In this document: positions 1 through 64,000 of the stretch, one piece after another
How the letters are laid out: each line of letters begins with the position of its first letter
Position numbering within the stretch: position 1 is the first letter of the stretch
Assembly: GCF_013344475.1 (NCBI RefSeq)
Contig: NZ_JABUOU010000001.1
Coordinates: 682,001 to 746,000 of the forward strand
Source of the DNA: Martelella limonii
Lineage (GTDB): Bacteria; Pseudomonadota; Alphaproteobacteria; Rhizobiales; Rhizobiaceae
Reading direction: 5' to 3'
Length of the DNA: 64,000 nt
Notes under the pieces: generated by a model
What the model saw: only the letters and a program-made list of their open reading frames with translations
What the model was told of the DNA's origin: nothing
Database searches by the model: none
Position numbers and translations under genes: made by a program

Positions 1-2
1 TG

Positions 3-200
3 CGCAAGCGCGGTGTTCAAGGCGGTGCGAGCGAAGCCTCCTTCGAGGATTTGCTCGCCTGGATTTCTGCATATCGTATCCGCAGGAACAACTGGAATTC
101 CCACGACGGGCATCGGCAGATATTCGACAATTTCGATGGCTCCAAGCAGCGCCGCGCGGATGTACAGGCCTTTCTTCAACGGACAGGCGCACGGCCCTAG
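3..200 (+). CDS. C-terminal end of an unidentified protein (5' end outside window)
   Basis: An open frame enters from the left edge and runs for about 65 codons to a TAG at 198-200. It is preferred over the other frames because its residues look like a soluble protein end, with acidic and aromatic residues mixed (for example SFEDLLAWISAY and NWNSHDGHRQIF). The visible part has no cysteine cluster, membrane segment or recognisable motif, so I do not assign a family. It converges with the YdeP-like gene, leaving only 37 bases between the two stops. The frame choice is an inference from composition; the start and most of the protein lie outside the window. Confidence 0.5.
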   Translation, partial: RKRGVQGGASEASFEDLLAWISAYRIRRNNWNSHDGHRQIFDNFDGSKQRRADVQAFLQRTGARP

Positions 201-237
201 GCCGTTTCGTTGACGCGCCGGTCCAAGCAGCGCGCTA

Positions 238-2544
238 TCACGGTGTCGAAACGAGCCGCACCGGCGTTCCCTTATAGGCGGGCGTCTGCGAGTTCTTTTC
301 ATGATAGCCGAGCGGCACCAGCGGGTTCAGTTCCGGATAATAGCCTGCGATGCAGCCGGGCGGCAGGTCGTAGGCGCGGATCTTGAAGCCCTCCACGCGG
401 CGGGTGACGCCATCATCGATAGCGGTCACGAGATCGACCTTCTGCCCCTCCTCCAGCCCCAGCCGCGCCATCTCGTCGCGATTGATCAGCACGATCTCGC
501 GGCTGCCCTTGAGACCCCGCATGCGGTCGGAAAAGCCGTAGATTGTGGTGTTGAACTGGTCGTTGGAGCGCAGCGTGATAAGCGTCATCACATCCTTGCC
601 GGTCGGCGGTTCTCCAAGCGCGGAGATCAACGTCGGCGGCGTGAACTGCGCCTTGCCGGTTTCCGTCTGCCAGTCGCGCTCGCGCGCCGGATTGCCCTTG
701 AAGAAGCCGCCCGGCTGGAACAGCCTGTCGTTGAAGCGGGGGAACTTGTCGGGGTAGGTCTCGGAGATAAGATCGCGGATCAGATCGTAATTGCCCGTCC
801 ATTCCTCCCATTTCAATCTCGGATTTTCAGGCAGTGTCGCCTTGGCGAGCGCGGCGATGATCGCGGTTTCGGATTTCACCTCCGGCCCCGGCGGCTTGGC
901 GCTGCCGATCGAGCCATAGATATGGGAGAGTGAATCCTCCATCGAGACAGCCTGCGGGCCGGTCTCCTGGATGTCCTCGTCGGTGCGGCCGAGGCATGGC
1001 AGCAGATAGCCGACCTTGCCGGGCACGAGATGGGAGCGGTTGAGCTTGGTCGCGATCGAGACGGTCAGCTCCAGCCCCGGCCATGCGGCCTCCATGCGCG
1101 CGCTGTCCGGCAGTGCCCGCAGCAGATTGCCGCCGAGCGAGACGAGCGCCTTGACGCGGCCCTCAAGCAGCCCCTCGCAGGCGTGGACGGCGTTCAACCC
1201 CTCCTCCTCCGGCGGCTCGATGCCGAACAGCGCGCGGAGCTTGTCGGCCGGCATGTGCGACGATTTCTCGCCGATGCCCACGGTGCGCTGGCCCTGGACA
1301 TTGGAGTGCCCGCGCACCGGCGAAATGCCGGTTCCCGGCCGCCCGATATTGCCGCGCATCAGCAGCAAATTGCAGAGCATGCCGAGATTGAGCCAGCCAT
1401 TGACATGCTGGGTCATGCCCATGCCGTAGATGCCGATCGCCTTGTCGGCGCCGAGATAGATCTCAGCCGCCTCGGTGATCATTGCGCGCGTCAGGCCCGA
1501 ATGGGTCTCGATGTCGTCCCAGGTGATCGTTTCGAGCGCGGCGATGGTTTCCTCATAGCCGGATGTCTCGTTTTCGATGAAGGCGTGGTCGAGCACCCTG
1601 CCCGGGGCGCTTGCCTCGGCGTCGAGCACGCATTTCATCAGTCCGGCGATCACCGCGATGTCGCCGCCCGGGCGTACCTGATAGTATTTTTCGGAGATCG
1701 TGGTCGCCGAACCGATGGTCATCTGCGCGACATTCTGCGGATCGACGAATTTCAACAGGCCGCGTTCGCGCACCAGATTGAAGGTGACGATGCGACAGCC
1801 GCGCTCCACCGCGTCCTTCAGCACGTGGAGAAAGCGCGGACTGTTGGAGCCGGTGTTCTGGCCGAAGAAGAAGATCGCGTCGCATTCCTCGAAATCCTCC
1901 AGCGTGCAGGTGCCGACCGGCGTGCCGATGAAGGTCTTGAGGTTCACCGAGGTGGTCTCGTGGCACATGTTGGAGGATTGCGGCAGGTTCTGGTGGCCCA
2001 TGGCGCGGGCAAAGAGCGCATAGAGATAGGACGCTTCGAGCCCCGCATGGCCGGAGGCGTAGAATACCGCCTCCTTGGGGTCCGCAAGCGCCTTCAGCCG
2101 GTTGCCGATATCGGCGAAGGCCTCGTCCCAGCCGACCGGACGGTAAATGTCATAAGCCGGATCGTAGCGCATCGGCGTCGTCAGACGGCCGGATTTCTCA
2201 AGATCGTGATCATGCCATGTCTTGAGTTCGGAAAGCGTATGGGCGGCGAAGAATTCGGCATCCGCCCTGCCCTCGTCCAGCTCCCACAGAGTCGCCTTCG
2301 CACCGTTTTCGCAGAATTCCGCCTTGTGGGGTTTTGCGGGTTTTGCCCAGGCGCAGGATGAACACATCACGCCCTTCGGCTTGTTCAGATGGGCAAGGAT
2401 CTCCAGCGCCCGTGTCTGCGTGCTGACTTCGCCGAAGATATGGGCAACGCCCGTCAGCGAACCCCAGCCGCCGGCGGCGTCCTTGTCGTATGGCGTATCG
2501 GGATCCTGGTCGGTGGGCGTGTGAGAGGGTGTGGTCGGGCGCAT
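238..2544 (-). CDS. FdhF/YdeP family molybdopterin oxidoreductase
   Basis: This 768-residue protein belongs to the FdhF/YdeP branch of the DMSO-reductase superfamily, which binds a bis-MGD molybdenum cofactor. The family signature is near the N-terminus: C61 and C64 in GVMCSSCAWAKP, then C78 in EFCENGAKAT, probable Fe-S ligands. C194, in SSNMCHETTS, aligns with the selenocysteine position of formate dehydrogenase H and is the likely Mo ligand. The C-terminal ~120 residues fit the molydopterin-dinucleotide-binding domain. E. coli YdeP is linked to acid resistance, but the substrate of this family is not established and formate should not be assumed. The start is well supported, with AAGGAGG a few bases upstream of the ATG. 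There is no signal peptide, so it is probably cytoplasmic. The 160 bases between it and tgt (same strand) show no clear terminator. Confidence 0.9.
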   Translation of the reverse strand: MRPTTPSHTPTDQDPDTPYDKDAAGGWGSLTGVAHIFGEVSTQTRALEILAHLNKPKGVMCSSCAWAKPAKPHKAEFCENGAKATLWELDEGRADAEFFAAHTLSELKTWHDHDLEKSGRLTTPMRYDPAYDIYRPVGWDEAFADIGNRLKALADPKEAVFYASGHAGLEASYLYALFARAMGHQNLPQSSNMCHETTSVNLKTFIGTPVGTCTLEDFEECDAIFFFGQNTGSNSPRFLHVLKDAVERGCRIVTFNLVRERGLLKFVDPQNVAQMTIGSATTISEKYYQVRPGGDIAVIAGLMKCVLDAEASAPGRVLDHAFIENETSGYEETIAALETITWDDIETHSGLTRAMITEAAEIYLGADKAIGIYGMGMTQHVNGWLNLGMLCNLLLMRGNIGRPGTGISPVRGHSNVQGQRTVGIGEKSSHMPADKLRALFGIEPPEEEGLNAVHACEGLLEGRVKALVSLGGNLLRALPDSARMEAAWPGLELTVSIATKLNRSHLVPGKVGYLLPCLGRTDEDIQETGPQAVSMEDSLSHIYGSIGSAKPPGPEVKSETAIIAALAKATLPENPRLKWEEWTGNYDLIRDLISETYPDKFPRFNDRLFQPGGFFKGNPARERDWQTETGKAQFTPPTLISALGEPPTGKDVMTLITLRSNDQFNTTIYGFSDRMRGLKGSREIVLINRDEMARLGLEEGQKVDLVTAIDDGVTRRVEGFKIRAYDLPPGCIAGYYPELNPLVPLGYHEKNSQTPAYKGTPVRLVSTP

Positions 2545-2704
2545 AGGATCGCCTCCTTGGCAGGTTTCACGGCACGTGCACCACCCGGCCCCTCGTCACG
2601 CGGACAAAGCACGATTACTGTAAAACGTAGACCCGACCGCCTTGTTCCGCAATGTTCGGGAGGTTACGCCCCCTGCCAGCGCTCGCCCCATGGACCGTGC
2701 CGGG

Positions 2705-3838
2705 TCACAATGCCGCCAGATCCCCCCTCGCCCAGCCTTCCTGGGTCTCCGCCATGAAATCGGCGTAGCGGCCTTCGGCGATCGCGGCGCGGATGCCCTG
2801 CATCAGGGTCTGGTAGTAGTGGAGGTTGTTCCAGGTCAGCAGCATACCGCCGAGAGACTCGTCCGAGCGCACCAGATGGTGGAGATAGGCGCGCGAATAG
2901 TCGCGGGTCGCCGGGCAGGTGCTCTCCTCGTCGAGCGGACGGAGATCCTCGGCATGGCGGGCGTTGCGCAGGTTGACCTTCCCGCGCCGGGTGAAGGCAA
3001 GGCCGTGGCGCCCTGCCCTGGTCGGCATCACGCAGTCGAACATGTCGATGCCGCGCGCCACCGATTTCAGGATGTCGTCGGGCGTGCCGACGCCCATCAG
3101 GTAGCGCGGCTTTGCGGTCGGCAGTTCCGGAAGCGTGGTCTCCAGCATGGCCAGCATCACATCCTGCGGCTCGCCCACGGCAAGGCCGCCGACGGCATAG
3201 CCCTTGAGGTCGAGATCGGCGAGGCCGCGGGCGGAGCGGATGCGCAGATCCGGAATATCGCCGCCCTGGACGATGCCGAACATCGCCTTTCCGGGCTGGT
3301 CGCCGAACGCGATACGGCAGCGCTCGGCCCAGGCAAGCGACATCTCGGTCGACTTTTCGATTGCGGCCCGGTCGGCCGGCAGGCGGACGCATTCATCGAG
3401 CTGCATCTGAATATCGGAGCCAAGCAGGCCCTGAATCTCGATCGAGCGTTCCGGGCTCATGTGATGCACGCTGCCATCGATATGCGACTTGAAGGTGACG
3501 CCCTTCTTCTCGTCGATCTGGCGGAGCGCTGCGAGCGACATCACCTGAAACCCGCCGGAATCGGTCAGGATCGGGTGGGGCCAGCGGATCAGCGAATGCA
3601 GCCCGCCAAGGCGCGCCACGCGCTCGGCGCCGGGGCGCAGCATCAGGTGATAGGTGTTCCCGAGGATGATATCGGCGCCGAGATCGCGCACCTGATCGAG
3701 ATACATCGCCTTGACCGTGCCGGCGGTCCCGACCGGCATGAAGGCCGGCGTGCGGATTTCTCCGCGCGGCATCGAGATTTCGCCGAGACGGGCATTGCCG
3801 TCGGTCTTCTTCAGGGTGAACTGGAATGCGTCGGTCAT
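2705..3838 (-). CDS. tgt: Queuine tRNA-ribosyltransferase (tRNA-guanine transglycosylase)
   Basis: Tgt exchanges guanine-34 of GUN-anticodon tRNAs for preQ1 in queuosine synthesis. The 377-residue length is normal. The general acid/base Asp is D93 in DSGGFQ, and the nucleophile is D268 in [21 protein letters not shown] and the C-terminal YSRAYLHHL block are also present. The start at 3838 is chosen because it overlaps the queA stop in an ATGA junction; an upstream in-frame start would run into queA. One oddity: the C-terminal zinc site, C-x-C-x2-C plus His in the E. coli enzyme, here reads S-T-C-P-A-T (residues 306-311). Only one of the three cysteines (C308) remains, with the histidines at 320/321 retained. 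It may be a lineage trait rather than a defect. Translationally coupled to queA. Confidence 0.97.
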
Positions 3839-4905
3839 GCGTCTTTCCTGAACAGCAGGCTGGAATCGCCGTAGGAATAAAACCGGTAGCCGGTTTCGAT
3901 CGCATGGGCGTAGGCCGCGCGCATCGTCTCCAGGCCGGAAAACGCCGAAACCAGCATGAACAGCGTCGATTTCGGCAGGTGGAAATTGGTCATCAGCATG
4001 TCGACCGCGCGAAAGCGGTAGCCGGGCGTGATGAAGATGCCGGTCTCGCCCTCCCACGGCGCGATCCGGCCGTCCTCGGTGGCGGCACTTTCGAGAAGGC
4101 GGAGCGAGGTGGTGCCGACGGAGACGATCCGCCCGCCCCGCGCCTTCACCGCGTTCAGCGCCTCGGCCGTTTCAGGGCTCACGATGCCGCGCTCGAAATG
4201 CATGACGTGGTCGTCGGTGTCATCGGCTTTCACCGGCAGGAAGGTGCCGGCGCCAACATGAAGCGTGACAAAATGCCGTTCAACACCAGCAGCTTCGAGT
4301 GCTTTCATAAGGTTCGGCGTGAAATGCAGCCCGGCGGTCGGTGCGGCGACTGCGCCGTTCTCGCGGGCGTAGATCGTCTGGTAGTCGTCTCGGTCCTTGC
4401 CGTCCTCGGCGCGTTTCGAGGCGATATAGGGCGGCAGGGGCACGTGGCCGACCCGCATCATCGCCTCGTCGAGCGCGCCGCCGCGCGCATCGAAGGTCAG
4501 CGCCACCTCGCCGCCGTCGCGTTTTTCGTCGACGGTTGCGGTGAGAACCGCGGCGCCGTCGGCTGTGGCAAAGCGCAGGATGTCGCCGGGCTTGATCCGC
4601 TTTCCGGGGCGCGCGAAGGCATGCCAGACATTGTCGGCCTTCCTGAGATGCAGCGTCGCCGAGACCGGCACCTCCTCGCCCCCGTCCCGAAGCCTGACGC
4701 CCTCGAGCTGCGCCGGGATCACCTTGGTATCGTTGAACACCAGCGCATCGCCGGGGCGCAGGAAGGACGGAAGGTCGGAGACCACATGATCCTCGAGAGC
4801 GGCCCCCGGCCGCACCAGCAGAAGCCGCGCGCTGTCGCGCGGGTTCGCCGGGCGCAACGCGATGTTTTCATCCGGCAGATCGAAGTCGAAGAGGTCTACG
4901 CGCAT
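3835..4905 (-). CDS. queA: S-adenosylmethionine:tRNA ribosyltransferase-isomerase
   Basis: QueA transfers and isomerises the ribosyl group of SAM onto preQ1-modified tRNA, giving epoxyqueuosine, the step after Tgt. The 356-residue length is typical. Family blocks seen are [10 protein letters not shown] (~56-65), QTIYA (176-180), APTAGLHFT (188-196) and HVGAGTF (216-222), and the C-terminus [10 protein letters not shown] is characteristic. The start [11 protein letters not shown] matches the family N-terminus. The stop overlaps the tgt start by four bases, so the two are co-transcribed and coupled. The upstream 340 bases hold a RIME-like repeat and then the cyclophilin gene on the same strand, so an extended operon from coaD is possible but interrupted by that repeat. 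Confidence 0.97.
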
Positions 4906-4997
4906 TGTATCAGGTCAATTCTCAAATTCGAAAACCCGCCGGCGGTGGCCGGGCGGGTTGGGTTATGCTGCAATTGCGTCTGCCGCTCTCAACCGTT

Positions 4998-5207
4998 GCG
5001 ATCGTTCCCTGCGTTACCGCAGAGCCACCCAATCGTCTCGCCCCGGAGGGGAGAGATGTCGCGACAGCGACAGTGAGGGGGGAGACTATCAACGAGAACG
5101 CCCTCACAGCTTTCGGAAGCTGCATCACCCTCACTGCCCCTTTCGGGGCATCTCTCCCGCAGGCGGGAGAGAGTATGAGGAGCAAACAGAGAGGCTTCAT
5201 GCAACAA
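4998..5207. repeat. RIME-like palindromic intergenic element, copy 1
   Basis: About 210 bases between queA and the cyclophilin gene form a large imperfect inverted repeat with a core of roughly 5030-5174. The left arm begins TCTCGCCCCGGAGGGGAGAG and contains its own small hairpin. The right arm (about 5125-5174), read in reverse complement, repeats the same order of motifs: TCTCTCCCGCCTGCGGGAGA followed by an ATGCCCCGAAAGGGG-type hairpin and CAGTGAGGG. A second copy of similar length lies at 24754-24960, inside a coding sequence. The architecture resembles the Rhizobium-specific intergenic mosaic elements (RIME); the family name is an inference from architecture, while the two-copy similarity is visible directly. 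The element carries no gene. Confidence 0.85.
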
Positions 5208-5249
5208 CAGTCACCTCGATGATGCGAGGTCGAAGCGACCCGGCAGGCC

Positions 5250-5759
5250 TCAGGCGTCAGCCGCAACCTTCATCGTGATGATGTGGTCGGGATCGCGCAC
5301 CGGTTCGCCCTTCTGGAACTTGTCGACGGCGTCCATGCCCTCGATCACCTGGCCCCAGACCGAATACTGCTTGTCGAGCCACGGGGCATCGGTGAAGCAG
5401 ATGAAGAACTGGGAGTTGGCGGAGTTCGGGTTCTGCGAACGGGCCATCGAGCATGTGCCGCGCACGTGACGGGTGGCGGAGAATTCGGCCGGAAGGTCCG
5501 GCTTGTCGGAACCGCCCGTGCCGGCACGGCCCGGATTGAACTTGTCCGAGGTCTTCTTGCCGTGCTGGACGTCGCCGCCCTGCGCCATGAAGTCGGCAAT
5601 CACGCGGTGGAACACGACGCCGTCATAGGCGCCCTCGCGCACCAGTTCGCGGATGCGATCGACATGCTTCGGGGCGACATTCGGAAACGCCTCGATCACG
5701 ACCTTTCCCTTGGTCGTTTCCATGATGAAGGTGTTTTCCGGGTCCTTGATTTCGGCCAT
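5250..5759 (-). CDS. ppiB: Cytoplasmic peptidyl-prolyl cis-trans isomerase (cyclophilin type)
   Basis: A 169-residue single-domain cyclophilin that catalyses cis-trans isomerisation of prolyl bonds. Diagnostic residues are present: FHRVIADFMAQGGD (catalytic Arg in FHR, with FMAQGGD), the MARSQNPNSANSQFFI block, and WLDKQYSVWGQVIEGMD. There is no signal peptide, unlike its upstream neighbour, so it should act in the cytosol. Two adjacent ATG codons occur; the second (5759) is chosen because it lies about seven bases from AGGAG, and the alternative start is 5762. It follows the periplasmic paralogue by 57 bases on the same strand, probably in one operon with coaD. The pair looks like an old tandem duplication with different localisation. 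Confidence 0.95.
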   Translation of the reverse strand: MAEIKDPENTFIMETTKGKVVIEAFPNVAPKHVDRIRELVREGAYDGVVFHRVIADFMAQGGDVQHGKKTSDKFNPGRAGTGGSDKPDLPAEFSATRHVRGTCSMARSQNPNSANSQFFICFTDAPWLDKQYSVWGQVIEGMDAVDKFQKGEPVRDPDHIITMKVAADA

Positions 5760-5819
5760 CATTCTCTCCTGTGGCGGGTTGCCCGCCCTGCCGGGTTCGA
5801 CAGGGCGGGTTCATGAATT

Positions 5820-6383
<564 letters not shown>

Positions 6384-6410
6384 GTCGTTCTCCTTGTTAG
6401 TCCTCACCGG

Positions 6411-6905
6411 CTAGCGCGGGAATTTTTGCTGCAGCGCCGCCGCCACGTAATCGGGCACGAAATGGTCCACATCGCCGCCCATCGCAGCGACCTGCCGCAC
6501 CAATGTGGCCGATATCGGACGCGAAGCCGGTTTGGCGGGCAAAAATATCGTCTGGACGTCCGGCGCCATCGCCCCGTTCATGCCGGCCATCTGCATTTCG
6601 TAGTCGAAATCGGTGGCATCCCTCAGACCGCGGATGATGATCGATGCGCCCTTTTCGCGCGCGGTGTCGATGGCAAGCCCGCTGAAGGCGATGATCTCGA
6701 TGTCCCCTGCCCGTTCCGGCAGGTTTTCAGCCACGCCGCGCTTCAGGAATTCGGCGCGTTCCTCGAAGGAGAACAGCGGCTTCTTGCTGGCATTGACGCC
6801 GACGCCGATGACAAGCTTTTCCGCGACGTTGAGCGCCTGCAGCACAACGTCGAGATGCCCGTTGGTCATCGGGTCGAATGAGCCTGTGTAAAATGCCTTC
6901 GCCAT
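6411..6905 (-). CDS. coaD: Phosphopantetheine adenylyltransferase
   Basis: CoaD adenylates 4'-phosphopantetheine to dephospho-CoA, the fourth step of CoA synthesis. The 164-residue length is normal. The nucleotidyltransferase signature [13 protein letters not shown] (residues ~8-20, T/HxGH) and the C-terminal ISATLVRQ motif (ISSTxVR equivalent) are both present, as is [14 protein letters not shown], which contacts substrate. It follows gyrA by about 190 bases on the same strand, with a gyrA terminator in between, and heads the coaD-ppi-ppi group. The gene order next to gyrA is common in rhizobia. Confidence 0.97.
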
Positions 6906-7040
6906 GATCTCAGTCCCGTTTCCGGCCTTTTGTCACGGAACGCTGCGGCCCGCAAGGCGCTAAGGCGTCGCCGTGACGATGGTCGCCCGCTTCCAGGCCT
7001 GAATGACAGACTTGGAATTCAACCATGGCAAAGGCTTCCA

Positions 7041-7072
7041 ATAAAAAGAGCCGGTCCCAAGGGCCCGGCTCT
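7041..7072 (-). terminator. Rho-independent terminator of gyrA
   Basis: On the minus strand a GAGCCGG stem pairs with CCGGCTC around a short GC-rich loop and is followed by TTTTTAT. It lies 25-56 bases downstream of the gyrA stop, so it ends gyrA transcription and separates it from coaD. Confidence 0.85.
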
Positions 7073-7096
7073 CATTCGTTTCAGAGCAGGAAAAGC

Positions 7097-9919
7097 TCAG
7101 CCCTCCTCGCTGCCCTCGTCCGCATTGCCGCCGACTTCCGGCGCGGTCGCCGCTGCTTCGGCGGCGACCTCGTCGCCTGCGGTTTCGACAGCTTCTTCGA
7201 TCGCCTCATCATCCTCGGGCTCGCTGATGCCCTCGACCGAGACGACCTTTTCGTCCGCACCGGTCTTGAACACCGTCACGCCCTTGGCGGTGCGGCTGGC
7301 GATGCGGATGTCGTAGACCGGCACCCGGATCAGCTGGCCGCCATTGGTGACGAGCATGATCTGGTCGCCATCGAGAACCGGGAAGGCGGCGATCAGACGG
7401 CCGATCTCGTCGGTCTTCGAGGTGTCGGTGGCACGGATGCCCTTGCCGCCACGTCCGGAGATCCGGAAGTCATAGGAGGACGAGCGCTTGCCGAAGCCCT
7501 TTTCCGTGACCGTCAGGATGAACTGCTCGCGGAACTTCAGTTCCTCGTAGCGGTCATCGCTCAACACGCCTTCTTCCGCCACTTCCTCGCCGACGAGCGC
7601 GATATCCTCGCCCTCCCCGGTTTCGGTGCGGCGCTCGAGCGCTGCACGCTTGAGATAGGCAGAGCGTTCCCATGGCTCGGCGTCGACATGGCTGACGATG
7701 GTCATCGAAATCACCTCGTCGCCCTCGGCAAGGCCGATACCGCGCACGCCGACGGAATTGCGGCCCGCAAACACGCGGATCGCCGGGACCGGGAAGCGGA
7801 TTGCCTGGCCCATCGCCGTGGTCAGCAGCACGTCATCATCCGGCGTACAGGTCCAGACCGACAGGATGCGATCGTTCTCGTCATCGAGCTTCATCGCGAT
7901 CTTGCCGTTGCGGTTGACCTGAACGAAATCCGACAGCTTGTTGCGGCGGACGGTGCCCTTGGTCGTTGCGAACATCACGTCGAGCTCGGCCCAGCTCTCC
8001 TCATCCTCCGGCAGCGCCAGAATGGAGGTGATCGCCTCGCCCTGCTGCAATGGCAGCATGTTGATCAGTGCCTTGCCACGCGATTGCGGGGTGCCGATCG
8101 GGAGCCGCCAGACCTTCTCCTTGTAGACGATGCCGCGCGAGGAGAAGAACAGCACCGGCGTATGGGTGTTGGCCACGAACAGCCGCGTGACGAAATCCTC
8201 GTCGCGTATCGACATGCCCGAGCGGCCCTTGCCGCCGCGCCGCTGGGCGCGGTAGGTGGTCAGCGGCACGCGCTTGATATAGCCGTTGCGCGACACGGTC
8301 ACGACCATGTCCTCGCGCGCGATCAGGTCCTCGTCGTCCATGTCCGGACCGCCTTCGAGGATCTCGGTGCGCCGCGGCGTGCCGAATTCCTCGCGCACCG
8401 CCATCAGTTCATCCTTGATGATTTGCTGGATCCTGGCGCGTGAAGACAGGATTTCGAGGTAGGACTTGATCTCGTCGCCGATCTTGTTCAGCTCGTCGCC
8501 GATTTCATCGCGGCCAAGCGCCGTCAGGCGCGACAGGCGCAGTTCGAGAATGGCCCGGGCCTGTTCCTCGGAAAGCTGGTACGTGCCATCCTCGGAAATC
8601 TTGTGGCGCGGATCGTCGATCAGGCGGACCAGCGCCTCGACATCCTGGGCAGGCCAGTGCCGTTCCATCAGCTGTTCGCGCGCGGTCGCCGGATCGGGCG
8701 CGCGGCGGATCAGGTTGATGATCTCGTCGATATTGGCAACGGCGATGGCGAGACCGACGAGCACATGGGCGCGATCGCGTGCCTTCTTCAGAAGGTACTT
8801 GGTGCGCCGGCTGACGACGCTTTCACGGAAGGATACGAAGGCGCGCAGGATGTCCAGCAGGCTGAGCTGCTCCGGCTTGCCGCCGTTGAGCGCCACCATG
8901 TTGCAGCCAAACGAGCTCTGCAGCGGCGTGTAGCGATAAAGCTGGTTGAGGATGACCTCGGCGTTTGCATCGCGCTTCAGCTCCACGACGACGCGATAGC
9001 CCTCGCGGTCGCTCTCGTCGCGCAGATCGGAAATGCCCTCGATGCGCTTGTCGCGCACCAGTTCCGCCATCTTCTCGATCATCGTCGCCTTGTTCACCTG
9101 ATAGGGAATTTCGGTGATGATGATCTGTTCGCGATCGTTGCGCATCGGCTCGATCGTTGCCCGTCCGCGCATGATCACGGAACCACGGCCGGTCTCGTAA
9201 GCCGATTTGATGCCCGCACGGCCAAGGATCTGCGCCCCGGTCGGGAAATCGGGCCCAGGGATGATCTGCATCAGCTCCGGCAGTTCGATTGCCGGATTTT
9301 CCATGAGGGCGATGCAGCCATCGATCACTTCGGACAGATTGTGGGTCGGGATGTTGGTCGCCATGCCGACCGCGATACCGCCGGCGCCATTGACCAGGAG
9401 GTTCGGGAACTTCGCGGGCAGCACCACCGGTTCCGACAGCGTGCCGTCATAGTTCTCGCGGAAATCGACGGTTTCCTTGTCGAGGTCGTCGAGAAGGGTG
9501 TGCGCGACCTTCTGAAGCCGGCACTCGGTATAGCGTTCAGCCGCCGGCGGATCGCCGTCGACCGAGCCGAAATTGCCCTGCCCGTCGATCAGCGGAAGCC
9601 TGAGCGACCAGTCCTGCGCCATGCGCGCCAGCGCATCATAGATCGCCGAATTGCCATGTGGGTGATACTTACCCATGACGTCGCCGGTGACGCGCGCGCA
9701 CTTGACGTATTTCTTGTTCCAGTCCACGCCCATTTCGGACATGCCGAAAAGGATACGGCGGTGAACCGGCTTCAGCCCGTCACGCACATCCGGCAGCGCC
9801 CGGCTCACGATCACGCTCATCGCGTAATCGAGATAGGACCGCTGCATTTCCTCCATGATGGAAATGGGCTCGATGCCCGGCGGCAGGCCGCCGCCCGATG
9901 GTGTCGTTTGATCAGTCAA
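7097..9919 (-). CDS. gyrA: DNA gyrase subunit A
   Basis: GyrA cuts and rejoins DNA in the gyrase tetramer that introduces negative supercoils. Its 940 residues fit the usual two parts: an N-terminal breakage-reunion domain (~1-530) and a C-terminal beta-pinwheel with GyrA-box-like QRRGGKGRSG near 565. The catalytic tyrosine is Y130 in AAERYTECRL. In the quinolone-determining region HPHGNSAIYDA (86-96), the positions equivalent to E. coli S83 and D87 are S91 and D95, both wild type, while the D82 equivalent is N90. The C-terminus is acidic and low in complexity (residues ~905-940), a frequent GyrA feature. A strong terminator follows. The upstream side is divergent with marC. Confidence 0.98.
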   Translation of the reverse strand: MTDQTTPSGGGLPPGIEPISIMEEMQRSYLDYAMSVIVSRALPDVRDGLKPVHRRILFGMSEMGVDWNKKYVKCARVTGDVMGKYHPHGNSAIYDALARMAQDWSLRLPLIDGQGNFGSVDGDPPAAERYTECRLQKVAHTLLDDLDKETVDFRENYDGTLSEPVVLPAKFPNLLVNGAGGIAVGMATNIPTHNLSEVIDGCIALMENPAIELPELMQIIPGPDFPTGAQILGRAGIKSAYETGRGSVIMRGRATIEPMRNDREQIIITEIPYQVNKATMIEKMAELVRDKRIEGISDLRDESDREGYRVVVELKRDANAEVILNQLYRYTPLQSSFGCNMVALNGGKPEQLSLLDILRAFVSFRESVVSRRTKYLLKKARDRAHVLVGLAIAVANIDEIINLIRRAPDPATAREQLMERHWPAQDVEALVRLIDDPRHKISEDGTYQLSEEQARAILELRLSRLTALGRDEIGDELNKIGDEIKSYLEILSSRARIQQIIKDELMAVREEFGTPRRTEILEGGPDMDDEDLIAREDMVVTVSRNGYIKRVPLTTYRAQRRGGKGRSGMSIRDEDFVTRLFVANTHTPVLFFSSRGIVYKEKVWRLPIGTPQSRGKALINMLPLQQGEAITSILALPEDEESWAELDVMFATTKGTVRRNKLSDFVQVNRNGKIAMKLDDENDRILSVWTCTPDDDVLLTTAMGQAIRFPVPAIRVFAGRNSVGVRGIGLAEGDEVISMTIVSHVDAEPWERSAYLKRAALERRTETGEGEDIALVGEEVAEEGVLSDDRYEELKFREQFILTVTEKGFGKRSSSYDFRISGRGGKGIRATDTSKTDEIGRLIAAFPVLDGDQIMLVTNGGQLIRVPVYDIRIASRTAKGVTVFKTGADEKVVSVEGISEPEDDEAIEEAVETAGDEVAAEAAATAPEVGGNADEGSEEG

Positions 9920-10130
9920 TGTGAATCACGATCTCAAGCTAGAATCATCTGGTTTTTTATAGCGGAAACCGGATGCTGACGCCAATTTTAGCGCGTTGGC
10001 GCCGGTGGATAAAAGTGGATTTGAGAATTTACGCGGACGGCGCGGCGATGTTGTGGCAGAGTGGCCGAAACAGGGCGGATGCCACCTTTGGTTTTGGCCT
10101 ACCGCCTGGAACAAGCATCAGGATATCCTT

Positions 10131-10772
10131 ATGAACGAAATCGCGACACTGGTAAATGGCTTCACGACGCTGATGGTGACCATGGACCCGCCGGGCATGG
10201 TGCCGATATTCCTGGCGCTCACCGTCGGCATGACCCAGGCGCAGCGCCGCAACGTCGCCATCCGGGGCAGCCTGATTTCCTTCTTCCTGATTCTCGCCTT
10301 CGCTTTGTTTGGCGATGATATTCTGAACGCGCTTGGCATTTCCATGAGCGCGTTTCGGATTGCAGGCGGCATCCTGCTCTTCTGGATCGGCGTCGAGATG
10401 ATTTTCGAAAAGCGCGTCGAGCGGAAGGAAAAGACCACCGAAACAGCGATCACCAAGGATGGCATGGCAAATCTTGCGGCCTTTCCCCTTGCCATGCCGC
10501 TGATCGCCGGCCCCGGCACGATCTCTGCCACGATCCTGCTCGGCTCGAGAATGACCACGCTGATCGACAAGATCGCCCTTGCCGCCATGATCGCATTCGC
10601 CTGCCTGGTGGTGCTCGTCGCCATGCTGATGGCCGGCCTGATCGACCGCATGCTGGGGGAGACCGGCCGAAACATCCTGACCCGCATCCTCGGTATGATG
10701 CTGACCGCCCTTGCCGCACAATTCGTGATCGACGGGGTCAAGTCGGCGCTGATGCCGGTTGCCGGAGCCTGA
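10131..10772 (+). CDS. MarC family (UPF0056) integral membrane protein
   Basis: A 213-residue inner-membrane protein of the MarC/YchE/YhgN family, with about six hydrophobic segments: ~5-25, 38-58, 67-87, 110-135, 142-165 and 185-207. Family motifs are the MDPPGMVPIFLAL segment near the N-terminus and FPLAMPLIAGPGTISA (~118-133). The function of the family is not established; the old link to multiple antibiotic resistance in E. coli was not upheld. The start at ATG 10131 is chosen because the hydrophobic helix begins immediately after it; an upstream in-frame start would add a hydrophilic extension atypical of the family. It stands alone, divergent from gyrA, with a hairpin about 70 bases downstream. 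Confidence 0.88.
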   Translation: MNEIATLVNGFTTLMVTMDPPGMVPIFLALTVGMTQAQRRNVAIRGSLISFFLILAFALFGDDILNALGISMSAFRIAGGILLFWIGVEMIFEKRVERKEKTTETAITKDGMANLAAFPLAMPLIAGPGTISATILLGSRMTTLIDKIALAAMIAFACLVVLVAMLMAGLIDRMLGETGRNILTRILGMMLTALAAQFVIDGVKSALMPVAGA

Positions 10773-10840
10773 GCGGCCGGCCGCTCGCAGACACAGTTTC
10801 ACGCGGCTTCGATACAAGGCGGCTGCGCTTCCCAAATAAA

Positions 10841-10873
10841 AAGGGCGCGATACCAGTTCCTGGCCGCGCCCTT
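10841..10873. terminator. Hairpin with T-run, probable terminator
   Basis: AAGGGCGCG pairs with CGCGCCCTT, with an inner CCAG/CTGG pairing. The minus-strand exit is TTTTTATTT, typical of an intrinsic terminator; the plus-strand exit is the weaker AGTTTGTT. It sits 69 bases after marC and could end marC transcripts, or read-through from the ssb side on the minus strand. Copies of the same hairpin begin the next two repeat units. Confidence 0.6.
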
Positions 10874-10984
10874 AGTTTGTTGAGAAACATGTCCTGAAGC
10901 TCGGCGTCATACTGCGCTGGCCACGAAGATCCTGGCAGCAGGGTAAGCGTCGCAATAAGGCTTAAGAGATTCAATCATTCGAGC

Positions 10985-11017
10985 CGCCTGGATGCTCGGA
11001 TCAAGTCCGAGCATGAC
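10985..11017 (+). repeat. REP-type hairpin, ATGCTCGG type
   Basis: GCCTGG followed by ATGCTCGGA-TCAAG-TCCGAGCAT and GACC. It is the first of eight REP-like copies in this window and is embedded in unit 1 of the 238-base tandem repeat. Confidence 0.75.
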
Positions 11018-11223
11018 CCCTGTGGGTGCTCTTGGCGGGATTGACAATCTCAGAGGCGATGGCTTTGTGAGCAGCCTGAGGGAGCGGCACCAGATCCCGG
11101 CCGCGCCCTTCGTTTGTTGAGGAACATGACCTGAAGCTCGGCGTCATACTGCCCTCGACACGAGGATCCGGGCAGCAGGGGAAGCGTTCGCAGTAAGGCT
11201 CAAGAAATTCAATCATTCGAGCC

Positions 11224-11255
11224 GCCTGGATGCTCGGATCCAGTCCGAGCAAGAC
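11224..11255 (+). repeat. REP-type hairpin, ATGCTCGG type, degraded
   Basis: This is the unit-2 counterpart of the copy at 10985. The stem ATGCTCGGA/TCCGAGCAA has lost one pair at its base, and the 3' flank reads AGACC instead of TGACC. It is consistent with drift after the tandem duplication. Confidence 0.7.
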
Positions 11256-11391
11256 CCTCTGTGGGTGCTCTTGGCGGGATTGACAATCTCAGAGGCGATG
11301 GCTTTGTGAACAGCCTGAGGGAGCGGTACCAGATCCTGGCCGCTCCCTCTTAATCTGTGGTCCGCTCTATCAGTCGCGGTCAGACCGCCGA

Positions 11392-11910
11392 TCAGAACGG
11401 AATGTCGTCGTCGAGGTCCTGGGAGAAACCGCCGCCGCTGCTGCGGCCGCCGCCGGATGCGCCGCCGCCTGATGCCGGACGGGAATCGTAATCGTCGTAG
11501 CCGCCACCGCCCTGGCCGCCGCCGAAGCCGCCGCCCTGACCGCTGCCACCGCCTTCACCGCGGCCGTCGAGCATGGTCAGCGTCGCATTGAAGCCCTGCA
11601 GCACCACTTCTGTCGAGTAGCGTTCCTGGCCGCCCTGGTCGGTCCACTTGCGGGTCTGGAGCTGGCCCTCGATATAGACCTTGGAGCCCTTGCGCAGATA
11701 CTGCTCGGCGACCTTGCAGAGACCCTCGCTGAAGATCACGACGCGGTGCCATTCGGTGCGCTCCTTGCGTTCGCCCGAATTGCGGTCGCGCCAGCTTTCG
11801 GAGGTGGCGATCCGCAGATTTGCAATCGGCTTGCCATCCTGGGTACGCCGGATTTCCGGGTCGGCTCCGAGATTGCCGAGAAGAATGACCTTGTTTACAC
11901 TACCTGCCAT
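11392..11910 (-). CDS. ssb: Single-stranded DNA-binding protein
   Basis: SSB coats single-stranded DNA and recruits replication and repair proteins. The 172-residue protein has an N-terminal OB fold ([21 protein letters not shown] to about residue 110), a glycine-rich disordered linker (~115-160), and the acidic tip DLDDDIPF that docks partner proteins. The start at 11910 gives the canonical MAGSVNKV N-terminus; a longer in-frame start would run through the SOS box and is rejected. It diverges from uvrA, as in many bacteria, and the shared 252-base region contains a LexA box, so DNA damage should induce both. Confidence 0.97.
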
Positions 11911-12017
11911 GACTATCACCTGATTGGCCGCGCTGCGGCGCTTTTTTCGCGTTTCCGACAGCATAGACGATCTCGCCGCAAGCGAGCAACCGATACCGGA
12001 CAATCCACAAATAAAAT

Positions 12018-12032
12018 GTTCTTTATTTGTTC
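12018..12032. promoter_or_regulatory. LexA (SOS) box between ssb and uvrA
   Basis: GTTCTTTATTTGTTC is an exact match to the alphaproteobacterial LexA site GTTC-N7-GTTC. It lies 108 bases upstream of the ssb start and 131 bases upstream of the uvrA start, so one site can repress both divergent genes. Confidence 0.88.
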
Positions 12033-12162
12033 TATTCATCTGTTAAGATCGAGTCAAGCGATTCAGCGAGCCCTTGAGTTGATCGATTTTCAAGCACCCC
12101 TCGACAGCGCCGGGGCGCGAACTACATAAGAACCGAAATTTTCCTCTTAAGAAGCCGACCTC

Positions 12163-15084
12163 ATGAGCGAATTGAAGAATATCTCCATCCGCGGTGCGCG
12201 CCAGCACAATCTGAAGGGCATTGACGTGGATCTCCCGCGCAACAGCCTTATCGTGATGACCGGCCTCTCCGGCTCCGGCAAGTCGTCGCTCGCCTTCGAC
12301 ACCATCTATGCCGAGGGGCAGAGGCGCTATGTCGAGAGCCTGTCCGCCTATGCGCGGCAGTTCCTGGAGATGATGGAGAAGCCCGATGTCGACCGCATCG
12401 AGGGCCTGTCGCCAGCGATCTCGATCGAGCAGAAGACGACATCGAAGAACCCGCGTTCGACCGTTGGCACGGTGACCGAAATCTACGACTACATGCGGCT
12501 TCTTTTTGCGCGCACCGGCGTCCCCTATTCGCCGGCGACCGGTTTGCCGATCGAAAGCCAGACCGTGACCCAGATGGTCGACCGCATCCTGGCGCTTCCC
12601 GAACGCACAAGGCTCTACATCCTCGCGCCGCTGGTGACCGGGCGGAAGGGCGAGTTCCGCAAGGAGCTGGCGGAGCTGATGAAGAAGGGCTTCCAGCGCG
12701 TGAAGATCGACGGCGAATTCTACGAGATCGCCGAGGCGCCCAAGCTCGACAAGAAGTACAAGCATGATATCGACGTGGTGGTCGACCGCGTTGCCGTGCG
12801 CGACGATCTGGCAACCCGCCTCGCCGACAGCCTCGAGACCTGTCTCGAGATCGCGGACGGGCTGGCGGTGGCCGAATTTGCCGACAAGCCGCTGCCCGAA
12901 AACGAGACGGCCGCAGGCGGCGCCAAGAACAAGTCTCTGAACGAAACCCACGAGCGCGTTGTTTTCTCTGAAAAATTCGCGTGCCCCGTTTCCGGTTTCA
13001 CCATTCCGGAGATCGAGCCGCGGCTGTTTTCCTTCAACAATCCCGTCGGCGCCTGCCCGACCTGTGACGGTCTCGGCTTCCAGCAGAAGATCGATGAAGG
13101 TCTGGTCGTGCCCGACCGCACCAAGAAGCTTTCCGAGGGTGCCATTGCGCCCTGGGCGAAATCTTCATCTCCTTATTACAAGCAGACGCTGGAAGCGCTC
13201 GGACGGCATTTTGGCTTCAAGATGACGGATCGCTGGGACAAGCTGCCCGAGAAGGCGACGGCTGCCATTCTTCAGGGAACCGAGGACAAGGTCGAGTTCC
13301 ATTACGCCGATGGCGCGCGCAGCTACAAGACCACCAAGAGCTTCGAAGGCATCATTCCGAACCTGGAGCGCCGCTGGAAGGAAACCGATTCCGCCTGGGC
13401 GCGCGAGGAAATGGAACGCTATATGTCGGCGGCCCCCTGCCCGGCCTGCGACGGCTACAGGCTGAAGCCGGAGGCGCTTGCCGTCAAGATCGACGGCCGC
13501 CATATCGGCGAGGTCAGCCAGCTTTCCATCCGCGCCGCACGCGACTGGTTCGAGGATCTGCCCAGGCATTTCTCGCAGAAGCAGAACGATATCGCCGCGC
13601 GCATCCTGAAGGAAATCCGCGAGCGCCTGAGGTTCCTGAACGATGTCGGGCTCGAATATCTGACGCTGTCGCGCAATTCCGGCACGCTGTCGGGCGGCGA
13701 AAGCCAGCGTATCCGTCTTGCCTCGCAGATCGGTTCGGGGCTTACGGGCGTGCTTTACGTGCTCGACGAGCCGTCGATCGGCCTCCATCAGCGCGACAAT
13801 ACCCGGCTGCTTGAGACGCTAAAACACCTGCGCGATATCGGCAATACCGTCATCGTGGTTGAACATGACGAGGACGCCATCCTGTCGGCCGACTATGTGC
13901 TCGATATCGGACCCGCAGCCGGCGTCCATGGCGGCGAGGTGGTGGCCGAAGGCACGCCGGCCGCCATCATGGCCAACCCGAAATCGCTCACCGGCCAGTA
14001 TCTGAGCGGCGCCCGCGCCGTCGCCGTGCCTGCCGAGCGGCGCCAGCAGAAGAAGGGCAAGGCGCTGAAGGTCGTGGGCGCGCGCGGCAACAATCTGAAG
14101 GATGTGACCGCCTCGATCCCGCTCGGCCTGTTTACCGCCGTTTCGGGCGTATCGGGCGGCGGCAAGTCCACCTTCCTGATTGAAACGCTCTACAAGGCGG
14201 CGGCGCGCCGGATCATGGGCGCGCGTGAGAACCCGGCGCCCCACGACCGGATCGAGGGCTTGGAATTCGTCGACAAGGTGATCGATATCGACCAGTCGCC
14301 GATCGGGCGGACGCCGCGCTCCAACCCGGCAACCTATATCGGCGCCTTCACGCCGATCCGCGAGTGGTTTGCCGGCCTGCCGGAGGCGAAGGCGCGCGGC
14401 TACCAGCCCGGCCGGTTCTCCTTCAACGTCAAGGGCGGGCGGTGCGAGGCCTGTCAGGGCGACGGTCTGATCAAGATCGAGATGCACTTCCTGCCCGATG
14501 TCTATGTCACCTGCGACGTCTGCCATGGCCAGCGCTACAACCGTGAAACGCTCGATGTGAAATTCAAGGGCAAGTCGATCGCCGACATTCTGGAACTGAC
14601 CGTCGAGGAAGGCGTCGACTTCTTCTCGGCGGTGCCTTCTGTGCGTGACAAGCTGCAGACGCTGACCGATGTCGGGCTTGGCTACATCAAGGTTGGCCAG
14701 CAGGCGAACACGCTTTCGGGCGGCGAGGCCCAGCGCGTCAAACTCGCCAAGGAATTGTCGCGCCGTTCCACCGGCAAGACGCTTTACATTCTGGACGAGC
14801 CGACCACCGGTCTGCATTTTCATGACGTCGCCAAGCTGCTCGATGTGCTTCATCAACTGGTCGATCAGGGCAATTCGGTTGTGGTCATCGAGCACAATCT
14901 GGAAGTCATCAAGACCGCCGACTGGGTGATCGATATCGGTCCCGAAGGTGGCGATGGTGGCGGCAAGGTGGTCGCAGCCGGCACGCCGGAGGACATCGTC
15001 AAGGAGAAGGCCTCCTACACCGGCCAGTATCTTCAGGAGCTTCTGGAGCGCCGGCCGCCGAAGAAGACGGAAGCTGCGGAATGA
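12163..15084 (+). CDS. uvrA: UvrABC excinuclease ATPase subunit A
   Basis: UvrA recognises bulky DNA lesions and loads UvrB in nucleotide excision repair. The 973-residue length is usual. Two ABC ATPase modules are seen: the first Walker A is GLSGSGKSS (34-42) and the second GVSGGGKST (about residues 663-671). The matching LSGGE signatures are [14 protein letters not shown] and [14 protein letters not shown]. Zinc motifs are present as C-x2-C pairs ([25 protein letters not shown], and CEACQGDG...[11 protein letters not shown]). The start is supported by the family N-terminus. SOS control is predicted from the upstream box. The stop overlaps the downstream acetyltransferase start by four bases. 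Confidence 0.98.
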
Positions 15085-15563
15085 TCACTGCGCATCCGGC
15101 GTCCCCTGCCGATCTGGAAACGGTTGTGACGCTGACGCGGAATGCCTTCGCCGTCTACCTGCCAGTCCTTGGCAATCCGCCGGTTCCGGTGACGGAAGAC
15201 TATGTGCCCCGCATCGCGCGTAGCGAGGTGTGGCTATTTCGCGATGAGGATGCGCTGGCCGGGCTTTGCGTGGTCGAGCGGCATCCGGACCATCTGATGC
15301 TGTTTTCGATTGCCGTCGCCCCTTCGAAGCAGGGCAAGGGCTACGGGCGGCAGATGCTGGATTGGCTGGTGCACAAGGCAAGGCAGGAAAAGGTCGGCGA
15401 AGTCCGGCTCTACACCAATATCGTGATGACGCGGAACTACGCGCTTTATCAGCGCTTCGGGTTTGTCGAGACCGGCCGGAGGCCGAACCCGATCCGGCCG
15501 GAATTCACGGTGATCGACATGGCGCTCCGCGTAGATGCGCCTGATGAACAGGGAAAGACATGA
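15081..15563 (+). CDS. GNAT family N-acetyltransferase
   Basis: A 160-residue single GNAT domain. The acetyl-CoA-binding motif A is clear: [22 protein letters not shown] (Q/R-x2-G-x-G), followed by [25 protein letters not shown], a typical motif B ending in YxxxGF. The substrate cannot be read from sequence. It starts inside the uvrA stop (ATGA) and overlaps the next gene by four bases, so the three genes are translationally coupled and probably share SOS-regulated transcription. Whether this has functional meaning is unknown. Confidence 0.9.
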
Positions 15564-16363
15564 TGGCCGCGAAGGGCAAGATCAGGATCGGCATCGGCGG
15601 ATGGACATTCGACCCGTGGAACGAGTCGTTTTATCCCGAGAAACTGCCGAAAACGCGCCAGCTTGAATATGCCAGCGAGAAGCTGAAGGTAATCGAGGTC
15701 AACGGCACCTATTATTCCTCGCAGAAGCCGGCCACCTTCGCCAAATGGGCGGCGAGCGTGCCGGATGGTTTCATCTTTTCGCTGAAGGCCAGCCGGTTCT
15801 GCACCAACCGCAAGAAACTTGCTGAAGCCGAAGGCTCGGTCGACAAGTTTCTGGGACAGGGCATCACCGAACTCGGCGACCGGCTCGGGCCGATCCTGTG
15901 GCAGTTCATGCCGACCAAGAGGTTCGAGGCCGATGATTTCGAGGATTTTCTCAAGCTTTTGCCGGCCGAACGCGACGGGTTGAAGCTTCAGCACGCGCTC
16001 GAAGTCCGTCATGATTCGTTTCTGGACCCGGAATTCGTGGCGCTGGCGCGCAAATACGGCGCCACCATCGTCTGCGCCGATCACCCGGAATACCCGATGA
16101 TCGCCGATGTCACGGGCCATTTCGTCTATACGAGGCTCCAGAAGGGCGATGATGCCAATGCCCATTGCTATCCGGACAAGGACGTGAAGGACTGGGCGGG
16201 AAAGCTTGCGAGCTGGGCCTCGGGCGGCGCGCCTCAAGACCTTCCTTTGATCGGCGGCGAGGCAGGAGCAGGCAAGCCGCGCGATGTCTACGCATTCTTC
16301 ATTACCAACGGCAAGGTTCGCGCGCCAGCGGGTGCGCAGTTCATGCAGGCGCTGGTGGACTAG
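15560..16363 (+). CDS. DUF72 domain protein (YecE-like)
   Basis: A 267-residue protein matching the DUF72/YecE family, which has a TIM-barrel-like fold and no established function. Family features are IGIGGWTFDPW near the N-terminus, FYPEKLPKTRQLEYASEKL, IEVNGTYYSSQKPATFAKWA, FSLKASRF (about 71-78), LGPILWQFMP, and ALEVRHDSF. It follows the GNAT gene with a four-base overlap. There is no signal peptide. The next 246 bases, to the convergent NAD(P)HX repair gene, hold no gene I can support. Confidence 0.9.
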   Translation: MMAAKGKIRIGIGGWTFDPWNESFYPEKLPKTRQLEYASEKLKVIEVNGTYYSSQKPATFAKWAASVPDGFIFSLKASRFCTNRKKLAEAEGSVDKFLGQGITELGDRLGPILWQFMPTKRFEADDFEDFLKLLPAERDGLKLQHALEVRHDSFLDPEFVALARKYGATIVCADHPEYPMIADVTGHFVYTRLQKGDDANAHCYPDKDVKDWAGKLASWASGGAPQDLPLIGGEAGAGKPRDVYAFFITNGKVRAPAGAQFMQALVD

Positions 16364-16609
16364 AGGGCTTGCCCGGTCGGGCTGTGACAGACGGAAACGG
16401 CTGATGTTTGCGGGAATGCGTCAAAACAGCGGGACGAATCGCTTGCGCCTGATATGCGGAAGCGCTTGAGCAGCGGTTGTAGTTAAGGCGGAAACGATTT
16501 TCACGTTTGCTTCCGGCACCATGCTTCACCTTATTGCTTGAAGACTTCGAGTATGGGTCATGCCAACCGACGAATGACGCGCGTGATCTCGTGAGGGCTG
16601 CTCAGGCTG

Positions 16610-18085
16610 TCATCGGCCTCTTTCGGCGATATCGCGAAGCGATGCCAGGTGGTGTGGCAGATCCTCGGCCGTCAGCCCCTCGCCTGCTTGGTTTCCCGCC
16701 TCGCCATGGAGCCATGCCCCTGCGGCTGCGGCCTCGAATGCAGGCACGCCCTCAGCCAGCAACCCGCCGATGATTCCGGACAGCACATCCCCGGAACCGG
16801 CGGTGGCCAGGAATGGCGGCGCGTTCACGTTGATGGCGATGCGGCCGTCGGGCGCTGCGATCACCGTATCAGCGCCCTTGTAGAGCACCACGGCATGTGC
16901 GCGGCGCGCCGCTTTCAGGGCCTTTTCAGTTTTGCCAAGCGTCTCGTCCCCGGCGATGTCTGCGAACAGGCGCGCAAATTCGCCCTCATGCGGCGTGAGC
17001 ACCCAACTGACAGGGTGATCGGCAAGCCGGGTGAAAAGGGCATCTGGCGCTTCAGCAAAGGATGAAATGCCGTCGGCATCGAGAACCAGCGGCCGGCCGG
17101 CCAATGCCCCGGCAAATGCGCGGGCCCGCTCGCCGACGCCGAAGCCCGGCCCGAGCACGAACGCGGTCAGCCGCCGGTCTGACGCCCAGTCTTCAAGGTC
17201 GGCGAGATCGCTGACCGGTTTCAGCATGATCGCCGTCAGGTGGGTGGCATTCACCAGCATGGCGCTTGGCGGTGCGGCGATCGTTACCAGCCCCGCACCG
17301 GTCTTGAGGCCGGCGAAGGCCGCAAGCCTTGCCGCACCCGAAGCGGAGGCGCCGCCGGAAAAGACGCCGAGATGGCCGCGCTTGAACTTGTGCGCATCAA
17401 CGCCCGGGACAGGCAGGCTTGAGGCCCAGAGCGCTGGCTCGTTCAGACGGTGAGCGCCGGCGACCTCTGCCAAGATCCGTGCCGGAATGCCGATGTCAAA
17501 AACCTCGATTGCGCCGCAATGCACCCGTCCCGGCAAAAGATAGTGCCCCGGCTTGGCCGCCATGAATGTGACGGTGCGAGCGGCTGAAAATGCCTTCCCC
17601 TCCGCCTTTCCGGTGAGCCCGTTGATGCCGGAAGGCAGATCGACCGCGACAACCGGACACCTGTCGGCCCGTCCGATCAAAGCCTGGATGTCCTCGGAAA
17701 GCTCCCGGGCCAATCCAGCGCCGAACAGCGCATCGACGATCACGTCGCCCCGCTCGGGACGGCAGTCGGCGATCGGGCGGCTCTCGATCGGGCATGCGCG
17801 CCGCGCCCTTGCGGCGTCGCCCGTCAGTCTTGCGGGATCGCCCGCATGAAACAGCAAGACGAGCACGCCAGCCGCATCGAGGGCCCGCGCGGCAATATAG
17901 CCGTCGCCGCCATTATTGCCGGGGCCGCACAGAACGAGCGCCCGGAGCGCTGTCGGAAAGTGGCGGAGCACGGTTGCAGCAACCGCCTCGCCTGCGCGCT
18001 GCATCAGGGAAAAGCTGTCAATGCCGCTTTCGGCGGCAAGCCGGTCGGCAGTGCCCATTTCGGCAGGTGTCAGCAGCACGCTCAT
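16610..18085 (-). CDS. nnr: Bifunctional NAD(P)H-hydrate epimerase / ADP-dependent NAD(P)H-hydrate dehydratase
   Basis: A 491-residue fusion that repairs hydrated NAD(P)H: the N-terminal YjeF_N domain (~1-210) interconverts R and S forms, and the C-terminal ribokinase-like domain (~220-485) dehydrates the S form using ADP. In the epimerase part, CGPGNNGGDGYIAARAL and VDLPSGING are the signature segments; in the dehydratase part, LTPHEGEFARLF and ATAGSGDVLSGIIGGLLAEG carry the nucleotide site. The domain order matches the common bacterial fusion. It diverges from glnB, with 348 bases between their starts. Confidence 0.95.
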   Translation of the reverse strand: MSVLLTPAEMGTADRLAAESGIDSFSLMQRAGEAVAATVLRHFPTALRALVLCGPGNNGGDGYIAARALDAAGVLVLLFHAGDPARLTGDAARARRACPIESRPIADCRPERGDVIVDALFGAGLARELSEDIQALIGRADRCPVVAVDLPSGINGLTGKAEGKAFSAARTVTFMAAKPGHYLLPGRVHCGAIEVFDIGIPARILAEVAGAHRLNEPALWASSLPVPGVDAHKFKRGHLGVFSGGASASGAARLAAFAGLKTGAGLVTIAAPPSAMLVNATHLTAIMLKPVSDLADLEDWASDRRLTAFVLGPGFGVGERARAFAGALAGRPLVLDADGISSFAEAPDALFTRLADHPVSWVLTPHEGEFARLFADIAGDETLGKTEKALKAARRAHAVVLYKGADTVIAAPDGRIAINVNAPPFLATAGSGDVLSGIIGGLLAEGVPAFEAAAAGAWLHGEAGNQAGEGLTAEDLPHHLASLRDIAERGR

Positions 18086-18356
18086 TCTCCTTTATGTCGT
18101 GGCGAATAGAACTGATAATGATAGGGTGATGCAAGGGAGACTTTGCGCTGGCTAAAAGATGTTCAATTGCCTAATATTTAGCCTTAATGTGCTGCTTAAA
18201 ATTCATGCGTCCAGATTCGAAAGGTCGCCGAAATGCCCCGCTATTGACCTGAAGCCGCCTTTTGGCGAACTTCATCTCAGTGGCAAATGCGCAAAGCTGC
18301 GGCGTTCGCGAGGACGCCGGTTCATTTCGGTGGATTTGCACGAAGGACAGTCGAAC

Positions 18357-18373
18357 TTGGCATGCAACGTGCA
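18357..18373 (+). promoter_or_regulatory. Sigma-54 promoter of glnB(A)
   Basis: TTGGCATGCAACGTGCA matches the sigma-54 consensus (YTGGCACG-N4-TTGCW) with the invariant GG and GC exactly 12 bases apart. The predicted transcription start, near 18384, lies about 50 bases upstream of the glnB ATG. This is the expected arrangement for NtrC-activated glnB in rhizobia. I could not pick a convincing NtrC site in the 270 bases upstream. The remainder of the 348-base gap shows nothing else that I recognise. Confidence 0.8.
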
Positions 18374-18376
18374 TAA

Positions 18377-18772
<396 letters not shown>

Positions 18773-18842
18773 TCCATCCCTCCTCTTTCTGTGAAAGACG
18801 GGGTATCCCTATCGTCATATTCTTATGCAAGGAAATCGTTAA

Positions 18843-20252
18843 ATGACGACAGCTTCTGAAATTATGAAACAAATCAAAGACAACGACGTCAAGTTCGTCG
18901 ATCTGCGCTTTACCGATCCCAAGGGTAAGCTGCAGCACGTGACGATGGACGTTTCGGCTGTCGATGAAGACATGTTCGCCGACGGTGTGATGTTCGACGG
19001 TTCGTCGATCGCTGGGTGGAAGGCCATCAACGAGTCCGACATGGTGCTGATGCCCGATACGGCAACGGCCCACATGGACCCCTTCTTCGCCCAGTCGACC
19101 CTGGTCGTATTCTGCGACATTCTCGAGCCGCTGACCGGCGAAGCCTATAACCGCGACCCGCGCACCACCGCGAAGAAGGCAGAAGCCTATCTGAAGTCCA
19201 CCGGTATCGGCGACACCACCTATTTCGGCCCGGAGCCGGAATTCTTCGTGTTCGACGACGTGCGCTTTGCCGCCGACCCGTACAACACCGGCTTCAAGCT
19301 GGACTGCTCGGAACTGCCGACGAACCAGGACACCGAATACGAAGTCGGTAACATGGGCCACCGTCCGCGCATGAAGGGCGGCTACTTCCCGGTCCCGCCG
19401 GTCGACAGCATCCAGGACATGCGTTCGGAAATGCTGACCGTTCTCGCCGAAATGGGCATCACCGTCGAAAAGCACCACCACGAAGTGGCTTCCGCACAGC
19501 ACGAGCTGTGCATGGTGTTCGACACGCTGACCCGCATGGCCGACAAGACCCAGATCTACAAGTATGGCGTCCATCAGGTTGCCAATGCCTATGGCAAGAC
19601 CGCAACCTTCATGCCGAAGCCGGTCTTCGGCGACAACGGCTCGGGCATGCACGTCCACCAGTCGATCTGGAAGGACGGCAAGCCGACCTTTGCTGGCGAC
19701 GGCTATGCCGGCCTGTCGGAAACCTGCCTTTACTACATCGGCGGCGTCATCAAGCATGCCAAGGCTGTCAACGCCTTCACCAATCCGCTGACCAACTCCT
19801 ACAAGCGTCTGGTGCCCGGCTACGAAGCTCCGGTTCTGCTCGCCTACTCGGCCCGCAACCGTTCGGCCTCCTGCCGCATTCCGTTCGGCTCCTCGCCGAA
19901 GTCGAAGCGCGTTGAAGTTCGCTTCCCCGATCCGGGCGCGAACCCCTATCTCGCCTTTGCAGCCCTGATGATGGCTGGCCTCGACGGCATCAAGAACAAG
20001 ATCCATCCTGGCGATGCCATGGACAAGGACCTGTACGACCTGCCGCCGGAAGAGCTGAAGGAAATCCCGACTGTTTGCGGCTCGCTGCGCGAAGCGCTGG
20101 AAAGCCTCGACAAGGACCGCGAATTCCTGACCGCTGGCGGCGTGTTCGACGACGACCAGATCGATGCCTACATCGCTCTGAAGATGGAAGAAGTCATGCG
20201 TTTCGAAATGACCCCCCATCCGGTCGAATTCGACATGTACTATTCGGTCTGA
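18843..20252 (+). CDS. glnA: Glutamine synthetase type I
   Basis: GlnA condenses ammonia and glutamate into glutamine as a dodecamer. The 469-residue length is that of the GSI-beta class, and the adenylylation site Y398 is present in [11 protein letters not shown]. Other signatures are FDGSSIAGW (51-59), EPEFFVFD (131-138), the ATP-binding [16 protein letters not shown] (259-274) and the glutamate-flap segment near [10 protein letters not shown] (339-348). Adenylylation by GlnE is thus expected, linked through PII. It is co-transcribed with glnB. An intrinsic terminator follows 21 bases after the stop. Confidence 0.98.
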
Positions 20253-20273
20253 TTTCAGACGGGTTTCGATACG

Positions 20274-20304
20274 AACCGGCTGCCTTCGGGCGGCCGGTTT
20301 TTTT
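20274..20304 (+). terminator. Rho-independent terminator of glnBA
   Basis: ACCGGC-T-GCC pairs with GGC-G-GCCGGT around a TTCG tetraloop, followed by a run of seven or more T. It sits directly after glnA. Confidence 0.92.
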
Positions 20305-20330
20305 GTGCCCGTTTTTCGATAGAGATCAGC

Positions 20331-20362
20331 CCCTTGCAGAGGCGAAAAGGCATTTCCATATA
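20331..20362 (+). promoter_or_regulatory. Heat-shock (sigma-32 type) promoter of hspQ
   Basis: CCCTTGCA at 20331-20338, a 17-base spacer, then CCATAT at 20356-20361. This fits the RpoH consensus described for rhizobia (CNCTTGAA-N17-CCANAT) with one mismatch in the -35 element. The -10 lies about 20 bases upstream of the start codon, giving a very short leader. Confidence 0.65.
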
Positions 20363-20380
20363 GAATCCGAAAGGAAATGC
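20350..20380 (+). other. Inverted repeat covering the hspQ ribosome-binding site
   Basis: GCATTTCC (20350-20357) pairs perfectly with GGAAATGC (20373-20380), which contains the GGA of the ribosome site and the first ATG. In a transcript starting upstream of 20350 this would hide the start region, as an RNA thermometer would. A transcript from the predicted sigma-32 promoter would begin after the left arm and escape it. Confidence 0.45.
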
Positions 20381-20382
20381 TC

Positions 20383-20712
20383 ATGAAAATACGTGAAGCG
20401 AAATACAATATCGGCGATATCGTCCGCCACCGCACGCTTCCCTTTCGGGGCGTGGTATTTGATGTCGATGCCGAGTTTTCCCGCACCCAGGAATGGTACA
20501 ATTCCATTCCCGCCGAGTTGCGCCCGGAAAAGGACCAGCCCTTCTACCACCTCGTCGCCGAAAACGAGGAAAAGGGCTATGTGGCCTACGTCTCGGAAGG
20601 CAATCTGGATTATGATCTGAGCGGCGAGCCGCTGCGCAATCCGCAGGTCGAACAGATCTTTACCGAGACCGACAGCGGCCATCTGGCGCCGCGCTTTGCA
20701 AGCTGCCACTGA
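20383..20712 (+). CDS. hspQ: Heat shock protein HspQ (hemimethylated-DNA-binding/YccV-like)
   Basis: A 109-residue protein of the HspQ/YccV family. In E. coli HspQ is a heat-inducible substrate and specificity enhancer of Lon protease and was earlier described as a binder of hemimethylated oriC. Family features are FNIGDIVRHR-like YNIGDIVRHRTLPFRGVVFDVD, EWYNSIP, PEKDQPFYHLVAENEE and YVAYVSEGNL. The start at 20383 is chosen over the ATG at 20377 because AAAGGA lies only one base from the latter but seven from the former. The heat-shock-type promoter and the inverted repeat upstream fit a stress-controlled gene. A bidirectional terminator separates it from ialB. Confidence 0.92.
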   Translation: MKIREAKYNIGDIVRHRTLPFRGVVFDVDAEFSRTQEWYNSIPAELRPEKDQPFYHLVAENEEKGYVAYVSEGNLDYDLSGEPLRNPQVEQIFTETDSGHLAPRFASCH

Positions 20713-20730
20713 GCGCATGACAGAAAATAA

Positions 20731-20764
20731 AAAAAGCCCGGCTGATCGCTCAGCCGGGCTTTTC
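20731..20764. terminator. Bidirectional terminator between hspQ and ialB
   Basis: AAAAAGCCCGGCTGA pairs with TCAGCCGGGCTTTT around TCGC. T-runs occur on both strands, so it serves the convergent hspQ and ialB genes. Confidence 0.93.
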
Positions 20765-20784
20765 TGTAGGATCGAGACCTAAGA

Positions 20785-21444
20785 TCAGTTGCCGCCGGTC
20801 GTGGCGCTCTGCTGGGCTTCTTCGATCTTCTTGCGGCGGTCTACGGCCATCTTCTTGATCGACTCGTCCAGGTTGCGCTGGCTTTCGACGAGATCAGGCT
20901 GGCTGATCGGATCGCCGTCAAAGGCTGCGGTAAAGCCCGACAGCGTCAGGTCGACCGGGTTCGGCTGCTGGCGCATATTGACCGAGGTGAAGGTCACCTT
21001 GCCGCCGCGCTTCATGGCTGCGATGAGCGTGTCCGTCAGTGGCGCCTGGGCAATGCACTGCTCGTTGGTGCAGATTGCGTAGTCGAGCTTCTGCGGCGCG
21101 GACGTATCGATCTGCATCTGCACGCCGGCCGGAATCAGGCGGAAGGTCGGTACCGTGACCTGCACCATGGCCTGGCCATTGCCGCCCTGCGGACGGATGA
21201 GACCAACGGCGGTCAGGACCTGGCCGTTTTCTGCGCGGGCATAGTTCTGCACGATGCAAACGCCGCCAGTGGCGTTTTCATTGCAGGTCTTGAACCAGCC
21301 TTGGGCAGCCTGAGCGGCAGCAGCGGCTGCCTGGGCCTGCTGAGCCGGCTGTTGGTCCTGAGCCGAGGCGCCGGCGGCCGTAAGGCCCGCAATCGTGAAG
21401 GCGCAAACCGCGACACGCTTGAAAATACTGGCGCGTGAAAGCAT
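20785..21444 (-). CDS. Invasion-associated locus B (IalB) family protein
   Basis: A 219-residue exported protein. Residues ~1-28 form a Sec signal peptide ending in ASA-Q, followed by an Ala/Gln-rich stretch (~30-48). The IalB domain includes WFKTCNEN, GVCIVQNYARAENGQVLTAVGL, VPTFRLIPAGVQMQID and the paired cysteines of YAICTNEQCIAQAPLT. In Bartonella IalB contributes to erythrocyte invasion, but homologues are general in free-living Hyphomicrobiales, so no virulence role is implied. Start ATG 21444 is chosen over a TTG one codon upstream; AGGAGA precedes it by about seven bases. The C-terminal 40 residues are charged and probably helical. Confidence 0.88.
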   Translation of the reverse strand: MLSRASIFKRVAVCAFTIAGLTAAGASAQDQQPAQQAQAAAAAAQAAQGWFKTCNENATGGVCIVQNYARAENGQVLTAVGLIRPQGGNGQAMVQVTVPTFRLIPAGVQMQIDTSAPQKLDYAICTNEQCIAQAPLTDTLIAAMKRGGKVTFTSVNMRQQPNPVDLTLSGFTAAFDGDPISQPDLVESQRNLDESIKKMAVDRRKKIEEAQQSATTGGN

Positions 21445-21692
21445 CAAAATCTCTCCTGGTTCATCTGCATAAGGTCCGCGGACCCTGCATCGCTATTGTT
21501 ACCGAAATGCGGCAAAGCGTCCCTGTTTCGGGCCTCAACCGCCAGTGTTTCCTCTGATATCGTCACATCGGGCGCCAATCTAGCCCCAATACGCCCAAAA
21601 TTTCAGCTTGCGCGCGATTTTGCGGACTATTTCGGGTTTGTCAGGCTGCATGATACCATCCGCCGGCAACTGAACATGACACGGGCGAATCA

Positions 21693-23510
21693 ATGCGTTT
21701 CCTTGCCACTCTCCTCGTCTCCACGGCTTTCGCCGGCATCGCTGCAGCAGACCCCGTCCATGGTATCGCCATGCATGGCCATCCGGCCCTCACGGCGGAT
21801 TTTGCGCATTTCAACTACGTCAACCCGGATGTGAAGAAGGGCGGCGAAGTCACGTATGGCGTGGTCGGATCGTTCGATGCCATGAACCCGTTCGTGCTGA
21901 AGGGCATGCGCTCCTCGGCCCGCGGTCTGTGGGACGAGGTGTTTGGAAACCTCGTGTTCGAACCGCTGATGCAGCGCTCCCGCAACGAGCCCTTCACGCT
22001 TTACGGCCTGCTTGCCGAAAGCGTCGAATGGGACGACGACCGGACCTTCGTGCAGTTCAACATGTCGCCACGTGCGAAATGGTCGGACGGCGAACCCGTG
22101 ACGGCGGACGACGTGATCTTCACCTTCAACCTTCTGAAGGAAAAGGGCCGCCCACCCTTCAACCGCCGTCTGGACCTCGTCGAAACCATGGAAAAGGTCG
22201 GCGACAACAGCGTGCGCTTCACCTTCAACAAGGATGCCAATCGCGAAACGCCCCTGATCTTCGCGCTGATGCCGGTGCTTCCGGAACATGCGATCAATCC
22301 CGAGACCTTCGACACCGACACAATGGCGACACCCGTCGGCTCCGGCCCCTATCGGATCGCCTCGGTCGAGCCCGGTCAACGCATCGTCTACGAGCGGCGC
22401 GATGATTACTGGGCAAAGAACCTGCCCTCCATGGTCGGCTTTGCGAATTACGACAAGGTGACGATCGACTACTACCTTCAGGATTCGACACTGTTCGAGG
22501 CCTTCAAGAAGGGGGCGGTCGACATCTATCTCGACGATGATCCGGGCCACTGGTCGCGCGCCTACAGTTTCCCGGCAGCCGGCGAAGGCAAGGTGGTCCA
22601 GGACGTATTCCATCCCAAGACGCCGACCGGCATGCAGGGCTTCGTGTTCAACACCCGCCGGCCGAAATTCGAGGACGCCCGGGTGCGCGAGGCGCTGTCG
22701 AACGTGTTCGATTTCCAGTGGGTGAACAAGACGCTATTTGACAACGCTTATCAGCGCACCGAGAGCTACTGGCAGAATTCCGATCTCGGGGCCTATGGCA
22801 ATCCGGCCACCGACGCGGAAAAGGAACTGCTCGGTGACGCAGTCGACGTGATCGACCCGGCAATTCTCGCGGGTGACTATGCCATGCCGGTGACGGATGG
22901 CTCGGGCGCGGACCGCAAGGTTCTGGGGGCAGCCGTGAGGCTTCTTGGCGAGGCTGGCTACAAGATCAATGGCGGCAAGATGATCGGCCCGGACGGCCAG
23001 CCGCTTTCCTTCGAAATCATGACCACCAATGCCACGCAGGAAAAACTGGCGCTTGCCTATCAGCACACGCTGAACCTGATCGGCGTCCAGACGACGATCC
23101 GCACCGTCGATGACGCGCAGTATCAGAAGCGGCTCAACACCTTCGATTACGACATGATCGCGCTTGTCGCGCCGGGCTTCTACTTTACCTCGTCCCTGTC
23201 GCCCGGGGCTGAGCAGATCTGGCGCTGGGACAGCCGCTCGCGCGATGTCGAGGGCACGTTCAACTTCGCAGGGGTTGCAAGCACCGATGTCGACCGGATG
23301 ATCAACGACATGATGGAAGCGCGCGAGATTGAACTTTTCACCGATTCGGTCCGCGCGCTCGACCGGCTTCTGGTAAACGGCCACTACATGCTGCCGCTCT
23401 ATCATCTGGAAGGTCAGTGGGTCGCGCGCTGGAGCGAGATTGAACATCCGGCGGAAACGCCTATCTACGGCTATCAGCTTCCCACATGGTGGGATCAGAA
23501 GGCGCAGTAG
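21693..23510 (+). CDS. Peptide ABC transporter substrate-binding protein (family 5, YejA-like)
   Basis: A 605-residue periplasmic binding protein with a short signal peptide (MRFLATLLVSTAFAGIAAA-D). The SBP_bac_5 fold is supported by AKWSDGEPVTADDVIFTFNLLKE (~130-150), PVGSGPYRI and FVFNTRRPKFEDARVREALSNVFDF. HGIAMHGHPALTADFAHFNYVNPDVKKGGEVTYG at the N-terminus is the YejA-type opening, pointing to oligopeptide (microcin C-like) uptake. No permease or ATPase genes are adjacent, so it is an orphan binding protein here and would pair with a transporter encoded elsewhere. A REP pair begins 28 bases after its stop. The 245-base gap shared with the divergent ialB shows no clear site. Confidence 0.93.
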   Translation: MRFLATLLVSTAFAGIAAADPVHGIAMHGHPALTADFAHFNYVNPDVKKGGEVTYGVVGSFDAMNPFVLKGMRSSARGLWDEVFGNLVFEPLMQRSRNEPFTLYGLLAESVEWDDDRTFVQFNMSPRAKWSDGEPVTADDVIFTFNLLKEKGRPPFNRRLDLVETMEKVGDNSVRFTFNKDANRETPLIFALMPVLPEHAINPETFDTDTMATPVGSGPYRIASVEPGQRIVYERRDDYWAKNLPSMVGFANYDKVTIDYYLQDSTLFEAFKKGAVDIYLDDDPGHWSRAYSFPAAGEGKVVQDVFHPKTPTGMQGFVFNTRRPKFEDARVREALSNVFDFQWVNKTLFDNAYQRTESYWQNSDLGAYGNPATDAEKELLGDAVDVIDPAILAGDYAMPVTDGSGADRKVLGAAVRLLGEAGYKINGGKMIGPDGQPLSFEIMTTNATQEKLALAYQHTLNLIGVQTTIRTVDDAQYQKRLNTFDYDMIALVAPGFYFTSSLSPGAEQIWRWDSRSRDVEGTFNFAGVASTDVDRMINDMMEAREIELFTDSVRALDRLLVNGHYMLPLYHLEGQWVARWSEIEHPAETPIYGYQLPTWWDQKAQ

Positions 23511-23538
23511 GCCCGCCGCGCACGTCTCCCTACCTCTA

Positions 23539-23619
23539 GGGTCATGCTCGGGCTTGACCCGAGCATCCAGGCAGCACGGAGAACGTCGCCTGGACCCTCG
23601 GGTCAAGCCCGAGGGTGAC
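23539..23619. repeat. REP pair, head to head (one ATGCTCGG and one ACCCTCGG type)
   Basis: The first hairpin (23539-23571) is the reverse-strand ATGCTCGGG type; the second (23588-23619) is the forward ACCCTCGGG type. Each has a 9-base stem around a TCAAG or CTTGA loop, with the conserved GCCTGG flank on the inside and GGTCA/TGAC on the outside. About 16 bases separate them. They lie between the YejA-like and FrnE-like genes. Confidence 0.85.
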
Positions 23620-23682
23620 ACCGCAGGGGGATGAGCAGGCAAGGCGGCCAGACCGTGTATCCTATTCTAGGAAAGGAACCCC

Positions 23683-24327
23683 ATGTCCACCGTAACAGTC
23701 GATGCCATCATTGATGTCGTTTGCCCGTGGTGCTATCTCGGCAAGGCGCGTCTCGACAAGGCGATCAAGGCGATGCCCGAGGGCACCGAGGTCGTGGTGC
23801 AGTGGCGGCCGTTCGAGCTTGATTCGAGCGTGCCTGCGGAAGGCGTCGACAATCAGGCGATGCTTGCCGAAAAGCTCGGCAGCGCCGAACGCCGCGACGA
23901 GATGCACGCGCAGATCACCGCGCTCGGCAGGGAGCTCGGCATCACCTTCCATTTTGACAGGATCCTGATCCGCCCCAATACGCTTGATGCGCACCGCCTG
24001 CTGCTCTGGGCCCATACAGAGAGCATCGCGATGCAGAACGAAGTGATCGACCGGCTTTATCGCGCCAATTTCGAGGAAGGTCGCAATATCGGCGATCACA
24101 AGGTGCTGGCGGATATTGCGGCCGAAGCAGGCATGGACCGCGCGATGGTGGAAAAGCTGCTGGCGAGCGATGCCGACCGCGACATGGTGCGCGGCGAAAT
24201 CGCCAATGCCCAGCAGATGGGCGTCACCGGCGTGCCGTTCTTCGTCTTCAACGGCAAATATGCCGTCAGTGGCGCACAGCCCGTCGAAGTGATGCAGCAG
24301 GCGCTGAGCCAGCTTGCCGCGGCGTAA
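23683..24327 (+). CDS. DsbA family (FrnE-like) oxidoreductase
   Basis: A 214-residue thioredoxin-fold protein of the FrnE subgroup of the DsbA family. The active site is CPWC in VVCPWCYLGKARLD (cysteines near 14 and 17), the cis-proline loop is GVTGVPFFVFNGKYAVSGAQP (~185-205), and the inserted helical domain between them includes RPNTLDAHRLLLWAH. No signal peptide is present, so it is cytoplasmic; FrnE proteins act as disulfide isomerases or oxidoreductases, some linked to oxidative stress. AAAGGA lies about eight bases upstream of the ATG. The methyltransferase gene starts six bases after its stop. Confidence 0.92.
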   Translation: MSTVTVDAIIDVVCPWCYLGKARLDKAIKAMPEGTEVVVQWRPFELDSSVPAEGVDNQAMLAEKLGSAERRDEMHAQITALGRELGITFHFDRILIRPNTLDAHRLLLWAHTESIAMQNEVIDRLYRANFEEGRNIGDHKVLADIAAEAGMDRAMVEKLLASDADRDMVRGEIANAQQMGVTGVPFFVFNGKYAVSGAQPVEVMQQALSQLAAA

Positions 24328-24333
24328 ACGCGT

Positions 24334-25227
24334 TTGGACGCCTTTCGCGAAATCGTCGATTCCCGGCTGCCGGTCACCCCGGTTCCGGGCCTTTCTTCGC
24401 TCAAGCTCCATCTCGCAAACGAGCAAAGCGGGCTCGGGCGGCTGCTTGCCGAGCTCGGCGGGGCGCTTTCGCCCTATTGGGCGCATGTCTGGGCTGGCGG
24501 GCTGGCTCTGGCGCGCCATATCGAGGCTGAGCCGGATGCTGTCCGCGACCGCACGGTGATCGACTACGGAAGCGGCTCGGGGCTGGTCGCGATCGCGGCT
24601 GCAAAAGCTGGCGCACGCACGGTCATCGCTTGCGATATCGATCCGCTCGCACTGGAAGCCGGTTCGATCAATGCCGCGCTCAATGGCGTGGAGATCCAAA
24701 CGCTCCTCATAGAACGCGGGCGGAATGGTTCTGCTCGACTGGAACTCCTCGAAGCGATCGCCCATGACACTGCCGCAAAGCCCCCCAATCTTCTCGCCCC
24801 GGAGGGGAGAGATGGCCCGAAAGGGCCAGTGAGGGGGGAGACCCACCCCGCGAACGCCGTTGCGACTGGATACGCTGCATCACCCTCACTGCCCCTGTCG
24901 GGGCATCTCTCCCGCAGGCGGGAGAGAGTATCGAGAGCAAGCTGCAAGGCAGAGTGCAACGCGCCTGCCGCCAATCCGGAGCCATTTGTCGTCATGGCCG
25001 GCGACGTGTTTTACGATGCCAGAACCGCCGCGCGAACGCTGGAAAACCTGAACGCTCTCGCGGATGCAGGGGCCGATATCCTCATCGGCGATCCCTTCCG
25101 CGCCCATCTGCCGACGGAGCATCTGATCCCGATCGCGCGATACGCGGTGACCGATTTTGCCTCACGCGGCAAACCGGTCACCGCCGGCGTTTTCAGGCTG
25201 CGGCCAGCTTCGCGAGCTTGTTCATGA
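24334..25227 (+). CDS. Class I SAM-dependent methyltransferase with an in-frame RIME-like insertion
   Basis: The 297-residue frame resembles the ETFB/Nnt1-type protein methyltransferases. Motif I is [16 protein letters not shown] (75-90), the acidic residue after strand 2 is D101 in [11 protein letters not shown], and AGDVFYD is at 222-228. In relatives only about 15-20 residues separate the NGVEI region from the AGDVFY motif; here there are about 100. The extra segment (~125-215) includes translated RIME-like DNA (150-203), rich in Gly, Pro, Ser and Arg. The frame stays open across it and both flanks are in register, so it is an in-frame insertion, not a frameshift. Start is TTG 24334, coupled to the FrnE gene; no better start fits. 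The last 35 bases overlap the convergent mfd end. Activity is uncertain because the insertion sits near the SAM pocket. Confidence 0.75.
24754..24960. repeat. RIME-like palindromic element, copy 2 (inside a coding sequence)
   Basis: Core at about 24786-24929, with similarity to copy 1 (4998-5207) extending from GCGATCG to GTGCAAC on either side. The left arm has TCTCGCCCCGGAGGGGAGAG and GGCCCGAAAGGGCC; the right arm carries the matching inverted motifs CCCCTGTCGGGG and CTCTCCCGCAGGCGGGAGAG. The middle (about 24842-24880) differs most between copies. It lies entirely within the methyltransferase frame. Confidence 0.88.
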
Positions 25228-28200
25228 TGATTGCCGCCTGGCCGAGACGCTTGTCCGGCGTCGGAAGGTCGCGGTTGAAATAGATGCTGTGATCGGCGCG
25301 GATCTTGGCCGAGACGCTGTTTTCCGCGATGAACTGCACGAGGCCCGCAGGGTTGGGGAATTCGCGGTTGCGGAACTGCACGACGACGCCTTTCGGCCCG
25401 GCATCGAGCTTTTCGACATTGGCGATGCGGCAGAGCGACTTGATGAAGACGACCTTCAGCAGCGACTGCACCTCGTCCGGCATCGGCCCGAACCGGTCGA
25501 TCAGCTCTGCGCCGAAGGCATCGATATCGCCGGCATCGGTGAGTTCGCCAAGCCTGCGATAGAGCCCCATGCGAAGATTGAGGTCCGGGACGTAATATTC
25601 CGGGATCATCACCGATGTGCCGAGCGCGATCTGCGGCGACCAGTCGGAGCCGCCGGCATCCTCGTCGCCCTTGGCCTCGGCCACCGCTTCCTCCAGCATC
25701 TGCTGGTAGAGCTCGAAGCCGACCTCCTTGATGTGGCCTGACTGTTCCTCGCCGAGCAGATTGCCCGCGCCGCGAATATCGAGGTCGTGGCTCGCGAGCT
25801 GGAAGCCAGCGCCCAATGTGTCGAGCGACTGCAGCACCTTCAGCCGCCGGTCGGCAGTGTCGGTAAGCCGCTTGTTGACCGGCAGGGTGAAGACCGCGAA
25901 GGCGCGCGTCTTTGAGCGACCGACGCGCCCGCGCAACTGATAGAGCTGGGCAAGGCCAAACATGTCGGCGCGGTGGACGATGAGCGTATTGGCAGTCGGC
26001 ACGTCGAGGCCGGATTCCACGATCGTCGTCGACAGCAGCACGTCATACTTGCCGTCGTAGAAGGCGTTCATGATGTCTTCGAGCTGACCCGCGGCCATCT
26101 GGCCGTGGGCGACCGCGACCTTCAGCTCCGGCACATCCGATTGCAGGAAGGCCTGAACCTCCTCCAGATCGGAAAGCCGCGGGCAGACGTAGAAACTCTG
26201 ACCGCCGCGGAAATGCTCGCGCATCAGCGTTTCGCGGATCACCAGCGGATCGAATGGCGAGATGAAGGTTCTGACCGCCATCCGATCGACGGGCGGCGTG
26301 GTGATCAGCGACAATTCGCGCACACCGGTCATGGCGAGCTGCAGCGTGCGCGGGATCGGCGTCGCCGAGAGCGTGAGCACGTGAACGTCGCTCTTCAGTT
26401 CCTTGAGCCGCTCCTTGTGCTTGACCCCGAAATGCTGCTCCTCGTCGATGATCAACAGTCCGAGATTGGCGAAATTGATCGAAGTTCCAAGCAGGGCGTG
26501 GGTGCCGACAACCACGTCGAGCTTGCCGTCCGCAAGATCCTTCTTGGTCTGCGCCAGTTCCTTCGCCGGCACCAGGCGCGAGGCCTGAGCGACCTTGATC
26601 GGCAGGCCACGAAACCGCTCTGCGAAGGTCTTGTAATGCTGGCGCGCCAGCAGCGTGGTCGGCACCACCACGGCGACCTGAACGCCGTTCATGGCCGCAA
26701 GGAAAGCCGCGCGCAGCGCCACTTCCGTCTTGCCGAAACCGACATCGCCACAGATCAGCCGGTCCATCGGGCGGCCGAGGCCCAGATCACCGCGCACCGC
26801 TTCGATTGCGTTGAACTGATCCTCTGTTTCTTCATAGGGGAAGCGGGCGGCGAACTCGTCGTAAAGCCCTTCGGCAGCGGCGAGTACCGGCGCGGAACGG
26901 GTGGCGCGCTTGGCCGCGATCGCAATCAGCTCGTCTGCCATGTCGAGCAGGCGCTTCTTCAGCCGCGCCTTCTTCGCCTGCCATGCACCGCCGCCGAGGC
27001 GGTCGAGCGGCGCTTCGCTGGCATCCGAGCCATAGCGCGAAAGAAGCTCGATGTTTTCGACCGGCAGGAACAGCTTGGCATCATCGGCATATTGCAGTTC
27101 CAGGCAATCGCGCGGCGCGCCTGCCGCCTCGATGGTTCTAAGCCCGATGAAGCGTCCAATGCCGTGTTCGGCATGAACCACATATGAGCCGGCATCGAGA
27201 CCGGAGACTTCCGAAATGAAGTCGCTCGCCTTGCGCCGCCGCTTGTTCTTGCGGATCAGCCGGTCGCCGAGAATGTCCTGCTCGCCGATGACGTACAGAT
27301 TGCCGGTCTCGAAACCGCCCTCAAGGCTCAGAACCGCGCTGGCGGCCTCGCCCTTGCCGAGCTTTTCGACATCAGCAAGCGCTGCAACGGGCTTGATCTT
27401 TTCAAGTCCGTGCTCCTTCAGCACTTGCAGAAGCCGGTCGAGCGAGCCTTCGGACCAGCCCGTGATCAGAACCTTGCCGCCGCTGGCACGAGTATCTGCA
27501 ATATGGCGCACCGCCTGCTCGAACACGTTGACGCGCGTGTCGTCATTCAGCGCCTTGGCTTCGGCCGCCCAGCGCGGGCCGGCATGGGCCTCGAGTGCGA
27601 TCACCGGCTTTCCGACGCTCGATGCTTCGTTGAACGGCGACACGCGGATGGCACCGGTCGCATCAAGGCCCGCCGCAAAGCTCTTGTCGCTCAGATAGAG
27701 CATATCCGGCGGCACGGGCTTGTAGGGCGCGCCGCCGCGCGCCTCGCCCATATTGGTGCGCCGGGCCTGGTAATAGTCCTCGATCAGCGTTGCGCGCTCA
27801 ACCGCTGCTTCGCGCGCGGTATGATCGACGACAATACGAAAACCGCCGAGATAGTCGAACATGGTTTCCAGCCGCTCGTAGAACAGCGGCAACCAGTGTT
27901 CCATGCCGGCGTAGCGGCGGCCTTCGGATACGGCCTGATAGAGCGCATCGTCGCGATTGGCCGCGCCGAACATCGACAGGTAGTTCTTTCTGAAGCGCGC
28001 AATGTTCTCCTCGCCGAGCGTGACCTCGCTCATGGCGTTGAGTTCCAGCGCCTTGACCGTGCCGGTGGTGCGCTGCGTGGCGGCATCGAAGGCGCGGATC
28101 GTCTCCAGCGTATCGCCGAAGAAATCGAGGCGGACGCCGTTGTCGGCGCCCGGCACGAAGACATCGAGAATGCCGCCGCGCACCGCATATTCACCCACGG

Positions 28201-28684
28201 CGCGCACCGTCGGCACGCGCTCGAAACCGGCATCCGCGAGCCGATGGACGATGCCGTCCATGTCGATCACCTGGCCGGCGCGGGCGGAAAAGCCGAGCGA
28301 GGCGACAACGTCACGCGGCGGCAGCTTCTGCAGCATGGCGTTGACGGTCACGAGGATGATGGCCGGATGGGGCTTCTTTGCATGCGCCACGAGCCCGGCA
28401 AGCGCCGACAGCCGCCGCGCTTCGGTATCGGCGCCGGGCGAAACCCGGTCATAGGGCAGGCAGTCCCAAGCGGGCAGCGTGAGGACCGGAATATCCGGCG
28501 CGGCGAAGGCGAGCATCTGCTCGAAATCGGCGATCCGCTGGCCATCGGAGAGCACATAGGCGACGGACTGCCCGGCGCGCGCCATTTCCGCCAGCACCAG
28601 CGGCTCCGTTCCCGGAACCGCATTGGCGATGGTGACGGCGCCGGAGAGATTATCGAGCTTTTTCGGGTTAAATCCGGAAATCAT
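25193..28684 (-). CDS. mfd: Transcription-repair coupling factor
   Basis: Mfd displaces RNA polymerase stalled at lesions and recruits UvrA. The 1163-residue length is normal. Domains in order: a UvrB-like N-terminal region, the RNA-polymerase-interacting CarD-type domain ([25 protein letters not shown], ~490-515), then a RecG-like SF2 translocase. The latter has Walker [18 protein letters not shown] and the DEEQ box [14 protein letters not shown], plus the TRG-type [25 protein letters not shown]. The C-terminal domain runs to the end. The start [17 protein letters not shown] is family-like. sdhE ends nine bases upstream on the same strand, so the two are probably co-transcribed. Confidence 0.98.
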
Positions 28685-28692
28685 GGACTGCT

Positions 28693-28995
28693 TCAGCTAT
28701 CTTTCTCGACCGGATCGAAATCGGGCCGGTAGGCGGCGATCTCTTCGAACAACGCGATCCGCAAACGCTCAGGCACGGGCTCTGCCCCGTTGATCCACTT
28801 GATCAGATCATTGTCCTCTTCGGCCATGATCGCCTCGAACTCGTCGAGCGCCGGATCATCCATGTCCGCAAGGTTGTCTTCGGCATACTGGCCGAGGATC
28901 AGGTCCATCTCGCGGATGCCGCGATGCCAGGCGCGAAACAGCATGCGCCGGCGGCGCGGGTCGAGATCGGCACTGGAACGCTTCAAACCGGTCAT
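28693..28995 (-). CDS. sdhE: FAD assembly factor SdhE
   Basis: A 100-residue protein of the SdhE/Sdh5 family, which assists covalent attachment of FAD to succinate dehydrogenase. The signature RGIREMD (RGxxE) follows RRRRMLFRAWHRG, and the acidic helix DDPALDEFEAIMAEEDNDLIKWINGAEPVP is characteristic. It lies directly upstream of mfd and diverges from recG, 92 bases away. The position next to recG and mfd is frequent in rhizobia. Confidence 0.94.
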   Translation of the reverse strand: MTGLKRSSADLDPRRRRMLFRAWHRGIREMDLILGQYAEDNLADMDDPALDEFEAIMAEEDNDLIKWINGAEPVPERLRIALFEEIAAYRPDFDPVEKDS

Positions 28996-29087
28996 TTTGC
29001 CACCTTCCCTGTTGATGGGCCTCTATAGCGGCTCGTTTCGCGCTTGTCAGCCTTGCCAAAGCCTCACCGGGGGTACATTTCAAATTT

Positions 29088-31187
29088 ATGCGCCCGGCCC
29101 TGCTTGATCCCCTGTTTGCGCCCGTCTCCTCTCTGCCGGGGATCGGGCCGAAACTCGCCAAGACATTTGCGAAGCTTGTCGGCCGCGAGGACGAGGCACG
29201 CGTGATCGATCTGGTGTTTCACGCGCCAAGCTCCGTCATAGACCGGCGGCTGAAGCCGGGCATCGCACATTTGCCGGAAGGCGCGATCGTGACCGTCGAA
29301 GGCCGCGTCGACCGCCATCAGCCGGCGCCTGCCCGCTCCAACGCGCCCTACCGCGTCTATCTGCACGACGAGACAGGCGAACTGACGCTGACCTTTTTCC
29401 ATGCCAAGGCCGACTGGCTGGAGAAATCGCTGCCGGTCGGCGAAACCATCGTCGTCAGCGGACGGGCCGAATGGTTCAACGGCCGTCCCTCGATGGTGCA
29501 TCCCGACTACATGGTGCCTGCGGAAAAGGCGGATACGCTGCCGGCGGTGGAGCCGGTCTATCCGATGACCGCCGGGCTTTCAGCAAAGATATTGCGCCGT
29601 TCGCTGGAAGCAGCGCTTGAGCGGGTGCCCGATTTTCCGGAATGGGTCGATCGTGAAATCGTGGCGCGACAGGGATTTCCAACGACAACAGAGGCGCTCA
29701 GGGCCATTCACCACCCGCGCGACGACAGCGACATCGAGCTTCAGTCGCCCGCAAGGCGCAGGCTTGCCTATGACGAGTTTCTGGCGGGCCAGCTCTCGCT
29801 ATCGCTGGTCAGAAGCCGGATGCGCAAAGCGAAAGGCCGTCCCGTGCGGCCGACGGGAACGCTGTCCCAAAAGGTGCGCGCCGCCCTGCCCTTCGCGCTG
29901 ACCGCCGGACAGGAACAGGCGGTTTCCGCAATCCTCGGCGACATGGCAACCGACACCCGGATGCTGCGGATGCTGCAGGGCGATGTCGGCTCGGGCAAGA
30001 CCATCGTCGGACTGCTCGCCATGCTCGCGGTTGTCGAGGATGGTGGCCAGGCGGTGCTGATGGCGCCGACGGAAATCCTCGCCCGTCAGCATTATGACGG
30101 CATAGCAGCACTTGCCGAACGTGCGGGCGTGCGGGTGCGGCTTCTGACCGGCAAGACCAAGGCACGCGACCGGCGGCAGATCGAGACGGACCTTGCCGAC
30201 GGTACCGCCCACATCGTGATCGGCACCCATGCGCTGTTTCAGGAAAATGTCGCCTATCACGATCTCAGGCTTGCGATCGTCGACGAGCAGCACCGCTTTG
30301 GCGTCCATCAGCGCCTGCGCCTCACGCAGAAGGGGCTCTCGCCGCACCTCCTGGTGATGTCGGCGACGCCGATCCCGCGTACGCTGGTGCTGGCCGCCTT
30401 CGGCGACATGGATGTCTCGAACCTCACCGAAAAGCCTGCGGGACGCAAGCCGATCCAGACCGTGACAATCCCGCTGGAGCGGATCGGGGATGTCGTCGGA
30501 CGGCTGCGGGATGCGCTCGCCGAGGGCAAGAAATGCTACTGGATCTGCCCGCTGGTGGAGGAATCGGAAGCGGTCGAACTGATGTCGGCGGAGGAGCGGC
30601 ATGAAACGCTCGCCAAGGCGCTCGGGCCTGACAAGGTCGGGCTTATCCATGGGCGGATGTCGTCCGCCGACAAGGATGCGGCGATGGAGGCGTTCAAATC
30701 CGGCGAGACCCGGTTGCTGGTCGCCACCACCGTGGTCGAGGTCGGCGTCGATGTGCCGGATGCCACCATCATCGTGATCGAACATGCCGAGCGCTTCGGC
30801 CTTGCCCAGCTGCACCAGTTGCGCGGGCGCGTCGGTCGCGGGGCGGAAGCCTCGTCCTGCATCCTGCTCTACAAGGGCCCGCTGTCCGAAATGGGCCGCG
30901 CCCGGCTTTCCGTGCTGCGCGACAGCAATGACGGGTTTCGCATCGCCGAGGAAGACCTGAAACTGCGCGGCGAAGGCGAACTGCTCGGCACCCGCCAGTC
31001 CGGCGTGCCGGGCTTCCAGTTCGGCAGCATCGAAGCCCATGGCGACATTCTGGCGCTTGCCCGCAAGGATGCCGGCTACATCGTCAACAAAGACCCGGAG
31101 CTTGTGAGCGAACGCGGCACGGCGCTTCGAACCCTGCTCTACCTCTTCCGCCGCGACGAGGCGATCCGCTATCTGAGTGCGGGCTAG
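29088..31187 (+). CDS. recG: ATP-dependent DNA helicase RecG
   Basis: RecG remodels stalled forks and branched DNA. The 699-residue length is typical. An N-terminal wedge/OB domain (~1-230, with GAIVTVEGRVDRHQ) precedes an SF2 helicase core: Walker A LQGDVGSGKTIVGLLAM, DEQH box IVDEQHRFGVHQRLRL, motif [14 protein letters not shown] and motif [11 protein letters not shown]. The C-terminal TRG motif region (GFRIAEEDLKLRGEGELLGTRQSG) is present. Start ATG 29088 gives MRPALLDPLFAPVSSLPGIG, which matches relatives. No SOS box was found upstream. The 384-base gap after it contains two REP hairpins and no gene. Confidence 0.98.
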   Translation: MRPALLDPLFAPVSSLPGIGPKLAKTFAKLVGREDEARVIDLVFHAPSSVIDRRLKPGIAHLPEGAIVTVEGRVDRHQPAPARSNAPYRVYLHDETGELTLTFFHAKADWLEKSLPVGETIVVSGRAEWFNGRPSMVHPDYMVPAEKADTLPAVEPVYPMTAGLSAKILRRSLEAALERVPDFPEWVDREIVARQGFPTTTEALRAIHHPRDDSDIELQSPARRRLAYDEFLAGQLSLSLVRSRMRKAKGRPVRPTGTLSQKVRAALPFALTAGQEQAVSAILGDMATDTRMLRMLQGDVGSGKTIVGLLAMLAVVEDGGQAVLMAPTEILARQHYDGIAALAERAGVRVRLLTGKTKARDRRQIETDLADGTAHIVIGTHALFQENVAYHDLRLAIVDEQHRFGVHQRLRLTQKGLSPHLLVMSATPIPRTLVLAAFGDMDVSNLTEKPAGRKPIQTVTIPLERIGDVVGRLRDALAEGKKCYWICPLVEESEAVELMSAEERHETLAKALGPDKVGLIHGRMSSADKDAAMEAFKSGETRLLVATTVVEVGVDVPDATIIVIEHAERFGLAQLHQLRGRVGRGAEASSCILLYKGPLSEMGRARLSVLRDSNDGFRIAEEDLKLRGEGELLGTRQSGVPGFQFGSIEAHGDILALARKDAGYIVNKDPELVSERGTALRTLLYLFRRDEAIRYLSAG

Positions 31188-31281
31188 GCGTTTTCGGAGG
31201 GTTTGCCGCGTGGCGAGCGAGGGAGCCGCGCTGGGCATGACGGACGTCGTCGCAAAGGCTATGGCGCTCGTTTTGAATGTG

Positions 31282-31314
31282 GCCTGGATGCTCGGGTCAA
31301 GCCCGAGCATGACC
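31282..31314 (+). repeat. REP-type hairpin, ATGCTCGG type
   Basis: GCCTGG, then the stem ATGCTCGGG/CCCGAGCAT around TCAAG, then GACCC. It forms a widely spaced pair with the opposite-strand copy at 31431. The stretch between them (about 116 bases) shows no gene. Confidence 0.8.
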
Positions 31315-31430
31315 CAGAAAAGGAGGATGTGCCGCCGTTCCGCGTTTTCGGATGGCTATCGTCTCTGCACAACTTAACTAGCCCCGTGCATCTCAGCGCG
31401 TACGGGTCACTCCCACTTTTCCCCATTCTA

Positions 31431-31467
31431 GGGTCACCCTCGGGCTCGACCCGAGGGTCCAGGCGGC
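31431..31467 (-). repeat. REP-type hairpin, ACCCTCGG type
   Basis: A minus-strand copy with the stem ACCCTCGGG/CCCGAGGGT around a CTCGA loop, flanked by GGGTC and CCAGGCGGC. It is the partner of the copy at 31282, pointing the opposite way. Confidence 0.8.
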
Positions 31468-31571
31468 CAACTCTGAACCAACTGTTACGCCAGGTTAGTC
31501 ACGGCCGGGGCATTTCCGGTGGAAACCTGCGGGCATGCAGCGACACCATACAAACAGCACACCGCGCAACT

Positions 31572-33101
31572 CTATTCCGCCGCATCCCGCCGTTCCGGCG
31601 TTTCCGCCGGGGCGTCCGGGTTGCCGCCTTCGGTCTTGGCGTCGAGGTCGGGGAAGGCCACGACGCGTTTGCCGCCGGGTTCGGTGTGGAGCACGATCAG
31701 GCCCTGCTCCTCGAACCAGTCCAGGAAGCGGCGGGCGCGGCGGGCCGAATGCGTGCCGTAGGCGCGCGCGATCGTGGCATCGGATGGGCACGGCGCGCCG
31801 GAGAGCGCCGCTTTGGCAAGCATCAGGAACACGCCCTGCAGATCGTCGGTGACATGCGGGGTGAGCGTGAGCGCCATCTGCCAGGCTTCGCTCTCGGCCA
31901 TGGCGTCATCCACGCCGGACCGCGCAATCGCAAGCCGCCGGCGGAAATCAGACATGGAGAGCGGCGCGCCGGAAATCCGCTTCATGCGACCGCGCATCAG
32001 GAAATCCTGATAAAGCTCTGAATCCGAACGGAAAGCAGATTCCGGTCCATCGGCAATTTCCGTGAGCGTCATCGCGATCCAGTCCTCGCGCTCCTCCTCG
32101 CTCATCACCGCCGCGCGTGGGCCACGCGGCTCCGGCGCCGCGCTTTCTGCCGATTGCGCGAGCTGGTCGATGATATCGAGCGTCGGGCGGGGGCGCGGGG
32201 TCACGCGGCGCGGCGCTGTGGACTGGCGCGCGAGATCCTCCGGATCGGGCGTGAAGATCAGATCCTCGACATCCTGCGGGTTGTCCGGAAGCGGCATCAG
32301 CTTGGGGCTCGACGAGCGCGCCGAGGTTTCCACCTCGCCGATGACGACCTTCAGCGGGCGGCGCGAAAGCGCGGGACCAAGCGCCACGAAATTGCCGCGC
32401 TTGAGATCGCGGAACTGCTCGGCCTGACGGCGGTCCATGCCGAGAAGGTCGGCCGCGCGCGCCATGTCGATATCGAGAAAGGTGCGGCCCATCAGGAAGT
32501 TGGATGCTTCCGCAGCGACGTTCTTGGCGAGCTTTGCCAGCCGCTGCGTGGCAATCACGCCGGCAAGTCCGCGTTTTCTGCCGCGGCACATCAGGTTGGT
32601 CATGGCGCCGAGCGACTGGCGGCGCACCTCTTCGCTGACCTCGCCGCCGCCGGTCGGCGCGAACATCTGTGCTTCGTCAACCACGGTCAGCACCGGATAC
32701 CAGTAATCGCGATCGGCATCGAACAGCGCATTCAGGAACACGGCGGCGGTGCGCATCTGGTCCTCGAGCTCGAGCCCCTCCAGCGTCAGCACGCAGGAAA
32801 CGCGGTGCTGGCGGATGCGGTTGGCAATCCCGATCAACTCGCCCTCGGAACGCTCGCCATCGACCACGATATGGCCGAAGGCATCGGACAGCGTGACGAA
32901 ATCGCCTTCCGGATCGATCACCACCTGCTGCACCCATTTGGCGGATTGTTCCAGCAGTCGGCGCAACAGATGCGACTTGCCGGAGCCGGAATTGCCCTGC
33001 ACCAGAAGCCTTGTCGCCAGCAGCTCCTCTATATCGAGACTGGCGACGTCACCGGTTGATGTCGTTCCCATGTCGATATCGACTTGCACTTTGGTCTTCA
33101 C
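31572..33101 (-). CDS. HerA-like ATPase (DUF87/FtsK-HerA superfamily)
   Basis: A 509-residue P-loop ATPase. Walker A is GNSGSGKSHLLRRLL (36-50) and Walker B is WYPVLTVVDEAQMFAP (~133-148), followed by the conserved arginine-rich MCRGRKRGLAGVIATQRLAKL typical of HerA hexameric translocases. Residues ~260-320 form a Pro/Arg-rich linker, and the C-terminal ~190 residues contain a probable winged-helix region (ARAYGTHSARRARRFLDWFEEQGLIVLHTEPGG). HerA proteins often pair with the nuclease NurA in end resection, or with defence effectors, but no nuclease or effector gene is adjacent. It appears solitary, so its role is not inferable. An Asp/Glu-rich end follows. Confidence 0.85.
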   Translation of the reverse strand: MKTKVQVDIDMGTTSTGDVASLDIEELLATRLLVQGNSGSGKSHLLRRLLEQSAKWVQQVVIDPEGDFVTLSDAFGHIVVDGERSEGELIGIANRIRQHRVSCVLTLEGLELEDQMRTAAVFLNALFDADRDYWYPVLTVVDEAQMFAPTGGGEVSEEVRRQSLGAMTNLMCRGRKRGLAGVIATQRLAKLAKNVAAEASNFLMGRTFLDIDMARAADLLGMDRRQAEQFRDLKRGNFVALGPALSRRPLKVVIGEVETSARSSSPKLMPLPDNPQDVEDLIFTPDPEDLARQSTAPRRVTPRPRPTLDIIDQLAQSAESAAPEPRGPRAAVMSEEEREDWIAMTLTEIADGPESAFRSDSELYQDFLMRGRMKRISGAPLSMSDFRRRLAIARSGVDDAMAESEAWQMALTLTPHVTDDLQGVFLMLAKAALSGAPCPSDATIARAYGTHSARRARRFLDWFEEQGLIVLHTEPGGKRVVAFPDLDAKTEGGNPDAPAETPERRDAAE

Positions 33102-33206
33102 CTTCTTTGTGGATTGAGCCCGGTTCTAGCAGGTCCGCCCGGGCATGGTCGCGCCGGCACGCGCGTTACCCACAGCTTTCCGCGATTCGGTCGGGCGCTG
33201 CAACGA

Positions 33207-33234
33207 TTGACATCAGACATGCCTGATCTATGTG
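33207..33234 (+). promoter_or_regulatory. mntH promoter with an internal palindromic operator
   Basis: TTGACA (33207-33212), a 16-base spacer and TATGTG (33229-33234) form a sigma-70-type promoter 39 bases before the mntH ATG. The spacer is almost wholly occupied by ATCAGACATGCCTGAT (33212-33227), a palindrome with seven of eight pairs matching. A repressor bound there would block the promoter; a manganese-responsive regulator is the natural guess, but the site is not the Mur box I know from rhizobia. Confidence 0.65.
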
Positions 33235-33272
33235 TTTAAAACCATTCCAAGGTAAGGCATTCATCGATCTGC

Positions 33273-34586
33273 ATGGCAGAAATTTCCCCAGAACGTCAGA
33301 CACTGACCGAGCGCACCAACACGGCAATCGAAAGCGCGCTTGCCTCCGGTCGCCTGCGTCCCAAATCCGCGCTGCTTTTCGTTGGGCCGGCGATGATTGC
33401 GGCCATCGCCTATGTCGATCCCGGCAATTACGCCACCAATATCCAGGCGGGCGCCGGGTATGGCTATACGCTCCTTTGGGTGGTGCTGTTTGCCAATCTG
33501 ATTGCCATGCTGTTTCAGGCGTTATCGGCCAAGCTCGGCATCGTCACCGGCCGGAACCTCGCCGAGGTCTGTCGTGACGAGTTTTCCAAACCGGTGGTGA
33601 TCATCCTCTGGATCGTCAGCGAAATCGCGGCGATGGCAACGGATCTCGCGGAATTTCTCGGCGGCGCGATCGGGCTGGCGCTGCTGTTCAAGATGCCGCT
33701 GATGGCAGGCATGGGCGTGACCGCGATCGTCACCTACGGCATTCTTCTGTTCGAGCGGCGCGGCTTCCGACCGATGGAGCTGATCATCGGCGCGATGATC
33801 GGCGTGATCGGGCTTTGCTATATCGTCGAACTGTTCATAGCCCCCGTCGCCTGGGGCGAGGCTGCGGCCCATATGGTGCGGCCTGAGCTTCCCGACGCCG
33901 CAGCGCTTGCCATCGCCGTCGGCATTATTGGCGCTACTGTCATGCCGCATGCGGTCTATCTGCATTCCGGCCTCACCCAGCACCGGGTTGCGGTGAAGAC
34001 CGAGGCCGAACGGCGGCGCGTGCTCAAGTTTTCAAACATCGAGGTGGTGGCAGCGCTTGCCGTTGCCGGCGTCGTCAACATGGCGATGGTGATGATGGCG
34101 GCCAGCGCCTTTCACAACGGCCATAGCGAGGTCGCCGAAATCGAGACCGCCTATCACACCCTGACGCCGCTGCTCGGCGGCGCTGCTGCGGCTGCCTTCC
34201 TGGTGTCGCTGATCGCTTCCGGCATTTCCAGCTCGGTGGTCGGCACCATGGCGGGACAGATGATCATGCAAGGTTTCGTCGGCTTCAGGATCCCGATCTG
34301 GCTGCGGCGGCTGATCACGATGGCGCCCGCCTTCGTGGTGGTCGCGCTCGGCATCAATGCGACGCAGGCGCTGATCGTCAGCCAGATCATCCTGTCGATC
34401 GCGCTCCCCGTGCCGATGATCTCGCTGGTGCTCTTCACCCGCAACCGCCGGATCATGGGCGAATACGCCAATGGCCGCCTGATCGGAACGCTTGCCATTC
34501 TCGGCTCGATCGCTGTCCTCGGCCTCAACTGCGTGCTGCTTGCCCAGACATTCGACGTGCCCATTCCGGGGCTTGCCGCCGGCTGA
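33273..34586 (+). CDS. mntH: Nramp-type divalent metal (Mn2+) transporter
   Basis: MntH imports Mn2+ (and Fe2+) by proton coupling across the inner membrane. The 437-residue protein has about eleven hydrophobic segments. The metal-binding motif DPGNYATN lies in the first helix (VGPAMIAAIAYVDPGNYATNIQAG, ~residues 37-60), and the TM6 motif MPHAVYLHSG (~225-234) is also present, so both metal-coordinating helices are intact. The start MAEISPERQ is followed by a hydrophilic ~30-residue N-terminus. It is a single-gene unit with its own palindrome-bearing promoter. Confidence 0.95.
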   Translation: MAEISPERQTLTERTNTAIESALASGRLRPKSALLFVGPAMIAAIAYVDPGNYATNIQAGAGYGYTLLWVVLFANLIAMLFQALSAKLGIVTGRNLAEVCRDEFSKPVVIILWIVSEIAAMATDLAEFLGGAIGLALLFKMPLMAGMGVTAIVTYGILLFERRGFRPMELIIGAMIGVIGLCYIVELFIAPVAWGEAAAHMVRPELPDAAALAIAVGIIGATVMPHAVYLHSGLTQHRVAVKTEAERRRVLKFSNIEVVAALAVAGVVNMAMVMMAASAFHNGHSEVAEIETAYHTLTPLLGGAAAAAFLVSLIASGISSSVVGTMAGQMIMQGFVGFRIPIWLRRLITMAPAFVVVALGINATQALIVSQIILSIALPVPMISLVLFTRNRRIMGEYANGRLIGTLAILGSIAVLGLNCVLLAQTFDVPIPGLAAG

Positions 34587-34657
34587 GAGCTCTTGAACGC
34601 ATTGTCCCCAATTCACGTCGCAATTGGGGAGAAAAAGCCGACATTCGCGAAGACGCT

Positions 34658-35221
34658 CTAAAGCCCGTTGACCCACATCTTCAGCCGCGCGCCTTCACGG
34701 GTCAGAACGTCCGGATCGCCGGCATTCTGTGCCAGAAGCGACGCCCCCTGAAGCGACGCCTGCAATTGCAGCGCCAGAGCGCCTGCATCATCCCCGTGTC
34801 CCATTTCGGCAAACTGTTCGGCCATCCAGCCCATCGGGTCGGCGAGCAGCGGGCGGACGGCGTCGCGTCCTGTCGTTTCCGATTTCAGCAGTTCGGCGCA
34901 GAGAGAGCCCGAGGGAGAGCCGTGGCGGGCGACCTCACCGGCATTGGCAACAGTCATATTGATGAAGGAGACGAGCCTTGCCTTGGCTGAGGGAACCTCG
35001 ACCATGCGGGCGCGGAATTCGTCGAATGCCTGCCTGTGGTGATCGATGATGGCCGCGGCGATATCGTCCCTGGTCTTGAAGTAATAATAGACATTGCCGA
35101 GCGGGACGCCGGATTCCTTTGCAATATCGGCAAGCGACGTGCTTGTGAAACCGTTGCGGTAGGCAAGGTTCACCGCCGCTGCCACGAGCCTTTCACGTTT
35201 TCCTGAATCCCGTTTTGTCAT
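34658..35221 (-). CDS. TetR/AcrR family transcriptional regulator
   Basis: A 187-residue repressor. The helix-turn-helix is in residues ~8-54: RERLVAAAVNLAYRNGFTSTSLADIAKESGVPLGNVYYYFKTRDDIA, a classic TetR N-terminus. The C-terminal ligand domain includes GSPSGSLCAELLKSE (C near 105), reminiscent of thiol- or metabolite-responsive TetR members, with no assigned ligand. ATG 35221 is chosen because GGAAAGG precedes it by about seven bases; a longer frame would lack a ribosome site. Its promoter carries a likely auto-operator. No obvious target gene is adjacent, since mntH is convergent and murI is a separate transcript. Confidence 0.9.
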   Translation of the reverse strand: MTKRDSGKRERLVAAAVNLAYRNGFTSTSLADIAKESGVPLGNVYYYFKTRDDIAAAIIDHHRQAFDEFRARMVEVPSAKARLVSFINMTVANAGEVARHGSPSGSLCAELLKSETTGRDAVRPLLADPMGWMAEQFAEMGHGDDAGALALQLQASLQGASLLAQNAGDPDVLTREGARLKMWVNGL

Positions 35222-35327
35222 TCTCAACCTTTCCAGTTTCGGTGCCTGATACACGATGTCGCCGGGTTCCCGGCGAGCCTGCCCAGCCCCATTTGGCCTA
35301 TACCATAAGCGCCGACCGAAAGTCAGT

Positions 35328-35356
35328 TGTTTAGCTAACTAATGTGAGTTAGTCAA
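35328..35356 (-). promoter_or_regulatory. Promoter of the tetR gene with an embedded operator
   Basis: On the minus strand TTGACT (35351-35356), a 17-base spacer and TAAACA (35328-35333) form a promoter about 100 bases upstream of the regulator. The spacer contains the perfect inverted repeat CTAACT-N6-AGTTAG (35335-35352), which also overlaps the -35 element. This suggests autorepression by the TetR protein. Confidence 0.7.
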
Positions 35357-35364
35357 CTTACATG

Positions 35365-35394
35365 TCCATGGCGCGCACCTTGGCGCGCCATGGA
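35365..35394. other. Strong 12-bp perfect hairpin
   Basis: TCCATGGCGCGC and GCGCGCCATGGA are perfect complements around the loop ACCTTG. There is no T-run on either side, so it is not a standard terminator. It lies directly upstream of the tetR promoter. Confidence 0.6.
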
Positions 35395-35513
35395 CGCGCG
35401 CGCCGGGACTGGATTTCGGGATCAGGCATCAAGGCGTGCGCCCGGCCGGCAGACGAGCGTGAACGACCGGGCGCGCGGCCCGAATGTGTTCTTGGAAGAG
35501 AGCTTGGCTGTGA

Positions 35514-36338
35514 TCAGGCTTTGCTCGACCGCCGTGCGGCGATCTTGAGGCCGAAGCCCTGCATCAGCCGGACGGTTTCCGGCCGCAGCGTCTCTCCGGT
35601 GAAGATCACGAAGTCATGATTGGGGCCGCCATCGGCGCCCGTGGCGGGCTCGCCCAGCACCCGCTTCGCCTGCAGAGCGATCGCTTCTGCGGGATTGAGC
35701 CAATCGACCGGCCAGGGCGCCAGCTTGCGGAACCGGTTTGCGAGAAACGGATAATGCGTACAGGCGAGCACGACGATGTCCGTGCGCCGCCCCCCTTCCT
35801 CGACAAAACAGGGCGCAATCTCGCTCCAGAGCGCAGCGTCCGCGACCGCGATGCCGCAGATATAATCCTCGGCAAGGGCTGCCAGATAACGCGAGCCCAC
35901 GAGCCGCGCATGACAATGGCTTGCGAAACTCTCGATCAGCGCCATGGTGTAGTCGCGCTTTACCGTGACAGGCGTTGCCAGCACCGAGATCAGGCCGGAG
36001 GCCGTGCGCTCGGCCGCTGGTTTGATCGCGGGGACTGTTCCGACGAAATCTGTTTCAGGAAAACGCGCCCTCAGCGCTGCACCGGCGAGCGTAAAGGCGG
36101 TGTTGCAGGCAATGATCACGCAGGCCGGGCGAATTTCCTCCAGCAATTGCTGAAAAAGCTGAAGCAGGTGTTGGAGCAGCGCCTCTTCCTGCCAGTCGCC
36201 ATAGGGGAAGGCGGCATTGTCGGCGACATAGACGAACCGGCGCTCCGGCATCAGCATCCGCGCCTCGCGCAGCACCGTCAGTCCGCCAATGCCGGAATCG
36301 AAGATCAGAACCGGACTGTCATTGCGCATCGCCGCCAT
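35514..36338 (-). CDS. murI: Glutamate racemase
   Basis: MurI makes D-glutamate for peptidoglycan. The ~274-residue protein has the family landmarks: the N-terminal IFDSGIGGLTVLREA with the catalytic Asp, AFPYGDW, the first catalytic Cys in VIIACNTAFTLAG, and the second in VLACTHYPFL. The start is uncertain between ATG 36338 and ATG 36329; both overlap the end of the upstream trmJ (stop at 36319-36321) by 10-20 bases. A still longer frame adds a basic extension not expected in the family. It is thus coupled to trmJ on the minus strand. Confidence 0.95.
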   Translation of the reverse strand: MAAMRNDSPVLIFDSGIGGLTVLREARMLMPERRFVYVADNAAFPYGDWQEEALLQHLLQLFQQLLEEIRPACVIIACNTAFTLAGAALRARFPETDFVGTVPAIKPAAERTASGLISVLATPVTVKRDYTMALIESFASHCHARLVGSRYLAALAEDYICGIAVADAALWSEIAPCFVEEGGRRTDIVVLACTHYPFLANRFRKLAPWPVDWLNPAEAIALQAKRVLGEPATGADGGPNHDFVIFTGETLRPETVRLMQGFGLKIAARRSSKA

Positions 36339-37116
36339 CCTGGCCGCGCGGGTTCTTGCGGGTATAGCGATCAAGCGCGGAAATCACCCCCCGCACCACG
36401 TGAATTTCCTGCGCGCTCATCGCCCTACGGGTAAAGACTGCGCGCAGATTGTCGATCATTTTGGGCTTTTTGTCGGCAGGGCGGAAATAACCGCGCGCAT
36501 CGAGCGATTCCTCGAGATGAGCGAACAGACCGAACAGGTTTTCCTTGGTGGCGGGCGTCTGCTCGACGGCCTGGAACGGCGTCGCGCTCTCGTCCTCCAT
36601 GCCCGACTTCATCCATTCATAGGACATCAGCAGGACGGCCTGGGCGATGTTGAGCGAGGCAAAGGCGGGGTTGACCGGAAACGTCACAATTTCATCGGCC
36701 AGCGCCACTTCCTCATTCTTCAGGCCCCAGCGCTCGCGTCCGAACAGGATGCCGCAGCGCTCCCCTGCCGTGTGTCGGGTGCGCAGCGTCTCAGCGGCAA
36801 CCGTCGGGCCGCGCACCGGCTTGAAGCCGTCGCGGCTGCGGGCGGTGGTCGCATAGACGAAATTGAGATCTGCGATCGCGTCCTCGAGCCTGTCGAAGAC
36901 CTGGACGCCATCGATCACATGGTCGGCCTTGGAGGCTGCGGAGCGCGCGCTGTCGCTCGGCCAGCCGTCGCGCGGCTCCACGAGGCGCAGTTCGGCAAGG
37001 CCGAAATTCGCCATGGCGCGGGCCACCATGCCGATATTTTCGCCAAGCTGCGGATTGACCAGAATGATTACAGGGCCTTCCGCGATCAGCGGACGCTCGC
37101 TGTTGGTGCCTGCCAT
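36319..37116 (-). CDS. trmJ: tRNA (cytidine/uridine-2'-O-)-methyltransferase, TrmJ family
   Basis: A 265-residue SPOUT-class RNA methyltransferase that 2'-O-methylates position 32 of tRNAs in the characterised enzymes. The three knot motifs are visible: VNPQLGENIGMVARAMANFG (motif 1), ILFGRERWGLKNEE (motif 2) and VNPAFASLNIAQAVLLMSYEW (motif 3). The C-terminal extension with HLEESLDARGYF is TrmJ-like. Start ATG 37116 gives MAGTNSERPLI; an in-frame start further upstream adds a 37-residue tail absent in the family. It is divergent from recQ (132 bases apart). Confidence 0.92.
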   Translation of the reverse strand: MAGTNSERPLIAEGPVIILVNPQLGENIGMVARAMANFGLAELRLVEPRDGWPSDSARSAASKADHVIDGVQVFDRLEDAIADLNFVYATTARSRDGFKPVRGPTVAAETLRTRHTAGERCGILFGRERWGLKNEEVALADEIVTFPVNPAFASLNIAQAVLLMSYEWMKSGMEDESATPFQAVEQTPATKENLFGLFAHLEESLDARGYFRPADKKPKMIDNLRAVFTRRAMSAQEIHVVRGVISALDRYTRKNPRGQDGGDAQ

Positions 37117-37248
37117 GTTTTCCTGCCTTTGTCTGTCGTTCCGGCTTATCGCTCCGGCGCTCGGCGAATGCAAGAAAAACGCGGCAAACAGCATCGCCAT
37201 TCCGCCTCGGACCTTGGCGCGGAGCATCCGTCGCGTTAAGGCTCATCC

Positions 37249-39060
37249 ATGTCCAAGCTTGCAGATCCGCTCTCCGTTCTCAAATCCGTCTACGGCTATT
37301 CCGCCTTTCGCGGCAAGCAGCAGGCCGTCGTCGATCAGGTGGTGGCCGGCGGCGACGCCGTGGTGCTGTTTCCGACCGGCGCCGGCAAGTCGCTCTGCTA
37401 TCAGGTGCCGGCGCTGTGCCGTCCGGGCGTGGCGCTGGTCGTCTCGCCGCTGATTGCGCTGATGCGCGACCAGGTGGAGGCGCTGAAACAGCTTGGCGTG
37501 AAGGCAGCGGCGCTCAATTCAACGCTGTCACGCGAGGAGTATGGCGCGATCCGGCGCGGGCTGGAGGATGCCACGCTCGACCTTCTCTATGTGACGCCGG
37601 AGCGGATGGCGACATCTGGATTCCGCGCGATGATGGCGAATGTTGAGATCGCACTGATCGCGATCGACGAGGCGCATTGCGTGTCGCAATGGGGGCACGA
37701 TTTCCGGCCCGAATACCGGTCCCTCGATCAGCTCAAGGATACCTTTCCGGGCGTGCCGCGCATGGCGCTGACGGCCACCGCCGATCCGCACACCCGCGAG
37801 GACATTATAGAGCGCCTAGCGCTGCAGGATGCGGAAGTCTACACCACCTCCTTCGACCGGCCGAACATTACCTATGAGATCATCGAGCGCGACCAGCCGC
37901 GCCGTCAGTTGCTGGATTTCCTCGCGCGCCACAAGGGCGACAGCGGCATCGTCTACTGCCTGTCGCGGGCCAAGGTGGAAGAAACGGCCGAATGGCTCGA
38001 CGGCCAGGGCATCCGGGCCTTGCCCTATCATGCCGGCATGGATCGCGAACGGCGCGACGCCCATCAGGACGCCTTCCTGAAGGAAGAGGATCTGTGTCTC
38101 GTTGCGACGGTCGCCTTCGGCATGGGCATCGACAAGCCGAATGTCCGCTATGTTGCCCATCTCGATCTGCCGGGCTCCGTCGAGGCCTATTATCAGGAGA
38201 CCGGACGCGCGGGCCGCGATGGCCTGCCGTCGGAGGCCTGGATGGTCTACGGCATGGCCGACGTGGTGCAGCGCGGGCGGATGATCGACAACGGCAATGC
38301 CGTGGACGAAATCAAGCGGGTAGAGCGCGCCAAGCTCAACGCCCTGCTCGGCATCTGCGAGACCTCCGGTTGCCGCCGCCAGGCGATCCTCGCCCATTTC
38401 GGTGAAGCGCACCCCGGCGGCTGCGGCAATTGCGACACCTGCCTGAAGCCGGTCGATACCTGGGATGGCACCGACGCCGCCATCAAGGCGATGGCCGCGA
38501 TCTATCGGACCGGAGAGCGCTTCGGCGCGGGCCATCTGATCGATGTGCTGACGGGAAAGGAGACCGAGCGGACCGAACGATTCGGCCACACTGCCATGCC
38601 GGTCTTCGGTGCCGGCAGCGATCTTCCGGCAAAGACCTGGCAGTCGGTCTATCGGCAGCTCCTCGCGGCGGGCCTGATCGCCGTTGACCACGAGGCCTAC
38701 GGTGCGCTGAAACTCACGCCGGACGCGCGCGCCGTGTTCCGCCATGAAAGAGCGGTCAGGTTTCGTACCGACCGTCCGGGGCGCGGCAAGTCGTCCTCAA
38801 AACGAGGATCCGCTGAAAAACGCGCGGCGATCCCGGATGAAAACCACGCCCTGTTCGAAGAACTGCGCGCCACCCGCACCGCGCTCGCCAAGGAAAACGG
38901 CGTGCCGCCCTATGTCATCTTCCCGGACACGACGCTGATCGCGCTTGCCGCCGAGCGACCGACCACGGCCGACGCGATGCTTGCCGTTTCGGGCGTCGGC
39001 CAGACCAAGCTGCAGCGCTACGGCGAGGATTTCCTCGCCGTCATTCGCGCCCACGGGTGA
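37249..39060 (+). CDS. recQ: ATP-dependent DNA helicase RecQ
   Basis: RecQ unwinds DNA in recombinational repair. The 603-residue protein shows motif 0 and Walker [16 protein letters not shown] (43-57), the DEAH box [20 protein letters not shown], motif [13 protein letters not shown], and the RecQ-CT zinc site (CETSGCRRQ...CGNCDTC). The C-terminal ~75 residues form an HRDC domain ([18 protein letters not shown]). Between the winged helix and HRDC lies a Lys/Arg/Ser-rich linker (~505-530). Start [17 protein letters not shown] is family-like. Confidence 0.98.
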
Positions 39061-39069
39061 AGCGGGCGA

Positions 39070-39510
39070 TCAATCCGGCAATGTCATGTGCCCGTTTTCA
39101 TCAAGCGGTGAGAACGGGTTGAACGCCACCTCCCAGAGGTGGCCGTCCGGATCGGCGAAATAGCCACTGTAACCGCCCCAGAACACCTTCTCGGCCGGCT
39201 TGACGATCCGCGCTCCGCAGCTTTCGGCAAAGCCAAGCGTCTCATCGACGGCGCTTTCGGAGTTGACATTATAGGCAAGCGTGACGCCCGAGAAAGCGGG
39301 CCTTTGGTCCGGGACGCCTTCCAACCCGGCATCTTCCGCCAGCGCTGACCTGCCGAAAAGGCCGAGCACGATACCATCAAGACCAATAAAGGTGATGCTT
39401 TCCTGCGAGGCCGAGGATTTCTTCCAGCCCAGCCGTTCGTAAAAGGCAGTCGCTTCCGCAACATCGTCCACGCCCAGCGTGATCAGACTTATCCTTCGAT
39501 CCAATGTCAT
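39070..39510 (-). CDS. VOC family (glyoxalase/bleomycin-resistance-like) protein
   Basis: A 146-residue protein with two beta-alpha-beta-beta-beta modules of the VOC superfamily: ISLITLGVDDVAEATAFYERLGWKK in the first and AYNVNSESAVDETLGFAESCGARIVKPAEKVFWGGYSGYFADPDGHLWEVAFNPF in the second. The second module keeps the GYSGYFADPDGHLWEV motif, with the C-terminal Glu metal ligand. Substrate is unknown; this subgroup is often labelled glyoxalase without proof. ATG 39510 is chosen over an ATG five codons upstream. Convergent with recQ, nine bases apart. Confidence 0.85.
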   Translation of the reverse strand: MTLDRRISLITLGVDDVAEATAFYERLGWKKSSASQESITFIGLDGIVLGLFGRSALAEDAGLEGVPDQRPAFSGVTLAYNVNSESAVDETLGFAESCGARIVKPAEKVFWGGYSGYFADPDGHLWEVAFNPFSPLDENGHMTLPD

Positions 39511-39672
39511 GCGGCTTGCTTCCATTATTGTTCTTGTTATGTTCTCTTATTGACAGCAAAAGTAAAGAACTTTTTGCAGTAGGAGGCCGGATTGGAAACA
39601 TTGCGAACCGGCCGCGCAGACGCGAGATTGCAACCAAGATCTGGCGTCGCGTACCCGTGCGCCCCCTTTACG

Positions 39673-39755
39673 CGTCACCCTCGGGCTTGACCCGAGGGTC
39701 CAGGCAGCGCTCTCCGTGTCGCCTGGATGCTCGGGTCGAGCCCGAGCATGACCCA
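39673..39755. repeat. REP pair, head to head (ACCCTCGG and ATGCTCGG types)
   Basis: The first copy (39673-39708) is the minus-strand ACCCTCGGG type and the second (39721-39755) the plus-strand ATGCTCGGG type, with GCCTGG flanks facing each other 12 bases apart. It sits in the 525-base gap between the VOC gene and rplM; the rest of that gap holds an AT-rich stretch and the rplM promoter, but no gene. Confidence 0.85.
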
Positions 39756-39896
39756 GGAGAGGAAGCCAACCGCTGAAGCGGGGGCAGAAGCGTCGGTTCA
39801 GATTAACTCAGCCAGAAATCCATGTGGTAATATTATACCGCTTTTCTATCTATATGTTTTTGCTTCATTAAATAAAGCGCCATCCGATTTCCTCTC

Positions 39897-39925
39897 TTGA
39901 CCAATTTCATCCCTGCCACTATACA
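39897..39925 (+). promoter_or_regulatory. Sigma-70 promoter of rplM-rpsI
   Basis: TTGACC (39897-39902), a 17-base spacer, then TATACA (39920-39925). It is preceded by an AT-rich segment (about 39825-39880) that could act as an UP element. The leader is about 100 bases long and includes the palindrome CCACGCGCGTGG (39939-39950). Confidence 0.8.
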
Positions 39926-40035
39926 ACCGCCAGCATGACCACGCGCGTGGACATGCCATCATGCTTGGTCACCAAGCAAAGCAACAAGAAACGTCCGTTC
40001 CCTCGGGATTCGGAATGAAATTGAGAGTATCAACA

Positions 40036-40500
40036 ATGGTTACCTTCTCCCAGAAGCCTGCAGAGGTGGAAAAGAAGTGGATCGTGATCGATGCCGAAGG
40101 TCTCGTCCTCGGCCGTCTCGCCACCCTCGTTGCCATGCGTCTGCGCGGCAAGCACAAAGCCACCTTTACCCCGCATGTTGACGACGGCGACAATGTCATC
40201 GTCATCAATGCTGAAAAAGTTGCCATGACCGGCAAGAAGTACACCGACAAGATGTACTACTGGCACACCGGTTATCCCGGCGGCATCAAGGAGCGCACTG
40301 CGCGCCAGATCATCGAAGGCCGCTTCCCGGAGCGCGTCATCGAGAAGGCTGTCGAGCGCATGATCCCGCGCGGCCCGCTTGGCCGTCGCCAGATGAAGAA
40401 CCTGCGCGTCTATGCCGGCACCAACCACCCCCATGAAGCCCAGCAGCCCGAAGTGCTCGACGTTGCCAAGCTCAACAAGAAGAACGTGAGGAGCGCATAA
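40036..40500 (+). CDS. rplM: 50S ribosomal protein L13
   Basis: A 154-residue L13, an early-assembly protein of the large subunit. The family blocks [54 protein letters not shown] and [18 protein letters not shown] are all present. Start ATG 40036 is chosen because [15 protein letters not shown] matches the rhizobial N-terminus; a 25-codon longer frame has no family support. It is followed directly by rpsI in a one-base TAATG overlap, the usual L13-S9 operon. Confidence 0.98.
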
Positions 40501-40979
40501 TGGCCGATCTGTCCGATCTGAAGGCACTTGGCGAAGCCGCATCCACCGAAGCCACCCCGTCTGCACCGGTTCACGTGCGCAAGGTCGACGACCTCGGCCG
40601 CGCCTATGCCACCGGCAAGCGCAAGGACGCGGTTGCCCGCGTATGGATCAAGGCCGGCTCCGGCAAGATCACCGTCAATGGCAAGGACTTTTCCGAGTAT
40701 TTCGGCCGTCCGGTCCTGCAGATGGTCCTGCAGCAGCCGATCGTCGCTGCTGCCCGTGAAGGCCAGTTCGACATCGTTGCAACCGTCACCGGCGGCGGCC
40801 TTTCCGGCCAGGCTGGTGCTGTTCGCCACGGCATTTCGAAGGCGCTGACCTATTTCGAACCCGGCCTGCGCCCGGTTCTGAAGAAGGGCGGCTTCCTGAC
40901 CCGCGACAGCCGCGTCGTCGAGCGCAAGAAGTACGGCCGCGCGAAAGCCCGCCGTTCGTTCCAGTTCTCCAAGCGCTAA
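40500..40979 (+). CDS. rpsI: 30S ribosomal protein S9
   Basis: A 159-residue S9 with the C-terminal tail RRSFQFSKR reaching the P site; the terminal SKR is characteristic. The body includes [27 protein letters not shown] and [19 protein letters not shown]. The first ~30 residues are an Ala/Thr-rich extension common in Hyphomicrobiales. Translation is coupled to rplM. A strong terminator follows 26 bases later. Confidence 0.98.
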
Positions 40980-41005
40980 GCGCTTCAGGAACTTTGCATT
41001 TTGGA

Positions 41006-41033
41006 AGGGCCGCGAGATCGCGGCCCTTTTTTT
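41006..41033 (+). terminator. Rho-independent terminator of rplM-rpsI
   Basis: AGGGCCGCG pairs with CGCGGCCCT around AGAT and is followed by seven T. Confidence 0.95.
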
Positions 41034-41117
41034 ATGGCTGCCGGACGCCGGTCTCAATTGCGTCGCCTTGCGTTTAAGGCTTACACTCAACGCGGACACA
41101 AGCGGGGCGAGTGCCGC

Positions 41118-41858
41118 ATGAGGATGGCTGTCTTTTTCGTATCGCGATGCTTCGGTTTTGGCCTCATCACGCTTCCGCTCGCATTCTTGTATCTGCACGT
41201 CGATGGCATGGCGCAAACCGCCGAGCTTCAACGCTTTGAAACCGATGGCGTATATGTCAGCGCCCAAGTGCTGGAGCGTATAAAGGAAACACGCCACTTC
41301 AGCAGACCTGGAACAACGCTCTATTATCTCAAGATCAGACTGTCTAAGCCCTATGAGGGCCGAACACAGCAGATCGAGGTTTCGCGCCACGAATATCGAA
41401 CAGGCCTGCCAGGTAAGCTCATTCTCATCCGCGCCCTGCCCGGCGAAAACCTCCAGATTCAATATCCTATTCCCAGCCCAAACGCGGAAAAGCTCGGCCT
41501 GGATTTGGAGCAGCTTCTGTTCTGCTTGTTTTCTTTAAACATCGCCGTTTCTCTGGCCATCTTCGTGTCTGCATGGAACGCATGGCAGAATGGAGAAGTG
41601 GTTTATGTGCTCTACGACAGGCACAAGACGCTTGCTGCGGGAAACGGAGCGGTTCACTGGCTGGAGCTTTCCACCGGCAGGCGCTCCTCCTCAACGCCTT
41701 TCATGCCCGCGTCATCGCAGATGCCGCGCATGGAAGATATGGAGCACGGCGCTTCGATGAAGATGTATCGCACGCCAATTGTCGGCTATCTCTGGTGGGA
41801 GTTTTCCCTGCCGTTTTCGGGTGGCGAAGGCGTCGTTTCGTTGGCACCAAGGCGATAG
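41118..41858 (+). CDS. Membrane protein of unknown function (DUF3592-like layout)
   Basis: A 246-residue protein I cannot assign firmly. It has an N-terminal hydrophobic helix (~3-25), an extracytoplasmic segment of about 110 residues (with RFETDGVYVSAQVLERIKETRH, GTTLYYLKIRLS and YEGRTQQIEVSRHEYRTGLPGKLILIRALPG), a second hydrophobic helix (LLFCLFSLNIAVSLAIFVSAW, ~137-157) and a cytosolic tail. The helix/beta-domain/helix plan and the ETDGVYVSAQV...YYLKIRL pattern resemble DUF3592 proteins. The ATG at 41118 is a moderate choice; ATG 41124 is an alternative. Less typical codon use than the ribosomal genes upstream. It is transcribed on its own, after the rpsI terminator. Confidence 0.6.
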   Translation: MRMAVFFVSRCFGFGLITLPLAFLYLHVDGMAQTAELQRFETDGVYVSAQVLERIKETRHFSRPGTTLYYLKIRLSKPYEGRTQQIEVSRHEYRTGLPGKLILIRALPGENLQIQYPIPSPNAEKLGLDLEQLLFCLFSLNIAVSLAIFVSAWNAWQNGEVVYVLYDRHKTLAAGNGAVHWLELSTGRRSSSTPFMPASSQMPRMEDMEHGASMKMYRTPIVGYLWWEFSLPFSGGEGVVSLAPRR

Positions 41859-41955
41859 GGCGTGCCATGAAGCGGCCTTGGCGCCTGCCCGGTAAAGCCG
41901 GAATAACCCTCGCCCTCAAACCGGATTGAATATCCCCTCTGAAAACGGAGCTTGC

Positions 41956-42717
41956 ATGACCCTGATCGATCGTTTTTCCCTGGAAGGGCGCGTCGCCCTC
42001 GTCACCGGCGGTCGGCAGGGGCTCGGATACGAGATTGCCCGGGGCTTCATGGATGCAGGGGCGACGGTGATCATTACCGGCCGCAATGAGGCGAGGCTTG
42101 ATGAAGCCTGCAAGGCGCTTGGGCACCGCGCCTCCTATGCCGCGTTCGATATTGCCGATGCCCCGGCGCGCAGGGCCGCCCTTGATGCCATCTACGAGAA
42201 ACACGGGAAGCTCGACATCCTGGTCAACAATGTCGGCGCGCGCGACCGGCGCAGCCTCGACGTCTTCACCGACGATGAAATCGCCTCCTTCATCGATACC
42301 GATCTTCTCGCGGCCGTATCGCTCTCGCGCGACGTGGCGCGCGCCATGAAGGCTCAAGGTCATGGCAGGCTGATTTTCCTCACATCTGTGCTGGGAAGAA
42401 TGCCGCTTCCCGGCGACAACCTCTATCCCGTCGCCAAACAGGGACTTGAGGGGCTCGCCCGGGCGCTGGCGGTGGAATACGGATCATTCGGCATCACCAG
42501 CAACGCCATCGCGCCTGGAATGTTTGCGACTGAGACCAATGCGCACCTCGCACGTGATCCGGACATGCAACAATTCACCGCGATGCGCGTGCCTCTGCAG
42601 CGCTGGGGCAATCCCGAAGAAATCGCTGGCGCCGCGCTGCTTCTGGCAAGTGATGCAGGATCCTTCATCAACGGGCATACGCTGACTGTCGATGGCGGTC
42701 ATTCGATCCGGATGTGA
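41956..42717 (+). CDS. Short-chain dehydrogenase/reductase (SDR)
   Basis: A 253-residue classical SDR. The Rossmann motif is VALVTGGRQGLGYEIARGF (TGGxxGxG, ~14-32), NNVG replaces the usual NNAG, the catalytic Ser is in FLTSVLGRMP, and the Tyr/Lys pair is in YPVAKQG (YxxxK). The ending DGGHSIRM is typical of the gluconate 5-dehydrogenase-like branch, but sequence alone does not fix the substrate. ACGGAG before ATG 41956 supports the start. No metabolic neighbours help; valS converges from the other side. Confidence 0.9.
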   Translation: MTLIDRFSLEGRVALVTGGRQGLGYEIARGFMDAGATVIITGRNEARLDEACKALGHRASYAAFDIADAPARRAALDAIYEKHGKLDILVNNVGARDRRSLDVFTDDEIASFIDTDLLAAVSLSRDVARAMKAQGHGRLIFLTSVLGRMPLPGDNLYPVAKQGLEGLARALAVEYGSFGITSNAIAPGMFATETNAHLARDPDMQQFTAMRVPLQRWGNPEEIAGAALLLASDAGSFINGHTLTVDGGHSIRM

Positions 42718-42750
42718 GTGCGTCGAAGAGCATCTGAAAGCGCGACGCAT

Positions 42751-42787
42751 AAAAAAGGGCGGCGCCGGTTCAATGGCGCCGCCCTTT
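42751..42787. terminator. Bidirectional terminator between the SDR gene and valS
   Basis: AAAGGGCGGCGCC pairs with GGCGCCGCCCTTT around an eight-base loop. On the minus strand the exit is TTTTTTATG, a good terminator for valS; on the plus strand TTTCCTGTT is weaker. Confidence 0.88.
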
Positions 42788-42810
42788 CCTGTTTCCGATC
42801 GAGGCGATGA

Positions 42811-45723
<2,913 letters not shown>

Positions 45724-45938
45724 GTCTTCGCCAATTCCTGACTGATCACAAAACCGGGCCGAACGCCCCTTGCGCCCTGCTCGTCCGCCTTAAACGGCTG
45801 CCGGGGCTGAACGTTCCTGACATGGAACGATGGCCCTTTTCGGCCTGTCGTTGTTAAGCTTTCGGCTTCCGGCCTGTCAATAACAAAGCCGCCCCGGTGG
45901 GAGCGGCTTCATGAAGGCCTCGAGCGCATTTGCCGCCG

Positions 45939-46640
45939 TTAACGCCGCGCGTTGCGCATGCGCTCGATTTCCTTCGCGACCATTTCCTCGACGATCGAGG
46001 GCATGTTTTCGTCGATCCACTCCCTGAGGAGCGGCCGAAGTTCGCTGACGACGATTTCCTCGATCCGGCGGGCGCCTTCGCGCTCGAGCGCATCGGACAG
46101 CACACCGAGTGCCTCGCCGATCCGCTGTTCGGAACCGGAGGAAAGCAGCGGATCGCCTTCAGCACGGGGTGGCTCGACGGATTCGGGTGCCTGCTGAGCC
46201 GGAGGCTCTCCGCCCGTGGCCTCGCGCACCTGACGGGCAACTTCACCGATCGTGCCGGGATACACATCATGGCGCTCGACCTGAACCTCGGCAGTTTCGG
46301 GCTGAATGTCCGCAGGCGCGTCATAGATCTGCTGCTCGAAGCGTTCGGCAGTCTGTTCGCCTTCGTTGTCTTCGGGCTGTTCGAACATGAAGGCGGGACG
46401 GCGCGAGACGAATCCCGCTTCATTCAGCGGTTCCGGATCCTGATGCGCTGACGCGCGATCTTCATCCAGCCTTTCCTCGTCCTGCTGCGCCGGCTGGCGA
46501 TAGCGACCGTCGTCACGCCCGGCAGCATTGTCACGCCCGCGTGGTGAACGGGAAATATCCTCGCCGCTGTCGATAATCCGGCGGATCGACGCGAGAATCT
46601 CTTCCATCGTCGGTTCCTGCTGCATTTTAGGCTGCGCCAT
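45939..46640 (-). CDS. popZ: PopZ-like polar organising protein (DUF2497)
   Basis: A 233-residue acidic protein. The conserved parts are the N-terminal helix QQEPTMEEILASIRRIIDSG and a C-terminal helical block (RRIEEIVVSELRPLLREWIDENMPSIVEEMVAKEIERM) used for multimerisation and partner binding. The middle (~30-150) is Pro/Glu/Asp-rich and disordered, as in Caulobacter PopZ, which forms polar condensates anchoring ParB-parS. Start ATG 46640 gives MAQPKMQQEPT. Location beside valS matches other alphaproteobacteria. The symbol follows the domain family; a polar role in this organism is inferred. Confidence 0.88.
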   Translation of the reverse strand: MAQPKMQQEPTMEEILASIRRIIDSGEDISRSPRGRDNAAGRDDGRYRQPAQQDEERLDEDRASAHQDPEPLNEAGFVSRRPAFMFEQPEDNEGEQTAERFEQQIYDAPADIQPETAEVQVERHDVYPGTIGEVARQVREATGGEPPAQQAPESVEPPRAEGDPLLSSGSEQRIGEALGVLSDALEREGARRIEEIVVSELRPLLREWIDENMPSIVEEMVAKEIERMRNARR

Positions 46641-46769
46641 TAAAAACCTTCCTGCGTCCCGAGGGTCGAATCGTAGCAACGATACGCCAGCTCTCGACGC
46701 ATGCTCACCGAAACATCCATATTTTCAGTGCTATACACAGAATTTTCCGCCAGAGCCCCGTCAGCACAT

Positions 46770-47441
46770 TCAGAATTCGAAGGTCTTGGCTTCGGCAAAA
46801 CCGGGAAGCGGTTTCACGGCCGCATTGAATGACGCAAGCGAGGAAAACAGCTCGCCGTCGCGACGATAGACGGTCGCGCGTGCGGCATGGCCGGAACCCT
46901 CGACGCACACAAGGCGGCCGCCGTCACGGAGCTGGCGCAGCAGCGCTTCCGGGACAATCTCGACCGCACCATTCAAAAAGATGGCGTCATAAGGCGCCTC
47001 GGAAGGATAGCCTTCCGGAAGCACGCCGCTGACCACGGCCGCATTGTCATAGCCGAGCTCGAGGAACTTGCTGCTGACGCTCTCCACGAGCTCCTCGTCG
47101 CTGTCGATACCGACGACGGACTGCGCAAGAAGCGACAGGATCGCAGCCGCATAGCCATCACCCGCGCCAACGACGAGCACGACATCCTTCTTCGACACAT
47201 CAAGCAGCTGAACCAGCTTTGCAAGCGGCGACGGCTCCATCATGTAGCGCGACGGACCGGCATCATTGGCCGACTTTACCAGAATGTCCTCGTCGATATA
47301 GGCAAGCTGCCTCGATTGCTGCGGCAAGAAAGCCTCACGCGGCACGGACAGAAAGGCGGAGATCACCGGATGGGCTGTCACATCGGTCGGGCGGATCTGG
47401 TTTTCGACCATCTTCCTGCGCGCCGTTTCGAAATTCATCAT
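46770..47441 (-). CDS. pcm: Protein-L-isoaspartate O-methyltransferase family protein
   Basis: A 223-residue SAM-dependent methyltransferase related to Pcm, which repairs isoaspartyl residues. It has the N-terminal MVENQIRPTDVTAHPVISAFLSVPREAFLP, the SAM motif VVLVVGAGDGYAAAILSLLAQSVVGID, and NAAVVSGVLPEGYPSEAPYDAIFLNGAVEIVP. Some motif residues differ from canonical Pcm (for example GAGDGYAAA rather than GTGSGYQ), so the exact substrate is uncertain. Two adjacent ATG codons (47441 and 47438) follow GAGG; the first is used. In several rhizobia a tolC-type gene lies between this gene and popZ, but here only 129 bases separate them. Confidence 0.85.
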   Translation of the reverse strand: MMNFETARRKMVENQIRPTDVTAHPVISAFLSVPREAFLPQQSRQLAYIDEDILVKSANDAGPSRYMMEPSPLAKLVQLLDVSKKDVVLVVGAGDGYAAAILSLLAQSVVGIDSDEELVESVSSKFLELGYDNAAVVSGVLPEGYPSEAPYDAIFLNGAVEIVPEALLRQLRDGGRLVCVEGSGHAARATVYRRDGELFSSLASFNAAVKPLPGFAEAKTFEF

Positions 47442-47615
47442 GGCCATCAACCTCGCAAACATGGACCGTCGCGCGCCGCTCATGCTGCGTCGCACTCGGT
47501 TTTTCATAGATGGGCCGTCGCCCGCATGCAAGATGTGAGAAGCTTCCTTCGCAAAAAGCGACAAAAAAGAAGGCGCACCGGAATGCGCCTTCCTTCCATG
47601 TCGGATGGATATCGC

Positions 47616-48428
47616 TCAGCGATATTCATCGACCAGCTGGCAAAGGCGCTGAAGCCCGGCCTCGAAACTCTGCGGGCTGCGCATCACGTCGTCACACTGC
47701 TTGCGCACGACCTTCTGCTCCGAACTGTCCATGGCGTCGAAGGCGATGACGAGTTTCTGATCGTCTGCATCTGCGGGCATCGCTCCGCCGTTTGCGCCGC
47801 CAGCGGCCGCGCCGTCATTGGCGGTCCCTCCGGTCATGCCGCCGGTTCCATTGCCGGCGCCGCCTGTGCCGGTGCCTGTGCCGCCTGTTCCGCTTTCGCC
47901 GCCGGTCCCGCCAATCGAGACGTCCACATCGGCATTGGTGGCGTCGCTGCCGCCGATATTGACGTCGGCGCCCGCATTCGCGCCACTGTCCCCGCCAATC
48001 GAGGCATCGACGTCGGCACTTGTACCATCACTGCCGCCGATACCGACGTCGGCGCCCGCATCGACACCACTGTCGCCGCCAACCGAGGCATCCGCACTGG
48101 CGCTGGTGCCTCCGCTGCCGCCGACATCGGCTGAGACGTCCGCATTCGCACCGCTTGAACCGCCGACATCGGCACTGACATCGGCGGATGTGCCGCCTGA
48201 ACTGCCGCCTCCGACTGCGGCCCCGGCATCAACGCCTTGCGCGCCGCCAACATTTGCATCAGCCCCGATGCCGCCATCCGAGGGTGCGACATCGACGCTG
48301 ACGCCATTCTCGCCGCCGATGTTCAGCCCCTGCGCCTGTGCGCGCTCAATGGTCTGCGCGCTGACAAAAAGGCATCCGGCAAAGACGGCGCCGGCCAGAA
48401 GCTTGGATTTCCTGCGATCTGCAAACAT
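47616..48428 (-). CDS. Secreted glycine-rich protein with 14-residue tandem repeats
   Basis: A 270-residue protein I do not recognise by name. Residues 1-33 look like a signal peptide (basic start, LLAGAVFAGCLFVSA, then QAQ). The middle is built of tandem 14-residue repeats: [V/I]GG recurs at 88, 102, 116, 130, 144, 158 and 172, exactly 14 apart, with pattern [V/I]GG-x2-G-x3-[A/S]-D-[V/A]-x2. A looser Gly/Thr-rich stretch (~175-217) follows. The C-terminus, about 50 residues (DDQKLVIAFDAMDSSEQKVVRKQCDDVM...LQRLCQLV), is ordered, with two cysteines (245 and 263) that could form a disulfide. Regular Gly/Asp repeats suggest a beta-solenoid or calcium-binding surface fold, unproven. The start is supported by AGGAGGAAAG upstream. 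The 174-base gap to pcm is unremarkable. Confidence 0.75.
   Translation of the reverse strand: MFADRRKSKLLAGAVFAGCLFVSAQTIERAQAQGLNIGGENGVSVDVAPSDGGIGADANVGGAQGVDAGAAVGGGSSGGTSADVSADVGGSSGANADVSADVGGSGGTSASADASVGGDSGVDAGADVGIGGSDGTSADVDASIGGDSGANAGADVNIGGSDATNADVDVSIGGTGGESGTGGTGTGTGGAGNGTGGMTGGTANDGAAAGGANGGAMPADADDQKLVIAFDAMDSSEQKVVRKQCDDVMRSPQSFEAGLQRLCQLVDEYR
47913..48167 (-). repeat. 42-base coding tandem repeat region
   Basis: Seven successive repeat starts encode the 14-residue units described for the enclosing gene. The DNA units are diverged rather than identical, with variation mostly at third positions and conservative changes, indicating an old amplification kept at protein level. 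Confidence 0.7.
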
Positions 48429-48796
48429 ACTTTCCTCCTCAGGCTACCCTCCCTGAAGGGCAGCGCTCCAACAACCTTGTGACTGCGGTCCAGAATGTGA
48501 TCCGCTTGCAGCCTCAACGGCAGCACGGTCAAAAAGGTTCCCATATTTCAGTGACTTGGGAGGCAGAATGAACCAGAAATGCGCCGGAACCGCGCGGCGG
48601 CAAAGCTGAGGAATGCGATCTCTGGTTGTGTTGCGGACGCAGGGTCGCGATGTGCACTCAGTGGAGAAAACAAACGGAAGAATTTGAAGCCACTAAAACA
48701 GTCGCAGCGTTCGGTGAGTCACCTTGACAACCATTGCGTGCCAAAGGTGTCGCCAGGCGACTTCATGACCTTGTCAGGCGATGTTGAGAAAAGAGG
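48429..48796. other. Gene-free stretch between the repeat-protein gene and tRNA-Cys
   Basis: About 370 bases. Besides the ribosome site of the repeat-protein gene (GGAGGA near 48435), I see no gene, strong terminator or repeat here. Short open frames lack ribosome sites and family-like composition. Confidence 0.5.
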
Positions 48797-48870
48797 TGGA
48801 GGCCTCGGCCGGAATCGAACCGGCGTGCAAGGATTTGCAGTCCTCTGCGTAACCACTCCGCCACGAGGCC
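48797..48870 (-). tRNA. tRNA-Cys (anticodon GCA)
   Basis: Read on the minus strand: acceptor GGCCTCG pairs with CGAGGCC, the anticodon loop is CTGCAAA with GCA flanked by the stem GGA/TCC, and the T arm contains GGTTCGATTCC. The discriminator is T and CCA is encoded. Length is 74 bases. Confidence 0.97.
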
Positions 48871-49143
48871 AACTCTTAAAATCGAAGGGTCGGCGGGGAT
48901 TTAGAATGATTCATTTTTATTTGCAATAGCGCGCGCCCGAACCGCCGCGTTTATTTCGTCGCGCAAACGGGGAAACGGTGCTTCTTCCCCTCAAACGCCG
49001 ACTTCCGCCGATTTTCCGTCACCAACTCCGCATGCCCAAAAACCGTGCATAGCGGGCTTAACACGCACACAGAATCGGATACTCTCTCCCCTGATTAGGG
49101 TGTTCTGTTCGCCATTCAGGCACGCGCTCGCAGGGAGGTTGGC

Positions 49144-51102
49144 ATGCAGATTTTGAACAGGCGCGTCAGGTCGGTGGGTTCCTTCCTGCTGATGTTCACG
49201 CTGATCATCGGCCTGGTTGAGGTCGGGCCAGCGCTTGCGCAAGAATCAACTGGCGCCGCTGCGAAGACGGAGACCGCCCCGCAAACAGGCGCTGACGGTA
49301 AAACCCCCGGCGTCTCTGAACCCGACGACGAAGAGACGACCTCGGCCGAACTGGTCGAGGACCTGTTCGAAAATGCCAAGGGCAATGAGGACATGCGCGC
49401 GCGTTACGAGCGGCTGGTGAACAATCCGATCGCGCCGCCCGACACCCGAAGCCCGCGTGCCACGCTCGAAAGCTTTCTCGTCATCATGCAGACCGCGACG
49501 GAAAAATGGTTGAAGGTGCGCGACGCCTATTTCGACGGCAACACGTTCTTCATGACTCCCGACCAGCGCAAGGAGCTCGTGCTGGTCGAGTCGCTGCTGG
49601 AGAAGGCCGCACAGACCTTCGATCTTTCAGCCATCCCCGCAGCCTCTCGCAAGCGATTCAGCATTGAGACCGTCCTGCAGCTGCAGGAAATCTTCGACCG
49701 CATCTACCTGCCCCTGCCGGATGAGATACCAGGTCAGGCTGCCGGGTCATTCAGCCTGACGAGCGATGCCCAAACGCCGTTGCCGAACAAGTGGATCATA
49801 CCGGGCACCAGCATGACCATTCAGGTGCAAAAGGATGGCCCGCACGAAGGCGAGTATCTGTTTACACAGGGGACGGTCGCCGAAATCGCGGACAGCTACG
49901 AAGAGATCAAGACGCTGCCGCTGATCGCAGATCGGGGCGAGGATCTTTATCAATATTATATCTATACGCCGGGCAATCTCGTCGCGCCTCGGTGGTACGA
50001 GATCATTCTCGACGGCCCGCACTGGCTGAAGCGCAGTTTTGGCAATCAGGCGTATTGGCAGTGGATCAGCCTGTTTATGACTGGCGTGATCTTCCTTTCG
50101 GCCTTCGTAGCCTACAGCCGCTGGAATGCCCGGAGAGCCGTTCCGCTTGATCCGGCGCGGCGTCAGGCCCGGCGGATCGTTCCGCCGCTGCTGCTGATCA
50201 TCGCGGCAAACGTCATCCAGTTCCTGATGGAAGAGCAGATCAATATCTCCGGCGATCTGCTGCAGGCCTCAACCACCGCCTTCAGTGCGGTGATCTGGTC
50301 TGCCGCGGCGTGGTTCACCTATCAGTTTCTCCAGACCATCTACGTCTGGACGGTCCGCAATCCCTCCGTCCATAACAACACGCTCGATGCGAGCCTGCTG
50401 CGCACCGGCTTTCAGGTCATGTCGTTCATCGTGGCGATCGTGGTTCTGGGTTACGGCGCCACGCGAATCGGCATTCCGATCTACGGCGTTGTCGCCGGCC
50501 TTGGGGTTGGCGGTCTGGCGATCGCGCTGGCAGCGCAGCCGACGCTGGAGAATTTCATCAGCGGTCTCCTGCTTTATGCCGACAGGATCGTGCGCGTCGG
50601 CGACTTCTTCCAGTTCGACGACACCTCTGGCACGATCGAGGAGATCGGCATCCGATCGACCCGTATCCGGGCGCTCGATCGCACGCTCATCATTGTCGCC
50701 AATGCCGATCTGGTGAAGCGCAAGATCACCAATTTCAGCCGCCGCGATGTCTTCATGTTTCGCCACAGGATCGGCCTCACCTACCAGACCGACGCCGCCG
50801 CCTTGAACCGTATCCTCACGGAGATCCGCGATCTGCTCGCATCAAATGAACACGTGCTTGAGACCCCGCAAAGGGTGCGGCTGATTGAATATGCCGATTC
50901 GGCGGTGATCATCGAAATTTACGCAAACATTTCAGCGGCTGACATGAATGTGTTCCTTGAGGTGCAGGAAGGCCTTCTTCTGTCCATCCGTGAGATCGTG
51001 GAACGCAGCGGTTCGAGCTTTGCCTACCCCTCTTCTACGATCTATCTTGAGCACGGCAGGACGGAACCGCAGCCTCAGGCACGCGTTCAGACAGATGAAT
51101 GA
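49144..51102 (+). CDS. MscS family mechanosensitive ion channel
   Basis: A 652-residue channel protein. Residues 1-32 are a signal peptide (ALA-Q), followed by a ~270-residue periplasmic domain. Membrane helices lie at about 305-325, 345-362, 378-398 and 422-440, and the pore helix GVVAGLGVGGLAIALAAQPTLENFISG is at ~448-474. The MscS beta domain (FFQFDDTSGTIEEIGIRSTRIRALDRTLIIVANADL) and the alpha/beta C-terminal domain follow. This is the large-periplasmic-domain class seen in Hyphomicrobiales. It protects against hypo-osmotic shock or may carry a regulated ion flux. The next gene starts 74 bases later and may be co-transcribed. Confidence 0.93.
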   Translation: MQILNRRVRSVGSFLLMFTLIIGLVEVGPALAQESTGAAAKTETAPQTGADGKTPGVSEPDDEETTSAELVEDLFENAKGNEDMRARYERLVNNPIAPPDTRSPRATLESFLVIMQTATEKWLKVRDAYFDGNTFFMTPDQRKELVLVESLLEKAAQTFDLSAIPAASRKRFSIETVLQLQEIFDRIYLPLPDEIPGQAAGSFSLTSDAQTPLPNKWIIPGTSMTIQVQKDGPHEGEYLFTQGTVAEIADSYEEIKTLPLIADRGEDLYQYYIYTPGNLVAPRWYEIILDGPHWLKRSFGNQAYWQWISLFMTGVIFLSAFVAYSRWNARRAVPLDPARRQARRIVPPLLLIIAANVIQFLMEEQINISGDLLQASTTAFSAVIWSAAAWFTYQFLQTIYVWTVRNPSVHNNTLDASLLRTGFQVMSFIVAIVVLGYGATRIGIPIYGVVAGLGVGGLAIALAAQPTLENFISGLLLYADRIVRVGDFFQFDDTSGTIEEIGIRSTRIRALDRTLIIVANADLVKRKITNFSRRDVFMFRHRIGLTYQTDAAALNRILTEIRDLLASNEHVLETPQRVRLIEYADSAVIIEIYANISAADMNVFLEVQEGLLLSIREIVERSGSSFAYPSSTIYLEHGRTEPQPQARVQTDE

Positions 51103-51176
51103 CGGGATCAAGTTCAGGGGCGGTAGCGATGCGCAAGACGAACCGCAAAGGACGCCTCGCCCCGTGAAAGGCTGCT

Positions 51177-51845
51177 ATGTGGAGCTGGATCAACGACAAT
51201 TCAGGCGCGATCAGCGCTCTCGCCAGCATCGCGACCCTGTTCATCTGGGCAATCTATCTTCAAATGCTGTTCAACAGCTATCGTGAAGGAAGACGGGCCA
51301 AAATTTTGATCAATCGCGGCGCTAGCCCGACGCTCGATGGCCATTGCCTGGTGGGCAATATGAGCGCCAAGGCGATTTTCATTGATGCGGTGCTACTGGA
51401 TTTTACCGTCAAGACGGAAAACGGGCGGCAGGATTTCAGCTACTCCTTGAGCAACCTGACATTTGATGAGCAAAGTGCTCCCGACCCGCGCACCAAGTTG
51501 TTTCAAGGGCCATTGGACGCTGCTGAACATCTCGATCTTGGGACCTTCCGTGGCTTGATCTCAAAAATGTCTCCGCCGGGGTTCAACAGTTTCGAAACGA
51601 TCGAAAGCCTGTGCATCACCATCGTCGCAACCTACTCATCCGAGGACAGACCTGTGGCGGCAGAACGGGTCTTCGACATTATCGGCGCGCGCGACGAACT
51701 GGTGGTTTCGCCGCGAAGCTATGCTGCCCACCAACTTCGCAGCAAGCGCGACCGTCGTCGAATCGAGAGGACCATGCTTAACCTTCACCGTTCGGAGCGC
51801 AGCCCGGACCATCAAACGGATGGGGCAGTCGAGGCGCGCGGATAG
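51177..51845 (+). CDS. Membrane-anchored protein of unknown function
   Basis: A 222-residue protein with no family I can name. The N-terminus has a single hydrophobic segment (ISALASIATLFIWAIYLQMLF, ~11-31), followed by a basic stretch (YREGRRAK), so it is probably anchored with the rest in the cytosol. Residues 40-170 look like an immunoglobulin-like or small beta domain (ILINRGASPTLDGHCLVGNMSAKAIFIDAVLLDF, then FETIESLCITIVATYSSEDRPVAAERVFDI). The C-terminus (~185-222) is very basic and charged. It sits 74 bases after the MscS gene without a terminator, so a shared transcript is plausible; the ATG has only a weak ribosome site (GAAAGG, seven bases upstream). Confidence 0.65.
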   Translation: MWSWINDNSGAISALASIATLFIWAIYLQMLFNSYREGRRAKILINRGASPTLDGHCLVGNMSAKAIFIDAVLLDFTVKTENGRQDFSYSLSNLTFDEQSAPDPRTKLFQGPLDAAEHLDLGTFRGLISKMSPPGFNSFETIESLCITIVATYSSEDRPVAAERVFDIIGARDELVVSPRSYAAHQLRSKRDRRRIERTMLNLHRSERSPDHQTDGAVEARG

Positions 51846-51940
51846 AGCCTTGCGCTGGGACCGATGCGTGTTCGCCCTGCCCGTCTCCGTTGGCGGAGAT
51901 TAGCGTTGAAAACTTCTTTGCTTTTTTTATCAAAAAGGGC

Positions 51941-51969
51941 TTGGCAAATCGCCTCACCATTTGTATTAA
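51941..51969 (+). promoter_or_regulatory. Promoter of tRNA-Asn
   Basis: TTGGCA (51941-51946), 17 bases, then TATTAA (51964-51969), placing transcription start about 30 bases before the tRNA. Upstream T- and A-runs may act as an UP element. Confidence 0.7.
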
Positions 51970-52006
51970 CCCGCTCACACCGTAGCGCCCAACGCGGCGC
52001 GCATGT

Positions 52007-52081
52007 TCCCTGGTAGCTCAGCGGTAGAGCACTCGACTGTTAATCGATAGGTCGTCGGTTCGAATCCGACCCGGGGAGCCA
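52007..52081 (+). tRNA. tRNA-Asn (anticodon GTT)
   Basis: The acceptor TCCCTGG pairs with CCGGGGA (one G-T pair), the anticodon loop is CTGTTAA with GTT, the T arm has GGTTCGAATCC, and discriminator G is followed by an encoded CCA. Length is 75 bases. A G34 asparagine tRNA is a substrate for the queuosine pathway encoded by tgt/queA in this window. Confidence 0.97.
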
Positions 52082-52157
52082 TTTCCTTCTTCACTACATT
52101 CTGCAGCGACCGCGTCACAACTTTGCGCGTTTTGTCGTGTGTGGTTTCGGAAACCTC

Positions 52158-52574
52158 ATGAACATCATCGTCTCAGCCGCGCCGGATGAATCAGACGCCA
52201 GCATTATTGATGCCGCGCTTGCCGACTACAACGAATCGACCGTTGGTGCGGCCGACCGTCTTGCCCTCTCCGTGATCGTACGCGACGACGCCGGCGTCAT
52301 CTGTGCGGGCGTTAACGGGCAGACGGCATGGGGCTGGCTTTACGTGCAGCGGCTTTGGGTCGGTGACAGCCTGCGCGGTCAGGGGATGGCCGGCAAGATG
52401 CTGAGCGCTGCGGAGGACGAGGCCCGGTCCCGCGGCTGTATCGGCGCCTATATCGACACGTTCAACCCTGCGGCACTCTCTGCCTATCAGCGCCAGGGTT
52501 ATGTCGAATATGGACGCATGGAACAGTTCGTCGCAGGGCGCGACCGCATATTCCTGCAGAAACGCTGGGCCTAG
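52158..52574 (+). CDS. GNAT family N-acetyltransferase
   Basis: A 138-residue compact GNAT domain. The acetyl-CoA motif is LYVQRLWVGDSLRGQGMAGKMLSAAEDEARSRG (R-G-x-G-x-A), followed by IDTFNPAALSAYQRQGYVEYGRM, the YxxxGF-like motif B. The start at ATG 52158 is used; a seven-codon longer frame starts without support. It follows tRNA-Asn and converges with ilvH. Substrate unknown. Confidence 0.87.
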   Translation: MNIIVSAAPDESDASIIDAALADYNESTVGAADRLALSVIVRDDAGVICAGVNGQTAWGWLYVQRLWVGDSLRGQGMAGKMLSAAEDEARSRGCIGAYIDTFNPAALSAYQRQGYVEYGRMEQFVAGRDRIFLQKRWA

Positions 52575-52626
52575 AAACGACGACGACGCTGGAGCGAGGC
52601 AAGCGCCCTCACCCTGTCAGAGAATC

Positions 52627-52656
52627 AAAACGCCCCGCCAGATAGGCGGGGCGTTT
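52627..52656. terminator. Bidirectional terminator between the GNAT gene and ilvH
   Basis: AACGCCCCGCC pairs with GGCGGGGCGTT around AGATA. The minus-strand exit is TTTTGATTC and the plus-strand exit is TTCGGTTTG, so it mainly serves ilvH, eight bases away. Confidence 0.87.
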
Positions 52657-52663
52657 CGGTTTG

Positions 52664-53236
52664 TTACATGCCCTCGGGGCCGCGGCTCATCGAGGCAGGG
52701 CCGGTGCGGCAGATCTCGACCAGGCCCAGCGGCTTCATGATCGTGATGAACTGGTCCACCTTCGATACCTTGCCGGTGATCTCGAACAGGAAATGCTCGA
52801 TGCTGGCGTCGACGACCTTGGCTTCGAAGGCATCGGCAAGGCGAAGCGCTTCCTGGCGCTGGTCGCCATCGCCGACGACCTTGACGAGCGCAACCTCGCG
52901 CTCGACAGGCGAAGCCTGACCGAGTTCGCGGGCGCGGACCGAAAGGTCGACGACCTTGTGCACCGGCACCATCCGGTCAAGCTGCGCCTTGATCTGCTCG
53001 AGCACGTCGGGCGTGCCCTTGGTGACGATCGTGATTCGAGAAATATGGGCCTCGTGCTCCGTCTCCGAAACAGTGAGGCTTTCGATATTGTAGCCACGGC
53101 CGGAGAACAGGCCGATCACCCGGGCGAGGACGCCCGGCTCGTTTGCGACCACGACGGAGAGCGTGTGGCGTTCGGGGGCTGCGGTCTCGTTCGAGATGAA
53201 ATAGGCCGAACCGGTGGGCTGTAGTTTCGCGTTCAT
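52664..53236 (-). CDS. ilvH: Acetolactate synthase small (regulatory) subunit
   Basis: IlvH is the regulatory subunit of acetohydroxyacid synthase, mediating valine feedback. The 190-residue protein has an ACT domain (HTLSVVVANEPGVLARVIGLFSGRGYNIESLTV, ~24-56) and a second ACT-like C-terminal half (VALVKVVGDGDQRQEALRLADAFEAKVVDASIEHFLFEITG). It starts 17 bases after the ilvB stop and is co-transcribed with it, under the leader attenuator upstream of ilvB. Confidence 0.97.
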   Translation of the reverse strand: MNAKLQPTGSAYFISNETAAPERHTLSVVVANEPGVLARVIGLFSGRGYNIESLTVSETEHEAHISRITIVTKGTPDVLEQIKAQLDRMVPVHKVVDLSVRARELGQASPVEREVALVKVVGDGDQRQEALRLADAFEAKVVDASIEHFLFEITGKVSKVDQFITIMKPLGLVEICRTGPASMSRGPEGM

Positions 53237-53253
53237 TGTCTGACCTCTTGTCC

Positions 53254-55026
53254 TTAAACGAGCTGACGGCCCTTGGCGTCGATGGCGTTGGCGACGGCGT
53301 CGTCATTGGCCTCGTCCGGCAGCAGCATGTCGTTATGCGCCCTGCCCGACGGGATCATCGGGAAGCAGTTGGCGAGATTGGCGACCCGGCAATCGAAGAT
53401 CACCGGCTTCGGGCTGTCGATCATGCGCTGGATCGCCTCGTCGAGTTCGTCCGGCTTGTCGCAATAAATGCCTTCCGCGCCATAGGCTTCGGCAAGCTTC
53501 ACGAAGTCCGGCATCGCCTCGGTATAGGAATGCGACAGGCGGTTGCCGTGCAGCAGCTGCTGCCACTGGCGGACCATGCCCATATACTGGTTGTTCAGGA
53601 TGAATATCTTGATCGGGGCGTTGTGCTGGATCGCCGCCGACATTTCCTGAATGCACATCTGGATCGAGGCGTCACCGGCAACATCGATGACGAGCGCTTC
53701 CGGATGCGCGATCTGGACGCCGAGCGCTGCCGGCAGGCCGTAGCCCATCGTGCCGAGACCGCCCGACGTCATCCAGCGCTTCGGCTCCTCGAAATCGATG
53801 AACTGAGCCGCCCACATCTGGTGCTGACCGACCTCGGTGGTGATGTAGGCATCCCTGTCCTTCACCGCCGCGTTCAGCCGCTCCAGCGCATATTGCGGCA
53901 TGATGACGTCCTTGTTCGGCGCATAGGCGAAGCAGTCGCGGTTGCGCCAGCGCTCGATATTGTTCCACCAGTCGTCGAGCGCGGGCTTTTCGGCAGGCAG
54001 CGCCCGCCACAGCCGAACCATCTCTTCCAGAACATGGGCGACATCGCCGAGGATCGGGATATCGACGCGGATGTTCTTGTTGATCGAGGACGGATCGATG
54101 TCGATGTGGATCTTCTTCGAGTTCGGCGAAAACGCGTCTACCCGGCCGGTGATGCGGTCGTCGAAGCGGGCGCCGATGCAGACCATGACGTCGCAATCAT
54201 GCATCGCCATATTGGCCTGGTAGGATCCATGCATGCCGAGCATTCCCAGCCAGTTCTTGCCGGATGCCGGATAGCACCCGAGACCCATCAGCGTGGAGGT
54301 GATCGGGAAATTCGTCAGCCCGACCAGTTCGCGCAGCAACCGTGACGCCTCATCGCCGGAATTGATGACGCCGCCGCCGGTATAGAGAACCGGACGCCGC
54401 GCCTTCGCCATCAGCTCGACCGCCGCCCGGATTGCATCGGCATTGCCTTCAACCCGCGGCTTGTAGCTTTCGCGAATCATATGTTCGGCAAGCGGGGTGT
54501 AGCGGCCGGTGGCAAACTGGATGTCCTTCGGAACATCGACGACGACCGGACCCGGACGGCCGGTCTTGGCAATGCGGAACGCCTCATGGATGACGTCGGC
54601 CAGCTCGTTTACGTCCTTCACCAGCCAGTTGTACTTTGTGCAGGGGCGCGTGATGCCAACGGTGTCGCACTCCTGGAAGGCGTCCGAGCCGATCAGCGCG
54701 GTCGGAACCTGTCCTGTAATGCAGACCAGCGGGATCGAATCCATCAGCGCATCCTGCAGCGGCGTGACCGCGTTGGTGGCGCCAGGACCGGAGGTGACCA
54801 GCATGACGCCAACCTTGCCGGTGGAGCGGGCATAGCCTTCGGCCGCGTGGCCGGCGCCCTGCTCGTGGCGCACGAGGATGTGCTCGATTTCGTCCTGCTG
54901 GAAGATCTCGTCATAGATCGGCAGCACGGCGCCACCGGGATATCCGAAAACGTGTTCGACCCCGTTTTCTTTCAACGCCTGCAAAACGATTTCGGCGCCT
55001 GTCATCATGTTGTCCGCTGCGGTCAT
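53254..55026 (-). CDS. ilvB: Acetolactate synthase large (catalytic) subunit
   Basis: The ThDP enzyme that makes acetolactate or acetohydroxybutyrate, first common step of Val/Leu/Ile synthesis. The 590-residue length is normal. The catalytic Glu region is HVFGYPGGAVLPIYDEIF, RHEQGAGHAAEGYARSTGKVG is the ThDP-binding part, and GDASIQMCIQEM with NNQYMGMVRQWQ is the C-terminal ThDP/Mg motif. The start at 55026 (MTAADNMMTG) gives the family N-terminus; a longer frame would run through the attenuator terminator and is rejected. The position behind a Leu/Ile/Val-rich leader peptide indicates attenuation by branched-chain amino acid supply. Confidence 0.97.
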   Translation of the reverse strand: MTAADNMMTGAEIVLQALKENGVEHVFGYPGGAVLPIYDEIFQQDEIEHILVRHEQGAGHAAEGYARSTGKVGVMLVTSGPGATNAVTPLQDALMDSIPLVCITGQVPTALIGSDAFQECDTVGITRPCTKYNWLVKDVNELADVIHEAFRIAKTGRPGPVVVDVPKDIQFATGRYTPLAEHMIRESYKPRVEGNADAIRAAVELMAKARRPVLYTGGGVINSGDEASRLLRELVGLTNFPITSTLMGLGCYPASGKNWLGMLGMHGSYQANMAMHDCDVMVCIGARFDDRITGRVDAFSPNSKKIHIDIDPSSINKNIRVDIPILGDVAHVLEEMVRLWRALPAEKPALDDWWNNIERWRNRDCFAYAPNKDVIMPQYALERLNAAVKDRDAYITTEVGQHQMWAAQFIDFEEPKRWMTSGGLGTMGYGLPAALGVQIAHPEALVIDVAGDASIQMCIQEMSAAIQHNAPIKIFILNNQYMGMVRQWQQLLHGNRLSHSYTEAMPDFVKLAEAYGAEGIYCDKPDELDEAIQRMIDSPKPVIFDCRVANLANCFPMIPSGRAHNDMLLPDEANDDAVANAIDAKGRQLV

Positions 55027-55066
55027 CTCATTTTTCCGTTTGAAGGTCCTGGGTTTCCTCGGGCAT

Positions 55067-55091
55067 AAAAAAAGGCCCCTTGGAGGAGCCT
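55067..55091 (-). terminator. Attenuator terminator of ilvBH
   Basis: On the minus strand AGGCTCC pairs with GGGGCCT around TCCAA and is followed by seven T. It lies 40 bases before the ilvB start and downstream of the leader peptide, the expected place for an attenuator. Confidence 0.85.
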
Positions 55092-55097
55092 GTTTGT

Positions 55098-55147
55098 CGC
55101 GCATGGGTGGCTGTCGCCGGATGGTTACACCATCCTGCCCATGCGCG
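55098..55147 (-). other. ilv leader pause hairpin
   Basis: CGCGCATGGG (55138-55147 complement) and CCCATGCGCG (55098-55107 complement) pair perfectly over ten bases, with an inner GGATGG/CCATCC stem around the leader stop codon. It overlaps the end of the leader peptide and lies just before the terminator, as in classical attenuators. Confidence 0.75.
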
Positions 55148-55181
55148 ATCCCACCACGATAAGAAGTGCGTTCATATTCAT
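55125..55181 (-). CDS. ilvL: ilvBH leader peptide
   Basis: An 18-codon frame, MNMNALLIVVGSRMGRMV, ends in TAA at 55125-55127. The LLIVV run encodes all three branched-chain amino acids in five successive codons, so ribosome stalling there would reflect their supply. The pause hairpin and terminator follow in order. The promoter -10 lies seven bases upstream of the first ATG, so the mRNA probably starts at or within a few bases of it and may be leaderless; the second ATG (55175) has AGG seven bases upstream if the transcript starts earlier. It was not expected to be found by gene-length cut-offs. It is on the same strand as ilvB, 98 bases before it. Confidence 0.83.
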   Translation of the reverse strand: MNMNALLIVVGSRMGRMV

Positions 55182-55188
55182 GCCTAGG

Positions 55189-55217
55189 CTGATAGCCCGA
55201 CTTCGGGAGACAGTCAA
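55189..55217 (-). promoter_or_regulatory. Promoter of the ilvL-ilvBH operon
   Basis: On the minus strand TTGACT (55212-55217), a 17-base spacer and TATCAG (55189-55194). The transcription start is expected at about 55181-55183, coinciding with the leader-peptide ATG. Confidence 0.7.
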
Positions 55218-55295
55218 CGCGCCATTGCAAGAAAAATGCCCTGAAAGCTCTATGCGCGCAATAATATTATGCAGAAAACACGTTCGGAAATCGTG

Positions 55296-56177
55296 TTAAA
55301 TTTCTGATGGATCTACTCTTTTCCAGGTTTCGTCCATCTGGTTGCGAAACCATGTCATCTGGCGCTTGGCATATTGGCGTGTGGCAGCACTCGCCTTTTC
55401 GACGACGTCGGCCCGCGACATCTTGCCTGCAAGCATGGCCGCGATTTCCTTGACGCCGATGGCGCGCATCAGCGGGGCCGCAGGGTCGATATCGAGCGCA
55501 AGGAGCGTTTCCACTTCCTCGACCGCGCCGGAAGCCAGCATGGTTTCGAACCGCCGGTTGATGCGGTCGTGAATGACGCTCCGCTCCGGCAGCACGACGA
55601 TTTTCTCCGCTTCATCCGGCTTGATCAGCGGCGGCGGGTTTTCTTTCTGGAAGTCAGCGATCGAACGCCCGCTTGCCTCGAACACTTCCAGCGCCCGCAC
55701 GATCCGCTGCCCGTCGGCAGGCGAAAGGCGTTCGCCCATGGCCGGATCGATCGCCATCAATCGGGAATGCAGCGCGGTTGCCCCATCCTCTACCAATGCC
55801 GAGCGCCACTTGCCGCGGATATCGGGGCTGACCAGCGGCATTTCCGCAAGTCCCTCGGTGAGCGCCTTGAAATAGAGCCCCGTGCCGCCAACGATGACGG
55901 GCAGACGTCCCTCGCCTTCAAGACGCTTCAGAAGCACGGCCACATCGCGCAGCCACGCGCCGGTCGAATAGTCGCTTCCGGCAGCGACATATCCGTAGAG
56001 ATGGTGTGGCACGTGCTCCATGTCTGAAAAAGAAGGCCTCGCCGTCAGCACGCGCAGCGTGTCATAGACCTGCATACTGTCGGCATTGATTACCACGCCG
56101 CCCGCTTCACGCGCCCGCGCGATCGCATAAGCGGACTTGCCGCTCGCCGTCGGCCCCGTTATCAAAACGGCACGCAT
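55296..56177 (-). CDS. miaA: tRNA dimethylallyltransferase
   Basis: MiaA adds the isopentenyl group to A37 of tRNAs reading UNN codons. The 293-residue length is standard. The P-loop is LITGPTASGKSAYAIA (~5-20), the DSMQVYDTLRVLTARPS segment binds substrate, and VGGTGLYFKALTEGLA is the family signature. Start ATG 56177 (MRAVLITGP) is used; an alternative ATG at 56201 would add eight residues and overlap the divergent serB start by two bases. Neither has a strong ribosome site. It is divergent with serB and separate from the ilv operon. Confidence 0.95.
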   Translation of the reverse strand: MRAVLITGPTASGKSAYAIARAREAGGVVINADSMQVYDTLRVLTARPSFSDMEHVPHHLYGYVAAGSDYSTGAWLRDVAVLLKRLEGEGRLPVIVGGTGLYFKALTEGLAEMPLVSPDIRGKWRSALVEDGATALHSRLMAIDPAMGERLSPADGQRIVRALEVFEASGRSIADFQKENPPPLIKPDEAEKIVVLPERSVIHDRINRRFETMLASGAVEEVETLLALDIDPAAPLMRAIGVKEIAAMLAGKMSRADVVEKASAATRQYAKRQMTWFRNQMDETWKRVDPSEI

Positions 56178-56199
56178 AGTGTCACCCAAGGAATTCGTC

Positions 56200-57087
56200 A
56201 TGGCTCTCGTTGCCACGCTCATCGCCAATCCGTCAAACCCTGTCGTCACCAAAGCGCTCGTTTCCAGTGCTTCCAGCGCCGTCATGGTGGAAAACACTGT
56301 GTGGCTGGCAGAGGGCATCGCCTGCGATCTCCTGCTTGCTGCAGACACGGATGCGGGCGCGGTCGAAGAAGCGCTCCGTGGAGCGATCGGCGATGCGCCG
56401 GTCGATGTCGTGGTCCAAAACGCCGCGACCCGGCGCAAGAAGGCTCTGCTCGCCGACATGGATTCGACCATGATCGGCCAAGAATGTATCGATGAACTTG
56501 CCGCCGAGGTGGGTCTGAAGGACAAGGTCGCAGCCATCACCGCCCGCGCCATGAACGGCGAGATCGAATTCGAGCCGGCGGTGCGCGAGCGCGTCGCGCT
56601 TCTGAAGGGCCTGTCGATCGATATCGTTGACGAGATCATCGAAAAGCGGATCACGCTCACGCCGGGCGGCAGGGAGCTGATCGCCACCATGCAGGCCAAT
56701 GGCGGCTATGCCGCGCTGGTCTCGGGCGGCTTTACCGTGTTCACCAGCCGCATCGGCGCCATGCTCGGCTTCGACGAAAACCGGGCCAATATCCTGATGG
56801 AAGATGGCGGCAAGCTCACCGGCGACGTCGCCGATCCGATTCTCGGCCGCGAAGCCAAGGTCGAGGCGCTGAACGACGTTGCGGCAAAGCGCGGCATTTC
56901 GGCAGAAGACATCATGGCCGTCGGCGACGGCGCCAATGATCTCGGCATGATTCAGCTCGCGGGAAGCGGCGTTGCACTTCATGCCAAGCCGAAGGTGGCA
57001 GCCGAAGCCCGGATCCGCATCGACCATGGCGATCTGACGGCGCTGCTCTATATCCAGGGCTATCATCGGAAGGACTTCGTGGCATGA
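56200..57087 (+). CDS. serB: Phosphoserine phosphatase
   Basis: SerB makes serine from phosphoserine. The 295-residue HAD-family protein has the catalytic DMDSTMIGQECIDELA (motif I, ~87-102), the Ser/Thr motif VSGGFTVF, and VGDGANDLGMIQLAGSG (motif III). The N-terminal ~80 residues are the ACT-like domain seen in many proteobacterial SerB proteins. AAGGA lies about eight bases from ATG 56200. It diverges from miaA with 22 bases between starts, and its stop overlaps the next gene by four bases (ATGA). Confidence 0.96.
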   Translation: MALVATLIANPSNPVVTKALVSSASSAVMVENTVWLAEGIACDLLLAADTDAGAVEEALRGAIGDAPVDVVVQNAATRRKKALLADMDSTMIGQECIDELAAEVGLKDKVAAITARAMNGEIEFEPAVRERVALLKGLSIDIVDEIIEKRITLTPGGRELIATMQANGGYAALVSGGFTVFTSRIGAMLGFDENRANILMEDGGKLTGDVADPILGREAKVEALNDVAAKRGISAEDIMAVGDGANDLGMIQLAGSGVALHAKPKVAAEARIRIDHGDLTALLYIQGYHRKDFVA

Positions 57088-57638
57088 AACTCGCGGAGAC
57101 AGAGCGCCTCATCATCCGAAACTGGGAAGAGCGCGATCGCGCCCTGTTTCATGAAATCAATTCCGACGACACGGTAATGACCTTCTTTCCGATGCGCCGC
57201 ACCCGGGCAGAGAGCGATGCGCTCTTCGACATTCTCCACGCAAGGATCGTCGAGACCGGCTATGGATTTCCCGCAGTCGAGCTGAAGCAGTCCGGCGAAG
57301 CGATCGGTTTCACCGGGCTGAACGCGCACTACAGCGCAGATATCAAACCCGAGGGCACACCCGAAATTGGCTGGCGGATGGCAACCCGCTACTGGGGCAA
57401 GGGCTATGCTACCGAGGCCGCCCGCGCAATGATCCGGCTCGCCTTCAAGGAGCGCGGTCACGACCAGCTCGTCTCATTCGCCGTCGCGGACAATCACCGC
57501 TCGACGGCGGTGATGGAACGGGTTGGCATGAAGCGGGACCTTGATGGCGATTTCGACCATCCCTCGATTCCGGAAAGCCACGCCCATCTGAAACGCCACG
57601 TGCTCTACCGGCTTTTCAGGGCCGACTGGCAAGGCTGA
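57084..57638 (+). CDS. GNAT acetyltransferase, RimJ/RimL type
   Basis: A 184-residue protein of the RimJ/RimL subgroup: TERLIIRNWEERDRALFHEINSDDTVM at the start, GWRMATRYWGKGYATEAARAMIRLAF (acetyl-CoA motif A) and VADNHRSTAVMERVGMKRDLDGDFDHP in motif B. It is translationally coupled to serB (four-base overlap) and faces the Deg protease gene, stops three bases apart. Target unknown; the family includes ribosomal-protein and antibiotic acetyltransferases, but that should not be inferred here. Confidence 0.9.
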   Translation: MKLAETERLIIRNWEERDRALFHEINSDDTVMTFFPMRRTRAESDALFDILHARIVETGYGFPAVELKQSGEAIGFTGLNAHYSADIKPEGTPEIGWRMATRYWGKGYATEAARAMIRLAFKERGHDQLVSFAVADNHRSTAVMERVGMKRDLDGDFDHPSIPESHAHLKRHVLYRLFRADWQG

Positions 57639-57641
57639 GGG

Positions 57642-59135
57642 CTATTCCAGAACGAGGCTGACGATCCTCAGCGCGCCATCGGGGGCTGCGACCATCAGCG
57701 AAACGCTGCGCCGTCCCTCGGAAATCATTTTCACGATCCGCGAGCGCACATCCTGCGGGCTCGAAACGCCTTCCTGCTCGACCTCGACGATCACCATGCC
57801 GGGCTCGAGCCCTTCATCGGCGGCCGCACTCCCGGTTTCCACATCCGTAATCAGCACACCCTCGACATCGCCTTCGATCGCATAGACCGCGCGGCCATTG
57901 TCATCGAGTTCGCCGAGCGTCATGCCGTAGACGGTGACCGGAAGCCCGGGCTGCACGCCCTCATCCGTCGGAACCTCGTCTTCGCCGGCAGTCGCATCGG
58001 TGCCAACCTCTTCCGGATCGTCGAGGAGTTGCGGGGTGACCTGAACCGTCATCCGCTCGCCATCGCGGATGATCTCGACATCGGCTGCCTCGCCGATTCG
58101 GCTTTCGGCAACGAAGCGCGGCAGATCGCGCGGCGTCTCGATTGCGTGGCCGTCAAAGGACAGGATGATATCGCCTTCCTCAAAGGGGCCGCCGTCGCTT
58201 GGCCCGCCCTCGATGATCGAGCCGACGACGACGCCTGCGGGATCATCCGCACCGAGGGAACCCGCGACATCGTCACTGACGTCGAGCACCCTTACGCCGA
58301 TCCAGCCACGGCGGGTCTGGCCGAACTCGACCAGCTGGTCGACGATGTTTTCGGCAAGTTCGCTGGGGACCGAAAAGCCGATACCGATCGAACCGCCGGA
58401 AGGCGACAGGATCGCCGTATTGATGCCGATGACCTCGCCATCCATGTTGAACAGCGGACCGCCTGAATTGCCCTTGTTGATCGCCGCATCGGTCTGGATG
58501 AAATTGTCGTAGGGACCGTCGAGCTCGCGTCCGCGCGCCGACACGATGCCGAGCGTGACCGATCCGCCGAGACCGAAGGGATTGCCGATCGCAACGACCC
58601 ATTCCCCGATCCTCACCTTCCGCGAATCGCCGAACCTGACGGCGGGCAGCGGTGCGTCGGGCTCGACCTTCAGAACCGCGAGATCGGTCTTGTCGTCGAC
58701 ACCCAGAAGGGTGGCGTCGAGGGTCTTGCCGTCGGACAGCGTCACCTCGATCGTATCGGCATTCTCGATCACATGGTTGTTGGTCACGATGATACCGGAC
58801 GGATCGATGATGAAGCCGGAGCCGAGCGAGGAAACCGGACGGTTGCCGCTTCCGCCCTCGCCGTCGAAGAAGTCTTCGAAGAATTCCTGGAAGGGTTGCC
58901 CCTCGGGGACTTTCGGGATCGGTCCCCTGCCCGTTTCGCTGTCGCCTTCCTGCGAGATCGAAATATTGACGACGGAAGGCAGCAGCGTTTCGGCCATGTC
59001 GGCAACCGAGACGTCGTTGAGCGTCTGCCGGTCGGCCGCCCATGGCGCTTGCGGCGCAACCAGCGCGGTCGCTGCCATGAGGGCTGCGGCTGCGATCAGT
59101 GCGGTCGGGCGGGTTTTGGAAAGGGTCAAGGGCAT
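57642..59135 (-). CDS. degP: Periplasmic HtrA/Deg family serine protease
   Basis: A 497-residue exported protease with a signal peptide (ALIAAAALMAATALVAPQAPWA-A, ends ~40). The catalytic triad is His in IVTNNHVIENADTIEV, Asp in DDKTDLAVLKVEPD, and Ser in GNSGGPLFN. Two PDZ domains follow (~290-380 and ~400-490), with an acidic linker between (EEVGTDATAGEDEVPTDEG). Deg/HtrA proteases degrade or refold damaged envelope proteins. GGAGG precedes ATG 59135. The conserved neighbours DUF2065, hflC and hflK are on the same strand, forming a membrane/envelope quality-control group. The symbol reflects family, not strict orthology with E. coli DegP. Confidence 0.95.
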   Translation of the reverse strand: MPLTLSKTRPTALIAAAALMAATALVAPQAPWAADRQTLNDVSVADMAETLLPSVVNISISQEGDSETGRGPIPKVPEGQPFQEFFEDFFDGEGGSGNRPVSSLGSGFIIDPSGIIVTNNHVIENADTIEVTLSDGKTLDATLLGVDDKTDLAVLKVEPDAPLPAVRFGDSRKVRIGEWVVAIGNPFGLGGSVTLGIVSARGRELDGPYDNFIQTDAAINKGNSGGPLFNMDGEVIGINTAILSPSGGSIGIGFSVPSELAENIVDQLVEFGQTRRGWIGVRVLDVSDDVAGSLGADDPAGVVVGSIIEGGPSDGGPFEEGDIILSFDGHAIETPRDLPRFVAESRIGEAADVEIIRDGERMTVQVTPQLLDDPEEVGTDATAGEDEVPTDEGVQPGLPVTVYGMTLGELDDNGRAVYAIEGDVEGVLITDVETGSAAADEGLEPGMVIVEVEQEGVSSPQDVRSRIVKMISEGRRSVSLMVAAPDGALRIVSLVLE

Positions 59136-59186
59136 CAGGCCTCCGTGGAGCATGATCGTCATCATAACGGAAGGGCGCGCGAAAGC

Positions 59187-59378
59187 CTATCCGCGTATCA
59201 GCCAGACCAGACCGACGCCGAGCGCTACTGCGATCAGTCCGGTAATCCTGAGCGCACCTTCGGAGAAGCTCGGCAGCAATCTTGCCATGCTGATCAGAAA
59301 CGAAGGGGCCAGTGCGTACACCAGCCCCTCGATAATCAGATAAAACGCCAGGCCGAGCAGAATATCCTGCATCAGCAT
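59187..59378 (-). CDS. DUF2065 small membrane protein
   Basis: A 63-residue protein with two hydrophobic helices (ILLGLAFYLIIEGLVYALAP and ALRITGLIAVALGVGLVWLIRG) and a short basic-polar loop, matching DUF2065. Function is unknown; it is generally found between hflC and a Deg protease, as here. Start ATG 59378 or 59372 is equally possible. It follows hflC by three bases and the gap to the protease start is 51 bases, so all four are likely co-transcribed. Confidence 0.9.
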   Translation of the reverse strand: MLMQDILLGLAFYLIIEGLVYALAPSFLISMARLLPSFSEGALRITGLIAVALGVGLVWLIRG

Positions 59379-59381
59379 GGA

Positions 59382-60332
59382 TCAGTTGCCCTGCGTTGCG
59401 GGGACATCCTGCGGATCGGCGTTCTGTTTCAGAACCGGGCTTGGCGGAAGTTCGCCGGAACCGCTGGTCTGGAAGTATTCGAAGAACTCCGAATCGGGCG
59501 ACATAACCATGGTGGAATTTTCGCCCAGCACATCCTTGTAGGCGTTCATGGATCTGTAGAAGTAGAAGAATTCCGGGTCCTTGCCATAGGCTTCGCCCAA
59601 AATCCGGTTCCGTTCGGCATCGCCCTCACCGCGCAGCAGCGACGAATCGCGGTTGGCGGCGGACTGGATCTCGATCACTTCGCGATCGGCTGCGGCGCGG
59701 CGGATTTCCGCCCGTTCGCGGCCATTGGCGCGTGTCGCCTCGGCTTCGGCCAGACGCTCGGATTTCATCCGGGCATAGGTCTCGTCGGAGACTTCCTTGG
59801 TCAGATCCGTGCGACGGATGCGCACATCCACCACGCTGATGCCAAGCGATTCCGCAGCAGGGCGCAACTGATCGCGCACTTCCTGCATCATCGATCCACG
59901 TTCGCTCGAAAGGGCTGCCTGGAAATCACGCAGGCCGTATACGCGACGCAGCGATGAATCGAGGCGGGTGCGCAGGCGAGCGACGGCGACATCGCGGTCA
60001 CCGGACACAGCCTGACGGAAGCGTTCGGGATCGGTGATGCGATAGATGACGAAGGCGTTCACCTCATAGAACTTGCCGCCCGATACCTGAACGCGGATAT
60101 CGTCCAGATCGAAGCGCATGTCCTGGTTGGAAACATACTGAACCTTGTCGGCGCCGATGAACGAGAAGGGCAGCTTGAAGTAGAGGCCCGGCTCGCTTTT
60201 GACTTCCTTGATCTGGCCAAACCGGATCACCAGCGCCTGTTCGCGCGGATTGACGATGAAGATCGACGCATAGATCAGCAGCAGAATGGCAGCGATGACT
60301 GCCAGAGCGGCGAGTAGACGATTGGATGACAT
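59382..60332 (-). CDS. hflC: HflC, FtsH-associated SPFH-domain protein
   Basis: A 316-residue SPFH/band-7 protein with an N-terminal membrane anchor (LLAALAVIAAILLLIYASIFIV, ~5-26) and a large periplasmic SPFH region (VNPREQALVIRFGQIKEVKSEPGLYFKLPF, then the alanine/glutamate-rich helix AEATRANGRERAEIRRAAADREVIEIQ). HflC with HflK encloses and modulates the FtsH protease. Its ATG overlaps the hflK stop by one base. Confidence 0.95.
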   Translation of the reverse strand: MSSNRLLAALAVIAAILLLIYASIFIVNPREQALVIRFGQIKEVKSEPGLYFKLPFSFIGADKVQYVSNQDMRFDLDDIRVQVSGGKFYEVNAFVIYRITDPERFRQAVSGDRDVAVARLRTRLDSSLRRVYGLRDFQAALSSERGSMMQEVRDQLRPAAESLGISVVDVRIRRTDLTKEVSDETYARMKSERLAEAEATRANGRERAEIRRAAADREVIEIQSAANRDSSLLRGEGDAERNRILGEAYGKDPEFFYFYRSMNAYKDVLGENSTMVMSPDSEFFEYFQTSGSGELPPSPVLKQNADPQDVPATQGN

Positions 60333-61486
60333 TACTGGCTCGCTCCCTGGGTGAGATTCTGCGTTGACGAATTGGGCTGCGTGAGCGTCGGCTGCGGCCG
60401 GTTCTGCGCGGCGTTGCGGTCGATCTGGTCGAGCGGAAGATAGGGCACGATGCCCTGCCCCTCGTCATCGATGATCACGTTCTTGGAGCGGGCGAAGACC
60501 TGCTGCATGGTTTCGAGATAAAGCCGCTTGCGGGTGACCTCAGGAACAGCGACATAGGTTTCATAAATCGAATTGAAGCGCCCGGCCTCACCTTCGGCAT
60601 CCTTGACCACGCGGTCCTTGTAGGCGGCTGCCGCTTCGCGGATCTGAGCCGCTTCGCCGCGTGCCGCACCCAGTTCCTTGTTGGCGTACTGGTTGGCCTC
60701 TTCGAGATAACGGTCCTCGTCCTGCTCGGCGCGCTGGACCTCGTCAAAGGCATCTGCCACTTCCGACGGCGGCGCTGCTTCCTCGATCGACACGGCATTG
60801 ATGGTGATGCCTGCGCCGTAGCCATCGAGGGTCGACTGAATGATGTCCTTCACGTCAAGCGAGATGCCTTCGCGATCGTCTCGGAACACGTCCTGAGCCG
60901 GGCGTGAGCTCACGACTTCGCGCATGGCGCTTTCGGAGACCTGCTGCAGCGTCTGGATCGGATTTTCGACGTTGAAGAGATAGGCTTCGGGGTCGGTCAC
61001 GGAAAACAGAACCGCGAACTCGATATCAACGATATTCTGGTCGCCGGTCAGCATGATCCCGGAGCGCGTGGAGTTGCCCGAGCCGATATTGAGCTGCTGC
61101 TCGGTAATGTTGACGGTATCGACCTGGTCGATCGGCCACAGCATCAGGTGCAGGCCGGGGCCGGCAATCTCCTGCTTGGGCTTGCCGAGGCGCAGTTCGA
61201 CGCCGCGCTGGTCGGGCTGGATGGTGTAGACCGACTGCATCACCCAGAAGGCCGCAACGACCAGAACGATAATGGCCACGAGGCCGATGCTGAAACCGCC
61301 AGGGAACATGCCCTTGAACTGATCCTGCCCCTTGCGGAAGAAATCCTCGATATCAGGCGGGCCGCCATTGCCGCCGCCGCCGTTTCCGCCGGAAGGCCGC
61401 TTCGGACCCTGACCCCACGGACCCTGACTATCTCCGCCGCCGCCGCCACCCCAGGGACCGCCGCCATTCTGATTGCTCCAGGGCAT
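60332..61486 (-). CDS. hflK: HflK, FtsH-associated SPFH-domain protein
   Basis: A 384-residue partner of HflC. The N-terminal cytosolic part is very Gly/Pro-rich (about residues 7-42), followed by a single helix (FSIGLVAIIVLVVAAFWVMQSVYTIQ, ~65-90) and an SPFH domain (RGVELRLGKPKQEIAGPGLHLMLWPIDQVDTVN). The C-terminus carries a Gln/Asn-rich tail. ATG 61486 (MPWSNQN) has AGAGGTGT upstream; a GTG two codons earlier is less likely. It is the second gene after folA on the same strand, 144 bases apart. Confidence 0.95.
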   Translation of the reverse strand: MPWSNQNGGGPWGGGGGGDSQGPWGQGPKRPSGGNGGGGNGGPPDIEDFFRKGQDQFKGMFPGGFSIGLVAIIVLVVAAFWVMQSVYTIQPDQRGVELRLGKPKQEIAGPGLHLMLWPIDQVDTVNITEQQLNIGSGNSTRSGIMLTGDQNIVDIEFAVLFSVTDPEAYLFNVENPIQTLQQVSESAMREVVSSRPAQDVFRDDREGISLDVKDIIQSTLDGYGAGITINAVSIEEAAPPSEVADAFDEVQRAEQDEDRYLEEANQYANKELGAARGEAAQIREAAAAYKDRVVKDAEGEAGRFNSIYETYVAVPEVTRKRLYLETMQQVFARSKNVIIDDEGQGIVPYLPLDQIDRNAAQNRPQPTLTQPNSSTQNLTQGASQ

Positions 61487-61630
61487 CCACACCTCTTACT
61501 TGTTTGTTTCCTCTGGATCGCAAGGCGCGATCCCCTTTACGCCCAAGGCGTTTGTTCCGTTATAGGGACGCGGACAGTCGCTTTCAACGCGATCCGTGCC
61601 TGCCAAGGGGTTTTCGCAGTAAAATCATGT

Positions 61631-62146
61631 TCAACGGCGGCGTTCGTAGACCACATACCGCGTCGGATAGTCATCTTTCTCGCCGGCAGGCACCCGCTCT
61701 TCCTCTGTCGCCTCCCAAACGTCCGGGTCGATTTCGGGGAAAACCGTATCGCCCTGAAGCTCTGTCTCCACATGGGTGATGCGCAATCGGTCTGCCAGTC
61801 GAATCGCCTGGCGGTAGATCTCGCCGCCCCCCTGGATGCAGATCTCGTCGACGCCCTTTGCGCTAGCGTCCGCGCGGGCGAGCGACAGGGCATCCTCGAG
61901 CGAGTTCGCCGTGAGGCATCCTTCGATCGAAAGTTCGGGATCACGCGAGACAATAATATTGGTGCGGCCGGGAAGCGGTTTTCCGATTGAGGCGAAGGTC
62001 TTGCGGCCCATCACCTGGGGTTTGCCCATGGTGATCTGGCGGAAACGCCTGAAATCCGAAGCAAGCCGCCATGGCATGTCGCCTTCCCTTCCGATCACGC
62101 CGTTTTGTGCCACGGCTGCTACCAGCACGATATCGATCTCGTTCAT
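61631..62146 (-). CDS. folA: Dihydrofolate reductase
   Basis: A 171-residue DHFR that reduces dihydrofolate. Active-site features are VAAVAQNGVIGREGDMPWRLASDFRRFRQITMG (catalytic Asp in SDFRRF) and VMGRKTFASIGKPLPGRTNIIVSRD; IQGGGEIYRQAI is the NADPH-loop motif. ATG 62146 (MNEIDI) is used with GGTGAGA upstream; a GTG three codons upstream is an alternative. It heads the folA-hflK-hflC-DUF2065-protease group on the minus strand; thyA, often upstream, is not seen here. Confidence 0.95.
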   Translation of the reverse strand: MNEIDIVLVAAVAQNGVIGREGDMPWRLASDFRRFRQITMGKPQVMGRKTFASIGKPLPGRTNIIVSRDPELSIEGCLTANSLEDALSLARADASAKGVDEICIQGGGEIYRQAIRLADRLRITHVETELQGDTVFPEIDPDVWEATEEERVPAGEKDDYPTRYVVYERRR

Positions 62147-62358
62147 TCTCACCACTTAATGATTGCCTGCGACCGGCTCCCTCTGGCCGCCATTCCGGTC
62201 CATGCTGTCATATCGGTGATCCGAGGTCCAACGCCTGCGACCTTTATCCCCGGTCGGGATAGCGCAGCGCGCGACGAAAGCCGCCTTGGTGCTTTACGCA
62301 GACCCGCATCGACCTTAAAGCTGGCCTGGCCAACACCGTTTTGCTGCGAGATCGCGCA

Positions 62359-62634
62359 TTGACCCAACCTGTCCTGACCCAGAAATTCACGATGCACGGC
62401 CGTTTCGCCGGAGAGAGCTTTCTGCCCTGGATGGAGCGGCATGCCGGAAAACTCGGGCTGGAGAATGAAATCCTGACGGCGACGGAAACCCGAATCGAAC
62501 TGGCACTGCAGGGACCGCAGGCCTTGATCGATGCCATGGAAATGGCCTGCTCTCTCGGTCCGATCGATATCTGGGTGGAGGAGATCGAAAGCGTGCCGCT
62601 CAACGAAATGCCGTCGACGCCTGCGCAGCCCTGA
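62359..62634 (+). CDS. Degenerate acylphosphatase-like protein
   Basis: A ~91-residue protein with the acylphosphatase fold pattern: FTMHGRFAGESFLPWMERHAGKLGLENEILTATETRIELALQGPQALIDAMEMACSLGPIDIWVEEIESVPL. The catalytic pair of real acylphosphatases (Arg in the phosphate loop GRVQGVGFR and Asn in VRN) is missing: the loop reads GRFAGESFLPW and the Asn position has no Asn. It is probably a non-catalytic homologue. The start is unsettled; TTG 62359 keeps the first strand, whereas ATG 62392 would lose it. It diverges from folA (212 bases between starts), with no obvious site between. Confidence 0.55.
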   Translation: MTQPVLTQKFTMHGRFAGESFLPWMERHAGKLGLENEILTATETRIELALQGPQALIDAMEMACSLGPIDIWVEEIESVPLNEMPSTPAQP

Positions 62635-62700
62635 CAAGAGACCAGCGCGCTTGCATCACATGTATGAAGGCATTCGAGCCGCAAATAACCCTGCACTAAT

Positions 62701-62737
62701 TTTGCACAATCTTGCCAATGCATAATTGCTGTGCAAA
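62701..62737. promoter_or_regulatory. Inverted repeat upstream of the split Rieske genes, possible operator
   Basis: TTTGCACA (62701-62708) and TGTGCAAA (62730-62737) are perfect eight-base complements, 21 bases apart, in an AT-rich segment 77-113 bases before the Rieske start. Such spacing (about three helical turns centre to centre) suits a dimeric regulator binding two half-sites. The regulator is unknown. Confidence 0.5.
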
Positions 62738-62813
62738 CCTGTTTGCCGCCGGTGGGTCGGCCAGCCCGGGTTTTGTGCCGGCAGTTCAAGAAAGACAATA
62801 AGAAAGCCCGTCA

Positions 62814-63446
62814 ATGCAATTCCATAAAGAGTGGACGCCAGCGGCCCTTTCCGCAGATTTGTCGGCGGCCACTGCAATGCCGGTGAGGAGCGCTGAAGGC
62901 GATCTCGCATTGTGGCGGAGCGCGTCCAGTCGGCTCACCGCTTCTGATGACCGATGTCCGCATCGCGGCATGCGGCTCTCTCACGGGTTCGTCCGGGGAG
63001 AGGCGCTTTCCTGCATCTATCACGGATGGCGCTACGGAAACGACGGACAATGTCTGGCGATCCCCGCGCATCCGGACCTCGAACCGCCGAAGACCATCAG
63101 GGTGGAGACCTATCCGGTGGTCGAACAGGACGGCGTGATCTGGATCGGGCGCCGCGGCGCTACCGGCAGTCCGCCCCGGCTTGAAGGCAAGTCTCCCGTT
63201 CGGACGATCAGCATTCAGGCCACCATCGAAGCGATCGAAGCGGCTGCGGGCGTGAAGGCCAATGCCGAGGGTCTGCTGCACATGACAGCGCTCAACGCGC
63301 TGATCGGTCACTGCGAAAACGGTGAGACCGTCGTGCATGTGCTTGTTGAGGCAGATGCAGACGGCGCTTCGCGGATCGCCGCATCGCGCGCAGCGGAGGC
63401 GCTGCGGCGCAATGCCGAAACCGGTCTCATGAAGGGAGCCGCGTGA
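62814..63446 (+). CDS. Stand-alone Rieske [2Fe-2S] protein of a split oxygenase
   Basis: A 210-residue protein with a full Rieske site: C48-P-H50 in DRCPHRGMRLSHG and C67-x2-H70 in LSCIYHGWRYGNDGQC, spaced by 16 residues as in ring-hydroxylating oxygenases. The Rieske fold covers ~20-115, ending in VIWIGRRG. Unlike a normal oxygenase alpha subunit it stops there and then has an ~80-residue segment (130-210, with IEAIEAAAGVKANAEGLL and HCENGETVVHVLVEADADG) that I do not recognise. The next gene encodes an oxygenase catalytic domain without a cluster, joined by a one-base overlap (TGATG). The two polypeptides probably form one electron-transfer unit. The start ATG 62814 lies just after AAGAAAG. 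Confidence 0.85.
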   Translation: MQFHKEWTPAALSADLSAATAMPVRSAEGDLALWRSASSRLTASDDRCPHRGMRLSHGFVRGEALSCIYHGWRYGNDGQCLAIPAHPDLEPPKTIRVETYPVVEQDGVIWIGRRGATGSPPRLEGKSPVRTISIQATIEAIEAAAGVKANAEGLLHMTALNALIGHCENGETVVHVLVEADADGASRIAASRAAEALRRNAETGLMKGAA

Positions 63447-64000
63447 TGAACCCGATGCGTGACGAATGGTATCCCGTGGCGCTCTTCAACGGGCTCGATC
63501 GACGCGAGACCATGCTGATGGACGAGCCAATCACCGTTACCCGTGATGGCGCGGAAACAGTCAGCGTCACCACCAATGATGGCCGCGCTTTGCCCGTCCA
63601 GATCCGCTACGGCCATGTCTGGACATCGCTCGGCGCGCCTGAAAAGGACGTCTTCGCCATCCCCGAGGCTGATGATCCGGATCGACGGCTGGTTGATGTC
63701 GGCGTTGTAAGGGTACGCTGTTCGCCGCTCAGGGCGGTCGAGAACTTCCTCGATATCGCGCATTTTCCCTTCGTCCACACCGATATTCTCGGTGCGGAAC
63801 CGCATACCGAAGTGCAGAACTACAAGGTGGAAATCCGCGAGGATGCCGATGAGGTCTGGGCGACCCAGGTGAAATTCTATCAGCCTCAGGCCGCGAAGTC
63901 GGCAAGCGGCGGCATCGACACCGATTACATGTACCGCGTTCCCGCGCCCACCTGTTCCGTGCTCTACAAGTCGAGCCCGCCGCGTCCCGGCGAATGGGAT
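63446..64000 (+). CDS. Oxygenase catalytic subunit lacking a Rieske cluster (3' end outside window)
   Basis: The first 185 residues of a ring-hydroxylating oxygenase-type alpha subunit. The catalytic iron motif is intact: E99-N-x2-D103-x2-H106-x4-H111 in AVENFLDIAHFPFVHTDILG, with both His ligands and the bridging Asp. The N-terminal region keeps the start of the Rieske fold (MRDEWYPVALFNGL, DEPITVTRDG) and its end (VQIRYGHVWTSLG), but the CxH and CxxH ligand loops are gone; only about 10 residues (TTNDGRALP) lie where the cluster would sit. The Rieske domain is supplied by the preceding gene. Substrate and the third iron ligand (further downstream) cannot be seen. The reductase is outside the window. 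Confidence 0.85.
   Translation, partial: MNPMRDEWYPVALFNGLDRRETMLMDEPITVTRDGAETVSVTTNDGRALPVQIRYGHVWTSLGAPEKDVFAIPEADDPDRRLVDVGVVRVRCSPLRAVENFLDIAHFPFVHTDILGAEPHTEVQNYKVEIREDADEVWATQVKFYQPQAAKSASGGIDTDYMYRVPAPTCSVLYKSSPPRPGEWD

What the first reader, a model, noticed from the sequence alone, without database searches (positions are those of the whole stretch)
24334..25227. A RIME-like palindromic element has been absorbed into a methyltransferase reading frame
Copy 2 of the repeat (24754-24960) lies inside a class I methyltransferase between the NGVEI segment and the AGDVFYD motif. The frame is open throughout and both flanks stay in register, giving about 80-100 extra residues. This recalls the Rickettsia palindromic elements that insert in frame in genes. 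Long survival of an open frame through a structured GC-rich element suggests tolerance or use, near a SAM-binding region.
Basis: partly seen in the sequence, partly recalled or inferred. Interest (0 to 1): 0.75.

Follow-up and report, generated by a model that had tools for sequence, protein, structure and literature searches.

The report
Palindromic repeat inside a methyltransferase gene
A palindromic DNA repeat that otherwise seems to sit between genes came to lie, in frame, in the middle of a methyltransferase gene in the ancestor of four Martelella bacteria, where it still adds about 80 probably floppy amino acids to an enzyme that shows no sign of having been broken.

Summary
ORF 24334-25227 (297 codons) is a class I, protein-methyltransferase-like gene. 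The closest homologues (216 aa) lack 81 residues between beta3 and beta4; there the window has a copy of a ~218-nt palindromic element (about 24752-24969, core 24772-24950). The genus is Martelella. Three of 12 congeners carry the orthologue at the same dsbA-mfd site, 297 codons each, insert included, without stop or indel; nine lack it. So the insertion predates these species; it is not recent. Flank dN/dS is 0.20-0.28, as in uninserted homologues (0.12-0.29): the gene looks alive. The insert looks like a tolerated loop: AlphaFold pLDDT about 30 beside a core mostly above 90, changes not concentrated at third codon positions, and in the window strain two base pairs swapped by four changes that alter four amino acids. 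Among 121 copies examined only this orthologous set showed a stop-free frame with gene-like codon scores on both sides (L139 also passed but is antisense; gene-breaking insertions were not sought), and the family consensus has two stops in this frame. Similarity to RIME1/2 was not found. It works like a Rickettsia palindromic element in an ORF but fails two of that family's features. A new instance of a known kind; no function of the peptide is shown.

The parts
24334..25227 (+). Class I methyltransferase gene with in-frame insert, TTG start, 297 codons
24752..24969 (.). Full palindromic element, about 218 nt; ends approximate
   Evidence: mapped; outer parts of the gene copy are degenerate
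24772..24950 (.). Conserved core of the element, two inverted modules
24792..24812 (+). Hairpin 1 of the left module (broken by two changes in G006)
24813..24828 (+). Hairpin 2 of the left module; pairs 24815/24826 and 24817/24824 both swapped in the window strain
24890..24905 (+). Hairpin 1 of the right module
24906..24927 (+). Hairpin 2 of the right module
24778..24780 (+). Codon AAG where 33 of 61 ungapped other copies have TAG
24868..24870 (+). Codon GGA where 29 of 61 ungapped other copies have TGA
24985..25002 (+). Strand beta4 (residues 218-223), which leads into the GDVFYD motif
4998..5205 (+). Other copy of the element in the window
23683..24327 (+). DsbA-family gene, upstream neighbour
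25193..28684 (-). mfd, convergent neighbour, overlaps the methyltransferase by 35 bp

Best explanation
In the common ancestor of four Martelella species a stop-free copy of a palindromic element (~218 nt), known otherwise from between genes, came to lie in frame in the beta3-beta4 loop of a class I protein-methyltransferase-like gene situated between dsbA and mfd (shown: presence, site, frame, shared ancestry). The 81 added residues form a disordered loop beside the SAM-binding Rossmann core (predicted), so the enzyme stayed functional (inferred) under ordinary purifying selection (shown for the flanks). Since then the insert has stayed open and of constant length, most likely because the downstream strands beta4-beta7 must be translated (inferred), while inside it the palindrome drifts largely as nucleic acid; two paired changes in one strain alter the peptide (shown; whether by templated correction of the hairpin or by selection on it is open).
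For: 13 other strong copies in the genome; 121 copies examined. The 18 uninserted homologues aligned all lack the insert at this loop. Four orthologues of 297 codons, no stop, one clade with support 100/100. Of 13 dsbA loci, 4 have the gene between dsbA and mfd, 8 have dsbA and mfd 16-250 bp apart without it, 1 (G002) shows neither gene nor mfd in the flank. Flank dN/dS 0.20-0.28, against 0.12-0.29 in six pairs of uninserted homologues and 0.14-0.30 in the paralogue. Core indels: 0 of 6 species pairs for the gene copy, 37 of 56 for other copies at matching sites. Open and in register in this frame: 4 of 4 gene copies, 16 of 114 others. Model from 38 sequences: residues 146-212 below pLDDT 50, between strands 122-125 and 218-223, core mostly above 90. 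Differences by codon position: element 15/9/13, flanks 47/45/124 over two non-overlapping species pairs, Fisher p 0.013 for third positions. Paired swaps 24815/24826 and 24817/24824.
Against: No expression or activity data. Random substitution leaves all four inserts open with probability 0.047 or 0.038, so selection on the open frame rests only moderately on stops. The species pairs behind the indel count are not independent, and alignment ends may add gaps. Codon scores of the flanks (-0.04 to 0.13) are below the 5% point (0.24) of the three training genes. pN/pS in the element falls to 0.39-0.56 in the three pairs without G000, so some protein-level constraint is not excluded. Two changes in G006 break hairpin 1 uncompensated. 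About 25 of the 243 extra nucleotides are not explained by the element. The stem of the four-species clade is long (1.41 changes per column; other groups 1.25 and 1.32).
Confidence: 0.8

Rival explanations
1. The insert has been put to use as protein: its peptide changes substrate binding or partners, and is selected as such.
For: Kept open and without indel in four species; pN/pS 0.39-0.56 in the three pairs without G000; some residues of the insert invariant in the four, e.g. [11 protein letters not shown].
Against: pN/pS 0.90-1.12 in the pairs with G000; the invariant stretch is equally invariant as DNA in untranslated copies; predicted disordered; four amino acids changed by two base-pair swaps.
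Confidence: 0.1
2. The palindrome is selected as a nucleic-acid structure (mRNA hairpin, DNA cruciform) inside the coding sequence.
For: Two compensated pairs in G000, the first swapped type (G-C) in none of 113 other copies; RNA z-score -3.3 for 24752-24969; low silent divergence in the element (pS 0.14-0.22 with G000 against 0.38-0.45 in the flanks).
Against: Untranslated copies keep the same pairs, so no function particular to this gene is needed; G006 breaks hairpin 1; with 30-nt flanks the gene copies fold more weakly than 86-104 of 114 others; templated mutation alone can make paired changes (recalled).
Confidence: 0.2
3. The gene is a decaying relic whose frame is open by chance.
For: Nine of 12 congeners lack the gene; a paralogue is present in all 13 genomes; low codon scores; TTG start.
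Against: Flank dN/dS 0.20-0.28, equal to uninserted homologues; four of four intact; chance of four open inserts 0.04-0.05.
Confidence: 0.07
4. The four species acquired the loop independently, or the copy was later overwritten by gene conversion from other copies.
For: Gene copies are about as close to other copies as to each other; no non-consensus core state is shared by all four except 24821, where both bases are common.
Against: Linkers outside the core are homologous in the four; same length; orthologous copies elsewhere diverge to the same degree. Conversion after a single insertion is not excluded.
Confidence: 0.08

Closest known systems
Rickettsia palindromic elements (RPE) in ORFs (PMC10969869 and PMC3767692, passages read; Ogata 2000 and 2002 not held)
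   Same: Short palindromic repeat in frame inside a gene, shared by orthologues at the same place.
   Different: Some RPE families are often in ORFs and encode a conserved peptide; here one orthologous set among 121 copies, and the consensus has two stops in this frame. No RPE sequence was compared.
ERIC and other enterobacterial repeat units fused to ORFs (PMC2759123, passages read)
   Same: Mainly intergenic repeat that can fuse in frame with a gene.
   Different: Other hosts; sequences not compared; here inside a conserved enzyme, with selection data from four species.
RIME1/RIME2 and A, B, C motifs of rhizobia (PMC2573895, passages read; Osteras 1995 not held)
   Same: Intergenic palindromic mosaic of the Rhizobiales (architecture of RIMEs recalled).
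   Different: No match to Sinorhizobium records in the plasmid collection at E 1e-5; about 218 nt with inverted ends.
Seven-beta-strand protein methyltransferases: PrmA, METTL21, FAM86A, METTL20 (PMC10238732, passages read)
   Same: Fold and family hits.
   Different: 81-residue loop between beta3 and beta4; substrate unknown.

Membership tests
In-frame insertion of a small palindromic repeat (the kind of event) | Insert belongs to a multi-copy palindromic family | tested here: met
In-frame insertion of a small palindromic repeat (the kind of event) | Homologues without it align on both sides in register | tested here: met
   18 of 18 uninserted rows
In-frame insertion of a small palindromic repeat (the kind of event) | Orthologues keep the frame | tested here: met
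   4 of 4
In-frame insertion of a small palindromic repeat (the kind of event) | The insert is translated | not testable with these tools
   needs proteomics or ribosome profiling
Rickettsia palindromic elements proper | Frequent occurrence inside ORFs | tested here: not met
   one orthologous set among 121 copies by open frame and codon score; gene-breaking insertions not sought
Rickettsia palindromic elements proper | Family carries an open, conserved peptide frame | tested here: not met
   for the gene's frame: open and in register in 16 of 114 others; consensus has two stops. Other frames of the consensus are open and were not tested as peptides
Rickettsia palindromic elements proper | Sequence similarity to RPE families | not tested
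   no RPE sequence fetched
RIME1/RIME2 of rhizobia | Nucleotide similarity to RIMEs | tested here: inconclusive
   no Sinorhizobium record at E 1e-5; indirect, as no labelled RIME was compared
RIME1/RIME2 of rhizobia | Intergenic, several palindromes | tested here: met
   this gene copy is the exception
Seven-beta-strand protein methyltransferase | Conserved motifs and seven-strand fold | tested here: met
Seven-beta-strand protein methyltransferase | Methyl transfer to a protein | not testable with these tools
   needs an assay

The most novel reading that the evidence does not exclude
The palindrome inside the coding sequence is itself selected as a nucleic-acid structure, so that the protein follows the hairpin: paired nucleotide swaps rewrite the peptide (DVAKAT to DGPKGP) while pairing and frame are kept. 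The gene would carry two superimposed functions, an enzyme and an element.
Probability: 0.2. Interest if true: 0.65.

Novelty: new member of a known kind. Interest (0 to 1): 0.45.

Why it matters
The review read here names Rickettsia as the group with unusually frequent in-frame palindromic repeats and asks whether the same route of protein evolution occurred elsewhere (PMC10969869, passage). Here one case outside that group can be followed through four species: the same kind of enzyme with and without the element, and over a hundred untranslated sister copies as a control. It makes testable whether palindromes in coding DNA are rewritten by hairpin logic rather than protein logic.

Tried and rejected
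Other in-gene copies. Among 121 copies, 38 stop-free spanning frames with at least 45 codons upstream and 35 downstream were found. Ranked by codon score, only five frames had both flanks above -0.1: the four orthologues and L139. L139 is an antisense frame over an intergenic copy between two genes (NAD-synthetase-like and DAHP-synthase-like; names recalled). L006 and L148 place the element before a signal-peptide-like start after an aroA-like gene, better read as 5' untranslated (names and start recalled or inferred). Copies that break a gene were not looked for.

Rfam: nothing at gathering score over the element; five sub-threshold hits to three miRNA families reflect the long hairpin. Weaker mRNA structure in the gene copies: not for the core (33, 62, 80 and 107 of 114 others at least as stable), but with 30-nt flanks 86-104 of 114 others are at least as stable, in keeping with degenerate ends. 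The junction and any target duplication in the gene could not be fixed; one intergenic empty site (G006 against G012) shows insertion, with an uncertain right end. One search read L010 on the wrong strand; corrected. Literature: one search listed 20 of 29,005 and 8 of 446 papers; in the listed titles, and in passages of PMC9720073 and PMC8401316, no Martelella palindromic repeat was described; only this open-licence library was searched.

Full report
What is there. The window is G000, contig C1, 682001-746000. ORF 24334-25227 (+) has 297 codons from a TTG start and no internal stop. Its N-terminal part matches Pfam PrmA (E 6.6e-14), MTS and Methyltransf_16; the NCBIfam hits are all below their cut-offs. 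It lies between a DsbA-family gene (23683-24327) and the convergent mfd (25193-28684), which it overlaps by 35 bp.

The repeat. 24754-24960 pairs with 4998-5205. The genome has 14 matches with E <= 4.1e-38, the query itself included. G006, G008 and G012 gave 41 matches each at E 1e-10, with 40 of 102, 80 and 99 candidates scored, so copy numbers are lower bounds. These two calls list 137 strong matches; I examined 121 distinct copies, of which 118 had enough flank to be aligned. The conserved core is 24772-24950. Some copies match an intergenic G006 copy over its positions 478-695, about 218 nt, which maps to 24752-24969; its ends are inverted, of the type GGRCTATCGCATATG (read by eye). The core consists of two inverted modules of two hairpins each. 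As RNA, 24752-24969 folds at -98.7 kcal/mol, z -3.3. That G006 copy has an empty counterpart in G012.

Genus and spread. G008 contig C45 and the Martelella mediterranea IOP_24 contig NZ_JAINWJ010000043.1 have the same length (85610) and match, so the genus is Martelella. The genome-contig scan gave four loci, the others at 44-46% identity in unrelated taxa. In a sample of 247 family genomes from 109 genera, two matched the core at E 1e-12, both of this genus; three candidates per genome were scored, and two other congeners in the sample (G001, G007) did not match. The plasmid collection gave one record, Martelella.

With and without the insert. All 13 genomes of the genus gave a protein match, but only four (G000, G006, G008, G012) over the full gene. 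At the dsbA locus 4 of 13 have the gene between dsbA and mfd; 8 of 13 have dsbA and mfd 16-250 bp apart (between alignment ends) without it; 1 of 13 (G002) shows neither. The four are 297 codons each, without stop, 72-73% identical to the window's protein. In the family sample 188 of 247 genomes have a relative of the N-terminal part at E 1e-20. The 18 uninserted rows aligned, a chosen part, are 194-245 aa by a mechanical start choice and all lack the insert; L040 and L044 (216 aa) are 81 residues shorter. In a tree of 46 rows the four form one clade (100/100) next to L040/L044 (95/80) on a long stem of 1.41, apart from the paralogues (100/100).

Is the gene alive. Flank dN/dS is 0.20-0.28 in six species pairs; 0.12-0.29 in six pairs of uninserted homologues; 0.14-0.30 in the paralogue; 0.09-0.13 in dsbA. 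The insertion did not measurably relax selection. Against this, codon scores of the flanks are low.

How the insert evolves. In the element part (residues 147-206) differences by codon position are 12/7/8 (G000-G012) and 3/2/5 (G008-G006), against 25/31/80 and 22/14/44 in the flanks. Third positions are 13 of 37 against 124 of 216, Fisher p 0.013. pN/pS is 0.90-1.12 for the pairs with G000 and 0.39-0.56 for the other three. Core identity between species (0.80-0.94 for the gene copy) lies within the range of other copies at matching sites (0.80-0.99), and for pairs with G000 at its low end (0.80-0.86 against 0.80-0.96). Apart from 24821, where both bases are common, no non-consensus core base is shared by all four. 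In G000 pair 24815/24826 went from T-A to G-C, a type found in none of 113 other copies, and pair 24817/24824 from G-C to C-G, found in 7 of 113. The four changes turn DVAKAT into DGPKGP. In G006 two changes break hairpin 1. The palindrome is followed, not strictly kept.

How the frame is kept. The consensus has TAG at 24778 and TGA at 24868 in this frame; 33 and 29 of 61 ungapped copies carry them, 15 of 61 are open, and 16 of 114 in all are open and in register; the four gene copies are open. By a looser count, without the register, 40 of 121 are stop-free, the gene copies included. Random substitution at the observed numbers leaves all four inserts open with probability 0.047, or 0.038 with GC bias. 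The core has no indel in 6 of 6 gene pairs; 37 of 56 pairs at other matching sites have one or more; pairs are not independent, one site is counted against two neighbouring copies, and alignment ends may add gaps.

Structure. From 38 sequences AlphaFold gives mean pLDDT 76.7, core blocks mostly above 90, residues 146-212 below 50, between strands 122-125 and 218-223. Foldseek's best matches are FAM86A, METTL21B, VCP methyltransferase and PrmA; query-normalised TM-scores of the 50 listed are 0.34-0.51, lowered by the loop. A profile search of PDB sequences lists PrmA-type, PRMT and METTL21 chains among its best 60 of 87.

Interpretation. One stop-free copy came to lie in frame in a permissive loop before the four species split and has been carried along. 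Shown: shared ancestry, intact frame, normal selection on the flanks, mostly nucleic-acid-like evolution of the insert. Inferred: disorder in solution, retained activity, cause of the paired changes. The event is of the kind described for RPEs (PMC10969869, PMC3767692, passages read) and for ERIC-type repeats (PMC2759123, passages read); the family differs in being closed in this frame by consensus and, by open frames and codon scores, otherwise outside genes.

Noticed in passing
25193-25227: Methyltransferase and mfd converge and overlap by 35 bp, so the last codons of the enzyme are antisense to mfd; the overlap is present in all four species with the gene.
   Followed up: partly
10982-11266, 23529-23630, 31278-31467, 39662-39763: A second palindromic repeat family of about 47 nt occurs at eight places, partly as facing pairs; similar repeats lie between dsbA and mfd in L073 and L077 (by eye).
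   Followed up: no
10842-11348: Tandem duplication of about 238 bp (87-95% identical pieces) that contains the 47-nt repeat.
   Followed up: no
5300-6209: Two similar stretches (75-85%) 576-579 bp apart, perhaps duplicated genes, just after the other copy of the element.
   Followed up: no
L006 1374-3182, L148 875-2176: An element copy present in G000, G006 and G008 lies between an aroA-like gene and a membrane-protein-like ORF, with the frame open into the ORF; its core identity (0.94-0.99) is higher than at most sites.
   Followed up: partly
24697-24771: The linker before the element (residues 122-146) is the most diverged part of the gene (57-76% nucleotide identity), and about 25 nt of the extra length is not explained by the element.
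   Followed up: partly
55057-55179: Rfam Atu_C8, a Rhizobiales sRNA, on the minus strand.
   Followed up: no
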